From contig NZ_OZ156465.1 of NCBI RefSeq assembly GCF_964212655.1, positions 3,224,001-3,288,000 of the forward strand: 64,000 nucleotides of DNA, read 5' to 3'. Shown here piece by piece: positions 1 to 64,000 of this stretch. This stretch comes from Candidatus Thiodiazotropha sp. LNASS1 (GTDB lineage: Bacteria > Pseudomonadota > Gammaproteobacteria > Chromatiales > Chromatiaceae). The stretch's first letter is position 1. Each line of letters opens with the position of its first letter. The notes beneath the pieces are model-generated. The model worked only from the letters and a program-made list of their open reading frames with translations, was not told the DNA's origin and made no database searches. The position numbers and the translations under genes were made by a program.

Positions 1-38
1 TTGTCATTCTCAATTATTTACAACAATCACACATCTGG

Positions 39-1079
39 CTATGGCGCTGGATTGGGTTGTTGAGTATGGATCGTTTCGATCTCAGCCAAGACCTCTTCGG
101 ATAGGGTGATATGGATACTTTCAATATTCTCATCAAGTTGCTCCAAAGTGGTGGCGCCGATGATATTGCTGGTTACAAAAGGTCGGCTTGTCACATATGC
201 CAACGCCATTTGGGCGGGATTAATACCCTCTCTCTTCGCCAGCTCGACATATTTTTGGGTCACCCAATCAGCCTGTGGATTGGAGTATCGGATAAAACGG
301 TCGAAAAGGGTCAAACGGGCATTCGCAGGTCGATGGTCATCGAGATATTTGCCGGAAAGCACGCCGAATGCCATCGGTGAGTAGGCCAGCAGTCCACAGC
401 TTTCTCGATGGGCAATTTCCGCCAATCCGATTTCAAATGTACGGTTCAGCAGATTATAGGGATTTTGGATGCTGACAGCCCTCGGCAGATGATGCTCCTC
501 AGCCAGGCTCAGATAGCGCATCAATCCCCAGGGGGTCTCATTGGAGACACCGATATGGCGTATCTTGCCGGCCTTTTTCAAATCGCCCAAGATCTGCAGG
601 GTTTCCAGGATCGGTGTCATCTCTTCTGATCCAGCCGCCCGGTAACCGAGATCACCGAAATAATTGGTGTGACGGTCCGGCCAGTGGAGCTGATAGATAT
701 CAATGTAATCTGTCTGCAGTCGTTGCAGACTCTCATCCACTGCCGCCTCGATGTTGACTCTGTCGAGACGCGGGTTACCGTCTCTCAGATAGCTTAACCA
801 ATCCGCCGGGCCGGAAACCTTGGTGGCGATGACCAACCGGTCGCGCTCACCGTGGCGGGCAAGCCAGGTGCCGATATGGCGCTCGGTCAGCCCTTGGGTT
901 TTCGCCTTGGGTGGAACCGGATACATCTCGGCTGTGTCGATAAAGTTAATACCGGCACCTATCGCCCGGTCGAGCTGAGCATGGGCCTCTGATTCGCTGT
1001 TCTGCTCTCCATAGGTCATGGTGCCGAGACAGAGTGCACTTACCTGAATGTCAGTGTGGCCGAGCTGGCGGTACTTCAC
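39..1079 (-). CDS. tas: Tas-like aldo/keto reductase
   Basis: Soluble NADPH-dependent oxidoreductase of the aldo/keto reductase superfamily; it closely resembles E. coli Tas in wording and length (346 residues from this start). The AKR catalytic tetrad is visible as D48, Y53 (TAEMYP), K87 (IATKVSG) and H132 (YQLHWPD). The open frame runs further upstream to 1379, but that extension is basic, low in similarity and overlaps the divergent gene. I chose the GTG at 1079 because AGGGGA lies about seven bases before it and the protein then begins VKYRQLGHTDIQVS, matching the family N-terminus. The physiological substrate is unknown. It is divergent from the membrane protein gene that follows, with about 110 bp between them. 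Confidence 0.9.
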   Translation of the reverse strand: MKYRQLGHTDIQVSALCLGTMTYGEQNSESEAHAQLDRAIGAGINFIDTAEMYPVPPKAKTQGLTERHIGTWLARHGERDRLVIATKVSGPADWLSYLRDGNPRLDRVNIEAAVDESLQRLQTDYIDIYQLHWPDRHTNYFGDLGYRAAGSEEMTPILETLQILGDLKKAGKIRHIGVSNETPWGLMRYLSLAEEHHLPRAVSIQNPYNLLNRTFEIGLAEIAHRESCGLLAYSPMAFGVLSGKYLDDHRPANARLTLFDRFIRYSNPQADWVTQKYVELAKREGINPAQMALAYVTSRPFVTSNIIGATTLEQLDENIESIHITLSEEVLAEIETIHTQQPNPAP

Positions 1080-1190
1080 GGGAGTTTCCCCTGTTGATTT
1101 GTGGGTTGGAGTGGCGGGCCAAACACCCATTATCGAGGTTTCAGTTAACAGCATAACTGAAATCCGTTTTGTGAAAAGGATAGATTCGCG

Positions 1191-1856
1191 ATGGAGCTTG
1201 ATGGTGAACTTTTTTCCGACGCCCTGTTGTGGTGGTTTGCCGGCCTGTATGGTGTGGTGCTCCTTGTTGCGCTGCGCCTGGCGCCCTGGGGGCGACTTGC
1301 CCGCGACGGGCAGCTGCATGTCTTTCTTGGCGCAATCGTTGCTCTGATTGTGCTCTGGCATATTCGTGCCCATCTGCAACCGGGGATCTCATTCCACCTG
1401 CTTGGCGCTACAGTGATAACCCTGATGTTCGGATGGTCTATGGCCATCATTATGGCCAGTATCGCCCTATTGGCCGTCTGTCTGAATGCGGGCATCGGGT
1501 GGCAGGGTTATGTAGTCAGCTTTCTGACCGTGGCATTGGTTCCGATCACCCTTTCGCAAATTTCCCTGGTATTGGTACGCAGTTGGCTGCCCAGGCAGTT
1601 CTTTGTGTATGTCCTGGGTAACGGCTTTTTTACCGCCTGGCTGGTTGGCTATGCCAGTGGCTATCTGGCGATGCAGCTACTGGTTCTCAGTGGCGCCTAT
1701 ACCATGGCTGAACTGGAAGTCACAGTGATGCCCTTCTTCCCCCTGATGTTTTTCCCGGAAGCCCTGGTCAACGGCTGGGTGATCACCCTGATGGTGGTGT
1801 TCTGTCCGACCTGGGTTTACTCCTTCAGCGATGAGCAATATATCCACGGAAAATAG
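1191..1856 (+). CDS. CbiM-like ECF-type membrane permease (COG3235 type)
   Basis: Integral membrane protein of 221 residues with about six hydrophobic segments covering most of its length. Its pattern, especially the motifs PGISFHLLGATVITLMFG and FFPLMFFPEALVNGW, fits the CbiM-like energy-coupling-factor permease group that is found in many proteobacteria as a stand-alone membrane protein. No ATPase or CbiN/CbiQ-like partner gene lies next to it, so transport of cobalt, nickel or anything else is not supported. The ATG at 1191 has AAGGA upstream. A transcript would continue toward djlA, which begins 62 bases after the stop. Family assignment is from recognition of the fold pattern; substrate unknown. 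Confidence 0.7.
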   Translation: MELDGELFSDALLWWFAGLYGVVLLVALRLAPWGRLARDGQLHVFLGAIVALIVLWHIRAHLQPGISFHLLGATVITLMFGWSMAIIMASIALLAVCLNAGIGWQGYVVSFLTVALVPITLSQISLVLVRSWLPRQFFVYVLGNGFFTAWLVGYASGYLAMQLLVLSGAYTMAELEVTVMPFFPLMFFPEALVNGWVITLMVVFCPTWVYSFSDEQYIHGK

Positions 1857-1918
1857 CGTTCCGTTGAGGTATAGTGACGCTTTGATTTCTTCAGTAGCCG
1901 TAGCATAGAGGTAAGCCT

Positions 1919-2734
1919 TTGAGTTGGTGGGGTAAACTGGTAGGTGGTGCGTTCGGTTTCATGCTGGGTGGACCCTTGGGCGCGGTACTGGGTGCCGCCC
2001 TTGGTCATCGTTTCGATAAGGGCCTGCAGGGGCTGCCTGACGAGCAGATAAGCTGGGGGCCGGGTGATCAGGAACGGGTTCAGACAGCCTTCTTCACCGC
2101 CACTTTTTCCGTTATGGGGCATCTGGCCAAAGCTGACGGTCGTGTCTCCCCGGATGAGATCAAGCTGGCCGAAGCCCTCATGGCGCAGATGTCGCTGTCG
2201 AGCGAAATGCGTAAGACAGCGATCCGTCTGTTCAATGAAGGTAAAGCGGAAGGCTTTCCTCTGGACGAAGTGGTGGAGCAGTTTCGACTGGAGTGCCATC
2301 GCCGTCAAACCCTGATACAGATGTTTCTCGAGATCCAGATCCAGGCAGCCTATGCAGACAACCGTATGGACAGGGCTGAAGAGGCATTGTTGCTGCATAT
2401 CTGTTCACTGCTGAATGTTTCCGAATTTACCTTCAGAAGACTGGAACGCATGATACGCGCCCAGTCTCACTATGCCGGTACCGGCAGGGGTGATAGAGCA
2501 CCATCAAGGACGCAGGGGCTTTCCGTTAAGGATGCCTACGACATCCTGAACATTACACCGGAGGCGACGGATAAGGAGGTCAAGCGGGCCTATCGACGGC
2601 TGATCAGTCAACACCATCCTGACAAACTGGTCTCCAAGGGACTTCCCGAGGAGATGATGAAAATGGCGGCACAAAAGACGGATGAGATCAAAAAAGCCTA
2701 TGAACGCGTAAAACAGGCCAGAGGCATGGCTTAA
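1919..2734 (+). CDS. djlA: Membrane-anchored DnaJ-like co-chaperone DjlA
   Basis: Type III J-domain co-chaperone that stimulates DnaK ATPase at the inner membrane. The protein has 271 residues: an N-terminal glycine-rich transmembrane anchor (about residues 5-28), a central TerB-like helical domain (about 55-180; MGHLAKADGRVSPDEIKLAE) and a C-terminal J domain (about 200-268) with the HPD tripeptide in SQHHPDKL. The order and length match E. coli DjlA. The start is TTG at 1919, giving MSWWGKLVGG, the family's usual beginning; no in-frame ATG would preserve the anchor. It is followed closely by a small membrane protein gene with a strong Shine-Dalgarno site. Confidence 0.92.
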   Translation: MSWWGKLVGGAFGFMLGGPLGAVLGAALGHRFDKGLQGLPDEQISWGPGDQERVQTAFFTATFSVMGHLAKADGRVSPDEIKLAEALMAQMSLSSEMRKTAIRLFNEGKAEGFPLDEVVEQFRLECHRRQTLIQMFLEIQIQAAYADNRMDRAEEALLLHICSLLNVSEFTFRRLERMIRAQSHYAGTGRGDRAPSRTQGLSVKDAYDILNITPEATDKEVKRAYRRLISQHHPDKLVSKGLPEEMMKMAAQKTDEIKKAYERVKQARGMA

Positions 2735-2753
2735 CAGTTAAAGGAGGAGAGAT

Positions 2754-2984
2754 ATGACCGATTCCATTGACCCGATTCTTCTCAACTTCATCTATGTGAT
2801 CTTTGGTGGCGCGCTGACCATTTTCTTCATGTGGTTCGGCTGTAAAGTCTTTAGTCATATTGTGAATTTCAGTATTCCGGATGAGCTGCAGAAGGGGAAT
2901 ATAGCCGTTGGGATTATGATCATGGGCATCTTCATCGGTATCGGTACCGCACTCGGTTTGGTGATAGGGCTAGGTCTGAATTAA
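2754..2984 (+). CDS. DUF350-type small membrane protein
   Basis: A 76-residue protein with two hydrophobic helices (about 10-38 and 49-75) joined by a short polar loop containing ELQKGNIAVGI. The two-helix layout and the GNIAVGI motif fit one half of the DUF350 family; full-length members usually carry two such units, so this is a short form. The ATG is preceded by AAAGGAGGAGAG, a very strong ribosome binding site, 20 bases after djlA ends. Function is unknown. It probably lies in the same transcript as djlA and the transglycosylase that follows. Confidence 0.7.
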   Translation: MTDSIDPILLNFIYVIFGGALTIFFMWFGCKVFSHIVNFSIPDELQKGNIAVGIMIMGIFIGIGTALGLVIGLGLN

Positions 2985-3021
2985 GGCCGCTCAACTGTGA
3001 TTCAATAGATCCGGACACCCC

Positions 3022-3582
3022 ATGTCGACCCCACGCTGGTTGCTGTTGCTGGTTTTGCTGCCTGGCCTGGCCTTTGCCGGAGCGCTCAAGCTCGTCAAGG
3101 ATAACCACTGGAGCCGTGAATACGACAACTATTTTCGAAAATACACCAAACACTATTTTGGACCGCATATCGACTGGTACTGGTTCAAGGCTCAGGCGAT
3201 CGCCGAGTCCGGTTTGAAACCGACTGCAAAAAGCCCGGCTGGCGCAAAGGGCATCATGCAGATTCTGCCGGCCACTTATGAAGAGATTAAGGAAGACAAT
3301 CCTCACTTTACCCTGATCAACGAACCCCGGTGGAATATCGCTGCAGGGATCTACTATGATCGCAAACTCTATCGGAAGTGGAAAAAGGGTTTGCCGACGG
3401 AACAACGGCTGGCTTTCGCCCTGGCCAGCTACAATGCCGGCTACGGCAATGTGCTCAAGGCCTATAAAAGAGCCAGGAAGGAACATGGAGAGATCAAGGC
3501 ATGGCGTCAGGTTGAGTACTATGCCCCCGGTGAGACCCGCTTCTATGTCAGACGGATCAAGGCATTGATGGATGTTGAGTAG
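3022..3582 (+). CDS. Lytic transglycosylase, SLT family
   Basis: Periplasmic murein-cleaving enzyme predicted from a goose-lysozyme-like SLT domain. A signal peptide occupies about residues 1-19 (hydrophobic LLLLVLLPGLAFA). The catalytic glutamate is E62 in AIAESGLKP, followed by SPAGAKGIMQI and later ALASYNAGYGNV, the three standard SLT motifs. At 186 residues it is a compact one-domain enzyme, without the substrate-binding domain of MltF. It is expected to cut between N-acetylmuramic acid and N-acetylglucosamine with formation of the 1,6-anhydro product. It ends five bases from the end of the convergent DUF3530 gene. Confidence 0.88.
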   Translation: MSTPRWLLLLVLLPGLAFAGALKLVKDNHWSREYDNYFRKYTKHYFGPHIDWYWFKAQAIAESGLKPTAKSPAGAKGIMQILPATYEEIKEDNPHFTLINEPRWNIAAGIYYDRKLYRKWKKGLPTEQRLAFALASYNAGYGNVLKAYKRARKEHGEIKAWRQVEYYAPGETRFYVRRIKALMDVE

Positions 3583-3586
3583 GTTG

Positions 3587-4414
3587 CTATTGGCGCACAG
3601 CCTGTCTTAACCATGCAGCGATACGATAGCCTAACTCCTCCTGCATGCCGCTGAAAAAGTGATCGGCGCCGGATACTTCAACCTGACGGTATTTTTTTCG
3701 TCCATTCCTTACGGCAATGGCGCGGCGCAGTGGTGCACTGTCGACCACAGAGGGATGGTCACGGCTGCCATAGAGATCGAGTATCGCTGTTTCCGCCCCC
3801 TTGATGGCCAAAAACGCCGGATCCTGCTCATCATCGGTGGACATTGCCACTCCGATGGCGGCAATCGCCCCAATCCGGTTGCCTGGCTGAGTCACAAAGT
3901 TCATGGCCATCCCGGCGCCCAGTCCATGTCCTATCAGGACCGTCTCGCCGGTTTGTTGCTCAGTCAGGAAATCGATGGCGGCCTGGATGCGCGGCAGACT
4001 CAGTTCGATCAATGACTGAATGGTCACAGGGTCAGACGGATCGTCAGTGATCGGTGTTTGAATCGATAGGGTATCCCAACCCCTTTCAGCCAGGTGGCGT
4101 CTTAAGGGATTGATGACTTCGTGCCAATCGGCATGGGAGCCGCTGTCATGTAACAAAACGGCACTGCCAAGGCGTTTTACCGAGGACGTTTCCCTGTGAA
4201 TCGCCAGAAAGCGCACTGATTCGGCTTCAAGCCATACCGGACTGCCTTCAGAGAGCGCCGCCTCCAGCGCTTCCGAAACTCGCTGTTCACGGCTCAGATT
4301 GGCGGCAAGCGATATTTCCGCCATGCCGATAAGCAGCAGCAGGAACAGCTGGCGAATAGGAACAGGGGTGATTCTTCTTCGTCTCAGCTTGGTTGTGCAA
4401 AGGTAGCGATTCAC
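3587..4414 (-). CDS. DUF3530 family alpha/beta-hydrolase-like protein
   Basis: Protein of 275 residues with an N-terminal hydrophobic signal or anchor (about 22-38) and an alpha/beta-hydrolase-like remainder. The nucleophile elbow reads GHGLGAG: the usual serine of GxSxG is glycine here, so classical serine hydrolase activity is not expected. Other family features are VLLHDSGSHADW near residue 87 and a late SGADHFF segment placed where the catalytic histidine of the fold would be. Start at 4414 is supported by AAGGA five bases upstream. The role is unknown; an exported location is likely. It is convergent with the transglycosylase gene. Confidence 0.75.
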   Translation of the reverse strand: MNRYLCTTKLRRRRITPVPIRQLFLLLLIGMAEISLAANLSREQRVSEALEAALSEGSPVWLEAESVRFLAIHRETSSVKRLGSAVLLHDSGSHADWHEVINPLRRHLAERGWDTLSIQTPITDDPSDPVTIQSLIELSLPRIQAAIDFLTEQQTGETVLIGHGLGAGMAMNFVTQPGNRIGAIAAIGVAMSTDDEQDPAFLAIKGAETAILDLYGSRDHPSVVDSAPLRRAIAVRNGRKKYRQVEVSGADHFFSGMQEELGYRIAAWLRQAVRQ

Positions 4415-4665
4415 ATGGAATTCCTTAGGCCTTACAACGATCTTAGTGTACCCTCGCTAAAGGTTGAATAGCCATGGGTCCGTCAGAAGCATGCTTGATT
4501 GCAGCGTTCTGCCGACTGCGATTGCCGACTATGGATAATGCCCTACAAAGGGGATAGCTGAAAATGGTGGCGCTTTGGGGTAAAGTGGCCTCCTTTTTTT
4601 GGGTAATGTGGCGAGAAAATGGGTTTCCCAGGCCACAGCCGGCAGAACAGTAGGAGATGAAAATC

Positions 4666-5358
4666 ATGGCCCGTCAATCCGATAAGATCGCACCGTCAAT
4701 ATTGTCAGCGGATTTCGCCAAGTTGGGTGAAGAGGTGGATAGCGTCCTCGCATCAGGTGCTGAGATCGTTCATTTTGACGTCATGGACAACCATTATGTG
4801 CCGAACCTGACCATCGGTCCGCTGGTCTGCGAGGCCCTGCGCAAACATGGCGTCACAGCCGATATCGATGTCCATATGATGGTCAAGCCTGTAGACCGCA
4901 TCATCCCCGATTTCGCCAAGGCCGGGGCCACCTACATCACCTTCCACCCGGAGGCCTCCGAGCATATCGACCGCAGTCTGCAGTTGATACGCAGCGAGGG
5001 TTGTAAATCGGGTCTGGTGTTCAATCCGGCCACTCCCCTGTCCCATCTCGACTATGTGCTCGATAAGGTCGACATGATTCTGCTGATGTCGGTCAACCCG
5101 GGATTCGGCGGTCAGAGCTTTATTCCCGCCACCATGGATAAACTACGCCAGTGCCGCAAACTGATCGATGATTCAGGCTTGGATATCCGCCTCGAGATCG
5201 ATGGCGGCGTCAAGGTCGACAATATCGCCGAGATCAAGGCCGCCGGAGCCGACACCTTCGTGGCGGGATCGGGGATTTTCGGCTTTCCCGAAGCGGGCGA
5301 TGCCAACCGTTACGATACCATCGTCGGAAAAATGAAGGCGGAATTGGCCAAGGTCTGA
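4666..5358 (+). CDS. rpe: Ribulose-phosphate 3-epimerase
   Basis: Cytoplasmic TIM-barrel enzyme interconverting D-ribulose 5-phosphate and D-xylulose 5-phosphate in the pentose phosphate and Calvin cycles. Visible family motifs are [26 protein letters not shown] with the metal-binding Asp/His, [16 protein letters not shown] in the phosphate-binding region, and EIDGGV. Length is 230 residues, as expected. I prefer the ATG at 4666 over the ATG at 4657 because TAGGAG abuts the earlier codon directly but stands nine bases from the later one. It sits just before gph and the trp genes, a grouping (rpe-gph-trpE) known from many gammaproteobacteria. Confidence 0.95.
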
Positions 5359-5377
5359 TTTGTTTGAATGAATGATG

Positions 5378-5541
5378 AGTCCGCAAGTGAACGCGAATAA
5401 ACGCAAATGTTTTTGACGATATTACTAATCAGACATGTAGGGTGCGGCTTGCCGCACCATTGATATGTCGGTTCAACCGTGCACGGTGCGGCAAGCCGCA
5501 CCCTAACAATAAAACGATCAATAACTCTCCATTCGCGGACC
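5378..5541. repeat. Intergenic repeat with paired GGTGCGGC palindromes
   Basis: Three parts are visible between rpe and gph. A 32-base segment at 5378-5409 recurs at 8505-8536 after trpG with 27 identical bases. Then come two copies of a 21-base sequence in inverted orientation at 5438-5458 and 5485-5505; they are perfect reverse complements, and each arm contains its own palindrome GGTGCGGC/GCCGCACC. At the right edge 5531-5541 is an inverted imperfect copy of GTCCGCAAGTG. The layout is that of a REP/BIME-like non-coding element. The transcript of this block could form either two small hairpins or one long one. Confidence 0.6.
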
Positions 5542-5572
5542 TTTTACAGCCTCCGATTGAGAACATGCAGTC

Positions 5573-6250
5573 ATGATTAAGAAACCCGAAATGATCCTCA
5601 TCGACGTGGACGGCACCCTGGTCGACAGCGTGCCTGATCTGGCCTATTGCGTGGATGAGATGATGGATCGGCTGGGTCGACCGCGCCACGGTGAAACAAA
5701 AGTGCGGGACTGGGTCGGTAATGGGGTGGAGCGCCTGGTGCGCCGTGCCCTCATCGGCCAGCTTGACGGTGAACCGGACGAAGCCGACTATGAGCGCGCC
5801 TATCCCATCTTTCTCGATCTCTATGCTGAAAACACGAGTAAGCGTTCAGTGCTCTATCCGGGAATTCGCGAAGGTCTGGACTATTTGAAGAGACAAGGCT
5901 TTCGCCTCGGCTGTGTGACCAACAAGGCAGCCCAGTTCACCCTGCCGCTACTGCGGGATCTGGGTGTTCATGACGATTTCGAGATAGTCATTGCCGGCGA
6001 TACGCTGCCGAAGAAGAAGCCCGATCCGATGCCGCTGCTGCATGCAGCCGAACAACTGTCGGCTGACCCGACCGCCTCACTGATGGTGGGTGATTCACAG
6101 AGCGATGTGAAAGCGGCCCGTGCCGCCGGTTTTCAGATTGTCTGCATGAGTTACGGTTACAACCATGGCGAGGATATCCGGCACTATAACCCGGATGCCG
6201 TGCTCGACTCATTGGCCGAGATCAGCGCGTTGTTGGAAAATGCCGCTTGA
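5573..6250 (+). CDS. gph: Phosphoglycolate phosphatase
   Basis: HAD-superfamily phosphatase that dephosphorylates 2-phosphoglycolate, formed by RuBisCO oxygenation or DNA repair. HAD motif I is DVDGTLVDS with nucleophile D11 and acid/base D13; motif II is CVTNKA; motif III lysine is in KKKPDP; motif IV is MVGDSQSDVKAA. The 225-residue length fits Gph. A cap domain lies between motifs I and II (about 20-95). It is placed between rpe and trpE. The intergenic repeat upstream makes shared transcription with rpe uncertain. Confidence 0.92.
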   Translation: MIKKPEMILIDVDGTLVDSVPDLAYCVDEMMDRLGRPRHGETKVRDWVGNGVERLVRRALIGQLDGEPDEADYERAYPIFLDLYAENTSKRSVLYPGIREGLDYLKRQGFRLGCVTNKAAQFTLPLLRDLGVHDDFEIVIAGDTLPKKKPDPMPLLHAAEQLSADPTASLMVGDSQSDVKAARAAGFQIVCMSYGYNHGEDIRHYNPDAVLDSLAEISALLENAA

Positions 6251-6307
6251 GACCTGCCCAAGTTTTGATTATGGTTAGCAGCAACTATTGACGGTAAACA
6301 ATACGAA

Positions 6308-6364
6308 ATGACCCTGCTTTCACACAACACGACCTTGATGTATGGCGCGCGATGGCGTTGGTGA
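6308..6364 (+). CDS. Candidate trp leader peptide
   Basis: An 18-codon open frame, too short for ordinary gene finding, reads MTLLSHNTTLMYGARWRW and stops 55 bases before trpE. Two of the last three codons are tryptophan (TGG at 6353 and 6359). A shorter version would begin at the in-frame ATG at 6338. Tryptophan-rich leader peptides upstream of trpE are the basis of ribosome-mediated attenuation in many gammaproteobacteria. A possible GTTGGT/ACCAAC hairpin (6357-6362 with 6371-6376) overlaps the last Trp codon. I did not find a convincing U-tailed terminator, so the mechanism, and even translation, remain inference. The Shine-Dalgarno signal is weak. Confidence 0.5.
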   Translation: MTLLSHNTTLMYGARWRW

Positions 6365-6418
6365 TTCCCGAACCAACCCGTTAAATCCCGTCGTCTGGTC
6401 TTTTGTGTGGAGAGGAAA

Positions 6419-7915
6419 ATGACCCCCCAACAGTTCGCCGCCCTGGCGCAACAGGGCTATAATCGCATTCCCGTCGTCTGCGAGGTCCTGGCGGACCTCG
6501 ATACCCCCCTAAGTGTCTATATGAAGCTGGCCCATGGCCCCTACTCGTATCTATTTGAGTCGGTGCATGGTGGGGAGAAGTGGGGGCGCTACTCCATCAT
6601 CGGCCTGCCATGCCGTACCCATGTCAGGATTGACGGCCTGCAGATCGAGGTGGTGAGCGACGGCGAAGTGATTGAATCCCACCAGGTGGATGATCCATTG
6701 GCCTGGATCGAGTCCTTCCAGCAACGCTTCAAGGCCGCCGAGCTGGAGGATTTACCTCGTTTCAATGGTGGTTTGGTGGGCTATTTCGGATATGACATCA
6801 TCCGTTACATAGAACCCAAACTGGCCGATTGCCCCAATCCCGATCAACTCGGGACGCCCGATATTCTGTTGATGGTTTCGGACGAAGTGGTGGTGTTCGA
6901 TAACCTGTCGGGGCGGATGTTCGTCATTGTGCATGTGGATCCCACCCAGGGAGGCACTCTGGCGTCGGCCGAATCGAGGATCCGCGAGTTGGTATACGCC
7001 ATGAGGCAGCCCGTACCCCGGGAGAGTTGCGGTCCTGAAAGAATGGTCAATGAGTCCGATTTCGTCTCCGGGTTTACCGAACAGGGCTACAAACAGGCGG
7101 TGGAACGGATCAAGGAGTATATCCTTGAGGGTGACTGTATGCAGGTGGTCGTCTCGCAGCGTCTTTCCATCCCGTTTCAGGCACCGCCCATCGATCTCTA
7201 TCGGGCCTTGCGTGGACTCAATCCTTCACCCTACATGTACTACCTCAATCTTGACGGTTTTCATATCGTAGGCTCCTCGCCGGAGATCCTCACCCGTCTC
7301 GAGGATGGGGTGGTAACGGTACGCCCCATCGCGGGTACCCGCCGGCGGGGACATACGGAAGAGGAGGACAAGGCCCTGGAGGCTGAGCTGCTGGCGGATC
7401 CCAAGGAGCTGGCGGAACACCTGATGCTGATCGACCTCGGACGCAACGACACCGGTCGCGTGGCGAAGATCGGAAGTGTGGAGTTGACCGATAAGATGAT
7501 CGTCGAACGTTACTCCCATGTCATGCATATCGTCTCCAACGTCATCGGAGAGTTGCGTGACGGTATGAGTGCCATCGATGTCCTGCGGGCCACCTTTCCC
7601 GCCGGTACGGTAAGTGGGGCACCGAAGATCCGCGCTATGGAGATCATCGATGAGCTGGAGCCGGTGAAGCGGGGCATCTATTCCGGCGCGGTCGGTTATC
7701 TCTCGTGGAACGGCAATATGGATACGGCCATCGCCATCAGGACCGCGGTCATCAAAGACGAGACCCTGCACATCCAGGCCGGCGCGGGGGTGGTTGCAGA
7801 CTCCATCCCCGAACTGGAGTGGAAGGAGACCATGAACAAGGGGCGGGCGGTGTTCCGCGCGGTGGCTCTGGCAGAGGCTGGGCTGGATCGGCATGCCTGT
7901 GATGAGGAGGCGTAA
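6419..7915 (+). CDS. trpE: Anthranilate synthase component I
   Basis: Converts chorismate to anthranilate with ammonia supplied by TrpG, the first step of tryptophan synthesis. The 498-residue protein has the N-terminal regulatory domain (about 20-170; [19 protein letters not shown] includes the ESx tryptophan-feedback region) and the C-terminal chorismate-binding domain (about 225-485) with [19 protein letters not shown] and [18 protein letters not shown]. The ATG at 6419 directly follows GGAGAGGAAA. A GTG at 6407 is in frame but would overlap that site. Its stop lies two bases before the trpG start. The upstream leader peptide suggests regulation by tryptophan supply. Confidence 0.96.
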
Positions 7916-7917
7916 TC

Positions 7918-8496
7918 ATGTTGTTGATGATCGATAATTACGACTCTTTCACCTATAACCTGGTGCAGTATCTGGGTGAACTCGGTGTCGAGGTCAAGGT
8001 GGTGCGCAACGATGGGATTACGGTAGGGGAGATCGAAGCCATCGCCCCCGACCATATCGTCATCTCTCCCGGGCCCTGTACACCCAACGAGGCCGGCATC
8101 TCCGTGGAGACCATCCGTGCCTATGCCGGACGCATACCGATCCTGGGTGTCTGTCTTGGCCATCAATCCATTGGCCAGGCCTTTGGCGGCAAGATCGTGC
8201 ACGCGCGGGAGGTGATGCACGGCAAGACATCCCCCATTTTGCATGCCGGGGCAGGCGTCTTCAGCGGACTGGAAAATCCCTTCGAAGCGACGCGCTACCA
8301 CTCCCTGGTGATCGAGAATGAGAGCCTGCCCGCGTGTCTGGAGATAACGGCCTGGACAGAGAATGAGGGTGAGATGGATGAGATCATGGGTGTACGGCAT
8401 AAGGAACTGGCAATCCAGGGGGTGCAGTTTCACCCCGAATCCATCCTCACCCGTTATGGGCATGACCTGCTACGCAACTTCGTCGAGGGACGTTAG
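7918..8496 (+). CDS. trpG: Anthranilate synthase component II (glutamine amidotransferase)
   Basis: Class I glutamine amidotransferase of 192 residues that hydrolyses glutamine and channels ammonia to TrpE. The triad is visible: C79 in GVCLGHQS, H172 and E174 in QFHPES. The start [23 protein letters not shown] is typical of TrpG/PabA. As in many gammaproteobacteria, one subunit may serve both anthranilate and aminodeoxychorismate synthesis; the sequence alone cannot separate these roles, but location two bases after trpE supports TrpG. Unlike the compact trpGDC arrangement, trpD does not follow at once. Confidence 0.94.
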
Positions 8497-8504
8497 GTTT
8501 TTAA

Positions 8505-8569
8505 AGTCCGCAAATGAACGTAAAAAGACGCAAATGATGTTCTGGGTGTAGTGTGCGGCTCGCCGCCCC
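8505..8569. repeat. Second copy of the rpe-gph intergenic repeat, shorter
   Basis: Begins nine bases after the trpG stop. Positions 8505-8536 match 5378-5409 at 27 of 32 bases, and are followed, as in the first copy, by a G+C palindrome (GCGGC TC GCCGC at 8555-8566). This copy has only one palindrome and no inverted right end. Being placed just behind a stop codon in both cases, the element may lie in transcript 3' ends. It separates trpG from the convergent HD-GYP gene. Confidence 0.5.
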
Positions 8570-8653
8570 GACAACAAATCCCAAGGGCGATTCCTTCGGG
8601 GCGCATCCCTTTAAGGCAATACTCCTTCTTTATCCACCATCCGATGCTGTAGA

Positions 8654-9868
8654 TTATTGCATGAACACTTCAGGCCGTATGCCGTAACTCTCAGCAGATT
8701 CCAGGCGCAGTATGCGATCCTTTTCGCCCTCCGGCTGGTTTGCCAGATCGAGTAGCCGGGGTGTGATAAAGCGGCGCTTGCGTAGGTCGTAAACCATGTT
8801 GACCAGGGGCTCCAATAGGCCTTCCTCGGGCGACTGGACCACGATAGCCAGGCGTTCGCTTTCCAACGCCACCACTGAGCCCACCGGATAGATGCCGACA
8901 CACTGAATAAAGTGCTGCACCAGCTTTGGATCGAAATGGGAACCGCTCCACTCCATCATGCGCTTCAGCACCACGCTTGGCAGTTGTCCCTTATGGTAGA
9001 CTCGATCGCTTGTAATGGCGTCGTAGACGTCCACTACGGCCGCCATTTTCCCGTACAAACCGGTCTCATCACCATGCAGTTTGCATGGATAGCCACTGCC
9101 GTCGATGCGTTCATGGTGCTGCGTCACGACTTCCAGCGCGGTGGCGGATATCGTTTCCACGCCGTCAACCAGGCTGTGGCCAAGATTCACATGTTCGCGT
9201 ATGACCGCGAACTCTTCATCGTTCAGACGCCCCGGTTTATTCAGGATCTTATCGGGAACACGCATTTTGCCGATATCGTGCAATAATCCACCAATGCCCA
9301 AATCCCGAATAATCGACTCTTCCAATCCAAGTTGTTTCGCAAATGCGATCAGCAATACCGACACACTCACAGAGTGCTCAAAGGTGTACTTGTCCATCTG
9401 ACGGAGGCGGGTCAATCCCAGCAGGGCGTCTTCGTTGCGGAATACCGACCCCATCATATGCTCCACGACCGGCGACACGCGTTCAGCATCGATCCTTTTA
9501 CCCAGCTTGATGTCCGCCATGATCCCCGTGATCACACGCTCGGCCTCTTGCTTGACCGCACAAGCCCGCTGCCGCTCCTCCGCCACCGAAATACGTTTCT
9601 GCCTGTCTTTCGGACATTTAACCTCTTTTTCAACCGTCTCTTCCGGCTGTGGATCCGAGGCCTGGGTTGCAATCCGCACATCGACGTCAAGACCCTTCTC
9701 CGTATCAATCAAAATTTGACTGAGTTTTACGCCACGCAATTTACGTACATCATCCATATCTTTGATGAGGAAGCTATTTCTTGCGAAAGGGTGATCCAGC
9801 CATGAGCAATCCAGTTTATGGACATACATGCCCGGTCTGATTTGTTGCGTGGTAATCTGTTTAATCAT
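8654..9868 (-). CDS. HD-GYP domain protein (probable cyclic-di-GMP phosphodiesterase)
   Basis: Protein of 404 residues with an N-terminal DUF3391-like region (about 1-130; begins MIKQITTQQIRPGMYVHKLDCSW) and a C-terminal HD-GYP domain (about 150-345). The metal-binding HD motif is LLHDIGKMRVPD and the GYP motif is HHERIDGSGYP, both intact. HD-GYP enzymes hydrolyse cyclic-di-GMP to linear pGpG or GMP and so favour motility over biofilm. Cytoplasmic; no membrane segment. It lies convergent to trpG and divergent from the Aer-like receptor gene, which may mean the two signalling genes share the 360-bp control region between them. Confidence 0.9.
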   Translation of the reverse strand: MIKQITTQQIRPGMYVHKLDCSWLDHPFARNSFLIKDMDDVRKLRGVKLSQILIDTEKGLDVDVRIATQASDPQPEETVEKEVKCPKDRQKRISVAEERQRACAVKQEAERVITGIMADIKLGKRIDAERVSPVVEHMMGSVFRNEDALLGLTRLRQMDKYTFEHSVSVSVLLIAFAKQLGLEESIIRDLGIGGLLHDIGKMRVPDKILNKPGRLNDEEFAVIREHVNLGHSLVDGVETISATALEVVTQHHERIDGSGYPCKLHGDETGLYGKMAAVVDVYDAITSDRVYHKGQLPSVVLKRMMEWSGSHFDPKLVQHFIQCVGIYPVGSVVALESERLAIVVQSPEEGLLEPLVNMVYDLRKRRFITPRLLDLANQPEGEKDRILRLESAESYGIRPEVFMQ

Positions 9869-10229
9869 TTCACTGGAGTAGTACCATAAAAACAGTGGTA
9901 TTGTCGCAATGGTTGTTGTCGGCTAATTTGAACTTTGCTTGAGTTATAAAATGTTAAATAGAAGGAGCATTCCGATTTGTAATGCGTGCATTTTATGTTG
10001 TTCTTTATAAATAGGATTTTTATCGTACTTTTTGCGATAGGCAGCGGTAGAGACTGCCGACCAATTACCCGATATGCGAATAAAACGGCATCTGTCGTGC
10101 ATGACCCGATTGTTACAGATCAGGAAAATAGTGACTATTTACCCTCGATGTGTCAGAAGGTCCTTCAGTTAAAGTCTATCCGGCCGATACACGTTGTAGT
10201 TCAATCTGTCTTTAAAGGCACCTACCGCG
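9869..10229. other. Divergent intergenic region between HD-GYP and receptor genes
   Basis: About 360 bases, AT-rich near 9870-10030. It should contain the promoters of both divergent genes. A GCCGATAC sequence at 10183-10190 resembles a flagellar sigma-28 -10 element, but the nearest TAAA (10170-10173) is too close for the usual spacing, so I do not call a promoter. Open frames here are short and overlap the real receptor start. I see no RNA gene. Confidence 0.4.
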
Positions 10230-11801
10230 ATGAAAATCAATCTACCGATCAAGGATCAGGAATCCTCGGTAGCATCGGACGCTGAACTCATATCGACCAC
10301 TGACCTTAAAGGTATCATCACTCAGGCCAATCAGGCCTTTGTTGACATCAGTCAGTACTCCCGGGATGAACTGCTGAATACCAACCACAATATCGTTCGC
10401 CACCCGGATATGCCGCCAGAGGCCTTCGCCGATCTATGGGAGACGCTGAAGCGGGATGAGTCCTGGATGGGGATTGTGAAAAACCGCAGCAAGGATGGCG
10501 GCTATTACTGGGTGGACGCCTATGTGACGTCGGTGTATGAGGGTGAGGCCAAGGTGGGTTACCAGTCGGTACGTGTCGCTCCCAGCCGTGAACGGGTGGC
10601 ACGGGCGGAGAAACTCTATACATCCCTGCGCAAAGGCCGCATACCCTTCGTGCTGCGTTTTCGGCCCGGCAGCACACTGCGTCAGTTTTTCTGGCTGGCG
10701 TTGATCTTCAGCCTGCCGATGGCGCTCTTCTCGTTATTGGGTGGCTGGTCATGGTTGCCACAGCTGTTGGGTTGGATGGGCGGCATAGTGATCAGCTATG
10801 GCGTGGCATCAATTGCGACCCGCGAAGTGAGACAATCGGCGGCGCGGGCCAGGCAACTGGTGAATAACCCGATCATGCAGTATGTCTATACGGGCAATAT
10901 GAGCGATGTCGGTGCAGTGGAGTTGGCGGGAGTGATGGTGCAGGCGGGATTGAGGACCGTGCTCGGACGCCTGGATGAAACCGCGAAACAGTTGGCGTCT
11001 GATGCCTGTAAATCGGCGGAAACCGTTGCTGAAGTCGGTAATGAGATCTGTCGACAGCGCTCCACACTCGAGCAGATGGCCACCGCTTCGGAGGAGATGT
11101 CCCATTCCATCGTCGAGGTGGCCAAAACGGCAGAGAGCGCGGCCGATACTACCAGAAAATCGAATGATGCGGCCACCGCCGGAAGGTCGGTCGTCGGGGA
11201 AGCCATGGATATGATCAACAGCATGGCCGGCGAGGTCGAGACGGCGGCTGAGACGATCCGGACCCTGGAATCGGAGAGTGACGCGATAGGCAAGATACTC
11301 GACGTGATCAGGGAGATAGCCGAACAGACCAATCTGTTGGCGCTGAACGCGGCCATCGAAGCGGCAAGGGCCGGTGTACATGGCCGAGGCTTCGCGGTGG
11401 TGGCGGATGAGGTCAGAACCCTGGCGGACCGCACCCAACGATCGACGGAAGAGATCAATCAGATGATCGAAAAACTGCAGCGACGGGCCCATGAGGCGGG
11501 CCGGGTGATGGATGAGGGCAGCAACCAGGCGCGGGTCGGTATCGATCAGTCGAGCAAGGTTGTCGATGTGTTGAATGAGATCACGGGGATGATTACCGAA
11601 ATCAGCGACCTCAACCAGATGGTGGCCACCGCCGCCAATCAACAGAGCATCGTCGCCCAGGACATCAGCGGTAACATCCACTCAGTGGGAGATGCTGCAC
11701 AGACCAATGCCCGTAGCGCGGAGGCCATGACCGAACTCTCCAAGGATCTTGCCGGGCTGGCTGAGAACATGCGCTCCGTGGTTCGCGGCTTTAGGATCTG
11801 A
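10230..11801 (+). CDS. Aer-like PAS-domain chemoreceptor
   Basis: Methyl-accepting chemotaxis-type protein of 523 residues with Aer architecture: an N-terminal PAS domain (about 10-115; [19 protein letters not shown] and [14 protein letters not shown] are typical), a hydrophobic membrane segment (about 150-195), a short HAMP-like linker and a long helical signalling domain. The signalling tip ([18 protein letters not shown]) is highly conserved and would contact CheA/CheW. E. coli Aer binds FAD in the PAS domain and senses redox or energy state; FAD binding here is inferred from the family. No periplasmic domain is present. The ATG at 10230 is preceded by AAAGG. Confidence 0.9.
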
Positions 11802-12314
11802 GCGCTCAACAAAGCCGAAATTTACACAAGAAAGCTATTAAGCGATGTAAGCTCATGTGATGTCTTGTGAAAGCAGACGAGGATCAGGCATTATTCAGAA
11901 ACCTGATATCCGGTAGGCCTCAATGAGCCTGAAGCAGAACCCGGTATAATGTTCGAAACTGCTCTCAATATTCTGACTCAATATAGAGCCAACGCTTGGG
12001 ATCAATCTATAACCGCTCGCGTAAAGTCGCTGGATTATCGCCAACAAATCCTCACTTGTCCTCCAGCACCTGTCCGATCATCAAGTTGAATGCAATGTAA
12101 GGGTTACCTCGCGCGGCATGCGTTGCCGGCATTGGGTTGTTCTCTGAATGTTGCCTCATTAAATTTATAAAAAGTACATTCTGGGCGGGCGCCTTAATTA
12201 TCTCTTTGGTGATTGTATTGAGGTGGATTATCAACAAGGCTATCGATTTCATTAAAGTCGAAATCCTATTAAAATGCCTTGGTTCCGGATAACAGGCCCT
12301 AGAGGAGACGATCC
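11802..12314. other. Gene-poor region upstream of trpD
   Basis: About 510 bases with no convincing gene. A 93-codon minus-strand frame (12052-12333) overlaps the trpD start and has no recognisable product. Its last part and the sequence beyond its stop look faintly protein-like but are broken by stops, so a long-decayed gene is possible. The trpD promoter should be within the AT-rich part 12130-12290. I identify no leader peptide rich in tryptophan here, in contrast to trpE. Confidence 0.35.
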
Positions 12315-13337
12315 GTGGAAATGCAGCAAGCAATAAAAAAAGTGCTGGCCCGCCAGGACCTCGCCGCCGATGAGATGACTGCCGTGATGCGCAACATCAT
12401 GACCGGTAATGCCACCCCGGCCCAGATCGGAGGATTTCTTGTCGGCCTGCGCATGAAAGAGGAGACTGTCAGCGAAATCGCCGCTGCCGCTTCGGTGATG
12501 CGTGAGCTGGCCTCCGGTGTCTCCATTGCTGATCTTTCGAATACGGTAGATATCGTCGGTACGGGCGGTGACGCTTCGGGCACCTTCAATGTCTCGACGG
12601 CCTGCATGTTTGTTGCCGCGGCCGCCGGCTGTCATGTGGCAAAACATGGAAACCGTTCGGTCTCTTCCAAGTCGGGCAGCGCCGATGCGCTTGAGGCCGC
12701 AGGCGTCAGGCTCGACCTGTCGCCCCAACAGGTGGAACAGTGCGTGCGTGAAGTGGGGGTTGGCTTCATGTTCGCCCCCGGCCATCACAGCGCGATGAAG
12801 CACGCCATCGGTCCGCGCAAGGAGATGGGTGTGCGCACCATCTTCAATGTACTGGGACCACTCACCAATCCCGCGGGGGTACCGAATCAGCTGCTTGGCG
12901 TTTTCGACAGCGACTTGCTTGAACCCCTGGCGGAGGTGTTACAGCGACTGGGAAGTCGGCATGTCATGGTGGTTCACTCCCATGACGGCCTGGATGAGAT
13001 CAGTATCGGGGATGTCACCGATGTGGCGGAGTTGAAAGATGGCCAGATCAGGCGTTTTACCATCCAACCCGAGCAATTCGGTCTGCAGCGCAGTTCGCTG
13101 GATGCCATTCGGGTCACCGACGCTGCGGGGAGCCTGGCCATGATCCGCGGGGTGCTGGAAGACAGCCCCGGACCGGCGCGGGATATCGTGGTGTTCAATG
13201 CCGGGGCCGCTATCTATACCGCCGGCCTGGCTGAGAATCTGCAAGCGGGTATCGAGAAGGCCAATCACGCCATTACCAGCGGTGAGGCCCGCAACCGTCT
13301 CGATCGCCTGGTGGTACTGACCCAGAGCTTTGAGTGA
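12315..13337 (+). CDS. trpD: Anthranilate phosphoribosyltransferase
   Basis: Transfers phosphoribose from PRPP to anthranilate, the second step of tryptophan synthesis. The 340-residue length and motifs fit: DIVGTGGD for PRPP and phosphate binding, [25 protein letters not shown], and [23 protein letters not shown] choose GTG at 12315 since GAGGAG lies seven bases before it; the ATG at 12321 would be 13 bases away. trpC follows with its first codons overlapping the stop. This trpDC pair sits 3.8 kb from trpEG. Confidence 0.95.
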
Positions 13338-13339
13338 TC

Positions 13340-14137
13340 ATGACCGGCACTCCCGATATTCTGTTGAAGATCACCCGGCGCAAACGGCAGGAGATCAGTG
13401 AAAGGGCATCGCTACGATCCATCGCCGAGCTGGAGACGCAGCTATCTCAGGCTACTGAACCGCGCGGCTTTGCGGATGCGATTGTAGGCAAACTGGCGGC
13501 AGGCGAGTCGGGTGTGATCGCCGAGATCAAGAAGGCGTCACCCAGCAAGGGTGTGTTGAGAGAGTATTTTGAGCCTGCGCAGATCGCTCAGAGCTATGCT
13601 CAAGGCGGGGCTGCCTGCCTCTCTGTATTGACCGACATCGACTTCTTTCAAGGTAGCGATCAATATCTGCAACAGGCGCGGGCCGCCTGCAATCTGCCTG
13701 TTATCCGTAAGGATTTTATTATCGATCCCTATCAGGTCTATGAGGCGAGGGCGATCGGTGCAGACTGTATTCTATTGATCGCCGCCTGTCTCGATGACCG
13801 GCAGCTCAACGGATTGAATGATCTGGCCCACCAGTTGGGCATGGATGTCTTGATCGAGGTCCATGATGGCGAGGAGTTGCAGCGGGCCTTGCGGGTGGAC
13901 AACCGTCTGATCGGCATCAACAACCGCAATCTTCGGACCTTCGATGTCAGTCTCGACACCACTTTGGCGCTGCTGCCCATGCTTCCACCCGACAGGATCG
14001 TGGTGACAGAGAGTGGCATTCTGACAGTCGAGGATGTTGCCCTGATGCGCAGCCATCAGGTAAACGCCTTTCTGGTGGGCGAGGCCTTAATGCGGGCCGA
14101 AGATCCGGGGGCGAAGCTGGCTCAACTCTTTGCCTGA
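13340..14137 (+). CDS. trpC: Indole-3-glycerol phosphate synthase
   Basis: TIM-barrel enzyme that closes the indole ring from CdRP, the fourth step in tryptophan synthesis. It is monofunctional: 265 residues without a TrpF domain. Signatures include the N-terminal [19 protein letters not shown] helix, [12 protein letters not shown] with the catalytic lysine, [31 protein letters not shown] and VTESGI. A GTG at 13334 overlaps the trpD stop (GTGA), but the ATG at 13340 gives the usual N-terminus. The stop shares one base with the start of the next gene, so trpD, trpC and the WYL regulator are probably cotranscribed. Confidence 0.95.
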
Positions 14138-14826
14138 TGCGTCGCGCCGACCGCCTCTTTCGCATCAGCCAGGAGCTGGATACGAAATGCTATCTTACCG
14201 CCCGGGAGCTAGCCCGCATGCTCGAGGTATCACAACGTACCATCTATCGCGATATCGATGCCCTGTCGGCGTCCGGTGTCCCCATCGAGGGCACGGCAGG
14301 TGCCGGCTATCGCCTATGCGAGGGATTTCGCTTGCCGCCCTTGATGTTCGATGACGAGGAGCTGAGTGCCCTGTTGCTCGGTATCCGTATGGCGCAGGCC
14401 TGGTCGGATCGTGATCTGGCCGGGGCGGCGGCTCGGGTGCGACGCAAGATTGAAAGAATAGTACCGCAACGGTTGCGTCCGGTGCTCGAAGATGAGGCCA
14501 TGCTGGTGCCAGACATACATCTGTCCGAAAGGGTGCGTGAGCATGTCGCGATATTGCGCCAGGCCATTGCTGTTAAATGCAAAGTAAAGATGGGATACCA
14601 AAGGGTGGATGGTGTTAAATCCGAACGTATTGTCTGGCCCCTTTGTCTCTTCTACTGGGGTGAGAAATGGACCTTGGGTGCCTGGTGTGAGCTGCGTGGT
14701 GCGTTTCGCCATTTTCGACTCGACCGGATAGATGACATTTTACAGACGGGTACCCGTTTTAACCCCGAGGAGAGACGCACACTGAACGATTTTCTCCTGG
14801 TCGTGGGTGCCACCGCTGATGCCTGA
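14137..14826 (+). CDS. HTH-WYL transcriptional regulator (YafY/DeoR-like)
   Basis: DNA-binding regulator of 229 residues. The N-terminal winged helix (about 1-60; LTARELARMLEVSQRTIYRDIDALSASG) is followed by a linker and a WYL-type ligand domain (about 130-220) in which the name-giving motif is replaced by FYWGEKWTLGAWCEL, the usual position of the W-Y-L segment. WYL domains bind small ligands or nucleic acids. The start overlaps the trpC stop by one base, suggesting translational coupling, though a role in tryptophan control is not shown. Its target could be local: a perfect palindrome occurs 490 bases downstream before the VOC-tag genes. Confidence 0.88.
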   Translation: MRRADRLFRISQELDTKCYLTARELARMLEVSQRTIYRDIDALSASGVPIEGTAGAGYRLCEGFRLPPLMFDDEELSALLLGIRMAQAWSDRDLAGAAARVRRKIERIVPQRLRPVLEDEAMLVPDIHLSERVREHVAILRQAIAVKCKVKMGYQRVDGVKSERIVWPLCLFYWGEKWTLGAWCELRGAFRHFRLDRIDDILQTGTRFNPEERRTLNDFLLVVGATADA

Positions 14827-14914
14827 GTGCGGCTCCGGGAACACTCAGGCCACGGGAAGACCGCCAAGACCTGGGCGCGGCGGGTAAAGCCGGCTCAGGA
14901 GACCTTCCCGCCGG

Positions 14915-15202
14915 TTACCGCTTACGCCGTTTAACGGCTTTCAATCTATCTTCCAAATCATCGATAACAGATTCGGCCGATTTCTCCCTTTTCTTCTGTT
15001 TGACGGTTTTATCCAGTGTAGAGACTGCCTCATCTCTGTTGTCGATCGCCATATGGCTGTCAGCCAGTTGCTCGATCCGCCGCAATAGAGAGACTGGGAT
15101 GCCTCCTGGCATGTCATCAGGTGGACAAGCGCTTCGCTGTTTGTCATCTATCCGGTTGCAACATATGTATAGTTTCTGCTTGGTGTCCTGATGACATGAC
15201 AT
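14915..15202 (-). CDS. Small basic hypothetical ORF, doubtful
   Basis: A 95-codon open frame with no recognised family. Its C-terminal half is highly charged and could form a helix (VIDDLEDRLKAVKRRKR); the N-terminal half, which contains three cysteines and low-complexity composition, looks non-coding. A shorter start at the internal Met of MPGGIPVSLLRRIEQL would give 65 residues, but its GGAGG sequence lies inside the frame. I list it because the rest of the region has no other candidate gene. It may equally be a chance open frame. Confidence 0.25.
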   Translation of the reverse strand: MSCHQDTKQKLYICCNRIDDKQRSACPPDDMPGGIPVSLLRRIEQLADSHMAIDNRDEAVSTLDKTVKQKKREKSAESVIDDLEDRLKAVKRRKR

Positions 15203-15313
15203 GGTTTGTTATAGTTAGGTCCAAGCCAGTCACCTTTGTCAGCGCCCAACTATGAATAATCACTAACCGGTGATAAACAATTCACCGAACTGAAGAGCGG
15301 ATGGTATGGGCAA

Positions 15314-15335
15314 TACTGACACAATGGTGTCAGTA
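15314..15335. promoter_or_regulatory. Perfect palindrome, probable operator of VOC-tag genes
   Basis: TACTGACAC at 15314-15322 and GTGTCAGTA at 15327-15335 are exact reverse complements separated by AATG. The site lies 55 bases before the VOC start codon, the usual place of an operator overlapping a promoter. Its 22-base span fits one face of a dimeric helix-turn-helix regulator. The binding protein is unknown; the nearby WYL regulator and Crp are candidates by position only, and the sequence does not match the Crp consensus TGTGA/TCACA with its six-base spacer. Confidence 0.5.
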
Positions 15336-15389
15336 GCCGTGGAGTAACATGGTTTCACTGGACAACCACCGACCGGGAGTAGTGTGACT

Positions 15390-15809
15390 ATGGAACCAAG
15401 AATCAATCTCATCACTCTGGGGGTAAAGGCCCTGAAACAATCCATCGGGTTCTATGAGGCCCTCGGTTTAACACGCTTCGATTTTGACAGCCAAGAGGTT
15501 GCCTTTTTTCAGCTGCAGGGTAGTTGGTTGGCGCTCTATCCGAAACAGGCCCTGGCGGATGATGCCAATGTTTCCGGCCAGGGTTCCGGTTTTCCCGGTT
15601 TCACCCTGGCGCACAATGTAACCAGCCGGGAGGCGGTGGATAGGGTAATGTCAGAGGCATTGAGCGTCGGTGCGCGGTTGGTGAAACCGGCCCAGGAGAC
15701 CTTTTGGGGCGGATACTCCGGTTACTTTGCCGATCCGGACGGTTTCCTGTGGGAAGTGGCCTATGTGCCCCACTTCTGGATAGGACCTGATGCCGGAGAA
15801 GAGGAATGA
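15390..15809 (+). CDS. VOC-fold (glyoxalase-like) protein
   Basis: Small protein of 139 residues of the vicinal-oxygen-chelate superfamily, with two beta-alpha-beta-beta-beta modules (MEPRINLITLGVKALKQSIGFYEALG and the later GYSGYFADPDGFLWEVAYVP). The final Glu in LWEVA stands where VOC proteins place a metal ligand. The substrate is unknown. ATG at 15390 is chosen because GGGAG lies ten bases upstream; a GTG at 15384 is in frame but too near. Its stop overlaps the tag start (ATGA), so the two are cotranscribed. Confidence 0.8.
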   Translation: MEPRINLITLGVKALKQSIGFYEALGLTRFDFDSQEVAFFQLQGSWLALYPKQALADDANVSGQGSGFPGFTLAHNVTSREAVDRVMSEALSVGARLVKPAQETFWGGYSGYFADPDGFLWEVAYVPHFWIGPDAGEEE

Positions 15810-16384
15810 GTGGCGATAAACGGTGTCCATGGTGTCTGGGGAATGAAGAATATATGCAATATCACGATGTGGAGTGGGGTGTCCCCTCCCATGATCCGCG
15901 CCACCTTTTCGAAATGCTTGTTTTGGAGGGGGCCCAGGCCGGCCTCTCCTGGTTGACCATCCTGCGTAAGCGTGAGGGCTATCGTCGCGCCTTTCATGAT
16001 TTTGACGTGGAGCGGATTGCTCGCTATGACGACGGAGACGTGGCGAGGTTACTCGCTGATCCAGGTATCGTGCGTAACCGGCTCAAAGTGGCTTCGACGA
16101 TCGATAATGCCAGAGCCGTGTTGGAACTGGAGTCGGGGGAGGGATTGGCCAGGCTGCTCTGGTCATTCGTGGATGGTGAGCCGATCCACAACCACTGGCG
16201 CAGCCTGCAGCAGGTGCCGGCTTCCACACCTCTATCCGATACGATGAGTAAGGAGCTCAAACGACGCGGATTTCGCTTTGTCGGCAGCACGATCTGCTAT
16301 GCCTTTATGCAGGCAGTGGGGATGGTGAACGATCATCTGCTCAGTTGTCCGCGACATCGGACTGTCGCCGGAAATGCTGAATGA
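15806..16384 (+). CDS. tag: DNA-3-methyladenine glycosylase I
   Basis: Base-excision repair enzyme removing 3-methyladenine from alkylated DNA. The 192-residue sequence keeps the helix-hairpin-helix-fold family pattern: zinc ligands C7, H20 (YHDVEWG), and the H and C of NDHLLSC near the C-terminus; E41 in LEGAQAGLSWLTIL is the expected base-specific residue. FVGSTICYAFMQAVG is also typical. It overlaps the VOC gene by four bases. Co-transcription with a glyoxalase-like protein may link it to electrophile stress, an inference. Confidence 0.95.
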   Translation: MSGDKRCPWCLGNEEYMQYHDVEWGVPSHDPRHLFEMLVLEGAQAGLSWLTILRKREGYRRAFHDFDVERIARYDDGDVARLLADPGIVRNRLKVASTIDNARAVLELESGEGLARLLWSFVDGEPIHNHWRSLQQVPASTPLSDTMSKELKRRGFRFVGSTICYAFMQAVGMVNDHLLSCPRHRTVAGNAE

Positions 16385-16468
16385 GGCGCGCGGGTCGGGA
16401 TTGGTATGCGGCATCCGCCGCCCCGGCAGCGGGTACTTGGGCAGCCGGGGGATTTGTGGAACCCGTGT

Positions 16469-17122
16469 TCAGCGGGTGCCGAAGACGACGATGGTCTTGC
16501 CCTTTACGCTGATCAGCCCCTGCTCTTCCAGGTTCTTCAGTACCCTGCCTGCCATCTCACGGGAACAGCCGACAATACGGCCGATCTCCTGACGGGTAAT
16601 ACGGATCTGCATACCGTCGGGATGGGTCATAGCGTCCGGCTCCTTGCACAGATCGAGCAGCGTTCTGGCGATACGACCGGTCACATCGAAAAAGGCCAGA
16701 TGCCCGACCTTGTTGCTGGTCTGATTGAGACGCTGTGACAGCTGCGCCCCCATGGCATACAGGATGTCTTTGGTATAATCCTTGAGATCGTGGTTGAAGA
16801 GCTGTTCCAGTCGCTGATAGCTGATCTCCGCTATCTGACAGGATGTTCGCGTGCGAACCATCACACTACGCTTGGGTTCGGGGATGAAAAGACCCATCTC
16901 GCCGACAAATTGTCCTTTGTTGAGGTAGGTGAGGATAATCTCCCGACCGTCTTCATCTTCGATGTAGACAGCTACCGAGCCTTCCGTGATGTAATAGAGG
17001 ATATCCGCCGGATCACCGATATGAATAATCTCGGTATTCTTGGGGTAACGTCGGCGATGACAAAAGGAGAGGAATCGCTGAAGATACTCAGGTTCCTGCG
17101 GTGGCGGTTTTATGATCGTCAT
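16469..17122 (-). CDS. crp: cAMP receptor protein (Crp/Vfr type)
   Basis: Global transcription regulator of 217 residues. The N-terminal cyclic-nucleotide domain (about 15-120) carries the phosphate-binding GEMGLF and RSVMVR motifs with the arginine that contacts cAMP, and NQTSNKVG includes the Thr-Ser pair of the C-helix. The C-terminal winged helix ([22 protein letters not shown]) is nearly that of E. coli Crp, so recognition of TGTGA-N6-TCACA sites is expected. It lacks the cysteines of Fnr. As in E. coli, where yhfA lies next to crp, an osmC-like gene is divergent from it. Confidence 0.93.
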
Positions 17123-17443
17123 GATCTTGGGACTCTTAGCTGTTGTGGGGAGAGATCAGCCTGCAGAATGATCCAGCTATCTGCCTGTCGGCAGGTTCAG
17201 GTGATCTTCATCGCAGTAAAATCTGAGCCCTCTTCCGTAGTTTTATTGTCGTCGTCTCTAAAAAGAGTTTAGGATCTAGTTTAGCAACCCTTTTCAACTT
17301 GTCGAATGTACAACCTTCAGTATATTCAATAGACGCATAGTTTAACAAAAACAATAGTTCATTAATTTAACGCAATTCATACTAATCATCTATCCCCGGT
17401 GTCACATCTTCGCTGGCTTCGGGGTGGATAACTGGAGCAGCTG
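17123..17443. other. Divergent crp / osmC control region
   Basis: About 320 bases, strongly AT-rich from 17220 to 17400. A possible sigma-70 promoter for the osmC side is TTGTCG and TATATT with 16 bases between (about 17299-17326). I looked for a Crp box of the TGTGA-N6-TCACA form and found only isolated half-sites, so autoregulation cannot be claimed. No gene fits here. Confidence 0.4.
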
Positions 17444-17863
17444 ATGAAAGCACGGGTCGTATGGGTGGAGGATTCTGTGATGATGGGGGAGTCCGGGAGT
17501 GGTCATGGGATTGTGATGGACGGTCCGCCAGAGCATGGTGGCCGCAATCTGGGCGTCAGGCCGATGGAAATGCTGCTGCTTGGCATGGGGGGGTGTACCG
17601 AATTCGATGTGTTGTCGATTTTACGTAAATCCCGCCAACAGGTGACCCGTTGCGTGGTGGAGCTCGAAGCAGAGCGGGCACAGCAGGATCCCAAGGTATT
17701 CACCCGAATCCATGCCCATTTCATCGTTTCCGGCAAGGGACTTAGCGAAAAACACGTGGCCCGCGCCATCTCGCTAAGTGCTGAGAAATACTGTTCCGCA
17801 TCCCTGATGCTTGGAAAGAGCGCTGAGATCACCCACGACTATGAGATCCGCGATGAGCAATGA
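17444..17863 (+). CDS. OsmC family peroxiredoxin-like protein (YhfA type)
   Basis: A 139-residue OsmC/Ohr-fold protein. The two conserved cysteines are present: C51 in GMGGCTEFDV and C117 in SAEKYCSAS, the pair used by OsmC/Ohr enzymes to reduce organic hydroperoxides. The motif order and position beside crp fit the YhfA subgroup, whose substrate is not established. Start ATG at 17444 follows TGGAGCAG. The next gene begins inside its last codons, suggesting coupled translation. Confidence 0.88.
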   Translation: MKARVVWVEDSVMMGESGSGHGIVMDGPPEHGGRNLGVRPMEMLLLGMGGCTEFDVLSILRKSRQQVTRCVVELEAERAQQDPKVFTRIHAHFIVSGKGLSEKHVARAISLSAEKYCSASLMLGKSAEITHDYEIRDEQ

Positions 17864-19451
17864 GGCCGCCGCCTTTGACAGTCTGATCGCAGACTACTAC
17901 AGGGTGTGGTTCCGTTTTCATCCGGTGGCGGCTGTCTATGCATCGGTGCCGGGCTACGAGGGGCTGCTGGCAGCCGATGGGGACGACGATATGGGGGCGC
18001 TGGCAAGCCTGATCAGTAATCTCCTGGTGAGCCTCAAGGAACTGGACTATGATGCCCTGGATGCTGATCGTCAGCTTGATCTGCAGCTGATCTACGGTAC
18101 CGCAATGGTTGAGCACCGTTTGCTGCTCGAGCACGACTGGCGCCATCGGGATCCCGCCCGCTATCTCCCATTGCATCTGCTCCAGGAGCTGGTAGTGCGC
18201 CAGCCGGAGAAGTTGTGCGAAGCCCTGATGGGAGTATTGGAGAAGACCCCCAACTACCTGCGGGATGCCAGAGGGCGGCTGGGAGAGCTTCCGGGACTGG
18301 TCTCCACTCTGTGGCTGGCCGATGCCCTGGAGACAGCGGAGAAGGGCGTGCCCTGGCTGAAACGGCTTGGCAGGGATCTTCCGCAGACCCATGAATGCTG
18401 TGCCGACAAGGGACGTTTGCAGTCCCTCAGCAGCCAGGCAGCGGAAGCCGTGGATGATTTCAAGCTGGCGATGATCAAAGATCTGACCCCGTCAGCCTCG
18501 GGAACCGCCGATTGCGGAAAGGAACTGCTCGCCTGGCTGTTGCGTCACCGCGATCAGATCGATATCCCGGTAGAAGATGCCCTGGCCTATGCCCGCAGGC
18601 GATTGCACCAGACCTACGAAGAGCTGGAACGGCAGGGGATATCGCTGCAGGCTGTAAAACAGGACAACGGCAAGCAGCTCAACGGTGACTACAGATTGCA
18701 GGCCTATCGGGAGGAGGCGGCTGGTCTAAGGTCATTCCTGCAGCGGCTCGAAATCCTGCCCGACTCCCCACAGCCTCTGGCATTCCGCATTACCGACAGC
18801 TGCTTCAGGCAACCTGATTGCGGCAGCTATCTGCGCACGCAGCAGGGAGGGGTCTTTCTGATACCCCATGATCAGCAGGTCGGGGGTGGTGAGAGCCGTT
18901 CCGCCATTCGAATGCGCAATCTCTACAGCAGTTGGGCGGGGCGCCACTATCTGGCTTGGGCCGGTGGGGTCTCGGCACACAGTCTGGTGCGTCAGATCAA
19001 CCCCTCCGCCGCTTTCAAAAGGGGGTGGGCCCACTACATGAGCCGAATCCTGGAGGAGCGCGGTTACTTTACCGAAAATGATCGTCTGTCGCTCTATCAG
19101 AGACGTCTGGCCCTGGCCGAACAGGCAACGATAGACCTGGAGTTTCATGCCGGTGAGATCAATAGCCGTCAGGCTCTGGAACGGCTGAAACGGCTTTCGG
19201 ACATACCCTGCTGGGCGGAAGTCAGCCTGACGGCGATCTCAAGGCGCCCGACGGACGCCTTCATGGCCCTGTTGGGGGCCGAATTGATTGAACATCTCTG
19301 CCAGCGACAGCTCGAGCAAAGGCCGGGGTCCACTCTCCGTTCGTTACACGAAGAGTTACTGGCCCATGGTGCAGTGGCCCTGCCGTTGGTGGTGCAACGC
19401 GCCTGCGACCGGGAGACCTGGGAACAGGCCCTGAACGAGGTACTCTCATGA
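17853..19451 (+). CDS. DUF885-like protein lacking the metal-site motif
   Basis: Protein of 532 residues that resembles the all-helical DUF885 family (M32-like carboxypeptidase fold), particularly the N-terminal DSLIADYYRVWFRFHP and the late FKRGWAHYMSRILEERGYF segment. Family members normally carry HExxPGHH in between; here the equivalent segment is LYSSWAGRHYLAW, which has lost the His-Glu pair and one later His. Zinc hydrolase activity is therefore doubtful and a binding or scaffold role is possible. The ATG at 17853 lies inside the osmC stop region; the frame is open further up to 17811, but that part duplicates osmC coding. The stop overlaps the VOC gene by four bases. Confidence 0.65.
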   Translation: MSNEAAAFDSLIADYYRVWFRFHPVAAVYASVPGYEGLLAADGDDDMGALASLISNLLVSLKELDYDALDADRQLDLQLIYGTAMVEHRLLLEHDWRHRDPARYLPLHLLQELVVRQPEKLCEALMGVLEKTPNYLRDARGRLGELPGLVSTLWLADALETAEKGVPWLKRLGRDLPQTHECCADKGRLQSLSSQAAEAVDDFKLAMIKDLTPSASGTADCGKELLAWLLRHRDQIDIPVEDALAYARRRLHQTYEELERQGISLQAVKQDNGKQLNGDYRLQAYREEAAGLRSFLQRLEILPDSPQPLAFRITDSCFRQPDCGSYLRTQQGGVFLIPHDQQVGGGESRSAIRMRNLYSSWAGRHYLAWAGGVSAHSLVRQINPSAAFKRGWAHYMSRILEERGYFTENDRLSLYQRRLALAEQATIDLEFHAGEINSRQALERLKRLSDIPCWAEVSLTAISRRPTDAFMALLGAELIEHLCQRQLEQRPGSTLRSLHEELLAHGAVALPLVVQRACDRETWEQALNEVLS

Positions 19452-19858
19452 AACAGCCGTCGCAACATCTCGGCATGCGCCATGTCGCCCTGAATATCAG
19501 GGACATGGCCGCCAGCGAGCACTTCTACGTCGAGCTGCTGGGAATGGAGGTCGAATGGCGGCCGGACCAGGACAATCTCTATCTTACATCGGGATCGGAC
19601 AACCTTGCCCTGCACAAGACAGCGGCGGAGTATCTGGACGAGGCTGCACAACGCCTCGACCACATCGGTTTCTTCCTCTCCGATCCCGATCAGGTGGATG
19701 CCTGGTACGACTATCTTCTGGCGGCCGGGGTGAGGATGCGCAATGCGCCGCGCACACACCGTGACGGAGCTCGCAGTTTTTACTGTTTCGATCCCGATGG
19801 CACCACTATTCAGATCATTTACCACCCACCTATCGTAGAAAACGTATCAAGTTACTGA
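19448..19858 (+). CDS. VOC-fold (glyoxalase/dioxygenase-like) protein
   Basis: A 136-residue vicinal-oxygen-chelate protein. The first module begins LGMRHVALNIRDMAASEHFYVELLGM and the second LDHIGFFLSDPDQVDAWYDYL; histidines in RHVAL and LDHIGF stand at two metal-ligand positions, while the last position is in TTIQIIYH, where Gln replaces the usual Glu. Function is unknown. It is the third gene of a tight osmC-DUF885-VOC unit with ATGA overlap. It differs from the VOC gene at 15390 and is not a recent copy. Confidence 0.8.
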   Translation: MKQPSQHLGMRHVALNIRDMAASEHFYVELLGMEVEWRPDQDNLYLTSGSDNLALHKTAAEYLDEAAQRLDHIGFFLSDPDQVDAWYDYLLAAGVRMRNAPRTHRDGARSFYCFDPDGTTIQIIYHPPIVENVSSY

Positions 19859-19928
19859 GATAGTTGACGATGCAATATATGGTCTTATCGTCAAGACCGT
19901 ACAGTTAAAACGGATACAGGAACCTGGT

Positions 19929-22223
19929 ATGAATCGATATCTGATATGGGTGGCCAAAGCAGTGATTTTAATGCAACTGTTGTTGCTTACCGCCTGCGGC
20001 GGCGGTGGTGGCGGTAGCAGTGATGGAGACACGACTGGAACCACCTATACAATAAGCGGCACCATTACGGGGCTAACGGGCAGCGGACTGGTATTGCGGA
20101 ATAACGGCGGTGATGATCTATCGCCAAACAGTGACGGCAGTTTCAGTTTTACCGTTGAGCTGAGCGACGGCAGCACATACGCGGTAAGCATCGCTACCCA
20201 ACCCGCCGACCAAAGCTGTGCGGTGGCTGATGGCAGCGGTACGGTTGCCGCTGCTGATGTCACCAACATCACCATCACCTGTACCGACAATACCGGATTC
20301 TTTAGCATTGGCGGCAGCGTCAGTGGTCTGGCGGGTGATGGCCTGGTGTTGCAAAACAACGGCGGTGACGATCTTACGATCACGGCCAGTGGCGAATTCA
20401 GTTTTACCACCCAACTGGAAGATGGCAATACCTATACAGTGACGATTGCCACCCAACCCACTGGCCAGACGTGTACAGTGGTGAATGGGACTGGAACGCT
20501 TAACGGGGCCACTGTAACCGACGTTCAGATCAGCTGTCCGCCCGACGCGGATCTCACCGCGAGTGTCAGCGTGGCGGGGCCCAAGCTGTTGCGCTTCAGC
20601 TGGAACGACGTGGGGGTTGATCACTACCGGTTGCTGTACAATCCGGATGGGATCTCCGGCTTCAGCCAAGTGGGTGACAACATCACGGCAACCACTGTGG
20701 ACGCGGTGATCTCTGTCCATCTGACCGACTGGGTGAATGCCAGCTACATGGTTCAGGCCTGCAGCGCCAGTGAGGATTGCGCCGATTCGACACCTGTCAC
20801 GGCTTTCTCGCTGATACTCGATGCGATCGGCTATCTCAAGCCCTCATTCATCGGTTCAGAGGATCAGTTCGGCAGTAGTGTCGCAATTTCCGGTGATGGC
20901 TCAACACTGGCGATAGGCGCGCCTGAAGAGGACTCCACAGCGACAGGGATTGATGGTGACCCGGTCGTCGATACCGAAATGGCAACGAGTTCCGGCGCAG
21001 TCTATCTGTTTAGTCGGGATGGCGACAGTTGGAGTCAACAGACATACATCAAGGCGTCCAACGCCGAAGCCGGTGACAAATTCGGTTCTGCCGTGTCGCT
21101 CTCTGATGATGGACAGACACTGGCCGTCGGTGCGCTATTCGAGGATTCGGCCGCTTCAGGCGTCGACGGCAACCAGGCAGATAACTCCTTGTCAAGATCC
21201 GGAGCGGTGTATGTCTTCAACCTTTCCGGCTCGGCGTGGGCCCAGCAGGCCTATATCAAGGCATCCGCACCTGTGTCAGGCGCCAATTTCGGTAAACAGG
21301 TATCACTCTCCAGCAGCGGGACGAGGCTGGCGGTCAGCGGTGGAGGTGTCTTCGTGTTCGACCAGGGTGGCAGTGGTTGGGCTCAGCAGGCGACCCTCGA
21401 GGTAACCAGCGGCGAGGGTCCGGACGAGTTCGGCGCCGCCCTGGAACTCTCCGGTAACGGCTCGACGCTTGCAGTCGGCGCTCCGGGAGAAGACTCATCC
21501 GCAACCGGCATTAATGGCGATCAAACAAACAATGACGCGCGGGGAGCCGGTGCGGCCTATGTATTCGCCTATGACGGCGTTAGCTGGACGCAGCAGGCCT
21601 ACCTCAAGGCATCAGCAACCGACAGCGGGGATGAATTCGGCAACGACGTGTCAATCTCCGCAGACGGCAGTACCCTGGCCGTGGGTGTCTGGAAAGAGGA
21701 TTCATCGGCGATCGGAGTCAATGGCAGCTTCTCCAACAATGGCAGGGAGAACTCCGGTGCGGCCTATCTGTTTGAGCGTCAGGCCAATGTATGGACGCAA
21801 ACCGCATACTTCAAGGCATCGAATGCCGATCCGAATGACGGGTTTGGCAATAAAGTGGCCCTTTCCGGGGACGGGAACAGCCTGGCCGTGAGTGCGGCTT
21901 TTGAAGACTCTGTCGGTCAGGGCGTCAACCGCAACCAGGCAGACGATAGCGCGACCTCTCCGCCAGGTGCGGTCTACATGTTTACACGCGGCGACACCGG
22001 CTGGTTTCAGCACTCCTATGTCAAGGCCTCGAATACGGATGCGGGATGGCCACAGCCGGGTTGTTCATTCTGTCCCGAATTAAACGATGAGTTCGGCGAT
22101 AGCCTGAGCATCTCCAGTGATGGAACAACACTGGTTGTGGGCGCCCCATTCGAGAATTCGGGGGACAGTGCAAATCAGGAGGATGATACAAGTCCTTACG
22201 CTGGTGCTGTTTATCTCTACTAA
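19929..22223 (+). CDS. FG-GAP beta-propeller lipoprotein
   Basis: Large surface or outer-membrane lipoprotein of 764 residues. A signal peptide ends in the lipobox LLTAC (Cys near residue 23) followed by a run of glycines. Two tandem domains of about 80 residues follow (about 38-118 and 124-203; both contain GLVLxNNGGDDL and IATQP), then a fibronectin-like segment, then seven FG-GAP repeats (from about residue 305), each built on FGxxVxxSxDGxxLAVGA and EDS. Seven repeats suit one complete beta-propeller, like integrin alpha chains. Ligand and role are unknown; adhesion is an inference. It stands alone between its neighbours. Confidence 0.82.
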   Translation: MNRYLIWVAKAVILMQLLLLTACGGGGGGSSDGDTTGTTYTISGTITGLTGSGLVLRNNGGDDLSPNSDGSFSFTVELSDGSTYAVSIATQPADQSCAVADGSGTVAAADVTNITITCTDNTGFFSIGGSVSGLAGDGLVLQNNGGDDLTITASGEFSFTTQLEDGNTYTVTIATQPTGQTCTVVNGTGTLNGATVTDVQISCPPDADLTASVSVAGPKLLRFSWNDVGVDHYRLLYNPDGISGFSQVGDNITATTVDAVISVHLTDWVNASYMVQACSASEDCADSTPVTAFSLILDAIGYLKPSFIGSEDQFGSSVAISGDGSTLAIGAPEEDSTATGIDGDPVVDTEMATSSGAVYLFSRDGDSWSQQTYIKASNAEAGDKFGSAVSLSDDGQTLAVGALFEDSAASGVDGNQADNSLSRSGAVYVFNLSGSAWAQQAYIKASAPVSGANFGKQVSLSSSGTRLAVSGGGVFVFDQGGSGWAQQATLEVTSGEGPDEFGAALELSGNGSTLAVGAPGEDSSATGINGDQTNNDARGAGAAYVFAYDGVSWTQQAYLKASATDSGDEFGNDVSISADGSTLAVGVWKEDSSAIGVNGSFSNNGRENSGAAYLFERQANVWTQTAYFKASNADPNDGFGNKVALSGDGNSLAVSAAFEDSVGQGVNRNQADDSATSPPGAVYMFTRGDTGWFQHSYVKASNTDAGWPQPGCSFCPELNDEFGDSLSISSDGTTLVVGAPFENSGDSANQEDDTSPYAGAVYLY

Positions 22224-22242
22224 GAGCTAGGTTGCAAAATCA

Positions 22243-22287
22243 GGGCGCCAGCAGTTCAGGTCAATGGTGACTGCCTGCTGGGCGCCC
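22243..22287 (+). terminator. Large hairpin after the FG-GAP gene
   Basis: GGGCGCCAGCAG (22243-22254) pairs with CTGCTGGGCGCCC (22275-22287) with one bulged base. It begins 20 bases after the stop. There is no U-run, so it may be an mRNA-end hairpin rather than a classical terminator. Confidence 0.45.
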
Positions 22288-22457
22288 TTGCTGATCCGCC
22301 CTGCAAGAAAGGGAATATATTATTGGGAATCCTGGCGGGTTTACGCTCTTCGCTATAATTCTGATTAATCTGTCCGTTTGTGTTGGGAGTGATAGAGTGA
22401 TTAAGCTCATGGGGTTAGCTTGACCTAACCTTATAGTGAACCTCGGTGGAGCTTCTC
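22288..22457. other. Short intergenic stretch before the tRNA remnants
   Basis: About 170 bases between the hairpin and the repeats. I see no gene or RNA here. Confidence 0.3.
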
Positions 22458-22490
22458 ATCCTCCATCTAGAGGATTCTGTTACAGGCACC

Positions 22491-22511
22491 AAAAAACCCG
22501 CACATGGCGGG
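22491..22511 (-). terminator. Terminator behind the tRNA-Gln remnant
   Basis: On the minus strand the stem GCGGG/CCCGC in context CCCGCCATGTGCGGG is followed by six T. It mirrors the terminator of the intact tRNA gene and is probably its diverged copy. Confidence 0.6.
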
Positions 22512-22658
22512 TTCTGTATTGGCTGGGGATGGAGGATTATTCGGCCCGTTGGGCCTCACCCCTACGGGGCCAGCTTGTGCTGTTCGTCTTCACGTTGCTC
22601 AGACGTCGAACCTCTTATCGGTTCTAATCCTCCATCCGGGCAGCTTTGTAGTGACATT

Positions 22659-22680
22659 AAAAAAACCCACATAGTGTGGG
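22659..22680 (-). terminator. Rho-independent terminator of tRNA-Gln
   Basis: On the minus strand CCCACA pairs with TGTGGG around a three-base loop, followed by seven T (22659-22665 on the plus strand are A). It lies 15 bases beyond the tRNA 3' end. Confidence 0.8.
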
Positions 22681-22694
22681 CTTTAATATGCTGT

Positions 22695-22768
22695 TGGCTG
22701 GGGATGGAGGATTCGAACCTCCACATACGGAGTCAGAGTCCGGTGTCCTGCCGTTAGACGAATCCCCA
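22695..22768 (-). tRNA. tRNA-Gln (anticodon CTG)
   Basis: A complete 74-base cloverleaf including the encoded CCA. Acceptor arm TGGGGAT pairs with ATCCCCA; the T arm is GGAGG-TTCGAAT-CCTCC; the anticodon loop is CTCTGAC, giving anticodon CTG that reads CAG glutamine codons. The sequence closely parallels E. coli tRNA-Gln. The outermost anticodon-stem pair is a C/T mismatch. It lies 24 bases after rpsI on the same strand and ends at a clear terminator, so it could be carried on the rplM-rpsI transcript. Confidence 0.95.
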
Positions 22769-22792
22769 GTTGCAGGCTCGTGAGAGCCAGGC

Positions 22793-23182
22793 TTAGCGTT
22801 TGGAGTATTGAGGACGCTTGCGGGCCTTGTGCAGACCGACCTTCTTACGTTCCACGGCGCGGGCGTCGCGGGTCAGGAAGCCGGCTCTGCGCAGAGTGCC
22901 GTGCAGGGACTCGTCGTAGGCGTCCAGGGCGCGCGAGATGCCGTGGCGAATGGCGCCTGCCTGGCCGGTGGTGCCGCCGCCGTTGACCGTCACTTTGATA
23001 TCGACCTTGTCACGGGTTTCGGTGGCATCCAGTGGTTGGCGAACCACCATGCGGGCTGTCTCCCGGCCGAAGTACTCGTCAAGGGGACGGTTGTTGACCA
23101 CGATATTGCCGCTGCCTGCGGTCAGGAAGACGCGGGCGGTTGAACTTTTACGGCGTCCTGTGGTGATATGCTTGTCTGCCAT
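22793..23182 (-). CDS. rpsI: 30S ribosomal protein S9
   Basis: Small-subunit protein of 129 residues whose basic tail reaches the P-site tRNA. The start [19 protein letters not shown], the centre [19 protein letters not shown] and the terminal [11 protein letters not shown] are characteristic. It follows rplM by 23 bases on the same strand, the conserved rplM-rpsI operon. Confidence 0.97.
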
Positions 23183-23205
23183 GTTCGTTACTCTAATTTA
23201 AATGC

Positions 23206-23634
23206 TCAGATGTCCAGCGGCTGGGGCTGCTGGGCCTGATGGGTGTGCTCGGGACCGGCGAAGACACGCAGTTTTTTCAACATGGCGCGGCCCAGCGGGT
23301 TTTTCGGCATCATGCCCTTGACCGCGTGTTCTATGGCGCGTTCCGGGGCCTTCTGCAGCAACTTCTCCAGATTGATGGATTTCAGATTGCCGATGAAACC
23401 GGTGTGATGATGGTACATCTTGTCGCTCAGCTTGTTACCGGTTACACGGATCTTTTCGGCGTTGACAACGACGATGTAGTCGCCGGTATCGACGTGAGGT
23501 GTATATTCCGGTTTATGTTTACCGCGCAGGTGACGGGCAATTTCCGTGGACAGACGACCCAGGGTCTTGTCTGTTGCATCCACGAGATACCAATTGCGGC
23601 GTACCTCTGCCGGCTTCGCGCTTACAGTAGTCAT
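23206..23634 (-). CDS. rplM: 50S ribosomal protein L13
   Basis: Large-subunit assembly protein of 142 residues. Conserved features are [51 protein letters not shown] and [13 protein letters not shown]. The open frame extends to 23712, but the start at 23634 gives the family N-terminus ([15 protein letters not shown]) and has GGAG nine bases upstream. A possible promoter lies 50-80 bases upstream. It heads the rplM-rpsI operon. Confidence 0.96.
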
Positions 23635-23683
23635 CCGATGTCGCTCCGATGGAGAACTAAAAATGCCTTGAAAAAGACGGCGG

Positions 23684-23712
23684 ATATTACATGATCCAGG
23701 AATGGGAGACAA
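23684..23712 (-). promoter_or_regulatory. Possible rplM promoter
   Basis: On the minus strand TTGTCT and TAATAT are separated by exactly 17 bases, each with four of six consensus matches. The position 50 bases before the start codon and after the upstream terminator supports it as the operon's own promoter. Moderate match only. Confidence 0.4.
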
Positions 23713-23781
23713 GACCTAATCCATGATATTTAGGCCTGAGTCGAAGGCGTGTCGGTTCTCGACGATGACCGGGCGTGTGGC

Positions 23782-23812
23782 AAAAAAAAGCGCGACAGGG
23801 GGATGTCGCGCT
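23782..23812 (-). terminator. Strong terminator of the candidate sRNA
   Basis: Nine perfect base pairs (AGCGCGACA with TGTCGCGCT), a six-base loop and eight T on the minus strand. The adjacent protein genes do not need it: rplM starts downstream of it and the antiporter gene is on the other strand. Confidence 0.85.
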
Positions 23813-23864
23813 GAATCTATATTTACCACCAAAGGAGGAATACTGACGCTCAATGCATCAGTAT
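23782..23864 (-). ncRNA. Candidate small RNA with own promoter and terminator
   Basis: About 83 bases on the minus strand. A consensus-like promoter ends seven bases before the predicted first base. The RNA would start with a hairpin ATACTGA/TCAGTAT (loop of 11), continue with TCCTCCTTTGG, which is complementary to Shine-Dalgarno sequences, then a short A/T-rich stretch, and end with the stem AGCGCGACA/TGTCGCGCT and eight T. No reading frame is plausible. The layout is that of a trans-acting sRNA. Alternatively it is a prematurely terminated leader of rplM, 148 bases downstream, although rplM seems to have a separate promoter. Not assigned to a known family. Confidence 0.6.
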
Positions 23865-23870
23865 GTATGA

Positions 23871-23899
23871 ATTATCTAATATACTAAGATTCTTGTCAA
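23871..23899 (-). promoter_or_regulatory. Sigma-70 promoter of the candidate sRNA
   Basis: On the minus strand TTGACA (perfect) and GATAAT (five of six) lie 17 bases apart, the best housekeeping promoter I found in the window. Initiation would be expected near 23864. Confidence 0.7.
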
Positions 23900-24038
23900 G
23901 CCAATCGCTGTGTCTTTCTGTTATTATCTTTTCCCTCAGCTCCCCAGTAGCCGATCAATAGCCAGCTAATGACAGTCAAGAGATACATTCATTCAGCCCC
24001 TGGCTTTTGTATCATATTGAATATTAAATAAATATTTT

Positions 24039-25007
24039 ATGTTTCTTTTCAGTGTTGCGATACTTGTCGGCTTGGTTGTACTCGTTTGGAGTGCCGACCG
24101 GTTTATCAGTGGGGCGGCTGCCCTGGCAGATAATCTGGGTGTCTCACCCATGCTGATAGGGCTCACTGTTGTCGGTTTTGGCACTTCAGCGCCAGAAGTG
24201 CTGGTTTCTACCATGGCGTCCTTCAACGGCAACCCGGGCCTGGCTATCGGCAATGCCATCGGCTCCAATATTGCCAACATCGGGCTGATACTCGGTTTCA
24301 CTGCCCTGTTGATCCCCCTTTCCGTCCACTCCAGTGTCTTGAAACGTGAGTATCCGTTACTGCTAGCGGTCTCGGCGATGGCTTTTCTTTTGATGTGGGA
24401 TGGTGAACTGAATCAGTTCGATGGGGTAATCCTGGTCGTGACCCTGGTGGCAGTGCTGGGATGGATGATCTATACCGCCAAGACCGGGGCTGCAGACCCA
24501 ATCGCCGGAGAGTTTGATGCAGAGATTCCGCACGATATACCTACCCAAAAGGCGATTGTCCTGCTTTTGGGCGGCTTGATATTTCTGCTTTTGAGTTCCC
24601 GACTGCTTGTTTGGGGTGCCTCGAATGTGGCATCTGCGCTGGGCGTCAGTGATGTCATTATCGGTTTGACCATCGTTGCCATCGGCACCAGCCTGCCTGA
24701 GTTGGCTGCCAGTATCACCAGCGCTCTGAAAGGGGAGGATGACCTCGCCATCGGCAATGTCATCGGTTCCAATCTCTATAATCTGCTGGCGGTACTGAGT
24801 ATCCCGGGCTTGGTGGCACCAGGAGCCTATTCACCTGAGGTCATGGAGCGTGATCTTCCGGTGATGATGGTGCTTACCATGTTCCTCTTCTTTATGGGGC
24901 ACGGTCTGGGTAAACAGGGGCGTATCAACCGTCTGGAGGGATTACTCCTGCTGCTCTGTTTCATTGGCTATCAGTCTCTGCTCTTTGTGTCACTGGTGAA
25001 TGCCTGA
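24039..25007 (+). CDS. yrbG: Calcium/sodium antiporter family protein YrbG
   Basis: Inner-membrane cation exchanger of 322 residues with about ten helices arranged as two inverted halves. Each half bears the alpha-repeat signatures: GFGTSAPE with GNAIGSNIAN in the first (about 47-83) and AIGTSLPE with GNVIGSN in the second (about 215-250). The acidic residues in these motifs bind cations. E. coli YrbG occupies the same place before kdsD. Its stop is 39 bases before kdsD, so it may head the kds-lpt transcript. Confidence 0.92.
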   Translation: MFLFSVAILVGLVVLVWSADRFISGAAALADNLGVSPMLIGLTVVGFGTSAPEVLVSTMASFNGNPGLAIGNAIGSNIANIGLILGFTALLIPLSVHSSVLKREYPLLLAVSAMAFLLMWDGELNQFDGVILVVTLVAVLGWMIYTAKTGAADPIAGEFDAEIPHDIPTQKAIVLLLGGLIFLLLSSRLLVWGASNVASALGVSDVIIGLTIVAIGTSLPELAASITSALKGEDDLAIGNVIGSNLYNLLAVLSIPGLVAPGAYSPEVMERDLPVMMVLTMFLFFMGHGLGKQGRINRLEGLLLLLCFIGYQSLLFVSLVNA

Positions 25008-25046
25008 TCTATGGATGTTTCAAACCTTATGTGAGTGAGTTGTCTA

Positions 25047-26045
25047 ATGACCAAAGCCACAAGTCCAACTAAAGAAGAGATGATTCGGATGATCGATCTG
25101 GGCAGGGCTGTGATCGAAACTGAGGCTGATGCAGTCCAATCGCTGATCCCCAGGTTGGGCGATGAATTTGCCCTGGCATGCAGTTATCTTCTCCATTGCC
25201 AGGGCAGGATTGTCGTTATCGGAATGGGCAAATCGGGTCATATCGGCAATAAGATCGCTGCGACCCTGGCCAGTACCGGCAGCCCGGCCTTTTTTGTTCA
25301 TCCGGGTGAGGCCAGCCACGGTGATCTCGGTATGATAACTCCTCAGGATGTGGTCCTGGCGCTGTCCAACTCAGGGGAGACCGGCGAGTTACTGGTCATC
25401 CTGCCCCTGCTTAAGCGACTGGGTGCGCCCTTGATCGCCATGACCGGAAAACCTGAGTCGACGCTGGCAAGAGAATCCGAGGTACATATCGATGTCAGCG
25501 TTCAGAAGGAGGCCTGCCCCCTGGGCTTGGCCCCGACATCAAGCACGACTGCGGCATTGGTGATGGGTGATGCGATGGCGGTTGCATTGCTGCAGGCACG
25601 GGGTTTTACCGCCAAGGATTTCGCCCTCTCTCATCCGGGAGGCACCCTGGGAAGGCGGTTGCTTTTGCGGGTCAGTGATATAATGCATGCGGACGGGTCT
25701 TTGCCGTCGGTAGGTCTCGATGCCACATTGCATGAGGCGTTGGAAGTGATGTCGGCCAAAGGCCTGGGTATGACCGCGATAGTGGATCCGGAGGGTGGAG
25801 TGGCCGGAGTCTATACCGATGGCGATCTGCGGCGTACCTTGAACAAGCCTATCGATATACACCATGTCAAGGTGAGTGAGGTCATGACCAGCGACTGCCT
25901 GACAGTATCACCTGAGACGTTGGCAGCAGAAGCCTTGCAGATGATGGACGAGAAAAAGATTAACGGCCTGCTGGTTATTGATGAAAAACAGCAACTGATC
26001 GGTGCATTCAATATGCATGATCTGCTTAGAGCCGGTGTGATGTAG
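25047..26045 (+). CDS. kdsD: Arabinose-5-phosphate isomerase
   Basis: Converts ribulose 5-phosphate to arabinose 5-phosphate, the first step of Kdo synthesis for lipopolysaccharide. The 332-residue protein has an SIS sugar-isomerase domain (about 35-170; VIGMGKSGHIGNK, SNSGETGE, TSSTTAALVMGDA) and two C-terminal CBS domains (about 205-330). A GTG twelve bases earlier is in frame, but the ATG at 25047 gives the better N-terminus and spacing from GAGTGAG. Followed by kdsC after 13 bases. Confidence 0.95.
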   Translation: MTKATSPTKEEMIRMIDLGRAVIETEADAVQSLIPRLGDEFALACSYLLHCQGRIVVIGMGKSGHIGNKIAATLASTGSPAFFVHPGEASHGDLGMITPQDVVLALSNSGETGELLVILPLLKRLGAPLIAMTGKPESTLARESEVHIDVSVQKEACPLGLAPTSSTTAALVMGDAMAVALLQARGFTAKDFALSHPGGTLGRRLLLRVSDIMHADGSLPSVGLDATLHEALEVMSAKGLGMTAIVDPEGGVAGVYTDGDLRRTLNKPIDIHHVKVSEVMTSDCLTVSPETLAAEALQMMDEKKINGLLVIDEKQQLIGAFNMHDLLRAGVM

Positions 26046-26058
26046 GGGGGTAGAGAAA

Positions 26059-26580
26059 GTGCAGGATATACATGCCAAGGCCAGTGGTGTGAAACTGGTC
26101 ATTTTTGATGTCGATGGTGTGCTGACCGATGGTGGTCTGTTTCTTGGTGACGACGGTCAGGAGTATAAGTCGTTCAACTCCAGGGATGGTCACGGTATGA
26201 AGATGTTGCAGAAATCGGGTGTGGTAATCGGCATTATCACCGGACGAAGCTCTGAGGTCGTGCGTATCCGTATGGAGAGTCTGGGTATCGAGCATGTCTA
26301 TCAGGGTAAGTTGGACAAACTGCCGGCCTATGAGGAGTTGCGCAATAAACTGGGCCTTTCGGATGACCAGGTAGCCTATGTGGGTGATGACGTCGTCGAT
26401 CTGCCCATCATGCGGCGTGTCGGATTGGCCATCGCCGTGAATGACGCCCATCCCTTTGTTCTCCAGCATGCTCACTGGCAGACACGCCACAACGGTGGGC
26501 GTGGCGCCGCCAGAGATGTTTGCGAGATGGTGCTCGAGGCCCAGGGTAATCTTAAGACTGAGTTGGACAGCTATCTTTGA
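26059..26580 (+). CDS. kdsC: Kdo-8-phosphate phosphatase
   Basis: HAD-superfamily tetrameric phosphatase of 173 residues that releases phosphate from Kdo 8-phosphate. Motif I is FDVDGVLTDG; TGRSSEVV is motif II; the lysine of motif III is in YQGKLDKL; motif IV is YVGDDVVDLP. It lacks a cap domain, as KdsC does. Start is GTG at 26059 after a purine-rich stretch. The stop TGA overlaps the TTG start of lptC. Confidence 0.94.
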   Translation: MQDIHAKASGVKLVIFDVDGVLTDGGLFLGDDGQEYKSFNSRDGHGMKMLQKSGVVIGIITGRSSEVVRIRMESLGIEHVYQGKLDKLPAYEELRNKLGLSDDQVAYVGDDVVDLPIMRRVGLAIAVNDAHPFVLQHAHWQTRHNGGRGAARDVCEMVLEAQGNLKTELDSYL

Positions 26581-27140
26581 AGCGTCAATTAATCGGTCTC
26601 TTTTTTATAGGTGCGGCGCTGCTGAGCCTGGGCTGGTGGATGAATAGGTTGATGCAGCCGGAGGAGGCCCGAACGCCGGGTGTTAGACACGATCCCGATT
26701 CTTACGCCGAGGAGTTGGTTGTGCAAACCTACGATGAACAGGGTGCACTCAAACAGCGATTGCAGTCTCGGGGGATGAGGCATTTTGAAAAAACCGGGAT
26801 TACCGAACTGCAACAACCGGTTCTCTGGCATTACAACCAACAGAGCCCCCCTTTGCAGATGCGGGCGCAGGATGGTCTGATCAGACGCAGTGAAGAGAGT
26901 CTCCATCTTGCCGGGGGTGTGGTTATCGATCGTCCTAGCGGCGCGGACACTGCGCCGTTGCATATTGTCACGCAGGATTTGACGCTGCACTTTGAAGATT
27001 CATTTGCTACAACCGATGGCCCGGTACGCATCGAGAGCGATGACCAATGGATGACCGCAACAGGTATGGAGGCCTGGCTGAAGGGACCGCTACGGCTCAA
27101 ACTGCTGCATGAGGTGCGAGGCTATTATGAATTCCAATAG
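26577..27140 (+). CDS. lptC: LPS export protein LptC
   Basis: Single-pass inner-membrane component of the Lpt bridge that receives lipopolysaccharide from LptB2FG and hands it to LptA. It has 187 residues: a short N-terminal membrane helix (about 5-20) and a periplasmic beta-jellyroll. Sequence similarity in this family is low; identification rests on topology, length, DSYAEELVVQTYDEQGALK near the start of the jellyroll and position. Start is TTG at 26577, overlapping the kdsC stop by four bases. It overlaps the start of lptA. Confidence 0.9.
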   Translation: MKRQLIGLFFIGAALLSLGWWMNRLMQPEEARTPGVRHDPDSYAEELVVQTYDEQGALKQRLQSRGMRHFEKTGITELQQPVLWHYNQQSPPLQMRAQDGLIRRSEESLHLAGGVVIDRPSGADTAPLHIVTQDLTLHFEDSFATTDGPVRIESDDQWMTATGMEAWLKGPLRLKLLHEVRGYYEFQ

Positions 27141-27636
27141 AATGAAATACGTTGTGACCTGTCTGGTGTTGCTGCTGATCATTTGGGCGCCGGGGCATGC
27201 GTTGGAAAGTGACAAGGATCAACCCATGCATCTGGAAGCGGACAGCCTTTCCGTCGATGAGGCATCCGGTGTGGTGTTATATGAGGGAAGTGTCGAGATC
27301 ACCCAGGGCAGTCTGAGGATTTGGGCCGATCGGCTGTGGATCCATCGTCGCCAGGGCAAAACGGAGAAGGTCATCAGTGAAGGGAGTCCCGTTCGCTTTC
27401 GTCAGTTGACGGAGAAAGGGGATGAGGAGGTTCATGGCGAAGCCCGGCGTGTGGAGATCAACGCGGAGCGTGATGAATTGCTGTTGATCGATGATGCATC
27501 GCTTGAGCAGGGTGGCAACCGTTTTCGCAACGACCGGATTATCTACAATCGCGCCAAGGCAATGGTCAAGGCGGGTACAAGCGCGCAAGGTAAGCAACGC
27601 GTGCAGGTTGTCATCGAGCCAAACAAGCAGCCATGA
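27127..27636 (+). CDS. lptA: LPS transport periplasmic protein LptA
   Basis: Periplasmic bridge protein of 169 residues with a signal peptide (about 1-27, ending GHALES) and an OstA-like beta-jellyroll ([32 protein letters not shown]). It polymerises to carry lipopolysaccharide across the periplasm. The ATG at 27127 follows GAGG by five bases; an earlier in-frame ATG at 27109 would add six residues. It overlaps lptC by 14 bases and lptB by four. Confidence 0.92.
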
Positions 27637-28358
27637 GTCAGCTACAGGCCAAGGCGCTTCAAAAGCAGTATGGTAAGCGCAATGTTGTGGACGGCGTCTC
27701 ACTTAGCGTGAACAGCGGTGAAGTGGTCGGGTTACTGGGGCCCAATGGGGCCGGTAAGACCACCAGTTTTTATATGATCGTCGGTCTGATCCCGGTGGAT
27801 CATGGCGAGATACTTCTCAATGGGGAGGTTCTGACCGATCGGGCTATGCATATGCGAGCGCGCAGCGGTATTGGCTATCTGGCGCAGGAGCCATCGGTAT
27901 TTCGACGGCTTACGGTTGAGCAGAACATTCTTGCGATTCTGGAGACAGTGGAGGTTCTGGATGCCGGCAAGCGCCGTGAAATGTGTGACCAGCTGTTGCG
28001 GGAATTCGGTATCGATCACTTGCGGGACAATCTGGCAATGAGCCTCTCGGGGGGTGAGCGCAGGCGTCTGGAGATTGCCAGAGCCCTCTCCGTCCAGCCG
28101 CGCTTTATTCTATTGGATGAGCCTTTCGCCGGTGTCGACCCTATTGCTGTCATCGATATCAAAAAGATCATTCAACATCTCAAGGCCCTGCAGATAGGCG
28201 TTCTGATTACGGATCATAATGTTAGAGAGACACTGGATATCTGTGATCGGGCCTATATCATCAATAGCGGTCAAGTGCTGGCTGAGGGCTCCACGAATGA
28301 GATTCTTCAGAATGATGAGGTGAGAAGTGTCTATCTTGGCGAAGATTTTTCTATGTAG
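27633..28358 (+). CDS. lptB: LPS export ABC transporter ATPase LptB
   Basis: Cytoplasmic ATPase, 241 residues, that with LptF and LptG extracts lipopolysaccharide from the inner membrane. Walker A is GPNGAGKTT, the signature LSGGERRR, Walker [14 protein letters not shown] and the switch [11 protein letters not shown]. The start overlaps lptA (ATGA). lptFG are not in the window. A terminator-like hairpin lies about 100 bases after the stop. Confidence 0.96.
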
Positions 28359-28402
28359 AGATGGTTTTGTGGGGGTAATGCATCCCCTTGATTTCTAATG
28401 GA

Positions 28403-28422
28403 TTCCAGGATTGATCCTGGAA
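28403..28422. repeat. Small palindrome of the TTCCAGGAT type
   Basis: TTCCAGGAT and ATCCTGGAA are exact inverted copies separated by two bases. The surrounding words TGGATTCC and GGAA resemble dispersed REP-like intergenic palindromes of proteobacteria. A single occurrence here. Confidence 0.35.
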
Positions 28423-28458
28423 GCTTGCAGTGACAAGTTTTAGCATTCTGGCGGGATT

Positions 28459-28494
28459 CCGGGGAGAAAATCTTTTTCCTCGGTGAGTTTTTTT
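28459..28494 (+). terminator. Terminator between lptB and rpoN
   Basis: CCGGGGAGAAA (28459-28469) pairs with TTTTTCCTCGG (28473-28483), eleven pairs including two G-T, followed after four bases by seven T. It would end or attenuate the kds-lpt transcript 60 bases before rpoN, implying that rpoN has some independent transcription. Confidence 0.6.
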
Positions 28495-28553
28495 AGCTAG
28501 AATGAAGTTAAAGACATACAAATAACATACCAGGTCCAAAGATATCATCTGCG

Positions 28554-30041
28554 ATGAAGCAGGCGCTACAGCTCCGACTCGGACAACATCTCACCATGAC
28601 ACCACAGTTGCAGCAGGCAATACGCCTGCTGCAACTGTCTGCTCTCGACCTCAGTCAGGAGGTTCAGGAGGTGATCGAGACCAATCCTATGCTCGAAGTG
28701 GAGGAGGAGTTCGGTCAACAAAACAGCACTCAGGAGAATGAGGGCGCTGACAACGGGGCGGCGGAAAATTCAGCGGCAGAGGGTTCGAGCAGTAACGACA
28801 TCAACAATGAACGTGAAATCCAGACTGATGCGTCTCAGGTGACTGAAGAACTGCCGGTCGACAGTGAATGGAGCGATGTCTATGACAGCTATCAGCCGAC
28901 GACGGGTGGCAGTGGCGAGAGTAATGACCACGACTATTTGATACAGAACAGTAGCGCCACGACGCTACAAGACCATCTGCTGTGGCAGATGAATCTGACT
29001 CCCTTCACTCCGCAGGATATCTATGTCGCCACAACCATCATCGACAGCATCAACGAGGATGGTTATTTCACCGGAGATCTGGAGGAGGTGCTGCAGTCGC
29101 TGAACGATGAAGAGGCCACCATTGACGATGTCAAAGCGGTGTTGCATCGAATACAGGCATTCGATCCACCCGGTGTCGGCGCCCAGGGTCCTCAGGACTG
29201 CCTGCTTATCCAGTTGAATCAACTGTCCGAATCGACCCCCTATCTACAGTCGGCAATCAGGCTTTGCAAGGACCATTTCAGCCTCCTGACCGCGCAGGAC
29301 CAGAACCAGATCATGCGTAGGATGAAGATCGATCAGGACGAGCTGGCGGCAGTGATGCAGCTGATTCGTACGCTCAATCCCCATCCGGGTACACTCATTG
29401 CGAGCAGCGAACCTGAATATGTCATACCTGATGTGTTCGTGAGTAAGCGCAACGGCCGATGGGTGGTTGAACTGAATGGCGAGGTGACCCCGAAACTGCG
29501 GGTAAACACCGGCTATGCCAATCTGATCAGACGCGCGGACCAGAGTAAAGACAATACTTTTTTGAAGAACCATCTGCAGGAGGCCCGGTGGTTCATTAAG
29601 AGCCTGATGAGCAGAAACGAAACTATTTTACGCGTGGCGAGTAAAATCGTAGAGTATCAACGGGGGTTCTTTGAGCATGGAGAGGAGGCGATGAAACCTC
29701 TGGTATTGAGGGATATCGCCGAGGCGCTGGAGATGCATGAATCGACGATATCCCGTGTGACGACACAGAAATATATGCATACACCCAGGGGTACGCTGGA
29801 GTTCAAGTATTTCTTTTCCAGCCATGTCAGCACCAGTGCGGGAGGTGAGTGCTCGTCTACTGCAATTCGTGCGCTGATAAAAAAAATGATTGCCGCTGAG
29901 ATTCCCAACAAGCCTCTCAGTGACAATAAGATTGCCGCCCTCTTGTCCGATCAGGGTATCGAAGTTGCCCGTCGGACAGTGGCAAAGTACCGTGAGTCGA
30001 TGGGTATTCCACCGTCGAACGAACGTAAACGTCTGATATAG
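28554..30041 (+). CDS. rpoN: RNA polymerase sigma-54 factor
   Basis: Alternative sigma factor of 495 residues for -24/-12 promoters activated by AAA+ proteins (nitrogen, motility and other genes). The glutamine/leucine-rich region I (about 1-50; LRLGQHLTMTPQLQQAIRLLQLS) binds activators; an acidic region II (about 55-120) is typical; the core-binding domain follows, then a helix-turn-helix and the RpoN box ARRTVAKYRE near the C-terminus. It is placed between lptB and hpf as in E. coli. The 195-base upstream gap holds a terminator. Confidence 0.96.
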   Translation: MKQALQLRLGQHLTMTPQLQQAIRLLQLSALDLSQEVQEVIETNPMLEVEEEFGQQNSTQENEGADNGAAENSAAEGSSSNDINNEREIQTDASQVTEELPVDSEWSDVYDSYQPTTGGSGESNDHDYLIQNSSATTLQDHLLWQMNLTPFTPQDIYVATTIIDSINEDGYFTGDLEEVLQSLNDEEATIDDVKAVLHRIQAFDPPGVGAQGPQDCLLIQLNQLSESTPYLQSAIRLCKDHFSLLTAQDQNQIMRRMKIDQDELAAVMQLIRTLNPHPGTLIASSEPEYVIPDVFVSKRNGRWVVELNGEVTPKLRVNTGYANLIRRADQSKDNTFLKNHLQEARWFIKSLMSRNETILRVASKIVEYQRGFFEHGEEAMKPLVLRDIAEALEMHESTISRVTTQKYMHTPRGTLEFKYFFSSHVSTSAGGECSSTAIRALIKKMIAAEIPNKPLSDNKIAALLSDQGIEVARRTVAKYRESMGIPPSNERKRLI

Positions 30042-30212
30042 GAGTTGAATGCGCGACTGATCACCGGCTGTTGACAGTAATCCCTTTGCGGATGCAACCA
30101 GGCACAAGGCTTATGAGGATTGCCAAACAGCATATACTGTAAATGTGGCTTGTCGCCATTTAGTCATGTCAGGCAGGGTGATGGGTAACCTCATCTAAGA
30201 TAGGAGAAAATT

Positions 30213-30533
30213 ATGCAAATTAGCGTGACCGGTCATCATGTGGATGTAACCAATGCCTTGAAAAGCTATGTGGATAGTAAATTTGAGCGCCTGGAGCGCC
30301 ATTTCGATAATGTGATAAATGTTCACGTTATCCTGAGTGTGGAAAAAATGAGGCAGAAGGCAGAAGCCACAATGCAAGTGAACGGTGCGAGTGTTTATGC
30401 GGATTCTGTACAGGAAGACATGTATGCAGCTATAGATCTGCTCACGGACAGGTTGGATAGACAGGTGCTGAAGCACAAGGAGAAAATGAAAAGTCATCGC
30501 GCCGGAAGCGGCGTAAAATATGCGTCTGAATAA
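30213..30533 (+). CDS. hpf: Ribosome hibernation promoting factor
   Basis: Short-type HPF/YfiA protein of 106 residues that binds the 30S decoding centre in stationary phase and promotes inactive ribosome dimers. Visible are MQISVTGHHVDVTNALKSYV and the conserved EKMRQKAEATMQVNG and YAAIDLLTDRLDRQ-type segments. It lacks the long C-terminal dimerisation domain. AGGAGAAAATT precedes the start. It follows rpoN and precedes ptsN, the conserved order. Confidence 0.93.
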   Translation: MQISVTGHHVDVTNALKSYVDSKFERLERHFDNVINVHVILSVEKMRQKAEATMQVNGASVYADSVQEDMYAAIDLLTDRLDRQVLKHKEKMKSHRAGSGVKYASE

Positions 30534-30562
30534 TACGGGCTGATTGAACTGGCGAGGTTTCC

Positions 30563-31030
30563 ATGTTTCCAAACGGTTATCTTGTGGAAGAACGGATCGG
30601 TTGCAATGTGGAGGCGGCCAGCAAGAAGCGCGTATTGGAACAGCTCGGTCAGCGACTGGCCGAGGCTGTTCCAGATCTCAATCAAGATATGGTTTTTGAT
30701 GCGCTCCTTGAGCGTGAAAGGCTGGGCAGTACCGGTTTGGGCAAGGGTATAGCACTTCCCCATGCCCGCATGCCGCATATCACCGAGGCTCTCGCGGCGT
30801 TTGTCCAACTGCCGGAGGGAATCGATTTCGATGCCATCGACAATCAACCGGTTGATCTTGCCTTCGCCATGTTGGTGCCGGAAGAGGCGACCGATGAGCA
30901 TCTGCAATTGTTGGCCAAACTGGCGCAGATGTTTGACGATCACGATTTCTGTAGTGAGTTGAGGCAAGCGACAACTGCGCAAGATCTTTATCAACTGATC
31001 CAGCAACGGGAAGCTATAATCTCCTCTTAA
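30563..31030 (+). CDS. ptsN: Nitrogen-regulatory PTS enzyme IIA
   Basis: EIIA-Ntr of 155 residues; it accepts phosphate from HPr-type carriers and regulates potassium, nitrogen and envelope functions rather than sugar uptake. The phosphorylation site is H67 in IALPHARMPH, within the PTS EIIA type 2 domain that spans the protein. It lies after hpf and overlaps the hprK start by one base. Confidence 0.94.
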   Translation: MFPNGYLVEERIGCNVEAASKKRVLEQLGQRLAEAVPDLNQDMVFDALLERERLGSTGLGKGIALPHARMPHITEALAAFVQLPEGIDFDAIDNQPVDLAFAMLVPEEATDEHLQLLAKLAQMFDDHDFCSELRQATTAQDLYQLIQQREAIISS

Positions 31031-31968
31031 TGAAGCCAATCTATACCATTCGGGATCTCTATGAAGAGCTGGCCGGCGAGCTTTCGCTGAGCTGGAATGG
31101 TGAAGGGGGGGACACTGAGATCGTTCTGGATATTGAATCTCAACATGGAAAGCCACCCGCAGGTCCCCTCAATCTGGTTCGGCCCAATCAGATCCAGGTT
31201 ATCGGGCCGCCGGAAAGGGAACATCTGTTGAATGATGAAAAGGATGTCTATCATGATTATCTACAGGTACTGTTCAAGGCCTCCCCCGCATCGCTTATAT
31301 TCACCGATGGACTGAAACCGCTTCAGGAATGTGAGGAGCAGGCACTGGAAAGGAGTATTGCGCTTTTCTATACCCCTCAACCCGACAATCAGGTGATAAA
31401 TCGCCTATTGGAACGCTTCAGTCAGCCGGTGGGTGAAAAACTGCTGGTGCACGGGGTCTACATGGAGGTCCTTGGCAGGGGCGTATTGCTCAGCGGTGAT
31501 CCGGCGATCGGTAAAAGCGAACTCGCATTGGCATTGATTTCACGGGGCCATTGTTTGATCGCCGATGATGCAACAGAGATCTACAAATCCGCCAGTAATA
31601 CACTTATCGGCCGCTGTCCGAAGGTGTTGCAGGATTTCCTGGAAGTACGCGGTTTAGGGATGATTAATATCCGCGCTATGTTCGGAAACAGTGCGATAAA
31701 ACCCAACAAAGAGTTGCATTTGATCATTGACCTGCTGCACTTCGATGACAAGAAACTGCATGAAATGGATCGTCTCGAAGGTTGCCATTCAAAACGCTCG
31801 ATGCTGGGGGTCGATATACCGCAGACAAGTCTGCCGGTAGCCGCCGGTCGGAATCTGGCTATTCTGGTGGAGACAGCTGTGAGACAGCATATGTTGATGC
31901 TTGACGGCTACAATGCCACACAGGACTTCATCGATCGTCAACAGATCTATATCGATCAGGATCAATAA
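31030..31968 (+). CDS. hprK: HPr kinase/phosphorylase
   Basis: Bifunctional enzyme of 312 residues that phosphorylates and dephosphorylates Ser46 of HPr. The C-terminal catalytic domain (about 135-305) has the P-loop GDPAIGKS and the HprK signature EVRGLGMINIRAMFG; LIADDA contains the adjacent acidic residues. It is absent from E. coli but common in proteobacteria with incomplete PTS. The local HPr keeps Ser46, so the pair is coherent. It lies between ptsN and rapZ. Confidence 0.95.
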   Translation: MKPIYTIRDLYEELAGELSLSWNGEGGDTEIVLDIESQHGKPPAGPLNLVRPNQIQVIGPPEREHLLNDEKDVYHDYLQVLFKASPASLIFTDGLKPLQECEEQALERSIALFYTPQPDNQVINRLLERFSQPVGEKLLVHGVYMEVLGRGVLLSGDPAIGKSELALALISRGHCLIADDATEIYKSASNTLIGRCPKVLQDFLEVRGLGMINIRAMFGNSAIKPNKELHLIIDLLHFDDKKLHEMDRLEGCHSKRSMLGVDIPQTSLPVAAGRNLAILVETAVRQHMLMLDGYNATQDFIDRQQIYIDQDQ

Positions 31969-31977
31969 GAGACAATC

Positions 31978-32844
31978 ATGTCCGAGGGGATCAAACTGCA
32001 AATCGTCAGCGGCATGTCGGGTTCAGGCAAGACCATAGCCCTGCATACCCTGGAGGACATGGGCTATTATTGCATCGATAATCTGCCGATTTCGCTGTTG
32101 ATCTCGATGGCTGATCATCTTATCGGCAATCCGGAGGCCATTTTCAACAAGACCGCGGTGAGCATCGATGCCCGCAGTCAGTCTAGTCAGCTATCCACCC
32201 TGCCGGAGATGGTGGAGAATATCCGGCAGCGCGGGCTCGACTGTAAAATGCTTTTTCTTGATACCAAAGCCGATACATTGATCAAGCGTTTCAGCGAGAC
32301 CCGTCGTAAACATCCTTTGACGAATGAACAGCGCTCACTGCCAGAGGCAATTCGTTATGAACGGGAGTTGCTGTCGCCGGTGATCGAAGCGGCAGACCTG
32401 CGACTTGATACCACCTATACCAATCTTCATGAACTGCGTGACCTGGTGCGACACCGTATCGGGGGGGATGAGGGCAGGGTATCGATACTGTTCGAATCCT
32501 TCGGCTTCAAACACGGTCTACCCAGGGATGTCGATTTTGTGTTTGATGCCCGCTGTCTGCCGAATCCCTATTGGCAGGAAGAACTCCGTGTCTACAATGG
32601 TATGGAGGCGCCGGTAGCGGACTATCTGTCGGCTCATCAAGAGGTGACCGGCATGCTTTCCGACATGATCGATTTCCTGGCCCGCTGGATACCGGCGTTC
32701 GAGGCGGATGGGCGTAGCTATCTCACTATTGCCGTGGGATGTACAGGGGGTCAGCATAGGTCCGTGTTTTTAGTGGAACGGCTGGCAAAACACTTTTCTG
32801 AGGCGGGTTTGGATGTCATGAGCCGACATCGGGAACTGTCATGA
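31978..32844 (+). CDS. rapZ: RNase adapter protein RapZ
   Basis: P-loop protein of 288 residues. In E. coli it brings the sRNA GlmZ to RNase E and so controls glucosamine-6-phosphate synthase. Walker A is SGMSGSGKT at the N-terminus; the conserved C-terminal half includes FESFGFKHGLPRDVDFVFDAR and IAVGCTGGQHRSV. The glmS target and GlmY/Z RNAs are not in the window. Its stop overlaps the next gene by four bases. Confidence 0.95.
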   Translation: MSEGIKLQIVSGMSGSGKTIALHTLEDMGYYCIDNLPISLLISMADHLIGNPEAIFNKTAVSIDARSQSSQLSTLPEMVENIRQRGLDCKMLFLDTKADTLIKRFSETRRKHPLTNEQRSLPEAIRYERELLSPVIEAADLRLDTTYTNLHELRDLVRHRIGGDEGRVSILFESFGFKHGLPRDVDFVFDARCLPNPYWQEELRVYNGMEAPVADYLSAHQEVTGMLSDMIDFLARWIPAFEADGRSYLTIAVGCTGGQHRSVFLVERLAKHFSEAGLDVMSRHRELS

Positions 32845-33239
32845 CCATCGGCCTGCTGCTCATCACTCACAGCAGGATCGGGGAAGCAATGCTGGAGACC
32901 GCGGGGAAGATGCTTGAAGGTGCGCCACTGGCTGTTGAGACCCTGCCTGTCGGCATCGACAGCAATCCGGAAAAACTTGTCCAACAGGCCAGCGGATTGA
33001 TCGAGCGGTTGGACCAGGGCCAGGGAGTGTTGGTGTTTACTGATATGTATGGTTCCACACCCAGCAACATCGCCTACAGTTTGGCGGACAAGGGGCGGGT
33101 AAATGTGATTTCGGGTATCAATCTGCCAATGTTGATACGAACCCTCAATTATCAAACCATGGATCTCGACGGGTTGACCGAGAAGGCGATGAGTGGCGGG
33201 AAAGAGGGAATAATCTGCTGTGAAACCCTTAATAAATAG
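32841..33239 (+). CDS. Mannose-type PTS EIIA domain protein
   Basis: Single-domain EIIA of the mannose/ascorbate-sorbose (ManX N-terminal) family, 132 residues. The phosphorylated histidine is H10 in LLITHSRIGEA; LVFTDMYGSTPSNIAYSLA is a second family motif. No IIB, IIC or IID gene is present nearby, so the role is probably regulatory. It sits between rapZ and HPr with tight spacing. Confidence 0.92.
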   Translation: MTIGLLLITHSRIGEAMLETAGKMLEGAPLAVETLPVGIDSNPEKLVQQASGLIERLDQGQGVLVFTDMYGSTPSNIAYSLADKGRVNVISGINLPMLIRTLNYQTMDLDGLTEKAMSGGKEGIICCETLNK

Positions 33240-33247
33240 CGAAGCGT

Positions 33248-33517
33248 ATGTTGGATAAAGAGATTGAAATCATAAACAAACTGGGGTTGCATGCCCGCGC
33301 GGCGGCAAAACTGGTGAGCTGCGCCAACAGCTTCTCGAGCGACGTTTTTCTGAATCGTAACGGTCAGCGCGTGAACGGTAAAAGCATTATGGGCGTTATG
33401 ATGCTGGCAGCCAATCAGGGCTCCACATTGCATCTTGAGATTGAAGGTAGTGACGAACAGGAGGCAATGCAGGCGTTGATCTCTCTGATCAACGAACGAT
33501 TCGGAGAAGATCAGTGA
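33248..33517 (+). CDS. Phosphocarrier protein HPr
   Basis: HPr of 89 residues, either ptsH or npr type. It carries phosphate from enzyme I to the EIIA proteins on H15 (KLGLHARAAAK) and has the regulatory S46 (NGKSIMGVMML) recognised by HprK. The stop overlaps the GTG start of the enzyme I gene. Confidence 0.95.
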   Translation: MLDKEIEIINKLGLHARAAAKLVSCANSFSSDVFLNRNGQRVNGKSIMGVMMLAANQGSTLHLEIEGSDEQEAMQALISLINERFGEDQ

Positions 33518-35247
33518 CGCTATCCTGCCAGGGTATAGGTATCAACACCTCTCGCGAAGTCGCGATAGGTGATGTCTATCTGCTGCAGCAGGGCATTCCG
33601 GAGGTTACTCATCGTGAGATCAGCGAGGATTTGATTCAGAGCGAAATCGAACGCTTCGAAAACGCCCTGCATATCACCAGCAACCACCTGCGTCTGGTGC
33701 GCGAACAGATACCGACCAACACGGCATTGGATATCAGTGAATTCATCGATACCCACCTGTTGATGTTGGAGGACTATGCCATCAGTCAGGCGACGATCAA
33801 TCTCATCAGGGAGAATCTGTTTAGTGCCGAGTGGGCGTTACAGGTACGCAGGGATGAGTTGGTCAGGGTGTTCGACGAGATGGATGATCCTTACCTGCGA
33901 ACCCGCAAGGATGATGTGGATCATGTGGTGGGTCAGGTGCAGTTTGTACTCGCGGGAGGCAAGCCGCAACAACAGAGTGACCTGAATGGGCGGATCGTGG
34001 TGGCCAAGGACCTGACACCCGCCGAGACCATCATGATGAAGAACCAGGGTGTCGTTGCCTTCGTTACCGAATTTGGCGGCCCTCTCTCTCATACCGCGAT
34101 TCTAGCGCGCAGTCTGGGTATTCCCGCGGTTGTGGGTATTCACCAGGCGACCTCTCTGTTCAGGCATGGGGAACAGCTGGTGGTCGATGGGGCGCAGGGT
34201 GTGGTGCTTGCGGACCCCACACCGCGAATCCTCGACTATTATCGCCAGCGCATCGAGGAGAGGCGTCTCAGAGAGGAGGAACTGCGGCGCCGAGTCGATC
34301 TGCCGGCACTCACGATAGATGGTGAGCAGATCTTTTTGCACGCGAACATTGAACTGCCGGAAGATATTGAGATCACGCTCAATAACAGGGCAGATGGTGT
34401 GGGTCTGTTCCGCACCGAGTTTCTCTTTATGAACCGGCCAACACCGCCAACAGAAGAGGAGCAATTGGAGGCGTATCGCGAAGCCGTCAAGGGATTGGGT
34501 GGTATCCCCCTCACCATCCGTACCCTCGATTTGGGCATGGACAAGACCACCGGAAGTATCACTGACTCAGGCTGTATGCCGGCTATCAACCCTGCCTTGG
34601 GCCTGCGTGCGATTCGACTCTGCCTGAAGGAGCCCGAGTTGTTCATACCGCAACTCAGGGCGATTCTGCGTGCCTCCGCCGAGGGGCCGGTGAGATTGAT
34701 GCTGCCGATGCTGTCGGGGATCCAGGAACTGAAACAGGCTTTGCGGATGATCGAGAGGACCAAGGAGGAGCTGCACAATGCGGATTTGCCCTTTGATGCC
34801 GATATCCCGATAGGCGGGATGATCGAAGTGCCGGCTGCGGCGTTGGCGGCTGACAGCTTTGCCCGCCACCTCGATTTTCTCTCGATCGGTACCAATGACC
34901 TGATTCAATATACCCTGGCGGTCGACCGCATGGATGAGGAGGTGAATTTCCTCTTCGACCCGCTCCACCCTTCTGTGCTCCATCTGATACAGCGAACCAT
35001 CGATGCTGCCAACCGGGCGGGTATTCCGGTCAGCATGTGCGGCGAGATGGCGGGTGAACCTCGCTATGCAAGACTATTGATCGGTATGGGACTGCGCGAG
35101 TTGAGTATGCAGCCCAGCGCGCTGCTCGAAGCCAGGGAGTTGGTGAGACAGTCATCACTCTCAACATTGCAGCAGCGCACCGCAGAATTTTTCAGGCAGC
35201 TCGAAGCCAGCGGTGACAGCGGGCATTTCGATAGCCTGTTCGATTGA
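33514..35247 (+). CDS. ptsI: PEP-protein phosphotransferase (PTS enzyme I)
   Basis: Phosphorylates HPr with phosphoenolpyruvate. The 577-residue protein has the N-terminal HPr-binding and phosphohistidine domains (active H193 in GGPLSHTAILARS) and the C-terminal PEP-binding barrel (GLFRTEFLFM, SIGTNDLIQY, and the catalytic Cys in SMCGEMAG). It lacks the N-terminal GAF domain of enzyme I-Ntr (PtsP). Start is GTG at 33514 overlapping the HPr stop. It ends the rpoN-PTS gene series. Confidence 0.95.
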   Translation: MTLSCQGIGINTSREVAIGDVYLLQQGIPEVTHREISEDLIQSEIERFENALHITSNHLRLVREQIPTNTALDISEFIDTHLLMLEDYAISQATINLIRENLFSAEWALQVRRDELVRVFDEMDDPYLRTRKDDVDHVVGQVQFVLAGGKPQQQSDLNGRIVVAKDLTPAETIMMKNQGVVAFVTEFGGPLSHTAILARSLGIPAVVGIHQATSLFRHGEQLVVDGAQGVVLADPTPRILDYYRQRIEERRLREEELRRRVDLPALTIDGEQIFLHANIELPEDIEITLNNRADGVGLFRTEFLFMNRPTPPTEEEQLEAYREAVKGLGGIPLTIRTLDLGMDKTTGSITDSGCMPAINPALGLRAIRLCLKEPELFIPQLRAILRASAEGPVRLMLPMLSGIQELKQALRMIERTKEELHNADLPFDADIPIGGMIEVPAAALAADSFARHLDFLSIGTNDLIQYTLAVDRMDEEVNFLFDPLHPSVLHLIQRTIDAANRAGIPVSMCGEMAGEPRYARLLIGMGLRELSMQPSALLEARELVRQSSLSTLQQRTAEFFRQLEASGDSGHFDSLFD

Positions 35248-35325
35248 GTCAACTCCGCCTTCCGGCTTGTCTGTCAGCACTTTGATCCACGTCTTCTATA
35301 TGTGCGGAGCGATCCCGGAGGAGGC

Positions 35326-37071
35326 TTAATCGGGTCTTTCATGACATAAAGTACAACTCACCGGTGTGCCTTTGGCAACGAAGCGGAACCTCTCCCCGTC
35401 ATCATCACTGAGAAAGGTCCGGTCTGCCGCGGTCATCGAGAGGACAGTCCCCTCCAGGTTCTGTCCATGACAGCTTTTGCAGGCATTGGAGTTGTCTTCG
35501 TAGAACTCCTCGTGTTCAAGGTTCCAGCCACGACTGTTGACGTTGTGCATGCCATGGGGGCCGTCAAGAGTAAGGGGCAGGCTGGTGTGGCAGCTGCTGC
35601 ATTCGCTCAGCGTCCCGGCATGACCCTGAAGCTGATTGGCAGCCAGGTTATCGTTGGCGGAAGCGAGTGGATTTGGCCAGATCGCATGGGTCGAGCCGTG
35701 ACAACCTTGGCAGGCAACGCCGCCATGTCCGAGGCTGTTTCGATAGAGCGTACCGCTATTTTCAGCAAATCTCTTGTTACCGGCCAGGCGGGGTGTGGCG
35801 GTATCGATATCATCTTCCCAGGCTTGGGTCAGGCGCAGGGAATCACCCAGGTGGCTGTTCGCATCGCCGGTGTGGCAGGATTCGCAGCGGGGTTCATCCA
35901 GCCAGGGCCGCCGTTCATCGCCACCCACCGCAAGCATGCTGCCATGGCAGTCCTGGCAACTGATGCCTGCAGCACCCATTGCACCCCTGAGACATTGGGT
36001 CACCTTACCCGGATGGCACTGATAGCAGGTCTCCTCCAGGCTGCCATCTACCGGGAACAGTGCCTGGTCGGTATCCGGGTCTATTAAGCGGCCGTGGTGA
36101 CCATGCATGACCTGGGACATGGTATCCACTCTCAATTGCTGGCCGGTGGGGCCTGCGCCGGTGAGATCGAGTGCCGCCGAGTAGTGGCAACCGGCACATA
36201 AAACGGGAGTTGCATTGATAAGGTCAGTGCCGTGCTCGGCGTCGTGCAGCGCCAGGATATTCCATTTCGCAGCTTGTAAAACACTGTTTGGATCATTGAT
36301 GTCGTCGGGCAGGATGAAATCGATGCTGCTGTCGAGAGGGGCGGCGATCTCTCCCGCGGCATGGCAGTTCTGGCAATCCGCTTCGGAGGCGACAGGCAGC
36401 ACTACATCCAGGCTGGCAAGGGCATCCGGATTATCCGACTTGCTGGCGGTGACCCGCATCAGCGGATAGGCATTCAGCTGCCCGGAATCGTCGATGGGAA
36501 GTATGGGTACGCCATCGGCGGCAAACCATTTTTTATCCGGGTCATAGTGATTGAAGGCCTGCGCATCGTTTGTGTTATAGGGATTCAGAATGCCTGGCAT
36601 CGACTGGCCAAAGAGCAGGCCCTCATCCGGTGCCGGATTGAGTCCGAACAAGTCGCTGACAAAGCTATTGCCGGTGGCGGGATTGATGTCCCAGAAGTTT
36701 GTCTTGCTGACGCTTCCCGCCAGGTTTTGGCTGGTAGTGTTGATGGAGCCGTTGCCATCCGCAATGGCCAGGTAGTGGACATTGACGCTCGATGCATCGA
36801 GGATGCGGGGTGTTGCGCCACGCTCGATTACCTGGGTATGTATGACATTGAAAGGCGGAAGGATGACGAAGGTCGAGTAGTCCAGATCGGCGCAGTGCAT
36901 GCCCAGATCGTTGAATGCCAATACGCGATGGCTGCCCGTTGCCTGTGATACTCCCGATCCGTTGTGGTGGTCATCATCGTCATCGTCGTTGTCATCGCCA
37001 CCACCACCGCCACAGGCGGTCAATGACAGTAATATGATCAGTGCGGTCAGCCATTCCCGGTGCCGTTTCAT
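35326..37071 (-). CDS. Nine-haem c-type cytochrome lipoprotein
   Basis: Secreted electron-transfer protein of 581 residues. The signal peptide ends in the lipobox SLTAC, followed by glycines and an aspartate-rich linker (about 27-40). Nine CXXCH haem motifs are visible, in order CQNCH, CAGCH, CYQCH, CQDCH, CESCH, CQGCH, CSSCH, CKSCH and CTLCH, all after residue 230; the first 230 residues contain none and start HRVLAFNDLGMHCADLDYS. The lipid anchor suggests the outer membrane or its surface. Start at 37071 has GGGAG eight bases upstream; the GTG at 37080 lacks this. Partners are not encoded nearby; the electron acceptor is unknown. Confidence 0.85.
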   Translation of the reverse strand: MKRHREWLTALIILLSLTACGGGGGDDNDDDDDDHHNGSGVSQATGSHRVLAFNDLGMHCADLDYSTFVILPPFNVIHTQVIERGATPRILDASSVNVHYLAIADGNGSINTTSQNLAGSVSKTNFWDINPATGNSFVSDLFGLNPAPDEGLLFGQSMPGILNPYNTNDAQAFNHYDPDKKWFAADGVPILPIDDSGQLNAYPLMRVTASKSDNPDALASLDVVLPVASEADCQNCHAAGEIAAPLDSSIDFILPDDINDPNSVLQAAKWNILALHDAEHGTDLINATPVLCAGCHYSAALDLTGAGPTGQQLRVDTMSQVMHGHHGRLIDPDTDQALFPVDGSLEETCYQCHPGKVTQCLRGAMGAAGISCQDCHGSMLAVGGDERRPWLDEPRCESCHTGDANSHLGDSLRLTQAWEDDIDTATPRLAGNKRFAENSGTLYRNSLGHGGVACQGCHGSTHAIWPNPLASANDNLAANQLQGHAGTLSECSSCHTSLPLTLDGPHGMHNVNSRGWNLEHEEFYEDNSNACKSCHGQNLEGTVLSMTAADRTFLSDDDGERFRFVAKGTPVSCTLCHERPD

Positions 37072-37215
37072 CGTGTACACTCCCTGAACCGTAATCGTCG
37101 AGATGGTGTATTTGGGAATTATATCCTAAAAATCATGCTGACTGCACCTGTTCGTATTGTCGACCGCCATTCTATCTCCGACGGTGGTTTCGTTAGGCTC
37201 GGTATAGTTAAAAAT

Positions 37216-39684
37216 CTATCTGATCGGCTTCACATGCCAGATTTTTTCAGCATACTCCTGGATGGTGCGGTCGCTGGAGAAATAGCCCATACGGGCAGTG
37301 TTGAGAATTGCCCGCCTGTTCCATTCGGCGGTGTTGAGATACAGCTGGTCGGCCCGGTCACTTACTTCAAGGTAGCTCTTGAAATCGGCGATTACCTTGA
37401 AATGATCTTTGTTGAGAAGATTGTCGGTGATCATACGATAGCGCGCCGGTTCTTCCGGTGAAAAGAAGCCGTTGGCGATCATGTCGATGATACGTTTCAA
37501 TACCGGGTCCGAATCATAATAACGCCGGGGCTGGTATCCCTGTCGATTTAGTCTTGTAATATCTTCTGTCGTCAAACCGAAGATGAAAATATTATCGGCA
37601 CCGATATTCTCTTGCATCTCTACATTGGCACCGTCCATGGTTCCCATGGTCAGGGCGCCATTGAGGGCAAGTTTCATGTTGCCGGTACCCGATGCCTCCA
37701 TGCCGGCTGTGGAGATCTGTTGCGAGAGTTCCGCCGCGGGGATGATATCCGAAGCGGTGGTAACGTCGTAATTGGGGATAAAAAGGATCTTCAGGCGATC
37801 GCTTACAGCCGGGTCGTTGTCGATGACGTCGGCCACATCATTGATGAGGCGGATAATCAGTTTCGCCATGGTATAGCCAGGTGCCGCCTTACCCCCGAAC
37901 AGGATGGTGCGTGGCACGTGATTTGCGTTGGGATCATCCAGTAGGCGATTGTAGAGGGCTATGGCGCGAAATAGGTTGAGCAGTTGACGTTTGTATTCGT
38001 GAATTCTCTTAACCTGAACGTCGAATAGCATGTTTGAGTCAACCTTGCTGTCCAAATAGTACAGGATCAACTTGGCAAGGCGTTGTTTGTTTGCCTGCTT
38101 AATGGCACAAAATCTCTCCTGGAAGGCACTGTCTTCGGCCAGTGATTCAAGCTGTTTTATCTGGCTGAGGTCTCTGATCCATTCCGGACCAATGGCATCA
38201 CTGATCAGTGTTGAGAGCCCCCGGTTGGATTGATAGAGCCAGCGTCGTGGTGTAATCCCATTAGTGATGTTGATGATCTTGCCGGGATAGAAGCTGTTGA
38301 AATCCTTAAAGGTTGATTTGCGCAGAAGCTCACTGTGGAGTGCCGAGACGCCATTCACCTTGTGACTTCCGATGATCGCCAAGTGGGCCATGCGAATTCG
38401 TCGTCCGTTGCCTTCATCGATGATGGAGAGGCGGCGCAGGATATCCATGTCCCCCGGGTGGAGGTGGCCGAGCATCAGCAGAAAACGCCGGTTGATCTCC
38501 ATTATCAACTGCAGGTGCCTTGGCAACAGTTGTTCGAAGATATCCACCGGCCATGTCTCCAACGCTTCGGGCAGCAGGGTGTGGTTGGTGTATGAGAAGA
38601 CCCGGGTGGTGATCTCCCAGGCAGGTTGCCATTCGAGGTGGTGCTTGTCCATCAGCAGTCGCATCATCTCCGGGATGGCGATGGCTGGGTGGGTGTCGTT
38701 GAGTTGGATTGCCACCTTATTCGGTAGTTCGCTCAGACTGTCATGATCGGTGAAGAAGCGGCGTAGAATATCCTTCAGTGAGGCGCAGACAAAAAAGTAT
38801 TGCTGCTTCAGCCGCAGGCGCTTGTTCATAGTGGAGCTGTCGTTGGGATAGAGTACCTTGGAGATGTTCTCGGACAGGGTCTTGCCGACGACGGCCTCGG
38901 TATACTCTCCCTCATTGAACCGGTTTAGATCGAAGTCCTCATAGGCCTTGGCGCTCCACAGTCGGAGATTGTTGACGGTATCGTTTTTATAACCGGGTAT
39001 CGGGGTGTCATAGGCCTGGGCGATCACGACATCGCCCTCTATCCAATCAAAATGGCGCCGGCCTGTTGTATCCTGATACTCCATGACTCGCCCGCCGAAG
39101 CGGACCCGGTAGGAGACCTCTGGGCGGGGAAACTCCCAAGGGTTATCGTGTATCAGCCAATTTTCCGGCAGCTCGACCTGGCAGCCGTTTTCGATCTTCT
39201 GTCTGAACATGCCATATTCGAAACGGATACCGTAGCCGTATCCGGGAATGTTCAAACTGGCTATGGAGTCGAGAAAGCATGCGGCCAGGCGTCCGAGTCC
39301 GCCATTGCCAAGCGCCGCGTCATGCTCAAGGTTGCGTAACCGCTCAAGTTCGATGCCGAGTTTATGCAGGGCCTCGGTACACGCATCGTGAATATCCATA
39401 TTCAACAAGCTGTTGATAAGACTGCGCCCAATAAGAAATTCCATCGACAGGTAGTAGACCCGCTTGGCGTCGTGTCTGTAAAAGTTACGCTGGGTCTCCA
39501 TCCAGCGTTCAATCAGGCGGTCACGAATCACATGACTGAATGCCATCATCCAATCATGATCGGTGGCGGTGTAGGGATCCTTGCCAATGGTGTAGACGAG
39601 GTGATTGGAGGCCGATCGTTGGATGTCCTTTGGATCTGAGCCTAGAAAATCATACTTGAAAGCACTGTGTTTGACTTTGCTCAT
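37216..39684 (-). CDS. glgP: Glycogen/alpha-glucan phosphorylase
   Basis: Releases glucose 1-phosphate from glycogen or maltodextrin. The 822-residue length and motifs match family GT35: ALGNGGLGRLAACFLDS near the N-terminus, the active-site region QLNDTHPAIAIPEMMR, RIHEYKRQLLN, and the PLP-lysine motif EASGTGNMKLALNGA. Cytoplasmic. No other glycogen genes adjoin it; its neighbours are the cytochrome and a VanZ-like gene. Confidence 0.96.
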   Translation of the reverse strand: MSKVKHSAFKYDFLGSDPKDIQRSASNHLVYTIGKDPYTATDHDWMMAFSHVIRDRLIERWMETQRNFYRHDAKRVYYLSMEFLIGRSLINSLLNMDIHDACTEALHKLGIELERLRNLEHDAALGNGGLGRLAACFLDSIASLNIPGYGYGIRFEYGMFRQKIENGCQVELPENWLIHDNPWEFPRPEVSYRVRFGGRVMEYQDTTGRRHFDWIEGDVVIAQAYDTPIPGYKNDTVNNLRLWSAKAYEDFDLNRFNEGEYTEAVVGKTLSENISKVLYPNDSSTMNKRLRLKQQYFFVCASLKDILRRFFTDHDSLSELPNKVAIQLNDTHPAIAIPEMMRLLMDKHHLEWQPAWEITTRVFSYTNHTLLPEALETWPVDIFEQLLPRHLQLIMEINRRFLLMLGHLHPGDMDILRRLSIIDEGNGRRIRMAHLAIIGSHKVNGVSALHSELLRKSTFKDFNSFYPGKIINITNGITPRRWLYQSNRGLSTLISDAIGPEWIRDLSQIKQLESLAEDSAFQERFCAIKQANKQRLAKLILYYLDSKVDSNMLFDVQVKRIHEYKRQLLNLFRAIALYNRLLDDPNANHVPRTILFGGKAAPGYTMAKLIIRLINDVADVIDNDPAVSDRLKILFIPNYDVTTASDIIPAAELSQQISTAGMEASGTGNMKLALNGALTMGTMDGANVEMQENIGADNIFIFGLTTEDITRLNRQGYQPRRYYDSDPVLKRIIDMIANGFFSPEEPARYRMITDNLLNKDHFKVIADFKSYLEVSDRADQLYLNTAEWNRRAILNTARMGYFSSDRTIQEYAEKIWHVKPIR

Positions 39685-39906
39685 GACAGACGAAGCACTG
39701 TATTGGTTGTGGTACTGAACGATAAGGGTCTGAAAATAACCGGACGATTACCACTGACATATAGATTAACTATAACCCAAATCGATAATATGCTGTTGAT
39801 CGAGATGGCGGGTAGAGACTATTCAAGGCCTGTTTATACTGATCCAATTGGCACTCTAGAGTGAGAAAACAGCCCTGGCCCTTCAGGTGTATCAGAGCCG
39901 ATTGGT

Positions 39907-40323
39907 CTAGTGTGTACGGTTCCTGGAAGCGCCGTTACGCAGTGCCTGGATCAGGGGGATCCGTAACAGTAACGGTAACAGCAGTGGATAGATGAGCAGC
40001 CCCAGGATATCCGCCACCAAATCCCAGGTGGAGAATATACGATGAGGTATGAAGGCTTGCACTACCTCGATGAAAAGACCATAACCGAAGAGCGGTAGAT
40101 ATTTTATCGGTTTCCATTTTGATCGAGGCCATGAAAAATCGACCAGAAAGGCGAGCGCAAAAAAGGCCACAATATGGGACAGCTTGTCATTGAACTCTGT
40201 GACGACGGGGGTATCCAGGGGCGTGAACGCGAGATAACTGATCACCAGAAGCGCCATTGCCAGCAATACACGAATGGTGTGTGTGCTGAAGATGGAGGCA
40301 GCCGTAGCAACCCAATGCTTCAA
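39907..40323 (-). CDS. VanZ-like family membrane protein
   Basis: A 138-residue membrane protein with about four helices. Signatures of the VanZ-like family are DKLSHIVAFFALAFL, the YGLFIEVVQAFIPHR segment and TWDLVADILGLLIY. Resistance is not implied; most family members have unknown function. The start overlaps the purD stop by four bases, so it is cotranscribed with purHD. Confidence 0.85.
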   Translation of the reverse strand: MKHWVATAASIFSTHTIRVLLAMALLVISYLAFTPLDTPVVTEFNDKLSHIVAFFALAFLVDFSWPRSKWKPIKYLPLFGYGLFIEVVQAFIPHRIFSTWDLVADILGLLIYPLLLPLLLRIPLIQALRNGASRNRTH

Positions 40324-41609
40324 TTGCGCTCTTCCCTGGCAATCGCACGGTATGCGATGTCGGTGCGGTAATAGACATCATCCCAATGGATAGAGCGGGT
40401 CAATGCGTAGGCGCTCTGTTGTGCCGATGTGACGCTTTCTCCCAGAGCGGTGGCACATAATACCCGTCCACCTGTGGTGACGACCCTGTCGTCATCCAGC
40501 CTGGTGCCGGCGTGGAAGACTTTACAGGAGGGGTCGGCGGATTCAGGGAGGCCGCTGATGACCTTGCCTTTTTCATAGGGGCCTGGATAGCCGCCTGCCG
40601 CCAGCACAACACCCACGGATGCTCTGGAATCCCATTCGGTCCGCTCCTTGTCAAGCCTTCCATCCAGTGCGGCCAGGCAGTGCGCAACCAGGTCGGAACG
40701 CATGCGTAACATGATCGGTTGTGTCTCGGGGTCGCCAAAGCGACAATTGTATTCGATAACCTTGGGTGTGCCGTCCGCAGTAATCATCAATCCGGCGTAG
40801 AGGAATCCGGTATAGGGCATGCCCTCCTCGGCCATGCCCTTGACGGTGGGCCGGATTACCTGCTGCATGATCCTCTCATAGATGGTGTCATCGACCACGG
40901 GTGCTGGAGAGTAGGCCCCCATCCCGCCGGTATTGAGACCGGTATCGCCATCACCCACCCGCTTGTGGTCCTGGCTGGTTGCCATCGGCAGGATATGATT
41001 ACCGTCGGCCATGACAATGAAACTGGCCTCTTCACCTTCCAGGTACTCTTCGATGACCACGCGATGACCGGCTTCGCCGAAGGCATTGCCCGCCAGCATG
41101 TCGCGGACCGCTGATTCAGCGGTAGAGATGTCCATGGCGACAATGACGCCTTTTCCGGCCGCCAGGCCATCCGCCTTGATGACGATGGGAGCGCCAACTT
41201 GGTTGAGATAGGTCAGCGCGGCATCGATCTCGGTGAAGGTCCGGTAGCTGCCGCTGGGAATGTCGTGGCGTGCGAGGAAGTCTTTGGTGAAGGATTTTGA
41301 ACCCTCCAGTTGCGCCGCATCCTTGCTTGGCCCGAAACAGTGCAGACCGGCTGCTTCGAAGGCATTGACGATGCCGTTCACCAGCGGCGCCTCCGGGCCG
41401 ACAATAGTCAGTCCTATTTGTTTGGCCTTCGCGAATTCGATCAGTTCATCGATCGAGTCGGCATCGATTTCCACATTCTCGAGCTTCTTTTCGAGGGCCG
41501 TGCCGGCATTGCCGGGGGCGACAAAGACCTTATCCGCCAGATCCGATTGCGCGGCTTTCCAGGCAAGGGCGTGTTCACGGCCGCCCGAACCGATGACCAG
41601 AATATTCAT
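40320..41609 (-). CDS. purD: Phosphoribosylamine-glycine ligase
   Basis: ATP-grasp enzyme forming GAR in the second step of purine synthesis. It has 429 residues. Motifs include [47 protein letters not shown], and IEYNCRFGDPETQ with metal ligands. Its start codon overlaps the purH stop by one base, so the pair is translationally coupled. Confidence 0.96.
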   Translation of the reverse strand: MNILVIGSGGREHALAWKAAQSDLADKVFVAPGNAGTALEKKLENVEIDADSIDELIEFAKAKQIGLTIVGPEAPLVNGIVNAFEAAGLHCFGPSKDAAQLEGSKSFTKDFLARHDIPSGSYRTFTEIDAALTYLNQVGAPIVIKADGLAAGKGVIVAMDISTAESAVRDMLAGNAFGEAGHRVVIEEYLEGEEASFIVMADGNHILPMATSQDHKRVGDGDTGLNTGGMGAYSPAPVVDDTIYERIMQQVIRPTVKGMAEEGMPYTGFLYAGLMITADGTPKVIEYNCRFGDPETQPIMLRMRSDLVAHCLAALDGRLDKERTEWDSRASVGVVLAAGGYPGPYEKGKVISGLPESADPSCKVFHAGTRLDDDRVVTTGGRVLCATALGESVTSAQQSAYALTRSIHWDDVYYRTDIAYRAIAREERN

Positions 41610-43168
41610 CAGTGACGGAAGTGGCGCATACCGGTGAATACCATCGCCATGTCATGCTCATCGGCGGCGGCGATCGCCTCATCGTCGCGCATCGATCCAC
41701 CGGGTTGAATGACGGCAGTAATGCCGACCTCTGCGGCATTGTCTATGCCGTCGCGGAATGGGAAGAACGCATCCGAGGCCATCACCGAACCCCTGACTTC
41801 AAGCGAGGCGTGTTCCGCTTTGATTGCGGCGATACGCGCAGAGTTGACCCGACTCATCTGGCCGGCGCCGACACCGATGGTCATGCCATCCCTGCCATAG
41901 ACGATGGCGTTTGACTTGACGAACTTGGCGACGCGCCAGGTAAACAACAGATCACGCATCTCCTGCTCTGTGGGATGCCTTTGGGTCACAACCTTGATGT
42001 GGTGGGTCAGCTGCAGATCGGCATCCTGGACCAGCAGGCCGCCATTGACCCGCTTGTATTCGGTGCGGTGGATTGCCTCACTGAGCCATTCACCACACTC
42101 CAGCAGGCGTACATTTTTCTTGCTGCTGACAGCCTCGATGGCCGCCGCCGAGATCTTCGGTGCGATGATCACTTCAACGAACTGGCGGTCGATGATGGTT
42201 TTTGCCGTCTCCCCGTCCAGTTCACCGTTAAAGGCGATAATGCCGCCAAACGCCGACTCGGGATCGGTAGTGTAGGCGCGATCATAGGCCTCCAGCATGT
42301 TGGCGCCATATGCCACACCACAGGGATTGGCATGTTTGACGATGACGCAGGCGGGTCCTTCGTCAAAACTCTTAACACACTCCAATGCGGCGTCGGTATC
42401 ACCGATATTGTTGTACGAGAGCTCCTTGCCCTGCAGTTGCTTGGCCGTGGCCACGCTCGCCTCATCGATCCTGTGCTCGACAAAGAAGGCCGCCTTCTGG
42501 TGGGGGTTCTCCCCATAGCGCATGGTCTGTGCCTGTTTGAATTGAAGGGACAGCGTGCGTGGAAAATCGCTGACTTCATCCCCCAGACGCGAGCCAAGGT
42601 AGTTGGCAATGGCGGCATCGTAGCGGGCGGTATGTTCGAAGGTCTTTACCGCAAGGTCGAATCGGGTGGCACTGCTCAATTCGTTGTTGTTGTCCCTCAT
42701 TTCATGCAGCACCCTGTCATAGTCGAGTGCATCGACGATCACCGTTACATCCTTGTGGTTCTTGGCCGCTGCGCGAAGCATGGTGGGACCGCCGATATCG
42801 ATGTTTTCTATTGCCGTCGGAAGATCGCAATCGGGATTGGACACTGTCTCTTCGAAGGGGTAGAGATTGACCACGATCAGGTCGATACCACCGATACCGT
42901 TCTCTTTCATGACACCGTCATCGATGCCTCGCCGTCCGAGTATTCCGCCGTGAATTTTTGGGTGCAGGGTCTTGACCCGGCCATCCATCATTTCCGGATA
43001 GCCGGTATATTCTGAGACTTCGATGACCGGGATATCATTTTGCGTCAGCAGTTTTGCGGTACCGCCAGTTGAAAGGATCTCAATCTTGTTGTCAGCGAGA
43101 TTGCGGGCGAATTCCACAATCCCGGTTTTGTCTGAAACGCTGATCAGGGCGCGTTTAATCGATGCCAT
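41609..43168 (-). CDS. purH: AICAR transformylase / IMP cyclohydrolase
   Basis: Bifunctional enzyme, 519 residues, of the last two steps of IMP synthesis. The N-terminal MGS-like cyclohydrolase domain (about 1-195; [38 protein letters not shown]) is followed by the transformylase domain ([11 protein letters not shown] with the catalytic Lys-His). It follows fis by 31 bases on the same strand, which suggests a dusB-fis-purHD transcript. Confidence 0.96.
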
Positions 43169-43199
43169 GTTGAAGTTTCCAAGTAAGTGTAAGCCGGCT

Positions 43200-43496
43200 T
43201 CAGTCGAGGTCGTATTGTGAGAGTTTCTTGCGCAAGGTGCTTCGACTGATACCTAGAATGGATGCTGCCTGGGACTGGTTGCCGCCGGTATGTTTCATGA
43301 CACTTTCGAGTAATGGCGCCTCCACCTCGTTCATCACCAGTCTATAAAGGTTGTTTGCACCATGCCCGTCAAGGTTATTGAAATAACGTTGCATTGCATC
43401 ACTGACACACTGGCGTAAGGGTTCTGATTTCTTACTGTGTGTGACTGTCAGATACTCTTGATTCTCTTTTTTGCTAAGAACCGCATCAGTCATCAT
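43200..43496 (-). CDS. fis: Fis family DNA-binding protein
   Basis: Nucleoid protein and transcription activator of 98 residues. The C-terminal helix-turn-helix ([20 protein letters not shown]) is typical of Fis. Two adjacent ATG codons (43496, 43493) overlap the dusB stop; the open frame runs further up to 43526, but that would lie inside dusB. The dusB-fis pairing is conserved in gammaproteobacteria. A C-rich discriminator at the predicted operon promoter fits growth-rate control, as known for E. coli fis. Confidence 0.94.
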
Positions 43497-44479
43497 GCCG
43501 CCAATTCCCCATTGTTTTGTAGGCAATCAAAATAGTTACGGATAGCCTGCAGTTGTTGTTCCGCAGACTCTGTGTAGTTTATTTTGTTCCTAAAAACTGC
43601 GCCGTCAGGGCGCCCCCTGCTGTACCAGGCGATATGCTTGCGCGCAATACGTATGCCAAGGTACTCCCCATAAAAATCATACAGTTGCCTGACATGTCCG
43701 ATAAGGATACCGGCAACCCATTCGAGATCAGGTTCCGGCATCTCACTGCCGGTGTGTAGATAGTGGTTGATCTCATCAAAAATCCAAGGGCGTCCTTGCG
43801 CAGCGCGACCTATCATCAGGGCATCGGCCCCGGTTCGTTTTAAAACAAATGAGGCTTTTTGTGGTGAATCGATATCCCCATTCGCGATAACCGGGATGTT
43901 GACTGATTGCTTGATGTCGCTGATTGTTTCGTACTCTGCATCACCTGAAAACCTGCACGCACGTGTGCGACCGTGAATGGCGAGGGCTCGGATACCTGCT
44001 GCTTCCGCGATGGTCGCGATACGTACACCGTTGCGGTTTTCGGGATCTGTACCTGTGCGGATTTTCAATGTCACAGGTACCTCGACGGCACTGACAACCG
44101 CCTCCAATATCTTTCCTACGAGATTTTCATCCTCCAACAACGCAGATCCTGCGGTGCGCTTACAAACCTTTTTTGCCGGGCATCCCATATTGATATCGAT
44201 TATCTGCGCACCATTGGCGACATTGGCCCGTGCCGCTTCCGCCATCTGATGCGGATCGGAGCCGACGATCTGTACACTGACAGGACTCGTTTCACCTTCG
44301 AGATCGAGACGTCGGACAGTCTTTCTTGTTCCTCTTAGGGAGGCATCAGAAGAGACCATCTCCGAAACGGCAAGCCCAGCGCCCATCTCCCTGCAGAGTT
44401 GCCGGAAGGGTCTGTCCGTGACGCCGGCCATGGGCGCCAATAGCAGATTGTTCTCTAATTTATAGGGTCCAATTTGCAT
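43493..44479 (-). CDS. dusB: tRNA-dihydrouridine synthase B
   Basis: FMN-dependent enzyme reducing uridine to dihydrouridine in the tRNA D loop. The 328-residue sequence has LAPMAGVTDRPFR, IDINMGCPAKKVCKR with the catalytic cysteine, LKIRTGTD, IHGRTRACRFSG and MIGRAAQGRPW. It is the first gene of the dusB-fis unit and starts about 43 bases after the predicted transcription start. Confidence 0.95.
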   Translation of the reverse strand: MQIGPYKLENNLLLAPMAGVTDRPFRQLCREMGAGLAVSEMVSSDASLRGTRKTVRRLDLEGETSPVSVQIVGSDPHQMAEAARANVANGAQIIDINMGCPAKKVCKRTAGSALLEDENLVGKILEAVVSAVEVPVTLKIRTGTDPENRNGVRIATIAEAAGIRALAIHGRTRACRFSGDAEYETISDIKQSVNIPVIANGDIDSPQKASFVLKRTGADALMIGRAAQGRPWIFDEINHYLHTGSEMPEPDLEWVAGILIGHVRQLYDFYGEYLGIRIARKHIAWYSRGRPDGAVFRNKINYTESAEQQLQAIRNYFDCLQNNGELAA

Positions 44480-44528
44480 TCAGAATGCCACTCATCAGGG
44501 GGTCCGTCTTGGAGAAGGAGGGTGTGGG

Positions 44529-44557
44529 ATACTACCGCTAATTGTTGGCGGAATCAA
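44529..44557 (-). promoter_or_regulatory. Possible dusB-fis promoter with C-rich discriminator
   Basis: On the minus strand TTGATT and TAGTAT lie 17 bases apart, each four of six consensus matches; the -10 is followed at once by CCCACACCC. C/G-rich discriminators are a hallmark of ppGpp-inhibited promoters. Predicted from sequence only. Confidence 0.4.
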
Positions 44558-45195
44558 AGGCAAATTGAGTATGAATTGATCTGATACAAATGGCGTTTGT
44601 GGGTCTACCTGTGAATCGGCTGGAAGGGTGGTGAGTAAGCTCTTAAATCTTAGGCAGATATGTAAATGATGGCCTATAACTGGCAATCAGAAGGGAAATG
44701 TAAATTCATTGTGTAGAATTTAATTCCTTACTGATGCTGTCTGATAATCAGGTGTCGAACTTTTTTACAGTCACCTCACCGAATGTCTCTATCTCGATGC
44801 GACACCGTTAGGGTTTGCTTATGCCATTGACCTTTCATTACCGCACTGAACTATCGCTGGAGCATTGGTCGGATAGTGGCGTTGACGCGAAACTCTTATA
44901 GCCACTGTCTCACTGAATCTCAGAATGATTCTATTGTTTAAACTATTGCGGTGAATGATGGGCTATCAATCCGGGCGGATATATTATTTAACAAGATATG
45001 ACTGGATTACTAAGATGAGATATTCGTTCGTAAGAGTGGCGTATAGGGATATTCAGAGTAACGTCAGAGGGAGTCGTCGGCACTTTTCCATGTGAAAGAC
45101 AGTGCCATATGCTACTCACCGATAAGACCTGACAGCAGGAACCGGTATAGTGGAAGAGAAGTGACTATCTGCACTGATCCGGCAGACTGAAGCCG
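44558..45195. other. Gene-free region between DUF3426 gene and dusB
   Basis: About 640 bases without a supported gene. It is AT-rich, with scattered stops in all frames and only short open stretches (for example a 26-codon frame at 44821-44901 without family resemblance). It may hold upstream activating sites for the dusB-fis promoter, since E. coli fis has multiple Fis sites; I cannot identify them by eye. No RNA gene or repeat was recognised. Confidence 0.35.
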
Positions 45196-46530
45196 CTAAA
45201 GGAAGTCGAATTTGAAGCCGGTAACTTCATTGCCCGGATCTTGCAGTTCGAGTTCTACATGCATGGTTCTTAATTTTGGCATCATCGGGTTGGACTGGTA
45301 TTGATCGGCCTTGTATTCATCCGGCAGGAAGGTACGCCTTGCTATGATTGTACCCATATCGTTGTAGAGGCTTAACTGCAGTCTTGGAAAGGGTTGTTGG
45401 AAGGCCGCTGCATTCACCATCTCGAGTTTGAGTGACAAAATACCCTCCTTTTCCGGGTGAGCGGTGAGGGCGCGATCACTGATGATTATCTGTTCGGTAT
45501 CACGGCGTATGGGCACCTCGCAACCCGCCAGGTTGCAGACGCCCTGGAGAATCTGCCTTCCGGCATAGTGGGAGACGAGGCTGTCCCTCAAGTACCATGT
45601 GATCTGTCCGCAGAGAGGGAGCAGCAGGAGTAATGAGCCGATAATCCAATAGCCTCTGTAGCGGCTGGGTTGCGGTCTTTCAAACTCCTCCTCAAACGTA
45701 AAGCGGGTCTCCTCATCCAGCGACTCCTGTGACTGTATAGACTCTTCCTCGGTGGGGATGAAATCCTGTTCCAGTGGTATGGATTCCGGCGATATCTCTT
45801 GCTCGGGCTTCTCGTCTGATAGTATCGATTTTTCCTCAGCGGGGGATTCATCGACTGTGCCCGTCGATTCTTCTTCATCGGTCGGTACCTCGACCGGGTT
45901 TGACGAGTCAGTACCGGTAATCGTTTCTTCGCTTGATGTGCTTGGTTCTGGTTCAGCAAGAGATTCCTTGTCATGGTTATCGAATGAAATAACCTCTGCT
46001 AACCGATTATCCGCACCTTTTTCTTCGAGAAGCAGAGAGGCGGAATCCCGATCGAGTAGTTCGGACATTTGCGATTCGGTACCAGCGGCAAAATAATCCG
46101 GTTCCGTTTCGAGTCCGTCATCACGCTCAAGAAGGAATTGGTTTTGACTATCGAATTCAGAACTATTCTCATCCACTTCAAGGATTGATTCTTCACTCAA
46201 TTGCTGGACGGGGGGCTCTTCGTCAGCCAAGGCGTCAAGTGACTTCTCGACTTCGCTGTCACTGACCAAGCTCGATTCAATAACAAGCCCATCCGAGTTT
46301 GCCTCCCCATTCGATGGTTGCGGGGCTGCGACGTCTCCATTCTGGTCAATTTGCGCCAACTCCTCCTGTAAATCATCATCATTGGTAAATGATGTGGGAA
46401 ATTCCATAAGTTTATGCAGTGCGTTGAATACACTGTTGCATTGACAACAGCGTACTTTTCCGTCAGCGGCCTTAAGTTGTTCCGGTGTGATGCGGAACAT
46501 GGTTAGACAGTGTTGGCACTGGGTAAACAT
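45196..46530 (-). CDS. Zinc-ribbon and DUF3426 membrane protein
   Basis: Protein of 444 residues with an N-terminal MJ0042-type zinc ribbon (CQHC and CCQC motifs, residues 5-32), a long acidic, Glu/Ser/Asp-rich disordered stretch (about 50-280), a single membrane helix (about 298-315) and a C-terminal DUF3426 domain facing the periplasm (LEMVNAAAFQQPFPRLQLSLYN is typical). The function of this family is unknown. It lies between prmA and dusB, a common neighbourhood. The disordered middle is rich in the word EE and much longer than in many relatives. Confidence 0.85.
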   Translation of the reverse strand: MFTQCQHCLTMFRITPEQLKAADGKVRCCQCNSVFNALHKLMEFPTSFTNDDDLQEELAQIDQNGDVAAPQPSNGEANSDGLVIESSLVSDSEVEKSLDALADEEPPVQQLSEESILEVDENSSEFDSQNQFLLERDDGLETEPDYFAAGTESQMSELLDRDSASLLLEEKGADNRLAEVISFDNHDKESLAEPEPSTSSEETITGTDSSNPVEVPTDEEESTGTVDESPAEEKSILSDEKPEQEISPESIPLEQDFIPTEEESIQSQESLDEETRFTFEEEFERPQPSRYRGYWIIGSLLLLLPLCGQITWYLRDSLVSHYAGRQILQGVCNLAGCEVPIRRDTEQIIISDRALTAHPEKEGILSLKLEMVNAAAFQQPFPRLQLSLYNDMGTIIARRTFLPDEYKADQYQSNPMMPKLRTMHVELELQDPGNEVTGFKFDFL

Positions 46531-46906
46531 GTGGCGGATTACTTTCTATCTCTGCTTCAATTAATGTTTGGCTGTTGTAATGGCTAAGGCCGTGCAGACC
46601 TTTGTGTGTATTCAATGGGTATCTTCAGTGGAACAAGGGAACAAATCCCTTGCACTATCCAATTGAGCGGTGACGAACCCTGGGTTGAGGTCGATTTTCA
46701 GGTCACCGTTCAACACCTCTACGTTAGACCGAAGCCAAACGGCAGGCAAGTCCTTTGTGGTAAATTCGGACTGATTTTAGCGGCATCCGCAAGACCTGGA
46801 TATGACTATTCGCTTATTGCAGGGAAGAGTGATCATAACCCCGGAATATAGCTTTCTGTATGGATGATTTAAGCGGCTTGAGGCTGCAGTTCTCTTCGTC
46901 GCAGTA
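46531..46906. other. Intergenic region between prmA and DUF3426 gene
   Basis: About 375 bases. CAAGGGA (46634-46640) and TCCCTTG (46646-46652) form a perfect seven-pair palindrome with a five-base loop, possibly an operator or mRNA hairpin for the minus-strand gene. An 81-codon plus-strand frame here has no recognisable features. A promoter is likely but not identified. Confidence 0.35.
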
Positions 46907-47788
46907 CTATTGACAGCTGACTGTACCGCTCAATAGCAGCCATTCCTGTTGCCGTTTGGATGCCTCCAGGGTTGCAAATGCCTGGTAGGCAGGCGCTACC
47001 TCGGATTGTTGCTCTGCGAGTATACCGGAGAGGGCAAACCGACCGCCGGGTCGGATGAGCCGCGCAAAATCGGGGGCCAGTTGGATCAATGGGGCAGCGA
47101 GAATATTGGCAACCAACAGGTCGAACGTTCCATTTGGCAGTTCATCCGGCAGGCATGTCAGGAGTCGATCCGAAACGCTGTTCTTCTCCGCATTGTCTCT
47201 GCTGGCTATCAAGGCCTGAGGGTCATGGTCGAGGGCAACGGCGGAGGACGCACCAAGTTTCAGTGCAGCGATCGCGAGGATACCTGAGCCACAACCATAG
47301 TCTATGATGCGCTTTCCCGCCAGGTCCTGAGCGTCCAGCCATTCCAGGCAGAGTGCTGTGGTGGGGTGCGTGCCGGTACCGAAGGCCAGTCCTGGATCGA
47401 GTTTAATCACAACTGCATTCAGTTGATCGATCGAATCACCTGCCGGACATACCCACAGGCGCCGTCCGAATGAGATGGGCTTGAAATGATCCAGCCACAC
47501 CCGTTCCCAGATCCTGTCTTCTATGCGTTCCCATCGGAGTCTGCCGACCATTTCGGGATCGAGGACCGTAGCAAGGGCATTGCGCAGCTTCAGCGGCTCC
47601 TGATCTCCCTCGAACAGTGCAGTGACTTGGGTATGTTGCCACAGCTGGGTCGACTCCGGTGGGGTTTCAAGCAGCGGCTGATCACCAGCGTCGCCCAGGG
47701 TGACAGACAGGGCGCCGAGGTTTTCGAAGACCAGTTCCAGCAGGGGGGCCTCCTTCTCATTGCAGTCGATTGAGAGTTGCAACCACAT
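46907..47788 (-). CDS. prmA: Ribosomal protein L11 methyltransferase
   Basis: SAM-dependent enzyme of 293 residues that trimethylates L11. An N-terminal substrate-recognition domain (about 1-100) is followed by a Rossmann methyltransferase domain with DPGLAFGTGTHPTTALCLEWL, IIDYGCGSGILAIAALKLGA and NILAAPLIQLAP. It lies downstream of accC on the same strand, separated by a conspicuous inverted repeat. Confidence 0.95.
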   Translation of the reverse strand: MWLQLSIDCNEKEAPLLELVFENLGALSVTLGDAGDQPLLETPPESTQLWQHTQVTALFEGDQEPLKLRNALATVLDPEMVGRLRWERIEDRIWERVWLDHFKPISFGRRLWVCPAGDSIDQLNAVVIKLDPGLAFGTGTHPTTALCLEWLDAQDLAGKRIIDYGCGSGILAIAALKLGASSAVALDHDPQALIASRDNAEKNSVSDRLLTCLPDELPNGTFDLLVANILAAPLIQLAPDFARLIRPGGRFALSGILAEQQSEVAPAYQAFATLEASKRQQEWLLLSGTVSCQ

Positions 47789-47793
47789 ATTAT

Positions 47794-47881
47794 GAGTTTT
47801 GAGTTGTGAGTTTTTAGCTATCAGTCAGTTGAGGGATAAGCCCTTCTCAACTTAAAACTCATAACTCACAACTCAAAACTC
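47794..47881. repeat. Inverted array of AACTCAN heptads
   Basis: The 19-base sequence at 47794-47812 is the exact reverse complement of 47863-47881. Read on the right arm it consists of tandem units AACTCAT, AACTCAC, AACTCAA and AACTC. A nested stem GTTGAG/CTCAAC (47828-47833 with 47846-47851) lies between. The whole block fills the gap between accC and prmA, so it could fold as one long hairpin in the minus-strand transcript. Such heptad words are not explained by coding. Confidence 0.7.
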
Positions 47882-47883
47882 TT

Positions 47884-49224
47884 CTATAGTCCCAGTTTCT
47901 TTTCCAGGTAGTGGATGTTGGCGCCTCCTTCTCTGAAGGCGGCGTCACGCATGATATCCAGGTGCAGTGGTATGTTTGTCTTGATACCGCTGATCACCAT
48001 CTCCTGCAGGGCGATGCGCATTCTGGCGATAGCCGAATCACGGGTCTCCCCGTGGGTGACAAGCTTGCCGATCATGGAGTCGTAGTAGGGAGGCACTCTA
48101 TAGCCATTGTAAATGTGGGTGTCGACACGAACGCCTGGACCACCGGGGGTATGGAGTTGGCTGATGGTGCCGGGGCTGGGAAGAAATTTTACCGGGTCCT
48201 CGGCATTGATTCGGCACTCCACCGCATGGCCTTGAAGCTTGATCTCATCCTGTTTGTAGCTCAAGGGTTCCCCCGCGGCGATGAGAATCTGTTGTTTTAC
48301 GATGTCGATACCTGTGATCAGTTCGGTGACCGGGTGCTCCACCTGCACCCGGGTATTCATCTCAATGAAGTAGAACTCGCCGTCCTCATAGAGAAACTCG
48401 AACGTACCCGCTCCCCGATAGCCGATCTGGCGGCAGGCCTCGGCGCATCGTTCACCCACATCTTTGCGTTGTTGTTCGGTAATGCCGGGCGCAGGCGCCT
48501 CTTCCACCACCTTCTGGTGACGGCGTTGCATGGAACAGTCGCGCTCTCCAAGATGAATTGCATTGCCATGGGTGTCGGAAAGGACCTGAAACTCTACGTG
48601 GCGGGGATTGCCGAGGAACTTTTCCATATACACTGTGCCGTTTCCGAATGCGGCCTCGGCCTCGGCCTTGGTCATGGCAACTGCATTCAGCAGCGTTGCT
48701 TCAGTATGCACCACTCGCATGCCTCTGCCGCCACCGCCGCCGGCAGCCTTGATGATGACCGGATAACCGATTTCGTTCGCCACATCCTTAGTGCGTTTGG
48801 CATTGTTGTCCAGCGGACCGTTCGAGCCCGGCACTGTCGGCACATTGGCCTTGCGCATGGCTTCGATGGCGGCCACTTTGTCGCCCATGGTGCGGATCGT
48901 ATCGGCCTTGGGGCCAATAAAGATGAAGCCGCTGTTTTCCACCCGTTCTGCGAAATCGGCATTTTCTGAAAGAAAACCATATCCCGGGTGTATGGCAACC
49001 GAGTCGGTGACTTCGGCGGCACTGATGATGGCTGGAATGTTCAGATAGCTATCGCTGGAGGGGGCGGGACCTATGCATACGGATTCATCGGCAAGCAACA
49101 CATGCTTTAGGTCACGATCAGCCTCGGAGTGTACGGCAACTGTCTTGATACCGAGTTCTTTACAGGCGCGCAGGATGCGCAAAGCTATCTCACCACGATT
49201 GGCGATTACGATCTTATCTATCAT
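47884..49224 (-). CDS. accC: Acetyl-CoA carboxylase, biotin carboxylase subunit
   Basis: ATP-grasp enzyme that carboxylates the biotin on AccB, first half-reaction of malonyl-CoA formation. The 446-residue protein shows [53 protein letters not shown] and [20 protein letters not shown] at 49236 would add four residues, but the ATG at 49224 matches the family start. It follows accB with nine bases between. Confidence 0.96.
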
Positions 49225-49232
49225 GGTTTCAC

Positions 49233-49703
49233 TCAATCAATGATGAATAGCGGTTCGTTGTATTCGACGGGTTGACCGTTTTCAACCAGTATCTTTTTAA
49301 CGGTACCGGCCTTGTCGGACTCTATCTGGTTGAGGATCTTCATCGCCTCAATGATACACAGGGTGTCACCCACAGCGACCGTTTGGCCCTCCTCCACAAA
49401 CGGCTTGCTGCCGGGCGAGGGTGAGCGGTAGAAGGTACCCACCATCGGTGAGTTTACACTGTGCCCCTGAATCTCCTCGGTTGCGGCTTGCAGTTCGGGG
49501 GCGCCGGTAGTGGCAGGTGCTGCTGCCGGTGCGGGCGCCGGGGCTGCCGCAACCTGAGGCTGCATGCTGGGGATGGCTATCGTTGAGGGAATCGAGCTTT
49601 GGCGGCTAATTCTGACCGACTCCTCCCCTTCATGAATTTCGATCTCCGCGACGTCTGACTCCTCGAGTAACTCAATAAGTTTTTTTACTTTGCGAATATC
49701 CAT
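49233..49703 (-). CDS. accB: Acetyl-CoA carboxylase biotin carboxyl carrier protein
   Basis: Carrier of 156 residues. The N-terminal helical part (about 1-35) is followed by an alanine/proline linker (about 50-70) and the biotinyl domain (about 80-156), with the biotinylated lysine K122 in the motif [10 protein letters not shown]. It is transcribed with accC, and aroQ lies just upstream. Confidence 0.96.
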
Positions 49704-49722
49704 GTTGACCTGTCTCTAAGAA

Positions 49723-50163
49723 TTATTTGTTGAGCCGTTTGGCAGCGGCCTGCAAGGCGAGTTCATAGCCCTCCGCACCCAGGCCGGTAATGACACCTTC
49801 GGCCTTGTCAGAGAAATAGGAGTGTTTGCGAAACTCCTCTCTGGCGTGCACGTTGGAGAGATGGACCTCTATGTAGGGTATGCCTGTTCCCAATAATGCA
49901 TCCCTCAGCGCCACGCTGGTATGGGTGAATGCAGCCGGGTTGATAATGATGAAACAGACATTCGATTGTTTTGCCTGATGTATCCACGCCAGGAGTTCGT
50001 GTTCCGCATTGCTTTGGCGGAAGTCAATGTCGAATCCCAACTCTCTGCCTCGGTTTTCCAGGCGCTGGCGAATGGCATCCAGTGTCTCATGACCATAATG
50101 ACTGGGTTCCCGGGTGCCGAGCAGATTCAAATTCGGGCCATTCAGTACCAGGATGTTTGCCAT
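49723..50163 (-). CDS. aroQ: 3-dehydroquinate dehydratase, type II
   Basis: Dodecameric enzyme of the shikimate pathway, 146 residues. Family features are [20 protein letters not shown] with the active tyrosine, [28 protein letters not shown] and [18 protein letters not shown]. The aroQ-accB-accC order is conserved in gammaproteobacteria. Confidence 0.96.
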
Positions 50164-50331
50164 TATCCAATATTCCAGGGCAGAGAAATACGTCTACACC
50201 CCCCAGCTATTGTTTCTGGTGCCGTTCCCCATCACAGGGATTCAGGAGGGTGGGTTATGAATCGCTAGATTCTGCAAGATCAGCGCGATTTTGTCCAGTT
50301 TCAATGCAGTACATGCCAAGATCGTCGCAAA

Positions 50332-52638
50332 TTACTGTATGGCTCTGGTTGCGTGGGCGCTGAATTCCTCGGCGGGCTTGAATCCCACGAGCCGGTAGTT
50401 CTTGCGCTCCCGTCCATCACTGCCGTAAAAGATGATGGCAGGCGGGCCGGGTAGGCCGAAATGCCCCTGCAGCAATGCCTGGTCGATGTCGTCATTGGCG
50501 GTGACATCGGCCTGCAGCAGGTGTGTATTGGCGAGCGCATCGATCACCTGGGGATCGGAAAAGGTATATTTCTCCATCTCTTTGCAGGAGACACACCAGT
50601 CGGCATAGAAGTCCAGCATCACCGGTTTCCCCTGACTGCTGGCAAAAGCGACTTCACGTTGCAGGTCGTCCAAGCTTTTGATGCGTTTGAATTGAAGTTC
50701 CTGATGACCCTGGGCACTGCCAGAGCCTCCAGCTATGGCAATCCCGCGAAGTGGCTGCAAGGTATCCTTACCGCCTGCAGCAGCACCGACCAGCATCAAT
50801 GTTCCGTATACCAGAAACACGAAACCGAGACCTTTCCACAGCTTCTGCCAACCACTTGCCTCGATCTCCAGATTGCGCAGGGCTCCCATGTAGATCGCGG
50901 AGACGATGAAGAGGATGCCCCAGAGCAGCATAGCGATATCGGCCGGAATGATACGTTCAAGCAGGATGATGGCGACAGCCAGCAGGGCGACACCGAATAC
51001 GGCCTTGACGGCATCCATCCAACTGCCGGCACGCGGCAGCAGCTTACCGGCGGAGGTGCCGATTGCGATCACCGGCGTTCCCATGCCCATACTGAGGGAA
51101 AACAGGGCCAAGCCTCCCAGCAGCGCGTCACCGGTCTGGCCGATATAGATAAGCGCACCCGCCAACGGTGGTGCGACACATGGGCCGACTATCAGGGCAG
51201 AGAGAAATCCCATGATGGCAACCCCGGTGAGGGAGCCGCCCTGTTGCCTGTTGCTGACTTCGGTAAGACGGCTCTGCAGGCTGCTGGGCAGTTGCAGGTC
51301 ATAGAAACCAAACATTGACAGGGCCAGCAGGACAAAGACCAAGGCAAAGGCGCTGAGTATCCATGGGTTCTGAAAATAGGCTTGCAGGTTTTCGCCGAAC
51401 ATTCCGGCCAGAACCCCTGCAATGGTATAGGTGATCGCCATCGCCAATACATAGACCAGTGATAGTATGAAGGCCTTTTGTGTGGTGATCTTGTCGCCGT
51501 GACCCGCAATGATACCGGAAAGAATGGGGATCATGGGAAAGATGCAAGGTGTAAATGCCAATCCCAGCCCGAGTAGAAAAAAGAGGCCGATGATAAGCAG
51601 GATTGACCCGCCTTTCATGGTTTCGGTGATCTCGTCCAGTTCAGAGATCGGCTCATTGGAGGATGCGGTCGGTGGGGTGCCGGCGGGGCTTATGGTTTCG
51701 TTTGCCTCAGCCTCGGAGATGGCTGGCAGTGCGAGGGTGAACTGCTTGTTTATAGGCGGATAGCATACGCCGATCTCGGCGCATCCTTGATAACCCACGT
51801 TCAAGGTGACCTCTGTTGCTTCCGTGCTGCTTCTTACCAGCGGCAGGATGAGGTCTATCTCGTCGTGGTAAACGGCAACTTCGCCAATGGTGCCATCGGG
51901 TCTTACCGTATCCTGCTTGATCTTCGGATCAGGCAGTGTGAACTGACCCAGGGCAATTCCCTGGTTCTCGCCTGCGGAAAGTGTAACCTTATCGTGATAG
52001 AGATAGGTCCCTTCAGCGATACTCCAGTAGAGGCGGAGATGGGTTCCATCCTCGACGGTTACCGAGAGTTTATAGGCCTCTTCCGGATCCAGCAGGTCAT
52101 CTTCGATATTGTTGTCAAACAGTTGATTCGAAGCTGAATCGCCGATGTCGAATAACGGCTCAGCGACAGCTGCGGTGCGATTGCCGGCCGCCATCGGCTC
52201 CAGTGCCAGTCGTATCTCCTGCATGTGCGGGGGAAAGCAGATTCCCAGGTCCGCGCAGCCCTGAGAGCGGGCCTTTAACAATAGTGTCTCCTGGGATCCC
52301 TGCATGCGACGAATCGGGATTTCCGCAGTGGCTTTATTGCGGTAGACGGCGACCTCGCCGAAGAATTCGTCGTTCTTTATCTTGGCTTGCGATAGTTTCG
52401 GTTCTCCGATTTCTATGCCTATAGTGTCGCTGTCGAACTGGATCTTGTCGCGATACATGTAGTAGCCGTCGGCAATACGCCATTCTACGAGGAGCTTTTC
52501 CGTGCCATCGGTGCGGCCGGAGATCTGGAAGGCCTGGTCGGGCAACAACAGGTCTTCCTCGTTCCATGCCGCCATGCTCAGGCTGGATAACACCAGCAGC
52601 ATCAGGAACATCGTTATTAAGTCTATTCTTTTGTGCAT
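50332..52638 (-). CDS. dsbD: Thiol:disulfide interchange protein DsbD with two alpha domains
   Basis: Membrane electron carrier that passes reducing power from thioredoxin to periplasmic thiols. It has 768 residues, about 200 more than E. coli DsbD. After a signal peptide (about 1-23) there are two tandem DsbD-alpha domains, each with its cysteine pair (CADLGIC near residue 130, CAEIGVC near 292). The transmembrane beta domain follows, with cysteines in TPCIFPMIP and GPCVAPPLAG, then the thioredoxin-like gamma domain with YADWCVSCKEME. Duplication of the alpha domain may provide extra outputs. The start lies within the cutA gene end. Confidence 0.94.
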   Translation of the reverse strand: MHKRIDLITMFLMLLVLSSLSMAAWNEEDLLLPDQAFQISGRTDGTEKLLVEWRIADGYYMYRDKIQFDSDTIGIEIGEPKLSQAKIKNDEFFGEVAVYRNKATAEIPIRRMQGSQETLLLKARSQGCADLGICFPPHMQEIRLALEPMAAGNRTAAVAEPLFDIGDSASNQLFDNNIEDDLLDPEEAYKLSVTVEDGTHLRLYWSIAEGTYLYHDKVTLSAGENQGIALGQFTLPDPKIKQDTVRPDGTIGEVAVYHDEIDLILPLVRSSTEATEVTLNVGYQGCAEIGVCYPPINKQFTLALPAISEAEANETISPAGTPPTASSNEPISELDEITETMKGGSILLIIGLFFLLGLGLAFTPCIFPMIPILSGIIAGHGDKITTQKAFILSLVYVLAMAITYTIAGVLAGMFGENLQAYFQNPWILSAFALVFVLLALSMFGFYDLQLPSSLQSRLTEVSNRQQGGSLTGVAIMGFLSALIVGPCVAPPLAGALIYIGQTGDALLGGLALFSLSMGMGTPVIAIGTSAGKLLPRAGSWMDAVKAVFGVALLAVAIILLERIIPADIAMLLWGILFIVSAIYMGALRNLEIEASGWQKLWKGLGFVFLVYGTLMLVGAAAGGKDTLQPLRGIAIAGGSGSAQGHQELQFKRIKSLDDLQREVAFASSQGKPVMLDFYADWCVSCKEMEKYTFSDPQVIDALANTHLLQADVTANDDIDQALLQGHFGLPGPPAIIFYGSDGRERKNYRLVGFKPAEEFSAHATRAIQ

Positions 52639-52946
52639 CTCTCCACCCAGTCGATGTAATCGTCCAGCCCCTGCTCTACAGGGACTGCGATGATTTCCGG
52701 AAGTTCATAGGGATGTTGTGCCCGGAGCGTTGCCTCCACATTGTTATATTGTTGTTTTGTTGTCTTGATCAGCAGCAGGATTTCCTCAGACTCTTCCAGC
52801 TTTCCCTGCCAATGGTATACGGAGGTTACGGGCGGGGAGAGGTTGACGCAGGCTGCCAGCCTCTGCTCTAGCAAAGACCTGGAGAGCTTAAGTGCAGTCT
52901 CCCTGTCCGGTGCGGTACAGAGAATCAAGAGGAGTGGTGTCGGCAT
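52623..52946 (-). CDS. cutA: Divalent-cation tolerance protein CutA
   Basis: Small trimeric protein of 107 residues. Family motifs are LLLILCTAPDRETALKLS, RLAACVNL and the late YELPEIIAVPVEQG. Named for copper tolerance in E. coli, though its biochemical role is unclear. The open frame begins at 53027, but the ATG at 52946 (MPTPLLLILCTAP) fits the family. Its end overlaps the dsbD start by 16 bases; cutA-dsbD is a conserved pair in E. coli. Confidence 0.93.
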   Translation of the reverse strand: MPTPLLLILCTAPDRETALKLSRSLLEQRLAACVNLSPPVTSVYHWQGKLEESEEILLLIKTTKQQYNNVEATLRAQHPYELPEIIAVPVEQGLDDYIDWVERCTKE

Positions 52947-53098
52947 TGGCGGAAAATACACTATCCGCATGCAACTGGCAAAATTCGCAACGGAGCAGTC
53001 GGTGTCTGCTGGGAGGATGATTCCCAAAAGTTATATGATTGCCGTGATGCATCAAGCCATATGTAATTGGCCGGGTTTGGCTCCGATGCGGAAATGAT

Positions 53099-53121
53099 AA
53101 AGGCGGCCAAGGGCCGCCTTT
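53099..53121 (-). terminator. Strong hairpin after the CsgG-like gene
   Basis: AAAGGCGGCC (53099-53108) and GGCCGCCTTT (53112-53121) form ten pairs with a three-base loop. On the minus strand the stem ends in TTTAT. It lies 36 bases after the CsgG-like stop and before cutA, so it likely ends that gene's transcript. Confidence 0.65.
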
Positions 53122-53156
53122 ATAGCTAGGCCTCTGGATCAGAGGCGGTGATCGAC

Positions 53157-54005
53157 TCAGTTGCCGACTTTCAGGCGTCCACCCTTGCCCAGGCCACCCT
53201 TGACTGTCTGTGCCTTGTAGTTTCTCAGCGCCTTGACCATCTGGTTGAAGGAATCGGCGAAGGCTGCGGTAATCACCTTGCCTTCCGGGGTGTTGGTGAA
53301 TGCGCCTGCGCCGCCAAAAGCGCCGCCACCGAACAGGCCGCCAAACAGGTTATAGTCAAAGTTCTTTGCATTACCCACAGAGGATGAAACCTGCACCCCT
53401 GAGCGGTTGTCCACCAGCAGCAGGGTGGTGGCGGCCTCGTTGGACTTCAATCCGCCAGCCAGTGCGCCGGCAACGGATCCGAACAAACCGCCGACAATGC
53501 CCTTGACGCCACCAGTGCCCTTTTCTGAGAACTGGATACTCGGATTCATGGTGTAGTCGGCAGCAACCATCTGACCCTTGCCGAAGTTACTCCCTTGGCG
53601 CATTTCTCCAGACTTCATCAGGGCGCGTTCCTGCATCATGTTATTCATCGCTCTGCCGCGTTCGACGACAACGAAACAGTTGGATTGCTGGATCATTGTG
53701 CGCAGAACCGGGACAGTGGTGCCCAGTGTGGGATAGCGATGCCTGTAGGTGGCCCACCAGGGGGCGGACTGATCTTCAACCACGGCCAGCGTGCCCAGTG
53801 TCTCATCGCAGCTCTCCAACGCGCTATTCGCGCCCTCCGAGGTTTCGCCGCCTGCGGCGCCGGTCACCGTGTGTCCGGATGATCCTCCCATTTTCGGCAT
53901 TGTCGCCTCACATCCGCTCAGGCCGATGAAGGCCGCCGCCACTATGGCGGCCAGGGCGGTAAAGCCAGGTGTTCTCTGTAGATTGGTTGATAGTTTCATT
54001 TTCAT
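53157..54005 (-). CDS. CsgG/HfaB-like lipoprotein
   Basis: Exported lipoprotein of 282 residues with lipobox LSGC (Cys near residue 32). The body resembles the CsgG/HfaB group: TLGTLAVVED, then IQQSNCFVVVERGRAMNNMMQERALMKSG-like sequence and the following YTMNPSIQF strand. CsgG itself forms the curli secretion pore. Here no csg genes are present, and the middle and end are unusually glycine-rich (VGGLFGSVAGALAGG, LFGGGAFGGAGAF). Start ATG at 54005 follows AGGGAAAG; the frame extends to 54059 without such a site. Function unknown. Confidence 0.8.
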   Translation of the reverse strand: MKMKLSTNLQRTPGFTALAAIVAAAFIGLSGCEATMPKMGGSSGHTVTGAAGGETSEGANSALESCDETLGTLAVVEDQSAPWWATYRHRYPTLGTTVPVLRTMIQQSNCFVVVERGRAMNNMMQERALMKSGEMRQGSNFGKGQMVAADYTMNPSIQFSEKGTGGVKGIVGGLFGSVAGALAGGLKSNEAATTLLLVDNRSGVQVSSSVGNAKNFDYNLFGGLFGGGAFGGAGAFTNTPEGKVITAAFADSFNQMVKALRNYKAQTVKGGLGKGGRLKVGN

Positions 54006-54246
54006 CACTTTCCCTTTAACGAACAGATAATAATAATAGCTTGAATTGTGCAATTGCACTCTGGTTTCTTTATGTCGTCAAGTTTGATAAGAACATGAAT
54101 ATTTTTCGAAATCAATTGCCCCCAGAGCGTTGAATTCAAGCTGATTCAACCCTTGTGCAGAGCAATATGGTCTGTCGGCAAGGTGAATCCGACGACCAGG
54201 CATGGAGTCTTGTATGGGCCTGGCTCCCCGCGTAAGCTCTCCCGTT

Positions 54247-54699
54247 ATGAATCCTCTGTTACTCTTTTTGCTGTTGTTTGTAGGCGTTCCGCTGGTGGAG
54301 CTCTACTTTCTTATCGAGGTGGGTTCCCAGATCGGTGCTTTTTCGACGATTTTCCTGACTGTTTTCACTGCCTTGCTCGGTGGTTGGATGGTGCGAACAC
54401 AGGGCTTTTCAACCCTCTCCAAAGTGCGTGGCTCGATGGATCGCGGGGAAGTGCCGGCCTTTGAGATGATGGAGGGTGCGGTATTGCTGGTGTGTGGATT
54501 TCTGTTGCTGCTCCCGGGTTTTATCACCGATGTGGTGGGTTTTGTGTTTCTGGTTCCCCCCGTACGGCGATGGTTGATTACATTGGGATTGCAACAGGGT
54601 GGCGTCATGGGTCCGGCGGGACCGCCGCCCAATGGATCGGACAGAAGCCCGGAGAAGCGGGTGATCGAAGGTGAATTCAAGCGCGAGGATGATGAATAA
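54247..54699 (+). CDS. fxsA: FxsA family membrane protein
   Basis: Inner-membrane protein of 150 residues with about three helices; in E. coli, overproduction relieves F-plasmid exclusion of phage T7. Motifs PLVELYFLIEVG and LLLLPGFITDVVGFVFLVPPVR are typical. The upstream in-frame ATG at 54202 is rejected as the extension is not family-like. Its location near groES is shared with E. coli. Confidence 0.92.
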   Translation: MNPLLLFLLLFVGVPLVELYFLIEVGSQIGAFSTIFLTVFTALLGGWMVRTQGFSTLSKVRGSMDRGEVPAFEMMEGAVLLVCGFLLLLPGFITDVVGFVFLVPPVRRWLITLGLQQGGVMGPAGPPPNGSDRSPEKRVIEGEFKREDDE

Positions 54700-54711
54700 C
54701 AGGCCCTAACA

Positions 54712-54733
54712 CATCCCGGCGTGTGCCGGGATG
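54712..54733. terminator. Convergent hairpin between fxsA and ppk2
   Basis: CATCCCGGC and GCCGGGATG form nine perfect pairs around GTGT, 12 bases after fxsA and 15 bases before the end of the convergent ppk2. It lacks a T-run on either side, so it is a weak terminator at best. Confidence 0.5.
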
Positions 54734-54748
54734 GGATCGGATTGCCGG

Positions 54749-55567
54749 TTAGGGATAGATTTCCGGGACAAATGTCTGGTCGGTGATCGGTGGCCTTACG
54801 TAACCTACATCGGGGGCGCGATGAGGAAGTTCGATAGGTTCGGGGGTCAAATCCTTGTAGGGGATCATGCTTAAGAGATGGGCGATACAGTTCAGCCGGG
54901 CGTGTTTCTTGATATCGGAGTTCACCACATACCAGGGTGCCTGTTTGATATCGGTGTGGGCAAACATCTCATCTTTTGCTTTAGAATATTCCAGCCAACG
55001 GGAACGGGACTCAAGATCCATCGGACTCAACTTCCAGCGCTTGAGAGGTTCTTCCAGTCTGCTTTGGAATCTTCGCTCCTGCTCCTCATCGGATACGGAG
55101 AACCAGTATTTGATGAGGATGATACCGGATCGTACCAACATGCGCTCAAACTCTGGGCAGGAACGCATGAATTCCTGATATTCATCCTCGCTACAGAATC
55201 CCATCACCTTCTCGACGCCTGCCCGGTTGTACCAACTGCGGTCGAACAGCGCCATCTCGCCGGCAGCGGGCAGATGAGGTACGTAGCGTTGGAAATACCA
55301 CTGGGTCTGTTCCCTTTCCGTGGGGGCGGGTAGGGCGACCACGGGGCAGATACGTGGACTGAGGTGTTGGGTGATCCGTTTTATCACGCCGCCCTTTCCG
55401 GCCGCATCCCGACCCTCGAAGATGACAACGACTTTCAGGCCCTTATGTTTGATCCACTCCTGAAGTTTGACAAGTTCGAGCTGCAGTTTGAACAGCTCCT
55501 TTTCATATACTTTGTTGTTGATTTTTTTTGGTTTTTTGCTTGGTGCCTTTTTTTTCGATTCAGCCAT
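54749..55567 (-). CDS. ppk2: Polyphosphate kinase 2
   Basis: PPK2-family enzyme of 272 residues that transfers phosphate between polyphosphate and nucleotides. Walker A is FEGRDAAGKGG; the lid and Walker B features are FDRSWYNRAGVEKVMGF and LIKYWFSVSDEEQ. One PPK2 domain identifies it as a class I-like one-domain type; nucleotide preference cannot be read from sequence. The N-terminus is lysine-rich. It is convergent to fxsA. Confidence 0.93.
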   Translation of the reverse strand: MAESKKKAPSKKPKKINNKVYEKELFKLQLELVKLQEWIKHKGLKVVVIFEGRDAAGKGGVIKRITQHLSPRICPVVALPAPTEREQTQWYFQRYVPHLPAAGEMALFDRSWYNRAGVEKVMGFCSEDEYQEFMRSCPEFERMLVRSGIILIKYWFSVSDEEQERRFQSRLEEPLKRWKLSPMDLESRSRWLEYSKAKDEMFAHTDIKQAPWYVVNSDIKKHARLNCIAHLLSMIPYKDLTPEPIELPHRAPDVGYVRPPITDQTFVPEIYP

Positions 55568-55638
55568 ATCAGCCTCCCAGTCTCACGCTTTATTTAAATT
55601 GTTAAAGACACTGGTTGTACGTGTAATAAACCTGTAGG

Positions 55639-56067
55639 TTACACGATTTCCAGCAGTTCAAGATCGAAGTTCAGTGCTTCTCCTGCCAGCGGGTGATTAC
55701 CGTCAATCGTCGCATCCTTGTCGCTGAGAGCGGTAACAACCACATTGAAATGTTCACCATTCGGGCTTTGCGCCTGAAGATGCATGCCCACCTCGATATT
55801 CAGATCATCGGGGAAGTGCTCCAGTGGAACCTTCTCGATGAGGGCGTCGTTACGCTGACCATAGGCATCATCAGCGGGAATATGGATCGACTTCTGGTCA
55901 CCGACCTGCATACCCTCCACGCCCGTTTCGAAACCGGGGATCACCGCTTTCTCGCCAAGGGTGAATTCGAATGGCTCCCGATCTACCGAAGAATCGAATT
56001 GGGTTCCGTCATCCAGTGTGCCGGTGTAGTGGATGCGGACGGTATCACCCTGTTTGGCTTGCCTCAT
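55639..56067 (-). CDS. FKBP-type peptidyl-prolyl isomerase (SlpA/SlyD-like)
   Basis: Protein of 142 residues with the FKBP core interrupted by an insert-in-flap domain (about 70-120), as in SlyD and SlpA. DTVRIHYTGTLDDGTQFDSS and GFETGVEGMQVGD are core motifs; HIPADDAYGQRNDALIEKVP belongs to the flap. It lacks the histidine-rich metal-binding tail of SlyD, which favours the SlpA group. The ATG at 56067 with GAGG upstream is chosen over 56115. It is divergent from groES. Confidence 0.9.
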   Translation of the reverse strand: MRQAKQGDTVRIHYTGTLDDGTQFDSSVDREPFEFTLGEKAVIPGFETGVEGMQVGDQKSIHIPADDAYGQRNDALIEKVPLEHFPDDLNIEVGMHLQAQSPNGEHFNVVVTALSDKDATIDGNHPLAGEALNFDLELLEIV

Positions 56068-56178
56068 GATCTGCCTCTTGTTGTATAGCTGTAGTGTAAA
56101 TACGGTAATTATCACACAGATTAGGCTAAACGTGCTGGATAGGTGGCAATCTGCCGCTAAAAATCTCCTCAGGCAGCC

Positions 56179-56206
56179 TTGACTAACAGCTTTTTCCCTC
56201 TATTAT
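56179..56206 (+). promoter_or_regulatory. Probable sigma-70 promoter of groESL
   Basis: TTGACT (56179-56184) and TATTAT (56201-56206) are 16 bases apart and run directly into the CIRCE operator, so HrcA bound there would block RNA polymerase. Confidence 0.6.
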
Positions 56207-56232
56207 TAGCACTCAGTTCTGGTGAGTGCTAA
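56206..56232. promoter_or_regulatory. CIRCE operator (HrcA binding site)
   Basis: TTAGCACTC at 56206-56214, nine bases, then GAGTGCTAA at 56224-56232: a perfect CIRCE consensus. HrcA, folded with help of GroEL, represses through this site and is released in heat shock. hrcA is not in the window. This is unlike E. coli groESL, controlled by sigma-32. Confidence 0.97.
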
Positions 56233-56302
56233 CAGCCTTGCCTGGTAACAAGAACCCAATATCGATTTTTCAGAAAAACCATTTAATGAGGAGAATCAGT
56301 CG

Positions 56303-56593
56303 ATGAATATTCGTCCGCTGCACGATCGCGTGATCGTTCGTCGTATGGAAGAGGAGCGCACCAGCCCGGGTGGCATTGTGCTTCCTGATGCAGCTACCGA
56401 GAAACCCGTTCTTGGTGAAATACTCGCTGTCGGCAACGGTAAGGTCACCGATAGCGGTGAGGCTCGGCCGTTGGATGTCAAGGTCGGGGATAAGGTGCTG
56501 TTTGGCAAATACTCCGGCACTGAAGTGAAGTTGGGTGGTGAGGAAGTTCTCGTCATGCGTGAAGAAGACATCATGGGTGTGATCGAAGACTAA
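56303..56593 (+). CDS. groES: Co-chaperonin GroES
   Basis: Heptameric lid of the GroEL chamber, 96 residues. [18 protein letters not shown], the mobile-loop sequence [14 protein letters not shown], and [16 protein letters not shown] are standard. GAGGAG precedes the start. groEL follows after 77 bases in the same operon. Confidence 0.98.
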
Positions 56594-56667
56594 TCCCTGA
56601 ACTTTCGAACACAGAACGATACAGGTAATACCTGGTAAAGATTCTCAACATTTACCCAAGGAATTAA

Positions 56668-58314
<1,647 letters not shown>

Positions 58315-58341
58315 TCCGCCCCACAGGCAGATAACCTGTCG

Positions 58342-58376
58342 AAAAGCCCCTCGCCCCTACAGGCGTGGGGCTTTTT
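58342..58376 (+). terminator. Rho-independent terminator of groESL
   Basis: AAAAGCCCC and GGGGCTTTT form the outer stem, CGCC/GGCG an inner one, and the right arm ends in five T. It lies 27 bases after the groEL stop. Confidence 0.85.
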
Positions 58377-58477
58377 GCATTGTACGAGTAAATATTTTCC
58401 CGCTTGTGCCGTTATTTGTATTGGTTGAGGATTTTTATTTTTGACGGAGGGATGCGTCTTCCTATCGGGGAAAAGTC

Positions 58478-60742
58478 ATGTTCAGGAATATAGGTATCAC
58501 ACCGCGGTTTGTCATTGCTACAGTCCTGGCTGTTGTTATCGTTCTTGCGATCACCCTCTCGGCCGCCTTTAACTTCATGGGTGGTGCACTGCACTCGGCG
58601 GAAGAGAATGAGATGCAGGAGATCTTTAAAACCGTAGTGGCAGGGATCGAGTCTGAAGGGCGTCTCGCCAAGGCGATGAGTGCCTTGGTTGCCGGTATTC
58701 CAGAGGTTCAGAGCTATTTCGCCAATCGTGACCGCGCCGCGCTGGAACAGCTCTTCGTGCCTGGCTTCCAGGTATTGAAAAAAGAGTATGGCGTGCGACA
58801 GTTTCAGTTTCATGAACCGCCGGCCACCTCTTTTCTGAGGGTTCACAAGCCGGCCAAGTTTGGCGATGATCTTTCCTCTTTCCGTCTCACCGTGGTGGAA
58901 GGTAATAAGAATAAAAAGGCGATACAGGGCCTGGAGGTGGGTGTTGCCGGTCTCGGTGTGCGGGGATTGGTGCCTGTCAGTCATGATGGTCAGCATGTAG
59001 GGACCGTGGAGTTCGGCATGTCTTTCGGCCAGTCTTTTTTCGACGAGTACTCCAAAAGTCATGAGATCGACATGGAGCTCTACATCAACCGCAACGGCAC
59101 GATGGATAGGTTTGCCACCACCATGGCGGGGAATGAGCTTGTCGCTATGCAGCAACTGAAGAGTTTGGGTACCGACAAGCACATTTTCGACAAGGGCGAA
59201 CTCGACGGCAAGCCTGTCGCCTACTATGCGGCACCGGTAAAGAACTACTCAGGTGAGTCCATCGGTGTATTGGTGCTGGCAAAAGATCGTAGCTATTTCG
59301 CGGACTCCATGTCGAATCTGATGATGATGGTGATTGGATTGGGTCTGCTCTCCGTATTGCTGATCGGGTCGATGGTGTGGCTGATCAGTCGTGGTGTGGT
59401 GAAACCGATTTGCGATGCCGCCGTAGCGATGGAAGGTATTGCCTCTGCTGAAGGTGATCTTACCGTACGCATGGACGAGTCGGGATCTGACGAGGTAACG
59501 CGGCTTTCACGGGCCTATAATCTTTTTGCCGACAAGACCGAGGGAATGATCAAGAAGGTCTCCAATGCGACAGCGAATCTGAGTATCCGGATTGGTGATT
59601 TCGCCACCCTGGCCGAGCATACCCGGGACGGCATCACCAAACAGCACGAGCAGACAACGCAGGTGGCGACAGCGATGACAGAGATGTCGGCGACCGTGCA
59701 TGAAGTGGCGCAGAATACCACCCAGACTGCAGAGGCTGCACGGCAGGCCGACCAGCAGGCCAACAGCGGACGGGACGTGGTGAATGCAGTTACCAGCAGC
59801 ATCGATTCTCTGGCTTCCGAAGTGGGCAGGGCGGTAGAGACGGTGCAGCATGTAGAGCAGGACAGTGAACGTATCGGATCGGTGCTCGACGTCATACGCG
59901 GAATCGCGGACCAGACCAACCTGCTGGCACTGAATGCAGCCATTGAGGCGGCCCGTGCCGGCGAGCAGGGACGGGGTTTTGCCGTGGTGGCCGATGAAGT
60001 CAGGACCCTGGCCAAACGCACTCAGGACTCCACCGAGGAGATCCAGGAGATGATCGAAAGCCTGCAGACAGGCGTCAGAGAGACGGTCACGGTCATGGAG
60101 ACCAGCCAACAACAGGCTGCCGAGAGTGTCGACCAGGCCGGTCGTGCACATGAGGCCCTCGAGGAGATAACCCGGGTCGTCGATACCATCTCTCAGATGA
60201 GCTCCCAGATTGCAACCGCAGCCGAGGAACAGAGTGCGGTGGCGGAGGATATCAATCGCAATATCGTCGACATTACCCATGTGGCGGAAGCGACCTCCCA
60301 GGATTCGGCCAAGAGTTATGATGCGAGTGAGGCGATGTCGAAAGAGGTCGACCTGCTGGGTAAGTTGTTGTCGGATTTCAATACCGGGGATGCTCACTCC
60401 AATCACCTGCAGCAGGCGATGGCCGCGCATCTGAGCTGGAAGACCAAATTGCGGGGTTTTCTGGATGGCAAAGGATCCCTGGATGAGCGGGTCGCCTATA
60501 ATCACAAGGCTTGCGGTTTTGGAATCTGGTATGAAAATGTGGGGCGTAAAGAGCTGTCCCATATCAGCGAAATAAACCAGATAGAAAAGCCGCACAGAGA
60601 GCTGCATGAACTGATCAAGCGTATAGCCGACCTCAAGGACAGGGGTGATATGCAGGCTGCCGAGAGGGAGTATCAGCGGGTTGGTCCCCTCTCTGAAGAG
60701 ATCGTACGCATGATGCAGACCATTCAAAGCAAGCTGAACTGA
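58478..60742 (+). CDS. Chemoreceptor with periplasmic sensor and C-terminal CZB domain
   Basis: Methyl-accepting chemotaxis protein of 754 residues. A membrane helix (about 12-34), a periplasmic Cache-like sensor region (about 35-280), a second helix (about 283-305) and a HAMP domain precede the signalling helix with tip [20 protein letters not shown]. The C-terminal 120 residues form a CZB-type zinc-binding domain: histidines and cysteine in [15 protein letters not shown] and PHRELHEL. In Helicobacter TlpD and E. coli DgcZ, CZB domains sense zinc or hypochlorite; similar sensing here is inference. Ends in a long terminator hairpin. Confidence 0.9.
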
Positions 60743-60758
60743 TCTTTGTATACAACCT

Positions 60759-60793
60759 GGCCCGCTGAGACATCTTTGCCTGCTCAGCGGGCC
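60759..60793 (+). terminator. Hairpin terminator between receptor and convergent gene
   Basis: GGCCCGCTGAG (60759-60769) and CTCAGCGGGCC (60783-60793) are exact inverted copies. TTGTCATTT follows on the plus strand. Placed between convergent stops, it may serve both directions. Confidence 0.7.
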
Positions 60794-60800
60794 TTGTCAT

Positions 60801-62318
60801 TTATATATCGGTGCGATACTGCGCTGCTGTTTGCTGGTATGGATAGAGCTCATCGAGCGGGATGGGCTGAGTATTGGCCTGAATAATCTGACAATGGTGG
60901 CGCCTAAGCGCCCGTGGATGAGGTACGCCGCATGAGTGAGCGATCAGCCCGCTGCCATAGTGAATCTTATCGACAAAATTCTTTATTCGCTGTGCCTTCT
61001 GTTGTGGATTGAGTCCCCGCTGAAGTCGCTTGTTGTGGGTGGTGATGCCCGTGGGGCAGGTGTTTCTATTGCACTTCAAGGCCTGGATGCAACCCATTGC
61101 AAGCATAAAGCCACGTGCCGATGTGACAAAATCCGCGCCAACGCAGAATGCCCAGGCGGTTTCCGAAGGCGTGATCAACTTGCCTGATGCGATCACCTTG
61201 ATGCGATCACGCAGGCCATATCGTTGAAGGATATCGACTACTTTCGGCAAAGCCGCCTTGATGGGCAGCCCGACACTGTCCATCAGTGGCATCGGTGCAG
61301 CGCCGGTGCCACCGTCGCCACCATCGATGGTGATGAAGTCCGGTGCGCAGGCAATACCACATTGATGTATCTTTTCGCACATCTCTTCGAGCCAGATATG
61401 GGTTCCGACCACGGTCTTGAAACCAACCGGCTTGCCGGAGAGGTCGCGCACTAGATTGATAAAGTCCAATAACTCTGAAAAGTTGGAGATTTCGGGGTGA
61501 CGATTGGGTGATATCGAAGCCTCGCCCACCGGGATGCCGCGTATCGCTGCGATCTCTTCGGTGACTTTCCTGCCCGGCAGTATGCCGCCCTTGCCCGGCT
61601 TGGCGCCCTGGCTGAGTTTTATCTCGAACATCTTAATCCGGGGGATGGCTGAAATCTCTGTCAGCCTCTTCTTGCAGAAACGGCCTGCTTGATCGCGTAC
61701 GCCGTATTTGGCGGTGCCTATCTGAAATACCAGGTCGCAGTCCCCTTCCAAATGATAGGGTGAAAGACCGCCTTCACCGGTATTCAGCCAGCAATCGGCC
61801 AGTTTAGCCCCACGAGAGAGGGCGCGAACCGCCGGGATTGAGATAGCGCCATAACTCATGCCGGATATGTGGATCAGAGAAGCTGTCCGGTATGGCTCTC
61901 TGCAACCGGCCCCAATGATCACCGGCGGTGCATGGGCGGCATCGCTTGCCAGGGTGGGAAACGGGGTGTTGACGAACAGGATCGTGCCTGGCGTATTCAG
62001 CGATTTGGTGGAGCCGAAGGCGATGGTATTGTCGACCCCCGCAGCGGAGTGGTAGACCCACTCCCGTTCTGCCCGGTTGAATGGCATCTCCTCCCTGTCC
62101 ATGGCAAAGAAATATTGTCTGAAAAACTCGCCCAGACGGTTGAACAGGGAGCGAAAGCGGCCGATTACCGGAAAATTATGACGGATAGCGTCCCTGGTCT
62201 GTGATAGGTCGATGATGAACAGGATGACAACCAACAATGCAGCACAGCCGATGACGAAGATAAACAGTGCTGAGAGTGCCGCTACACCCTGCATTGAAAA
62301 GAAACTGATCCAGTCCAT
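60801..62318 (-). CDS. FMN-binding glutamate synthase-like membrane protein
   Basis: About 505 residues from this start. An N-terminal membrane helix (about 12-38) precedes a domain like the FMN/synthase part of glutamate synthase large subunit: GEGGLSPYH, QGAKPGKGGILPGRKV, ITIDGGDGGTGAAP and the 3Fe-4S-type cysteines in CIQALKCNRNTCPTG. The glutaminase domain of GltB is missing and no GltD partner adjoins, so glutamate synthesis is uncertain. The frame opens at a TTG at 62447, adding 43 residues; I prefer the internal ATG as relatives begin near the membrane helix. Start is not certain. Confidence 0.82.
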   Translation of the reverse strand: MDWISFFSMQGVAALSALFIFVIGCAALLVVILFIIDLSQTRDAIRHNFPVIGRFRSLFNRLGEFFRQYFFAMDREEMPFNRAEREWVYHSAAGVDNTIAFGSTKSLNTPGTILFVNTPFPTLASDAAHAPPVIIGAGCREPYRTASLIHISGMSYGAISIPAVRALSRGAKLADCWLNTGEGGLSPYHLEGDCDLVFQIGTAKYGVRDQAGRFCKKRLTEISAIPRIKMFEIKLSQGAKPGKGGILPGRKVTEEIAAIRGIPVGEASISPNRHPEISNFSELLDFINLVRDLSGKPVGFKTVVGTHIWLEEMCEKIHQCGIACAPDFITIDGGDGGTGAAPMPLMDSVGLPIKAALPKVVDILQRYGLRDRIKVIASGKLITPSETAWAFCVGADFVTSARGFMLAMGCIQALKCNRNTCPTGITTHNKRLQRGLNPQQKAQRIKNFVDKIHYGSGLIAHSCGVPHPRALRRHHCQIIQANTQPIPLDELYPYQQTAAQYRTDI

Positions 62319-62599
62319 CCCAGGTACCAACTGTATGGTGTATTGCCTGATTGTTATACGCAACGGAGAGGGGCTTGGATTTGGATCAGTGTTGGCAGGC
62401 CCTGGGAGCGGAGTCTCATGGTTCCACTTAAGGAAGCTCTGATCCAATCAGGGATTCCGTATCATTAAGCCGGAAAAAAACTGTTAGACTGGCAAAACAG
62501 TGGGAATAGGCACGGGTAAAATCAGTAAGTATCGAGAAATGACCGGATGATACCCTGTGTAGTATTGGATGATAGAAACATTACCACCCTGAATCTGAC

Positions 62600-64000
62600 A
62601 TGGGTTTGCGTGTGAATCTGCAACAAGAGACAGAAAAACAGTGGCAGCAGTGGCAGCAGAAACTGAATGAAGCGGGACTGCCGATACCCCAGGAGGCCGA
62701 ATTTCATCATGCTGCGCTGAAGGTTTGGGAGGCAAGCGATTATGTGGTGCAGTGTGCGCTGCGTTATTTGGAATTGCTGCCGGATCTTTATCGAGATGGG
62801 GATCTGAAGCGTTCCCTCAGTGAAGGCGAAATGTCGCAGCGTCTTGCACTCGTGTTGGAGAGTGTCAGCGATGAAACGGGGCTTTCACAAACACTCAGAG
62901 AATTTCGTCGCCGTCAAATGGTGCGCATAATCTGGCGGGACCTTGCCGGATTGGCGTCTCTGGATGAAACCTTGGAGGATCTTTCCGCACTGGCGGACAG
63001 TTGTATCGATCGGGCGTTGCAGAAGCTCTATGCCTGGTTTTGTGATCAGATGGGCACACCTCGAAATCAGGAGGGAGAAGCGCAATCGCTGGTGGTCCTT
63101 GGAATGGGTAAACTGGGTGCCAGGGAGCTCAATCTGTCCTCAGATATCGATCTGATCTTCGCCTATCCGGAAGGCGGACAAACCGATGGTGTACGGCAAT
63201 TCACCAATGAGCAGTTTTTTATCCGCCTCTGCCAGCGTCTGGTCCAGGTGTTGGACAATCATACCGGTGACGGTTTTGTGTTCAGGGTGGATACCCGGCT
63301 GCGTCCCTTTGGCAGTGTCGGGCCCCTTGCCATGAGTTTTGCCGCCATGGAGAGTTACTATGGCTCGCAAGGGCGGGAGTGGGAACGCTATGCCATGATC
63401 AAGGCGCGCGTAGTGGCGGGTGATTCGCGTGCCGGGGATGAGTTGATGGCCCTGTTGCGCCCCTTCGTCTACCGTCGATATCTCGATTTTGGAGCGATTG
63501 AATCCCTGCGCGAGATGAAGCAGTTGATCAGCAATGAACTGCATAAAAAAGGCATGGAGGCCAACATCAAGCTTGGTCCCGGTGGTATTCGTGAGATTGA
63601 GTTCATCGGTCAGGCCTTTCAGCTGATTCGCGGTGGCCGGGACAAGGAGCTCCAGATCAGGCCTATCCTGCTTGTGTTGCAATGCCTGCAGGAGCGGGGG
63701 CTGTTGCCGGAATATGCGGTGCAGGAGTTGAGTGAATCCTACCGGTACCTGCGCCTGGTGGAGAATCGCCTGCAGGCATGGCAGGACAGGCAGACCCATC
63801 TCCTGCCGGCGGATGAAGTAGGCAGGCTGCGCTTGGCCCGATCCATGGGATATGCCTGCTGGGATGACTTCTCCAGCCAGCTTGAGCACTACCGCAGACG
63901 CGTTCAGGGACACTTCGATATGGTGTTCGCCGCGCCGCAGACATCGAGTGACGAGGAGACTCAGCCACTTACCGGGGTCTGGCACGATAGTGTCGATCAA
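62600..64000 (+). CDS. glnE: Glutamine synthetase adenylyltransferase/deadenylase, 5' part
   Basis: Partial gene running off the window; 467 of about 950 expected residues are visible. GlnE adds and removes AMP on glutamine synthetase under PII control. The N-terminal adenylyl-removase nucleotidyltransferase domain shows VVLGMGKLGARELNLSSD with the DxD residues in SSDIDLIFAYPEGG, then FRVDTRLRPFGSVGPLAMS and GREWERYAMIKARVVAG. The central and adenylylating domains lie beyond the end. An in-frame stop lies upstream, so the start is ATG at 62600 or GTG at 62612; no strong ribosome site decides. The minus-strand open frame inside it is a shadow. Confidence 0.94.
   Translation, partial: MGLRVNLQQETEKQWQQWQQKLNEAGLPIPQEAEFHHAALKVWEASDYVVQCALRYLELLPDLYRDGDLKRSLSEGEMSQRLALVLESVSDETGLSQTLREFRRRQMVRIIWRDLAGLASLDETLEDLSALADSCIDRALQKLYAWFCDQMGTPRNQEGEAQSLVVLGMGKLGARELNLSSDIDLIFAYPEGGQTDGVRQFTNEQFFIRLCQRLVQVLDNHTGDGFVFRVDTRLRPFGSVGPLAMSFAAMESYYGSQGREWERYAMIKARVVAGDSRAGDELMALLRPFVYRRYLDFGAIESLREMKQLISNELHKKGMEANIKLGPGGIREIEFIGQAFQLIRGGRDKELQIRPILLVLQCLQERGLLPEYAVQELSESYRYLRLVENRLQAWQDRQTHLLPADEVGRLRLARSMGYACWDDFSSQLEHYRRRVQGHFDMVFAAPQTSSDEETQPLTGVWHDSVDQ

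Follow-up and report, generated by a model that had tools for sequence, protein, structure and literature searches.

Is the promoter and terminator pair found upstream of rplM in Candidatus Thiodiazotropha sp. LNASS1 a small RNA gene in its own right, or the leader of the ribosomal protein genes that follow? The pair lies on the minus strand of the window analyzed here, a stretch of 64,000 nucleotides (bases 3,224,001–3,288,000) from a genome assembled as one contig of 4.75 Mb. A preliminary description, made from the nucleotide sequence alone, proposed an undescribed gene for a C-rich, anti-Shine-Dalgarno small RNA. Family conservation, the promoter and the terminator make an independent gene of this type the best reading, and the comparisons given below render it likely that the RNA is independently transcribed and acts in trans. 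The unit is confirmed, and it does not stand alone: what the window carries is a copy from an old and large family, with a paralogue at queA.

Predicted transcription unit and the genes downstream

The sRNA promoter consists of TTGACA (positions 23894–23899, minus strand) and GATAAT (23871–23876, minus), 17 bases apart, and shows 11 of 12 consensus matches. A small RNA of 83 nt is predicted at positions 23782–23864 (minus), with the start placed at an A 7 nt past the −10 hexamer and the end at a U run; this segment is conserved. The 5′ end folds as a stem loop of 10 pairs, ATACTGATGC/GCGTCAGTAT (23840–23864, minus). It is followed by the anti-Shine-Dalgarno word UCCUCCUUUGGUGG (23826–23839, minus) and by an intrinsic terminator, detected by terminator scan, with a nine-pair stem loop (23789–23812, minus) and a run of eight T (23782–23789, minus). 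Promoter, hairpin, word and terminator are all present as the preliminary description gave them. The fold energy of positions 23782–23866 (85 nt) is −30.7 kcal/mol, compared with −15.0 ± 3.1 for 200 dinucleotide shuffles (z = −5.1), none of which is as low. Promoter and terminator scans by themselves prove little: 2 kb of sequence shows 2 promoter-like sites, with 1.5 in shuffles, and 3 terminator-like sites, with 2.1 in shuffles. The unit is placed above chance because it is conserved among relatives.

A coding role for the 83 nt RNA was rejected by inspection, as the four start-like codons open no useful frame. A reading of the RNA as a CsrA sponge was likewise dismissed on inspection of the sequence.

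A BLASTN search with a 141-base region gives matches in 26 of 56 genomes, the own genome counted. Of the 21 genus genomes, the own one counted, 19 have the copy adjoining rplM, a placement checked in the rplM neighborhood. In these 19 loci the mean pairwise column identity is 0.79 for the promoter, 0.77 for the 5′ hairpin, 0.99 for the word and 0.83 for the terminator. The spacer 3′ of the terminator falls to 0.23, and the final 110 bases before rplM rise again to a mean of 0.68.

These last bases contain a promoter-like element of rplM, TTGTCT-17-TAATAT (23684–23712, minus). The preliminary description had suggested that rplM (ribosomal protein L13; 23206–23634, minus), which is followed by rpsI (ribosomal protein S9; 22793–23182, minus), might have a promoter of its own; a conserved element is indeed there, though with only 8 of 12 consensus matches. 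By 10-base windows, identity is 0.79 at the TTGTCT −35, drops to 0.43 over the spacer and reaches 1.0 and 0.91 at the TAATAT −10; the windows from there to the rplM start give 0.95, 0.59, 0.88 and 0.95. Two conservation islands with an unconserved spacer between them is the pattern of two putative transcription units. Sites with at least 8 of 12 matches occur in the gap between RNA and rplM in 15 of 18 genus loci (29% of shuffles), and none of the 18 reaches 9 of 12. On the 5′ side of the RNA, sites with at least 9 of 12 matches are found in 18 of 18 genus loci (23% of shuffles), 17 of 23 loci of the class sample (10%) and 29 of 44 named loci (15%).

The low score of the rplM element favors the leader alternative raised in the preliminary description. 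Here the unit would serve rplM-rpsI in cis, as a leader or attenuator: transcripts would start at the sRNA promoter, mostly terminate, and read through when a signal permits. The conservation of that same element, past a spacer of such low identity, argues against it. The positions of the copies, which bear on the leader from both sides, are given in the next section.

Other elements are found near the unit. A conserved box, GATAATAACAGAAAG, lies upstream of the sRNA −35 at positions 23914–23928 (minus), with GATAATAGCAGAAAG in several relatives; it is a possible activator site or second promoter. On the 3′ side of rpsI, an RtT RNA (22520–22649) and a tRNA gene (22698–22768), both on the minus strand, score above the Rfam cut-offs.

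Paralogue, structure and spread of the family

A second copy, carrying the common word and terminator, is present in 19 of the 21 genus genomes (BLASTN, own included). This paralogue lies tail to tail with queA and therefore is not a queA leader. In the queA-side copy a palindrome, TTAGGG-4-CCCTAA, is conserved just 5′ of the −35 in five loci (L021 and L029–L032) and is one base off in L002; it is possibly the binding site of a regulator.

Conservation of the hairpins in relatives had been named beforehand as a check on the unit. In 14 genus sequences (MAFFT alignment A2), 100% of the terminator cells are paired and three of the nine pairs are changed on both sides, while 81.4% of cells are paired in the 5′ hairpin. 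Among 72 distinct class-wide sequences two-sided changes are seen in nine of nine terminator pairs, in an alignment fitted to the covariance model described below and thus biased towards the structure. The covariation score for the given structure is matched by none of 500 shuffles.

Most aligned relatives also contain CUCCUCCAUCCUCCUUUGGUGG or a near form, which can fold as CCAUC-CUCCUUU-GGUGG. This second hairpin is compatible with 96% of cells in the 72-sequence alignment, where none of its pairs changes on both sides and its covariation does not exceed that of shuffles. Among the copies that of the window stands out as atypical: it is without the CUCCUCCA half present in most aligned relatives, and thus the second hairpin is lost too.

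Wider searches used a covariance model of the core and terminator (R1), built from 23 sequences that were BLAST matches also containing TCCTCCTTTGG. Because of this preselection, scores on training sequences are not independent, among them the 76.8 bits of the window sRNA, from which R1 was partly built; the invariance of the word in the 23 sequences of alignment A4 is in part a selection effect for the same reason. The E-values of R1 are approximate. Of the 369 class genomes, 190 match at E ≤ 0.05, with about 18 chance matches expected over that number of genomes, and the figure at E ≤ 1e-7 is therefore preferred: strong relatives in 99 of the 369 class genomes sampled, own included. The alignment of relatives draws on 77 hand-chosen sources, with repeats of one locus omitted, and three of its 80 matches (L131:2473, L136:234 and L279) look like non-members or relics.

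An exact 22 nt scan of a collection of species genomes gives at least 118 stretches; loci named in this way require an exact match and are not a census. Among the matches listed are Thiocapsa, Allochromatium, Thiocystis, Halochromatium, Thioalkalivibrio, Ectothiorhodospira, Thiothrix, Thiomargarita and Sedimenticola, many of which are sulfur oxidizers, and further Arenicella, Acidiferrobacteraceae and one member of the Gallionellaceae. Many carriers are uncultured; Thiocapsa roseopersicina and Sedimenticola hydrogenitrophicus, among the matches listed, are cultured ones. In a draw from the phylum, 16 of 299 genomes match at E ≤ 0.001. Only four, own included, reach 44 bits or more, all of the same class, and the sole match outside the class consists of linker and terminator. 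Species-rich families are probably without the RNA, given so few strong copies in the phylum draw.

That the unit is an inert relic or a chance pairing of promoter and terminator is hardly conceivable. Losses do occur within the genus: in G017 the CCTCC word is gone from a degenerate copy adjoining rplM, with the queA-side copy retained, and G006 gives no BLASTN match to the rplM-side copy. Yet the near-invariant word, the compensatory terminator changes and the class-wide spread already contradict a relic.

The placement of the copies bears directly on the leader alternative. Among 120 exact copies listed, 46 precede rplM in the same orientation, at 84–548 nt (median 173.5), and the RNA likewise closely precedes rplM, in the same orientation, in 23 of the 27 loci retrieved from the class sample (L093–L119, its highest-scoring). 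The position is thus old, and it is common to distant families. Such deep synteny with rplM is more than an independent gene acting in trans would need, and it counts against that reading. A cis-acting leader, on the other hand, would always be situated upstream of rplM and co-transcribed with it. Instead, 30 of the 120 listed copies face queA tail to tail (median 30.5 nt) and 34 are elsewhere; the remainder are cut by the locus end (7) or lie more than 700 nt from rplM (3). The terminator is present in 116 of the 120, which also argues against a leader. An independent trans-acting RNA fits better, because rplM has a separate promoter-like element past an unconserved spacer and because many copies are found away from rplM. 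The leader alternative is weakened on both counts; it is kept as an improbable one.

Several arrangements in other genera are of note. In Thioalkalivibrio (L157, L189, L199, L222, L232 and L265) a copy is found 125–376 nt upstream of a sensor-kinase-like gene, followed in several records by a response-regulator-like gene (both named by eye). Tandem arrays of two or three RNA copies are seen at L202 5782–6024 (by position the same as G317:C3), G336:C107 and G296:C3.

Comparison with known anti-Shine-Dalgarno RNAs

At gathering scores, Rfam shows no family over the window unit, and in 20 loci with relatives it marks only tRNAs and nothing over the RNA; this agrees with the preliminary description, which recognized no family. 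Below threshold, three models rank alike for the window copy: RF02278 (Betaproteobacteria_toxic_sRNA) with 27.1 bits (E = 0.065; gathering score 50), ncS54 (RF02871, Burkholderia) with 26.2 bits (E = 0.023; gathering score 43) and ncS025 (RF02869, Burkholderia) with 27.5 bits (E = 0.22; gathering score 46). The best sub-threshold family for the queA copy is RF02278, with 37.5 bits against the required 50. NmsRb (RF02877) gives 22.1 bits for the queA copy, with a gathering score of 52, and no match to the window copy at E ≤ 10.

Across the 369 class genomes RF02278 also marks many R1 loci (e.g. G168:C1:370125, G089:C34:2017 and G180:C140), and its gathering score is passed in two of these genomes and in none of 14 control genomes. 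In turn, the two loci that pass the RF02278 cut-off score 23.0 bits (L120, E = 0.002) and 32.6 bits (L121, E = 8e-6) with R1, which suggests a relation, though not a clean one.

RF02278 includes the Burkholderia 'double-hairpin RNAs' ncS03/05/27/62 and bdhR1, and displays CUCCUCC, a CU-rich hairpin loop and an intrinsic terminator, as the queA copy does. Kimelman 2012 is reportedly the original toxic-sRNA paper. The window copy differs from RF02278. It has lost the CU-rich hairpin with the CUCCUCC-type loop, being without the CUCCUCCA half and the first hairpin of the model, and it has a 5′ hairpin that lies outside the model as well as its position at rplM. The RNA is kept out of RF02278 because two features of that family were looked for and not found. 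The Burkholderia RNAs occur in several copies per genome and have CU-rich words complementary to ribosome-binding sites (PMC5688073).

S17 of Bordetella pertussis (PMC11722255) has a single-stranded CU-rich site, a CU-rich loop and a terminator, depends on Hfq and represses at ribosome-binding sites; it is cut by RNase E from a 190 nt precursor to 67 nt and is encoded near coq7. In contrast, the window promoter would give the 83 nt RNA directly, and the window gene lies at rplM; the comparison is one of layout. NmsRA and NmsRB of Neisseria meningitidis are sibling copies with three stem loops. Their anti-Shine-Dalgarno words are the UC-rich SL2 loop and the UC-rich single-stranded stretch that separates SL1 from SL2, and they repress by covering ribosome-binding sites, with enzymes of the TCA cycle as published targets (PMC5362039).

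One layout is common to the window RNA family, RF02278 including S17, and NmsR. The window sRNA is probably related to this group and probably works as S17 and NmsR do. Among the matches listed in the open-access literature, no gammaproteobacterial description of the RNA was found; the work cited is betaproteobacterial only.

On this comparative evidence the unit is a small RNA gene, a member of a wide family for which no Rfam model reaches its cut-off, with a predicted mechanism of a kind already known. New here are the extent of the family, its anchoring at rplM, the queA paralogue, the truncated form in the window and the fccA candidate. The family would represent a large unlisted post-transcriptional regulator, with a central word barely changed across distant families, and would link the anti-Shine-Dalgarno sRNAs of beta- and gammaproteobacteria.

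Predicted action and the fccA candidate

The sequence features of the Hfq-dependent anti-Shine-Dalgarno class are present: the RNA has its own promoter, the word, and an A/U-rich stretch before a terminator with a U run, and the genome has an Hfq gene (102.4 bits; cut-off 61.7). The sigma-70-type promoter and intrinsic terminator would yield the 83 nt RNA, in which the weakly folded word resembles the anti-Shine-Dalgarno 3′ tail of 16S rRNA. Together with Hfq, which it is predicted to bind, the RNA may pair with ribosome-binding sites whose match spans the word plus a few neighboring bases. Such pairing would block initiation and lower the chosen messages.

Potential sites are few. In the own genome AAAGGAGG is found 4–10 nt from an ATG only 18 times (pattern AAAGGAGGN{4,10}ATG; 17 distinct sites), and the reversed control gives 8. 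The 13 nt complement CCACCAAAGGAGG shows no enrichment in the own genome, with 92 sites at up to 2 mismatches and 153 for the reversed control, which speaks against the proposed action; among the first 30 of the 92 sites, read as loci, none falls at a gene start with 0 or 1 mismatch.

Among the 18, fccA was seen to have the best extended pairing with the window RNA; the choice was made post hoc. By inspection UUUAAUACCAAAGGAGG pairs with CCUCCUUUGGUGGUAAA at fccA over 16 of 17 positions, with one G-U, and the predicted duplex reaches past the Shine-Dalgarno core. With the window word the fccA leader duplex has −24.7 kcal/mol, compared with a mean of −11.3 ± 3.3 and a best value of −19.3 for 54 crude gene starts of the window; with the queA-side seed it has −23.4, equaled or beaten by one of the 54. 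The identity of FccA is given by PDB 1fcd_C (E = 3.3e-56), and the gene that follows is fccB (PDB 1fcd_A, E = 1.4e-173).

The site is conserved in the genus. The pattern CCAAAGGAGGN{4,10}ATG occurs one to three times per genus genome, and fccA is the sole start common to 22 of 22. In all 22 the fccA ribosome-binding site carries CCAAAGGAGG, a perfect 10 nt complement, with coordinates confirmed for 21 genomes and G680 scored from the pattern alone; CCAAAGGAGGTAACATG is common to all 21 genus orthologs read. G017 keeps the fccA site despite its degenerate rplM-side copy, and there the queA-side copy remains. Outside the genus the 10-mer is kept in only four of 25 FccA-like starts read (G023, G029, G034 and G068), G160 keeps AAAGGAGG only, and the other 20 have neither; an FccA-like start could not be read in five further non-genus loci or in four paralogues from the genus. 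Of 44 hand-chosen genomes with strong copies, 18 show an FccA-like protein and 26 have no match. No coevolution of sRNA linker and fccA leader is seen, since own pairs (−22.2) are hardly better than mixed pairs (−21.6). A strong fccA Shine-Dalgarno sequence may also be conserved for its own sake, which counts against the target reading. The fccA-fccB pair, encoding flavocytochrome c sulfide dehydrogenase, is named as a possible target, tentatively.

Another account of the word is a sponge or decoy, in which it would compete with 16S rRNA for Shine-Dalgarno sequences, or soak up sRNAs or a protein, without message-specific targets. Such a role would suit a word that resembles the 16S 3′ tail and that is far more constrained than the rest of the RNA. 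A third RNA-like element of the own genome with nearly the same word (L268, G000:C1:4595128–4595186, minus strand) points the same way. The small number of AAAGGAGG-ATG sites speaks against a sponge, as does the extension of the predicted fccA duplex beyond the Shine-Dalgarno core. The relatives S17 and NmsR, moreover, have specific targets (PMC11722255, PMC5362039). A sponge is accordingly held to be highly improbable, and message-specific repression in trans is the reading followed here.

If fccA is a target, the sRNA would set the level of FccAB, the sulfide-oxidizing enzyme that feeds the symbiosis, and fccAB offers a concrete, testable target for the regulation of sulfide oxidation. The broader proposal is of a class-wide, Rfam-unlisted sRNA family next to rplM-rpsI that would link the supply of ribosomes to a set of messages with matching Shine-Dalgarno sequences and would also set FccAB in the chemosynthetic symbionts of clams. 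In this combined form it is doubtful.

Two further kinds of element were observed. The third RNA-like element consists of CTCCTCCATCCTCCTTTGGTATA and a terminator (31.2 bits), shows no clear promoter at L268 or at its counterparts in G015 and G006 (L272 and L285), and has genes judged by eye to be purL-like and malQ-like on the other strand. A CU-rich hairpin with an intrinsic terminator is also found after an apparent short-chain dehydrogenase gene at L267, L270, L271 and L275 (fully read in L267 only); these hairpins look like an sRNA derived from a 3′UTR.
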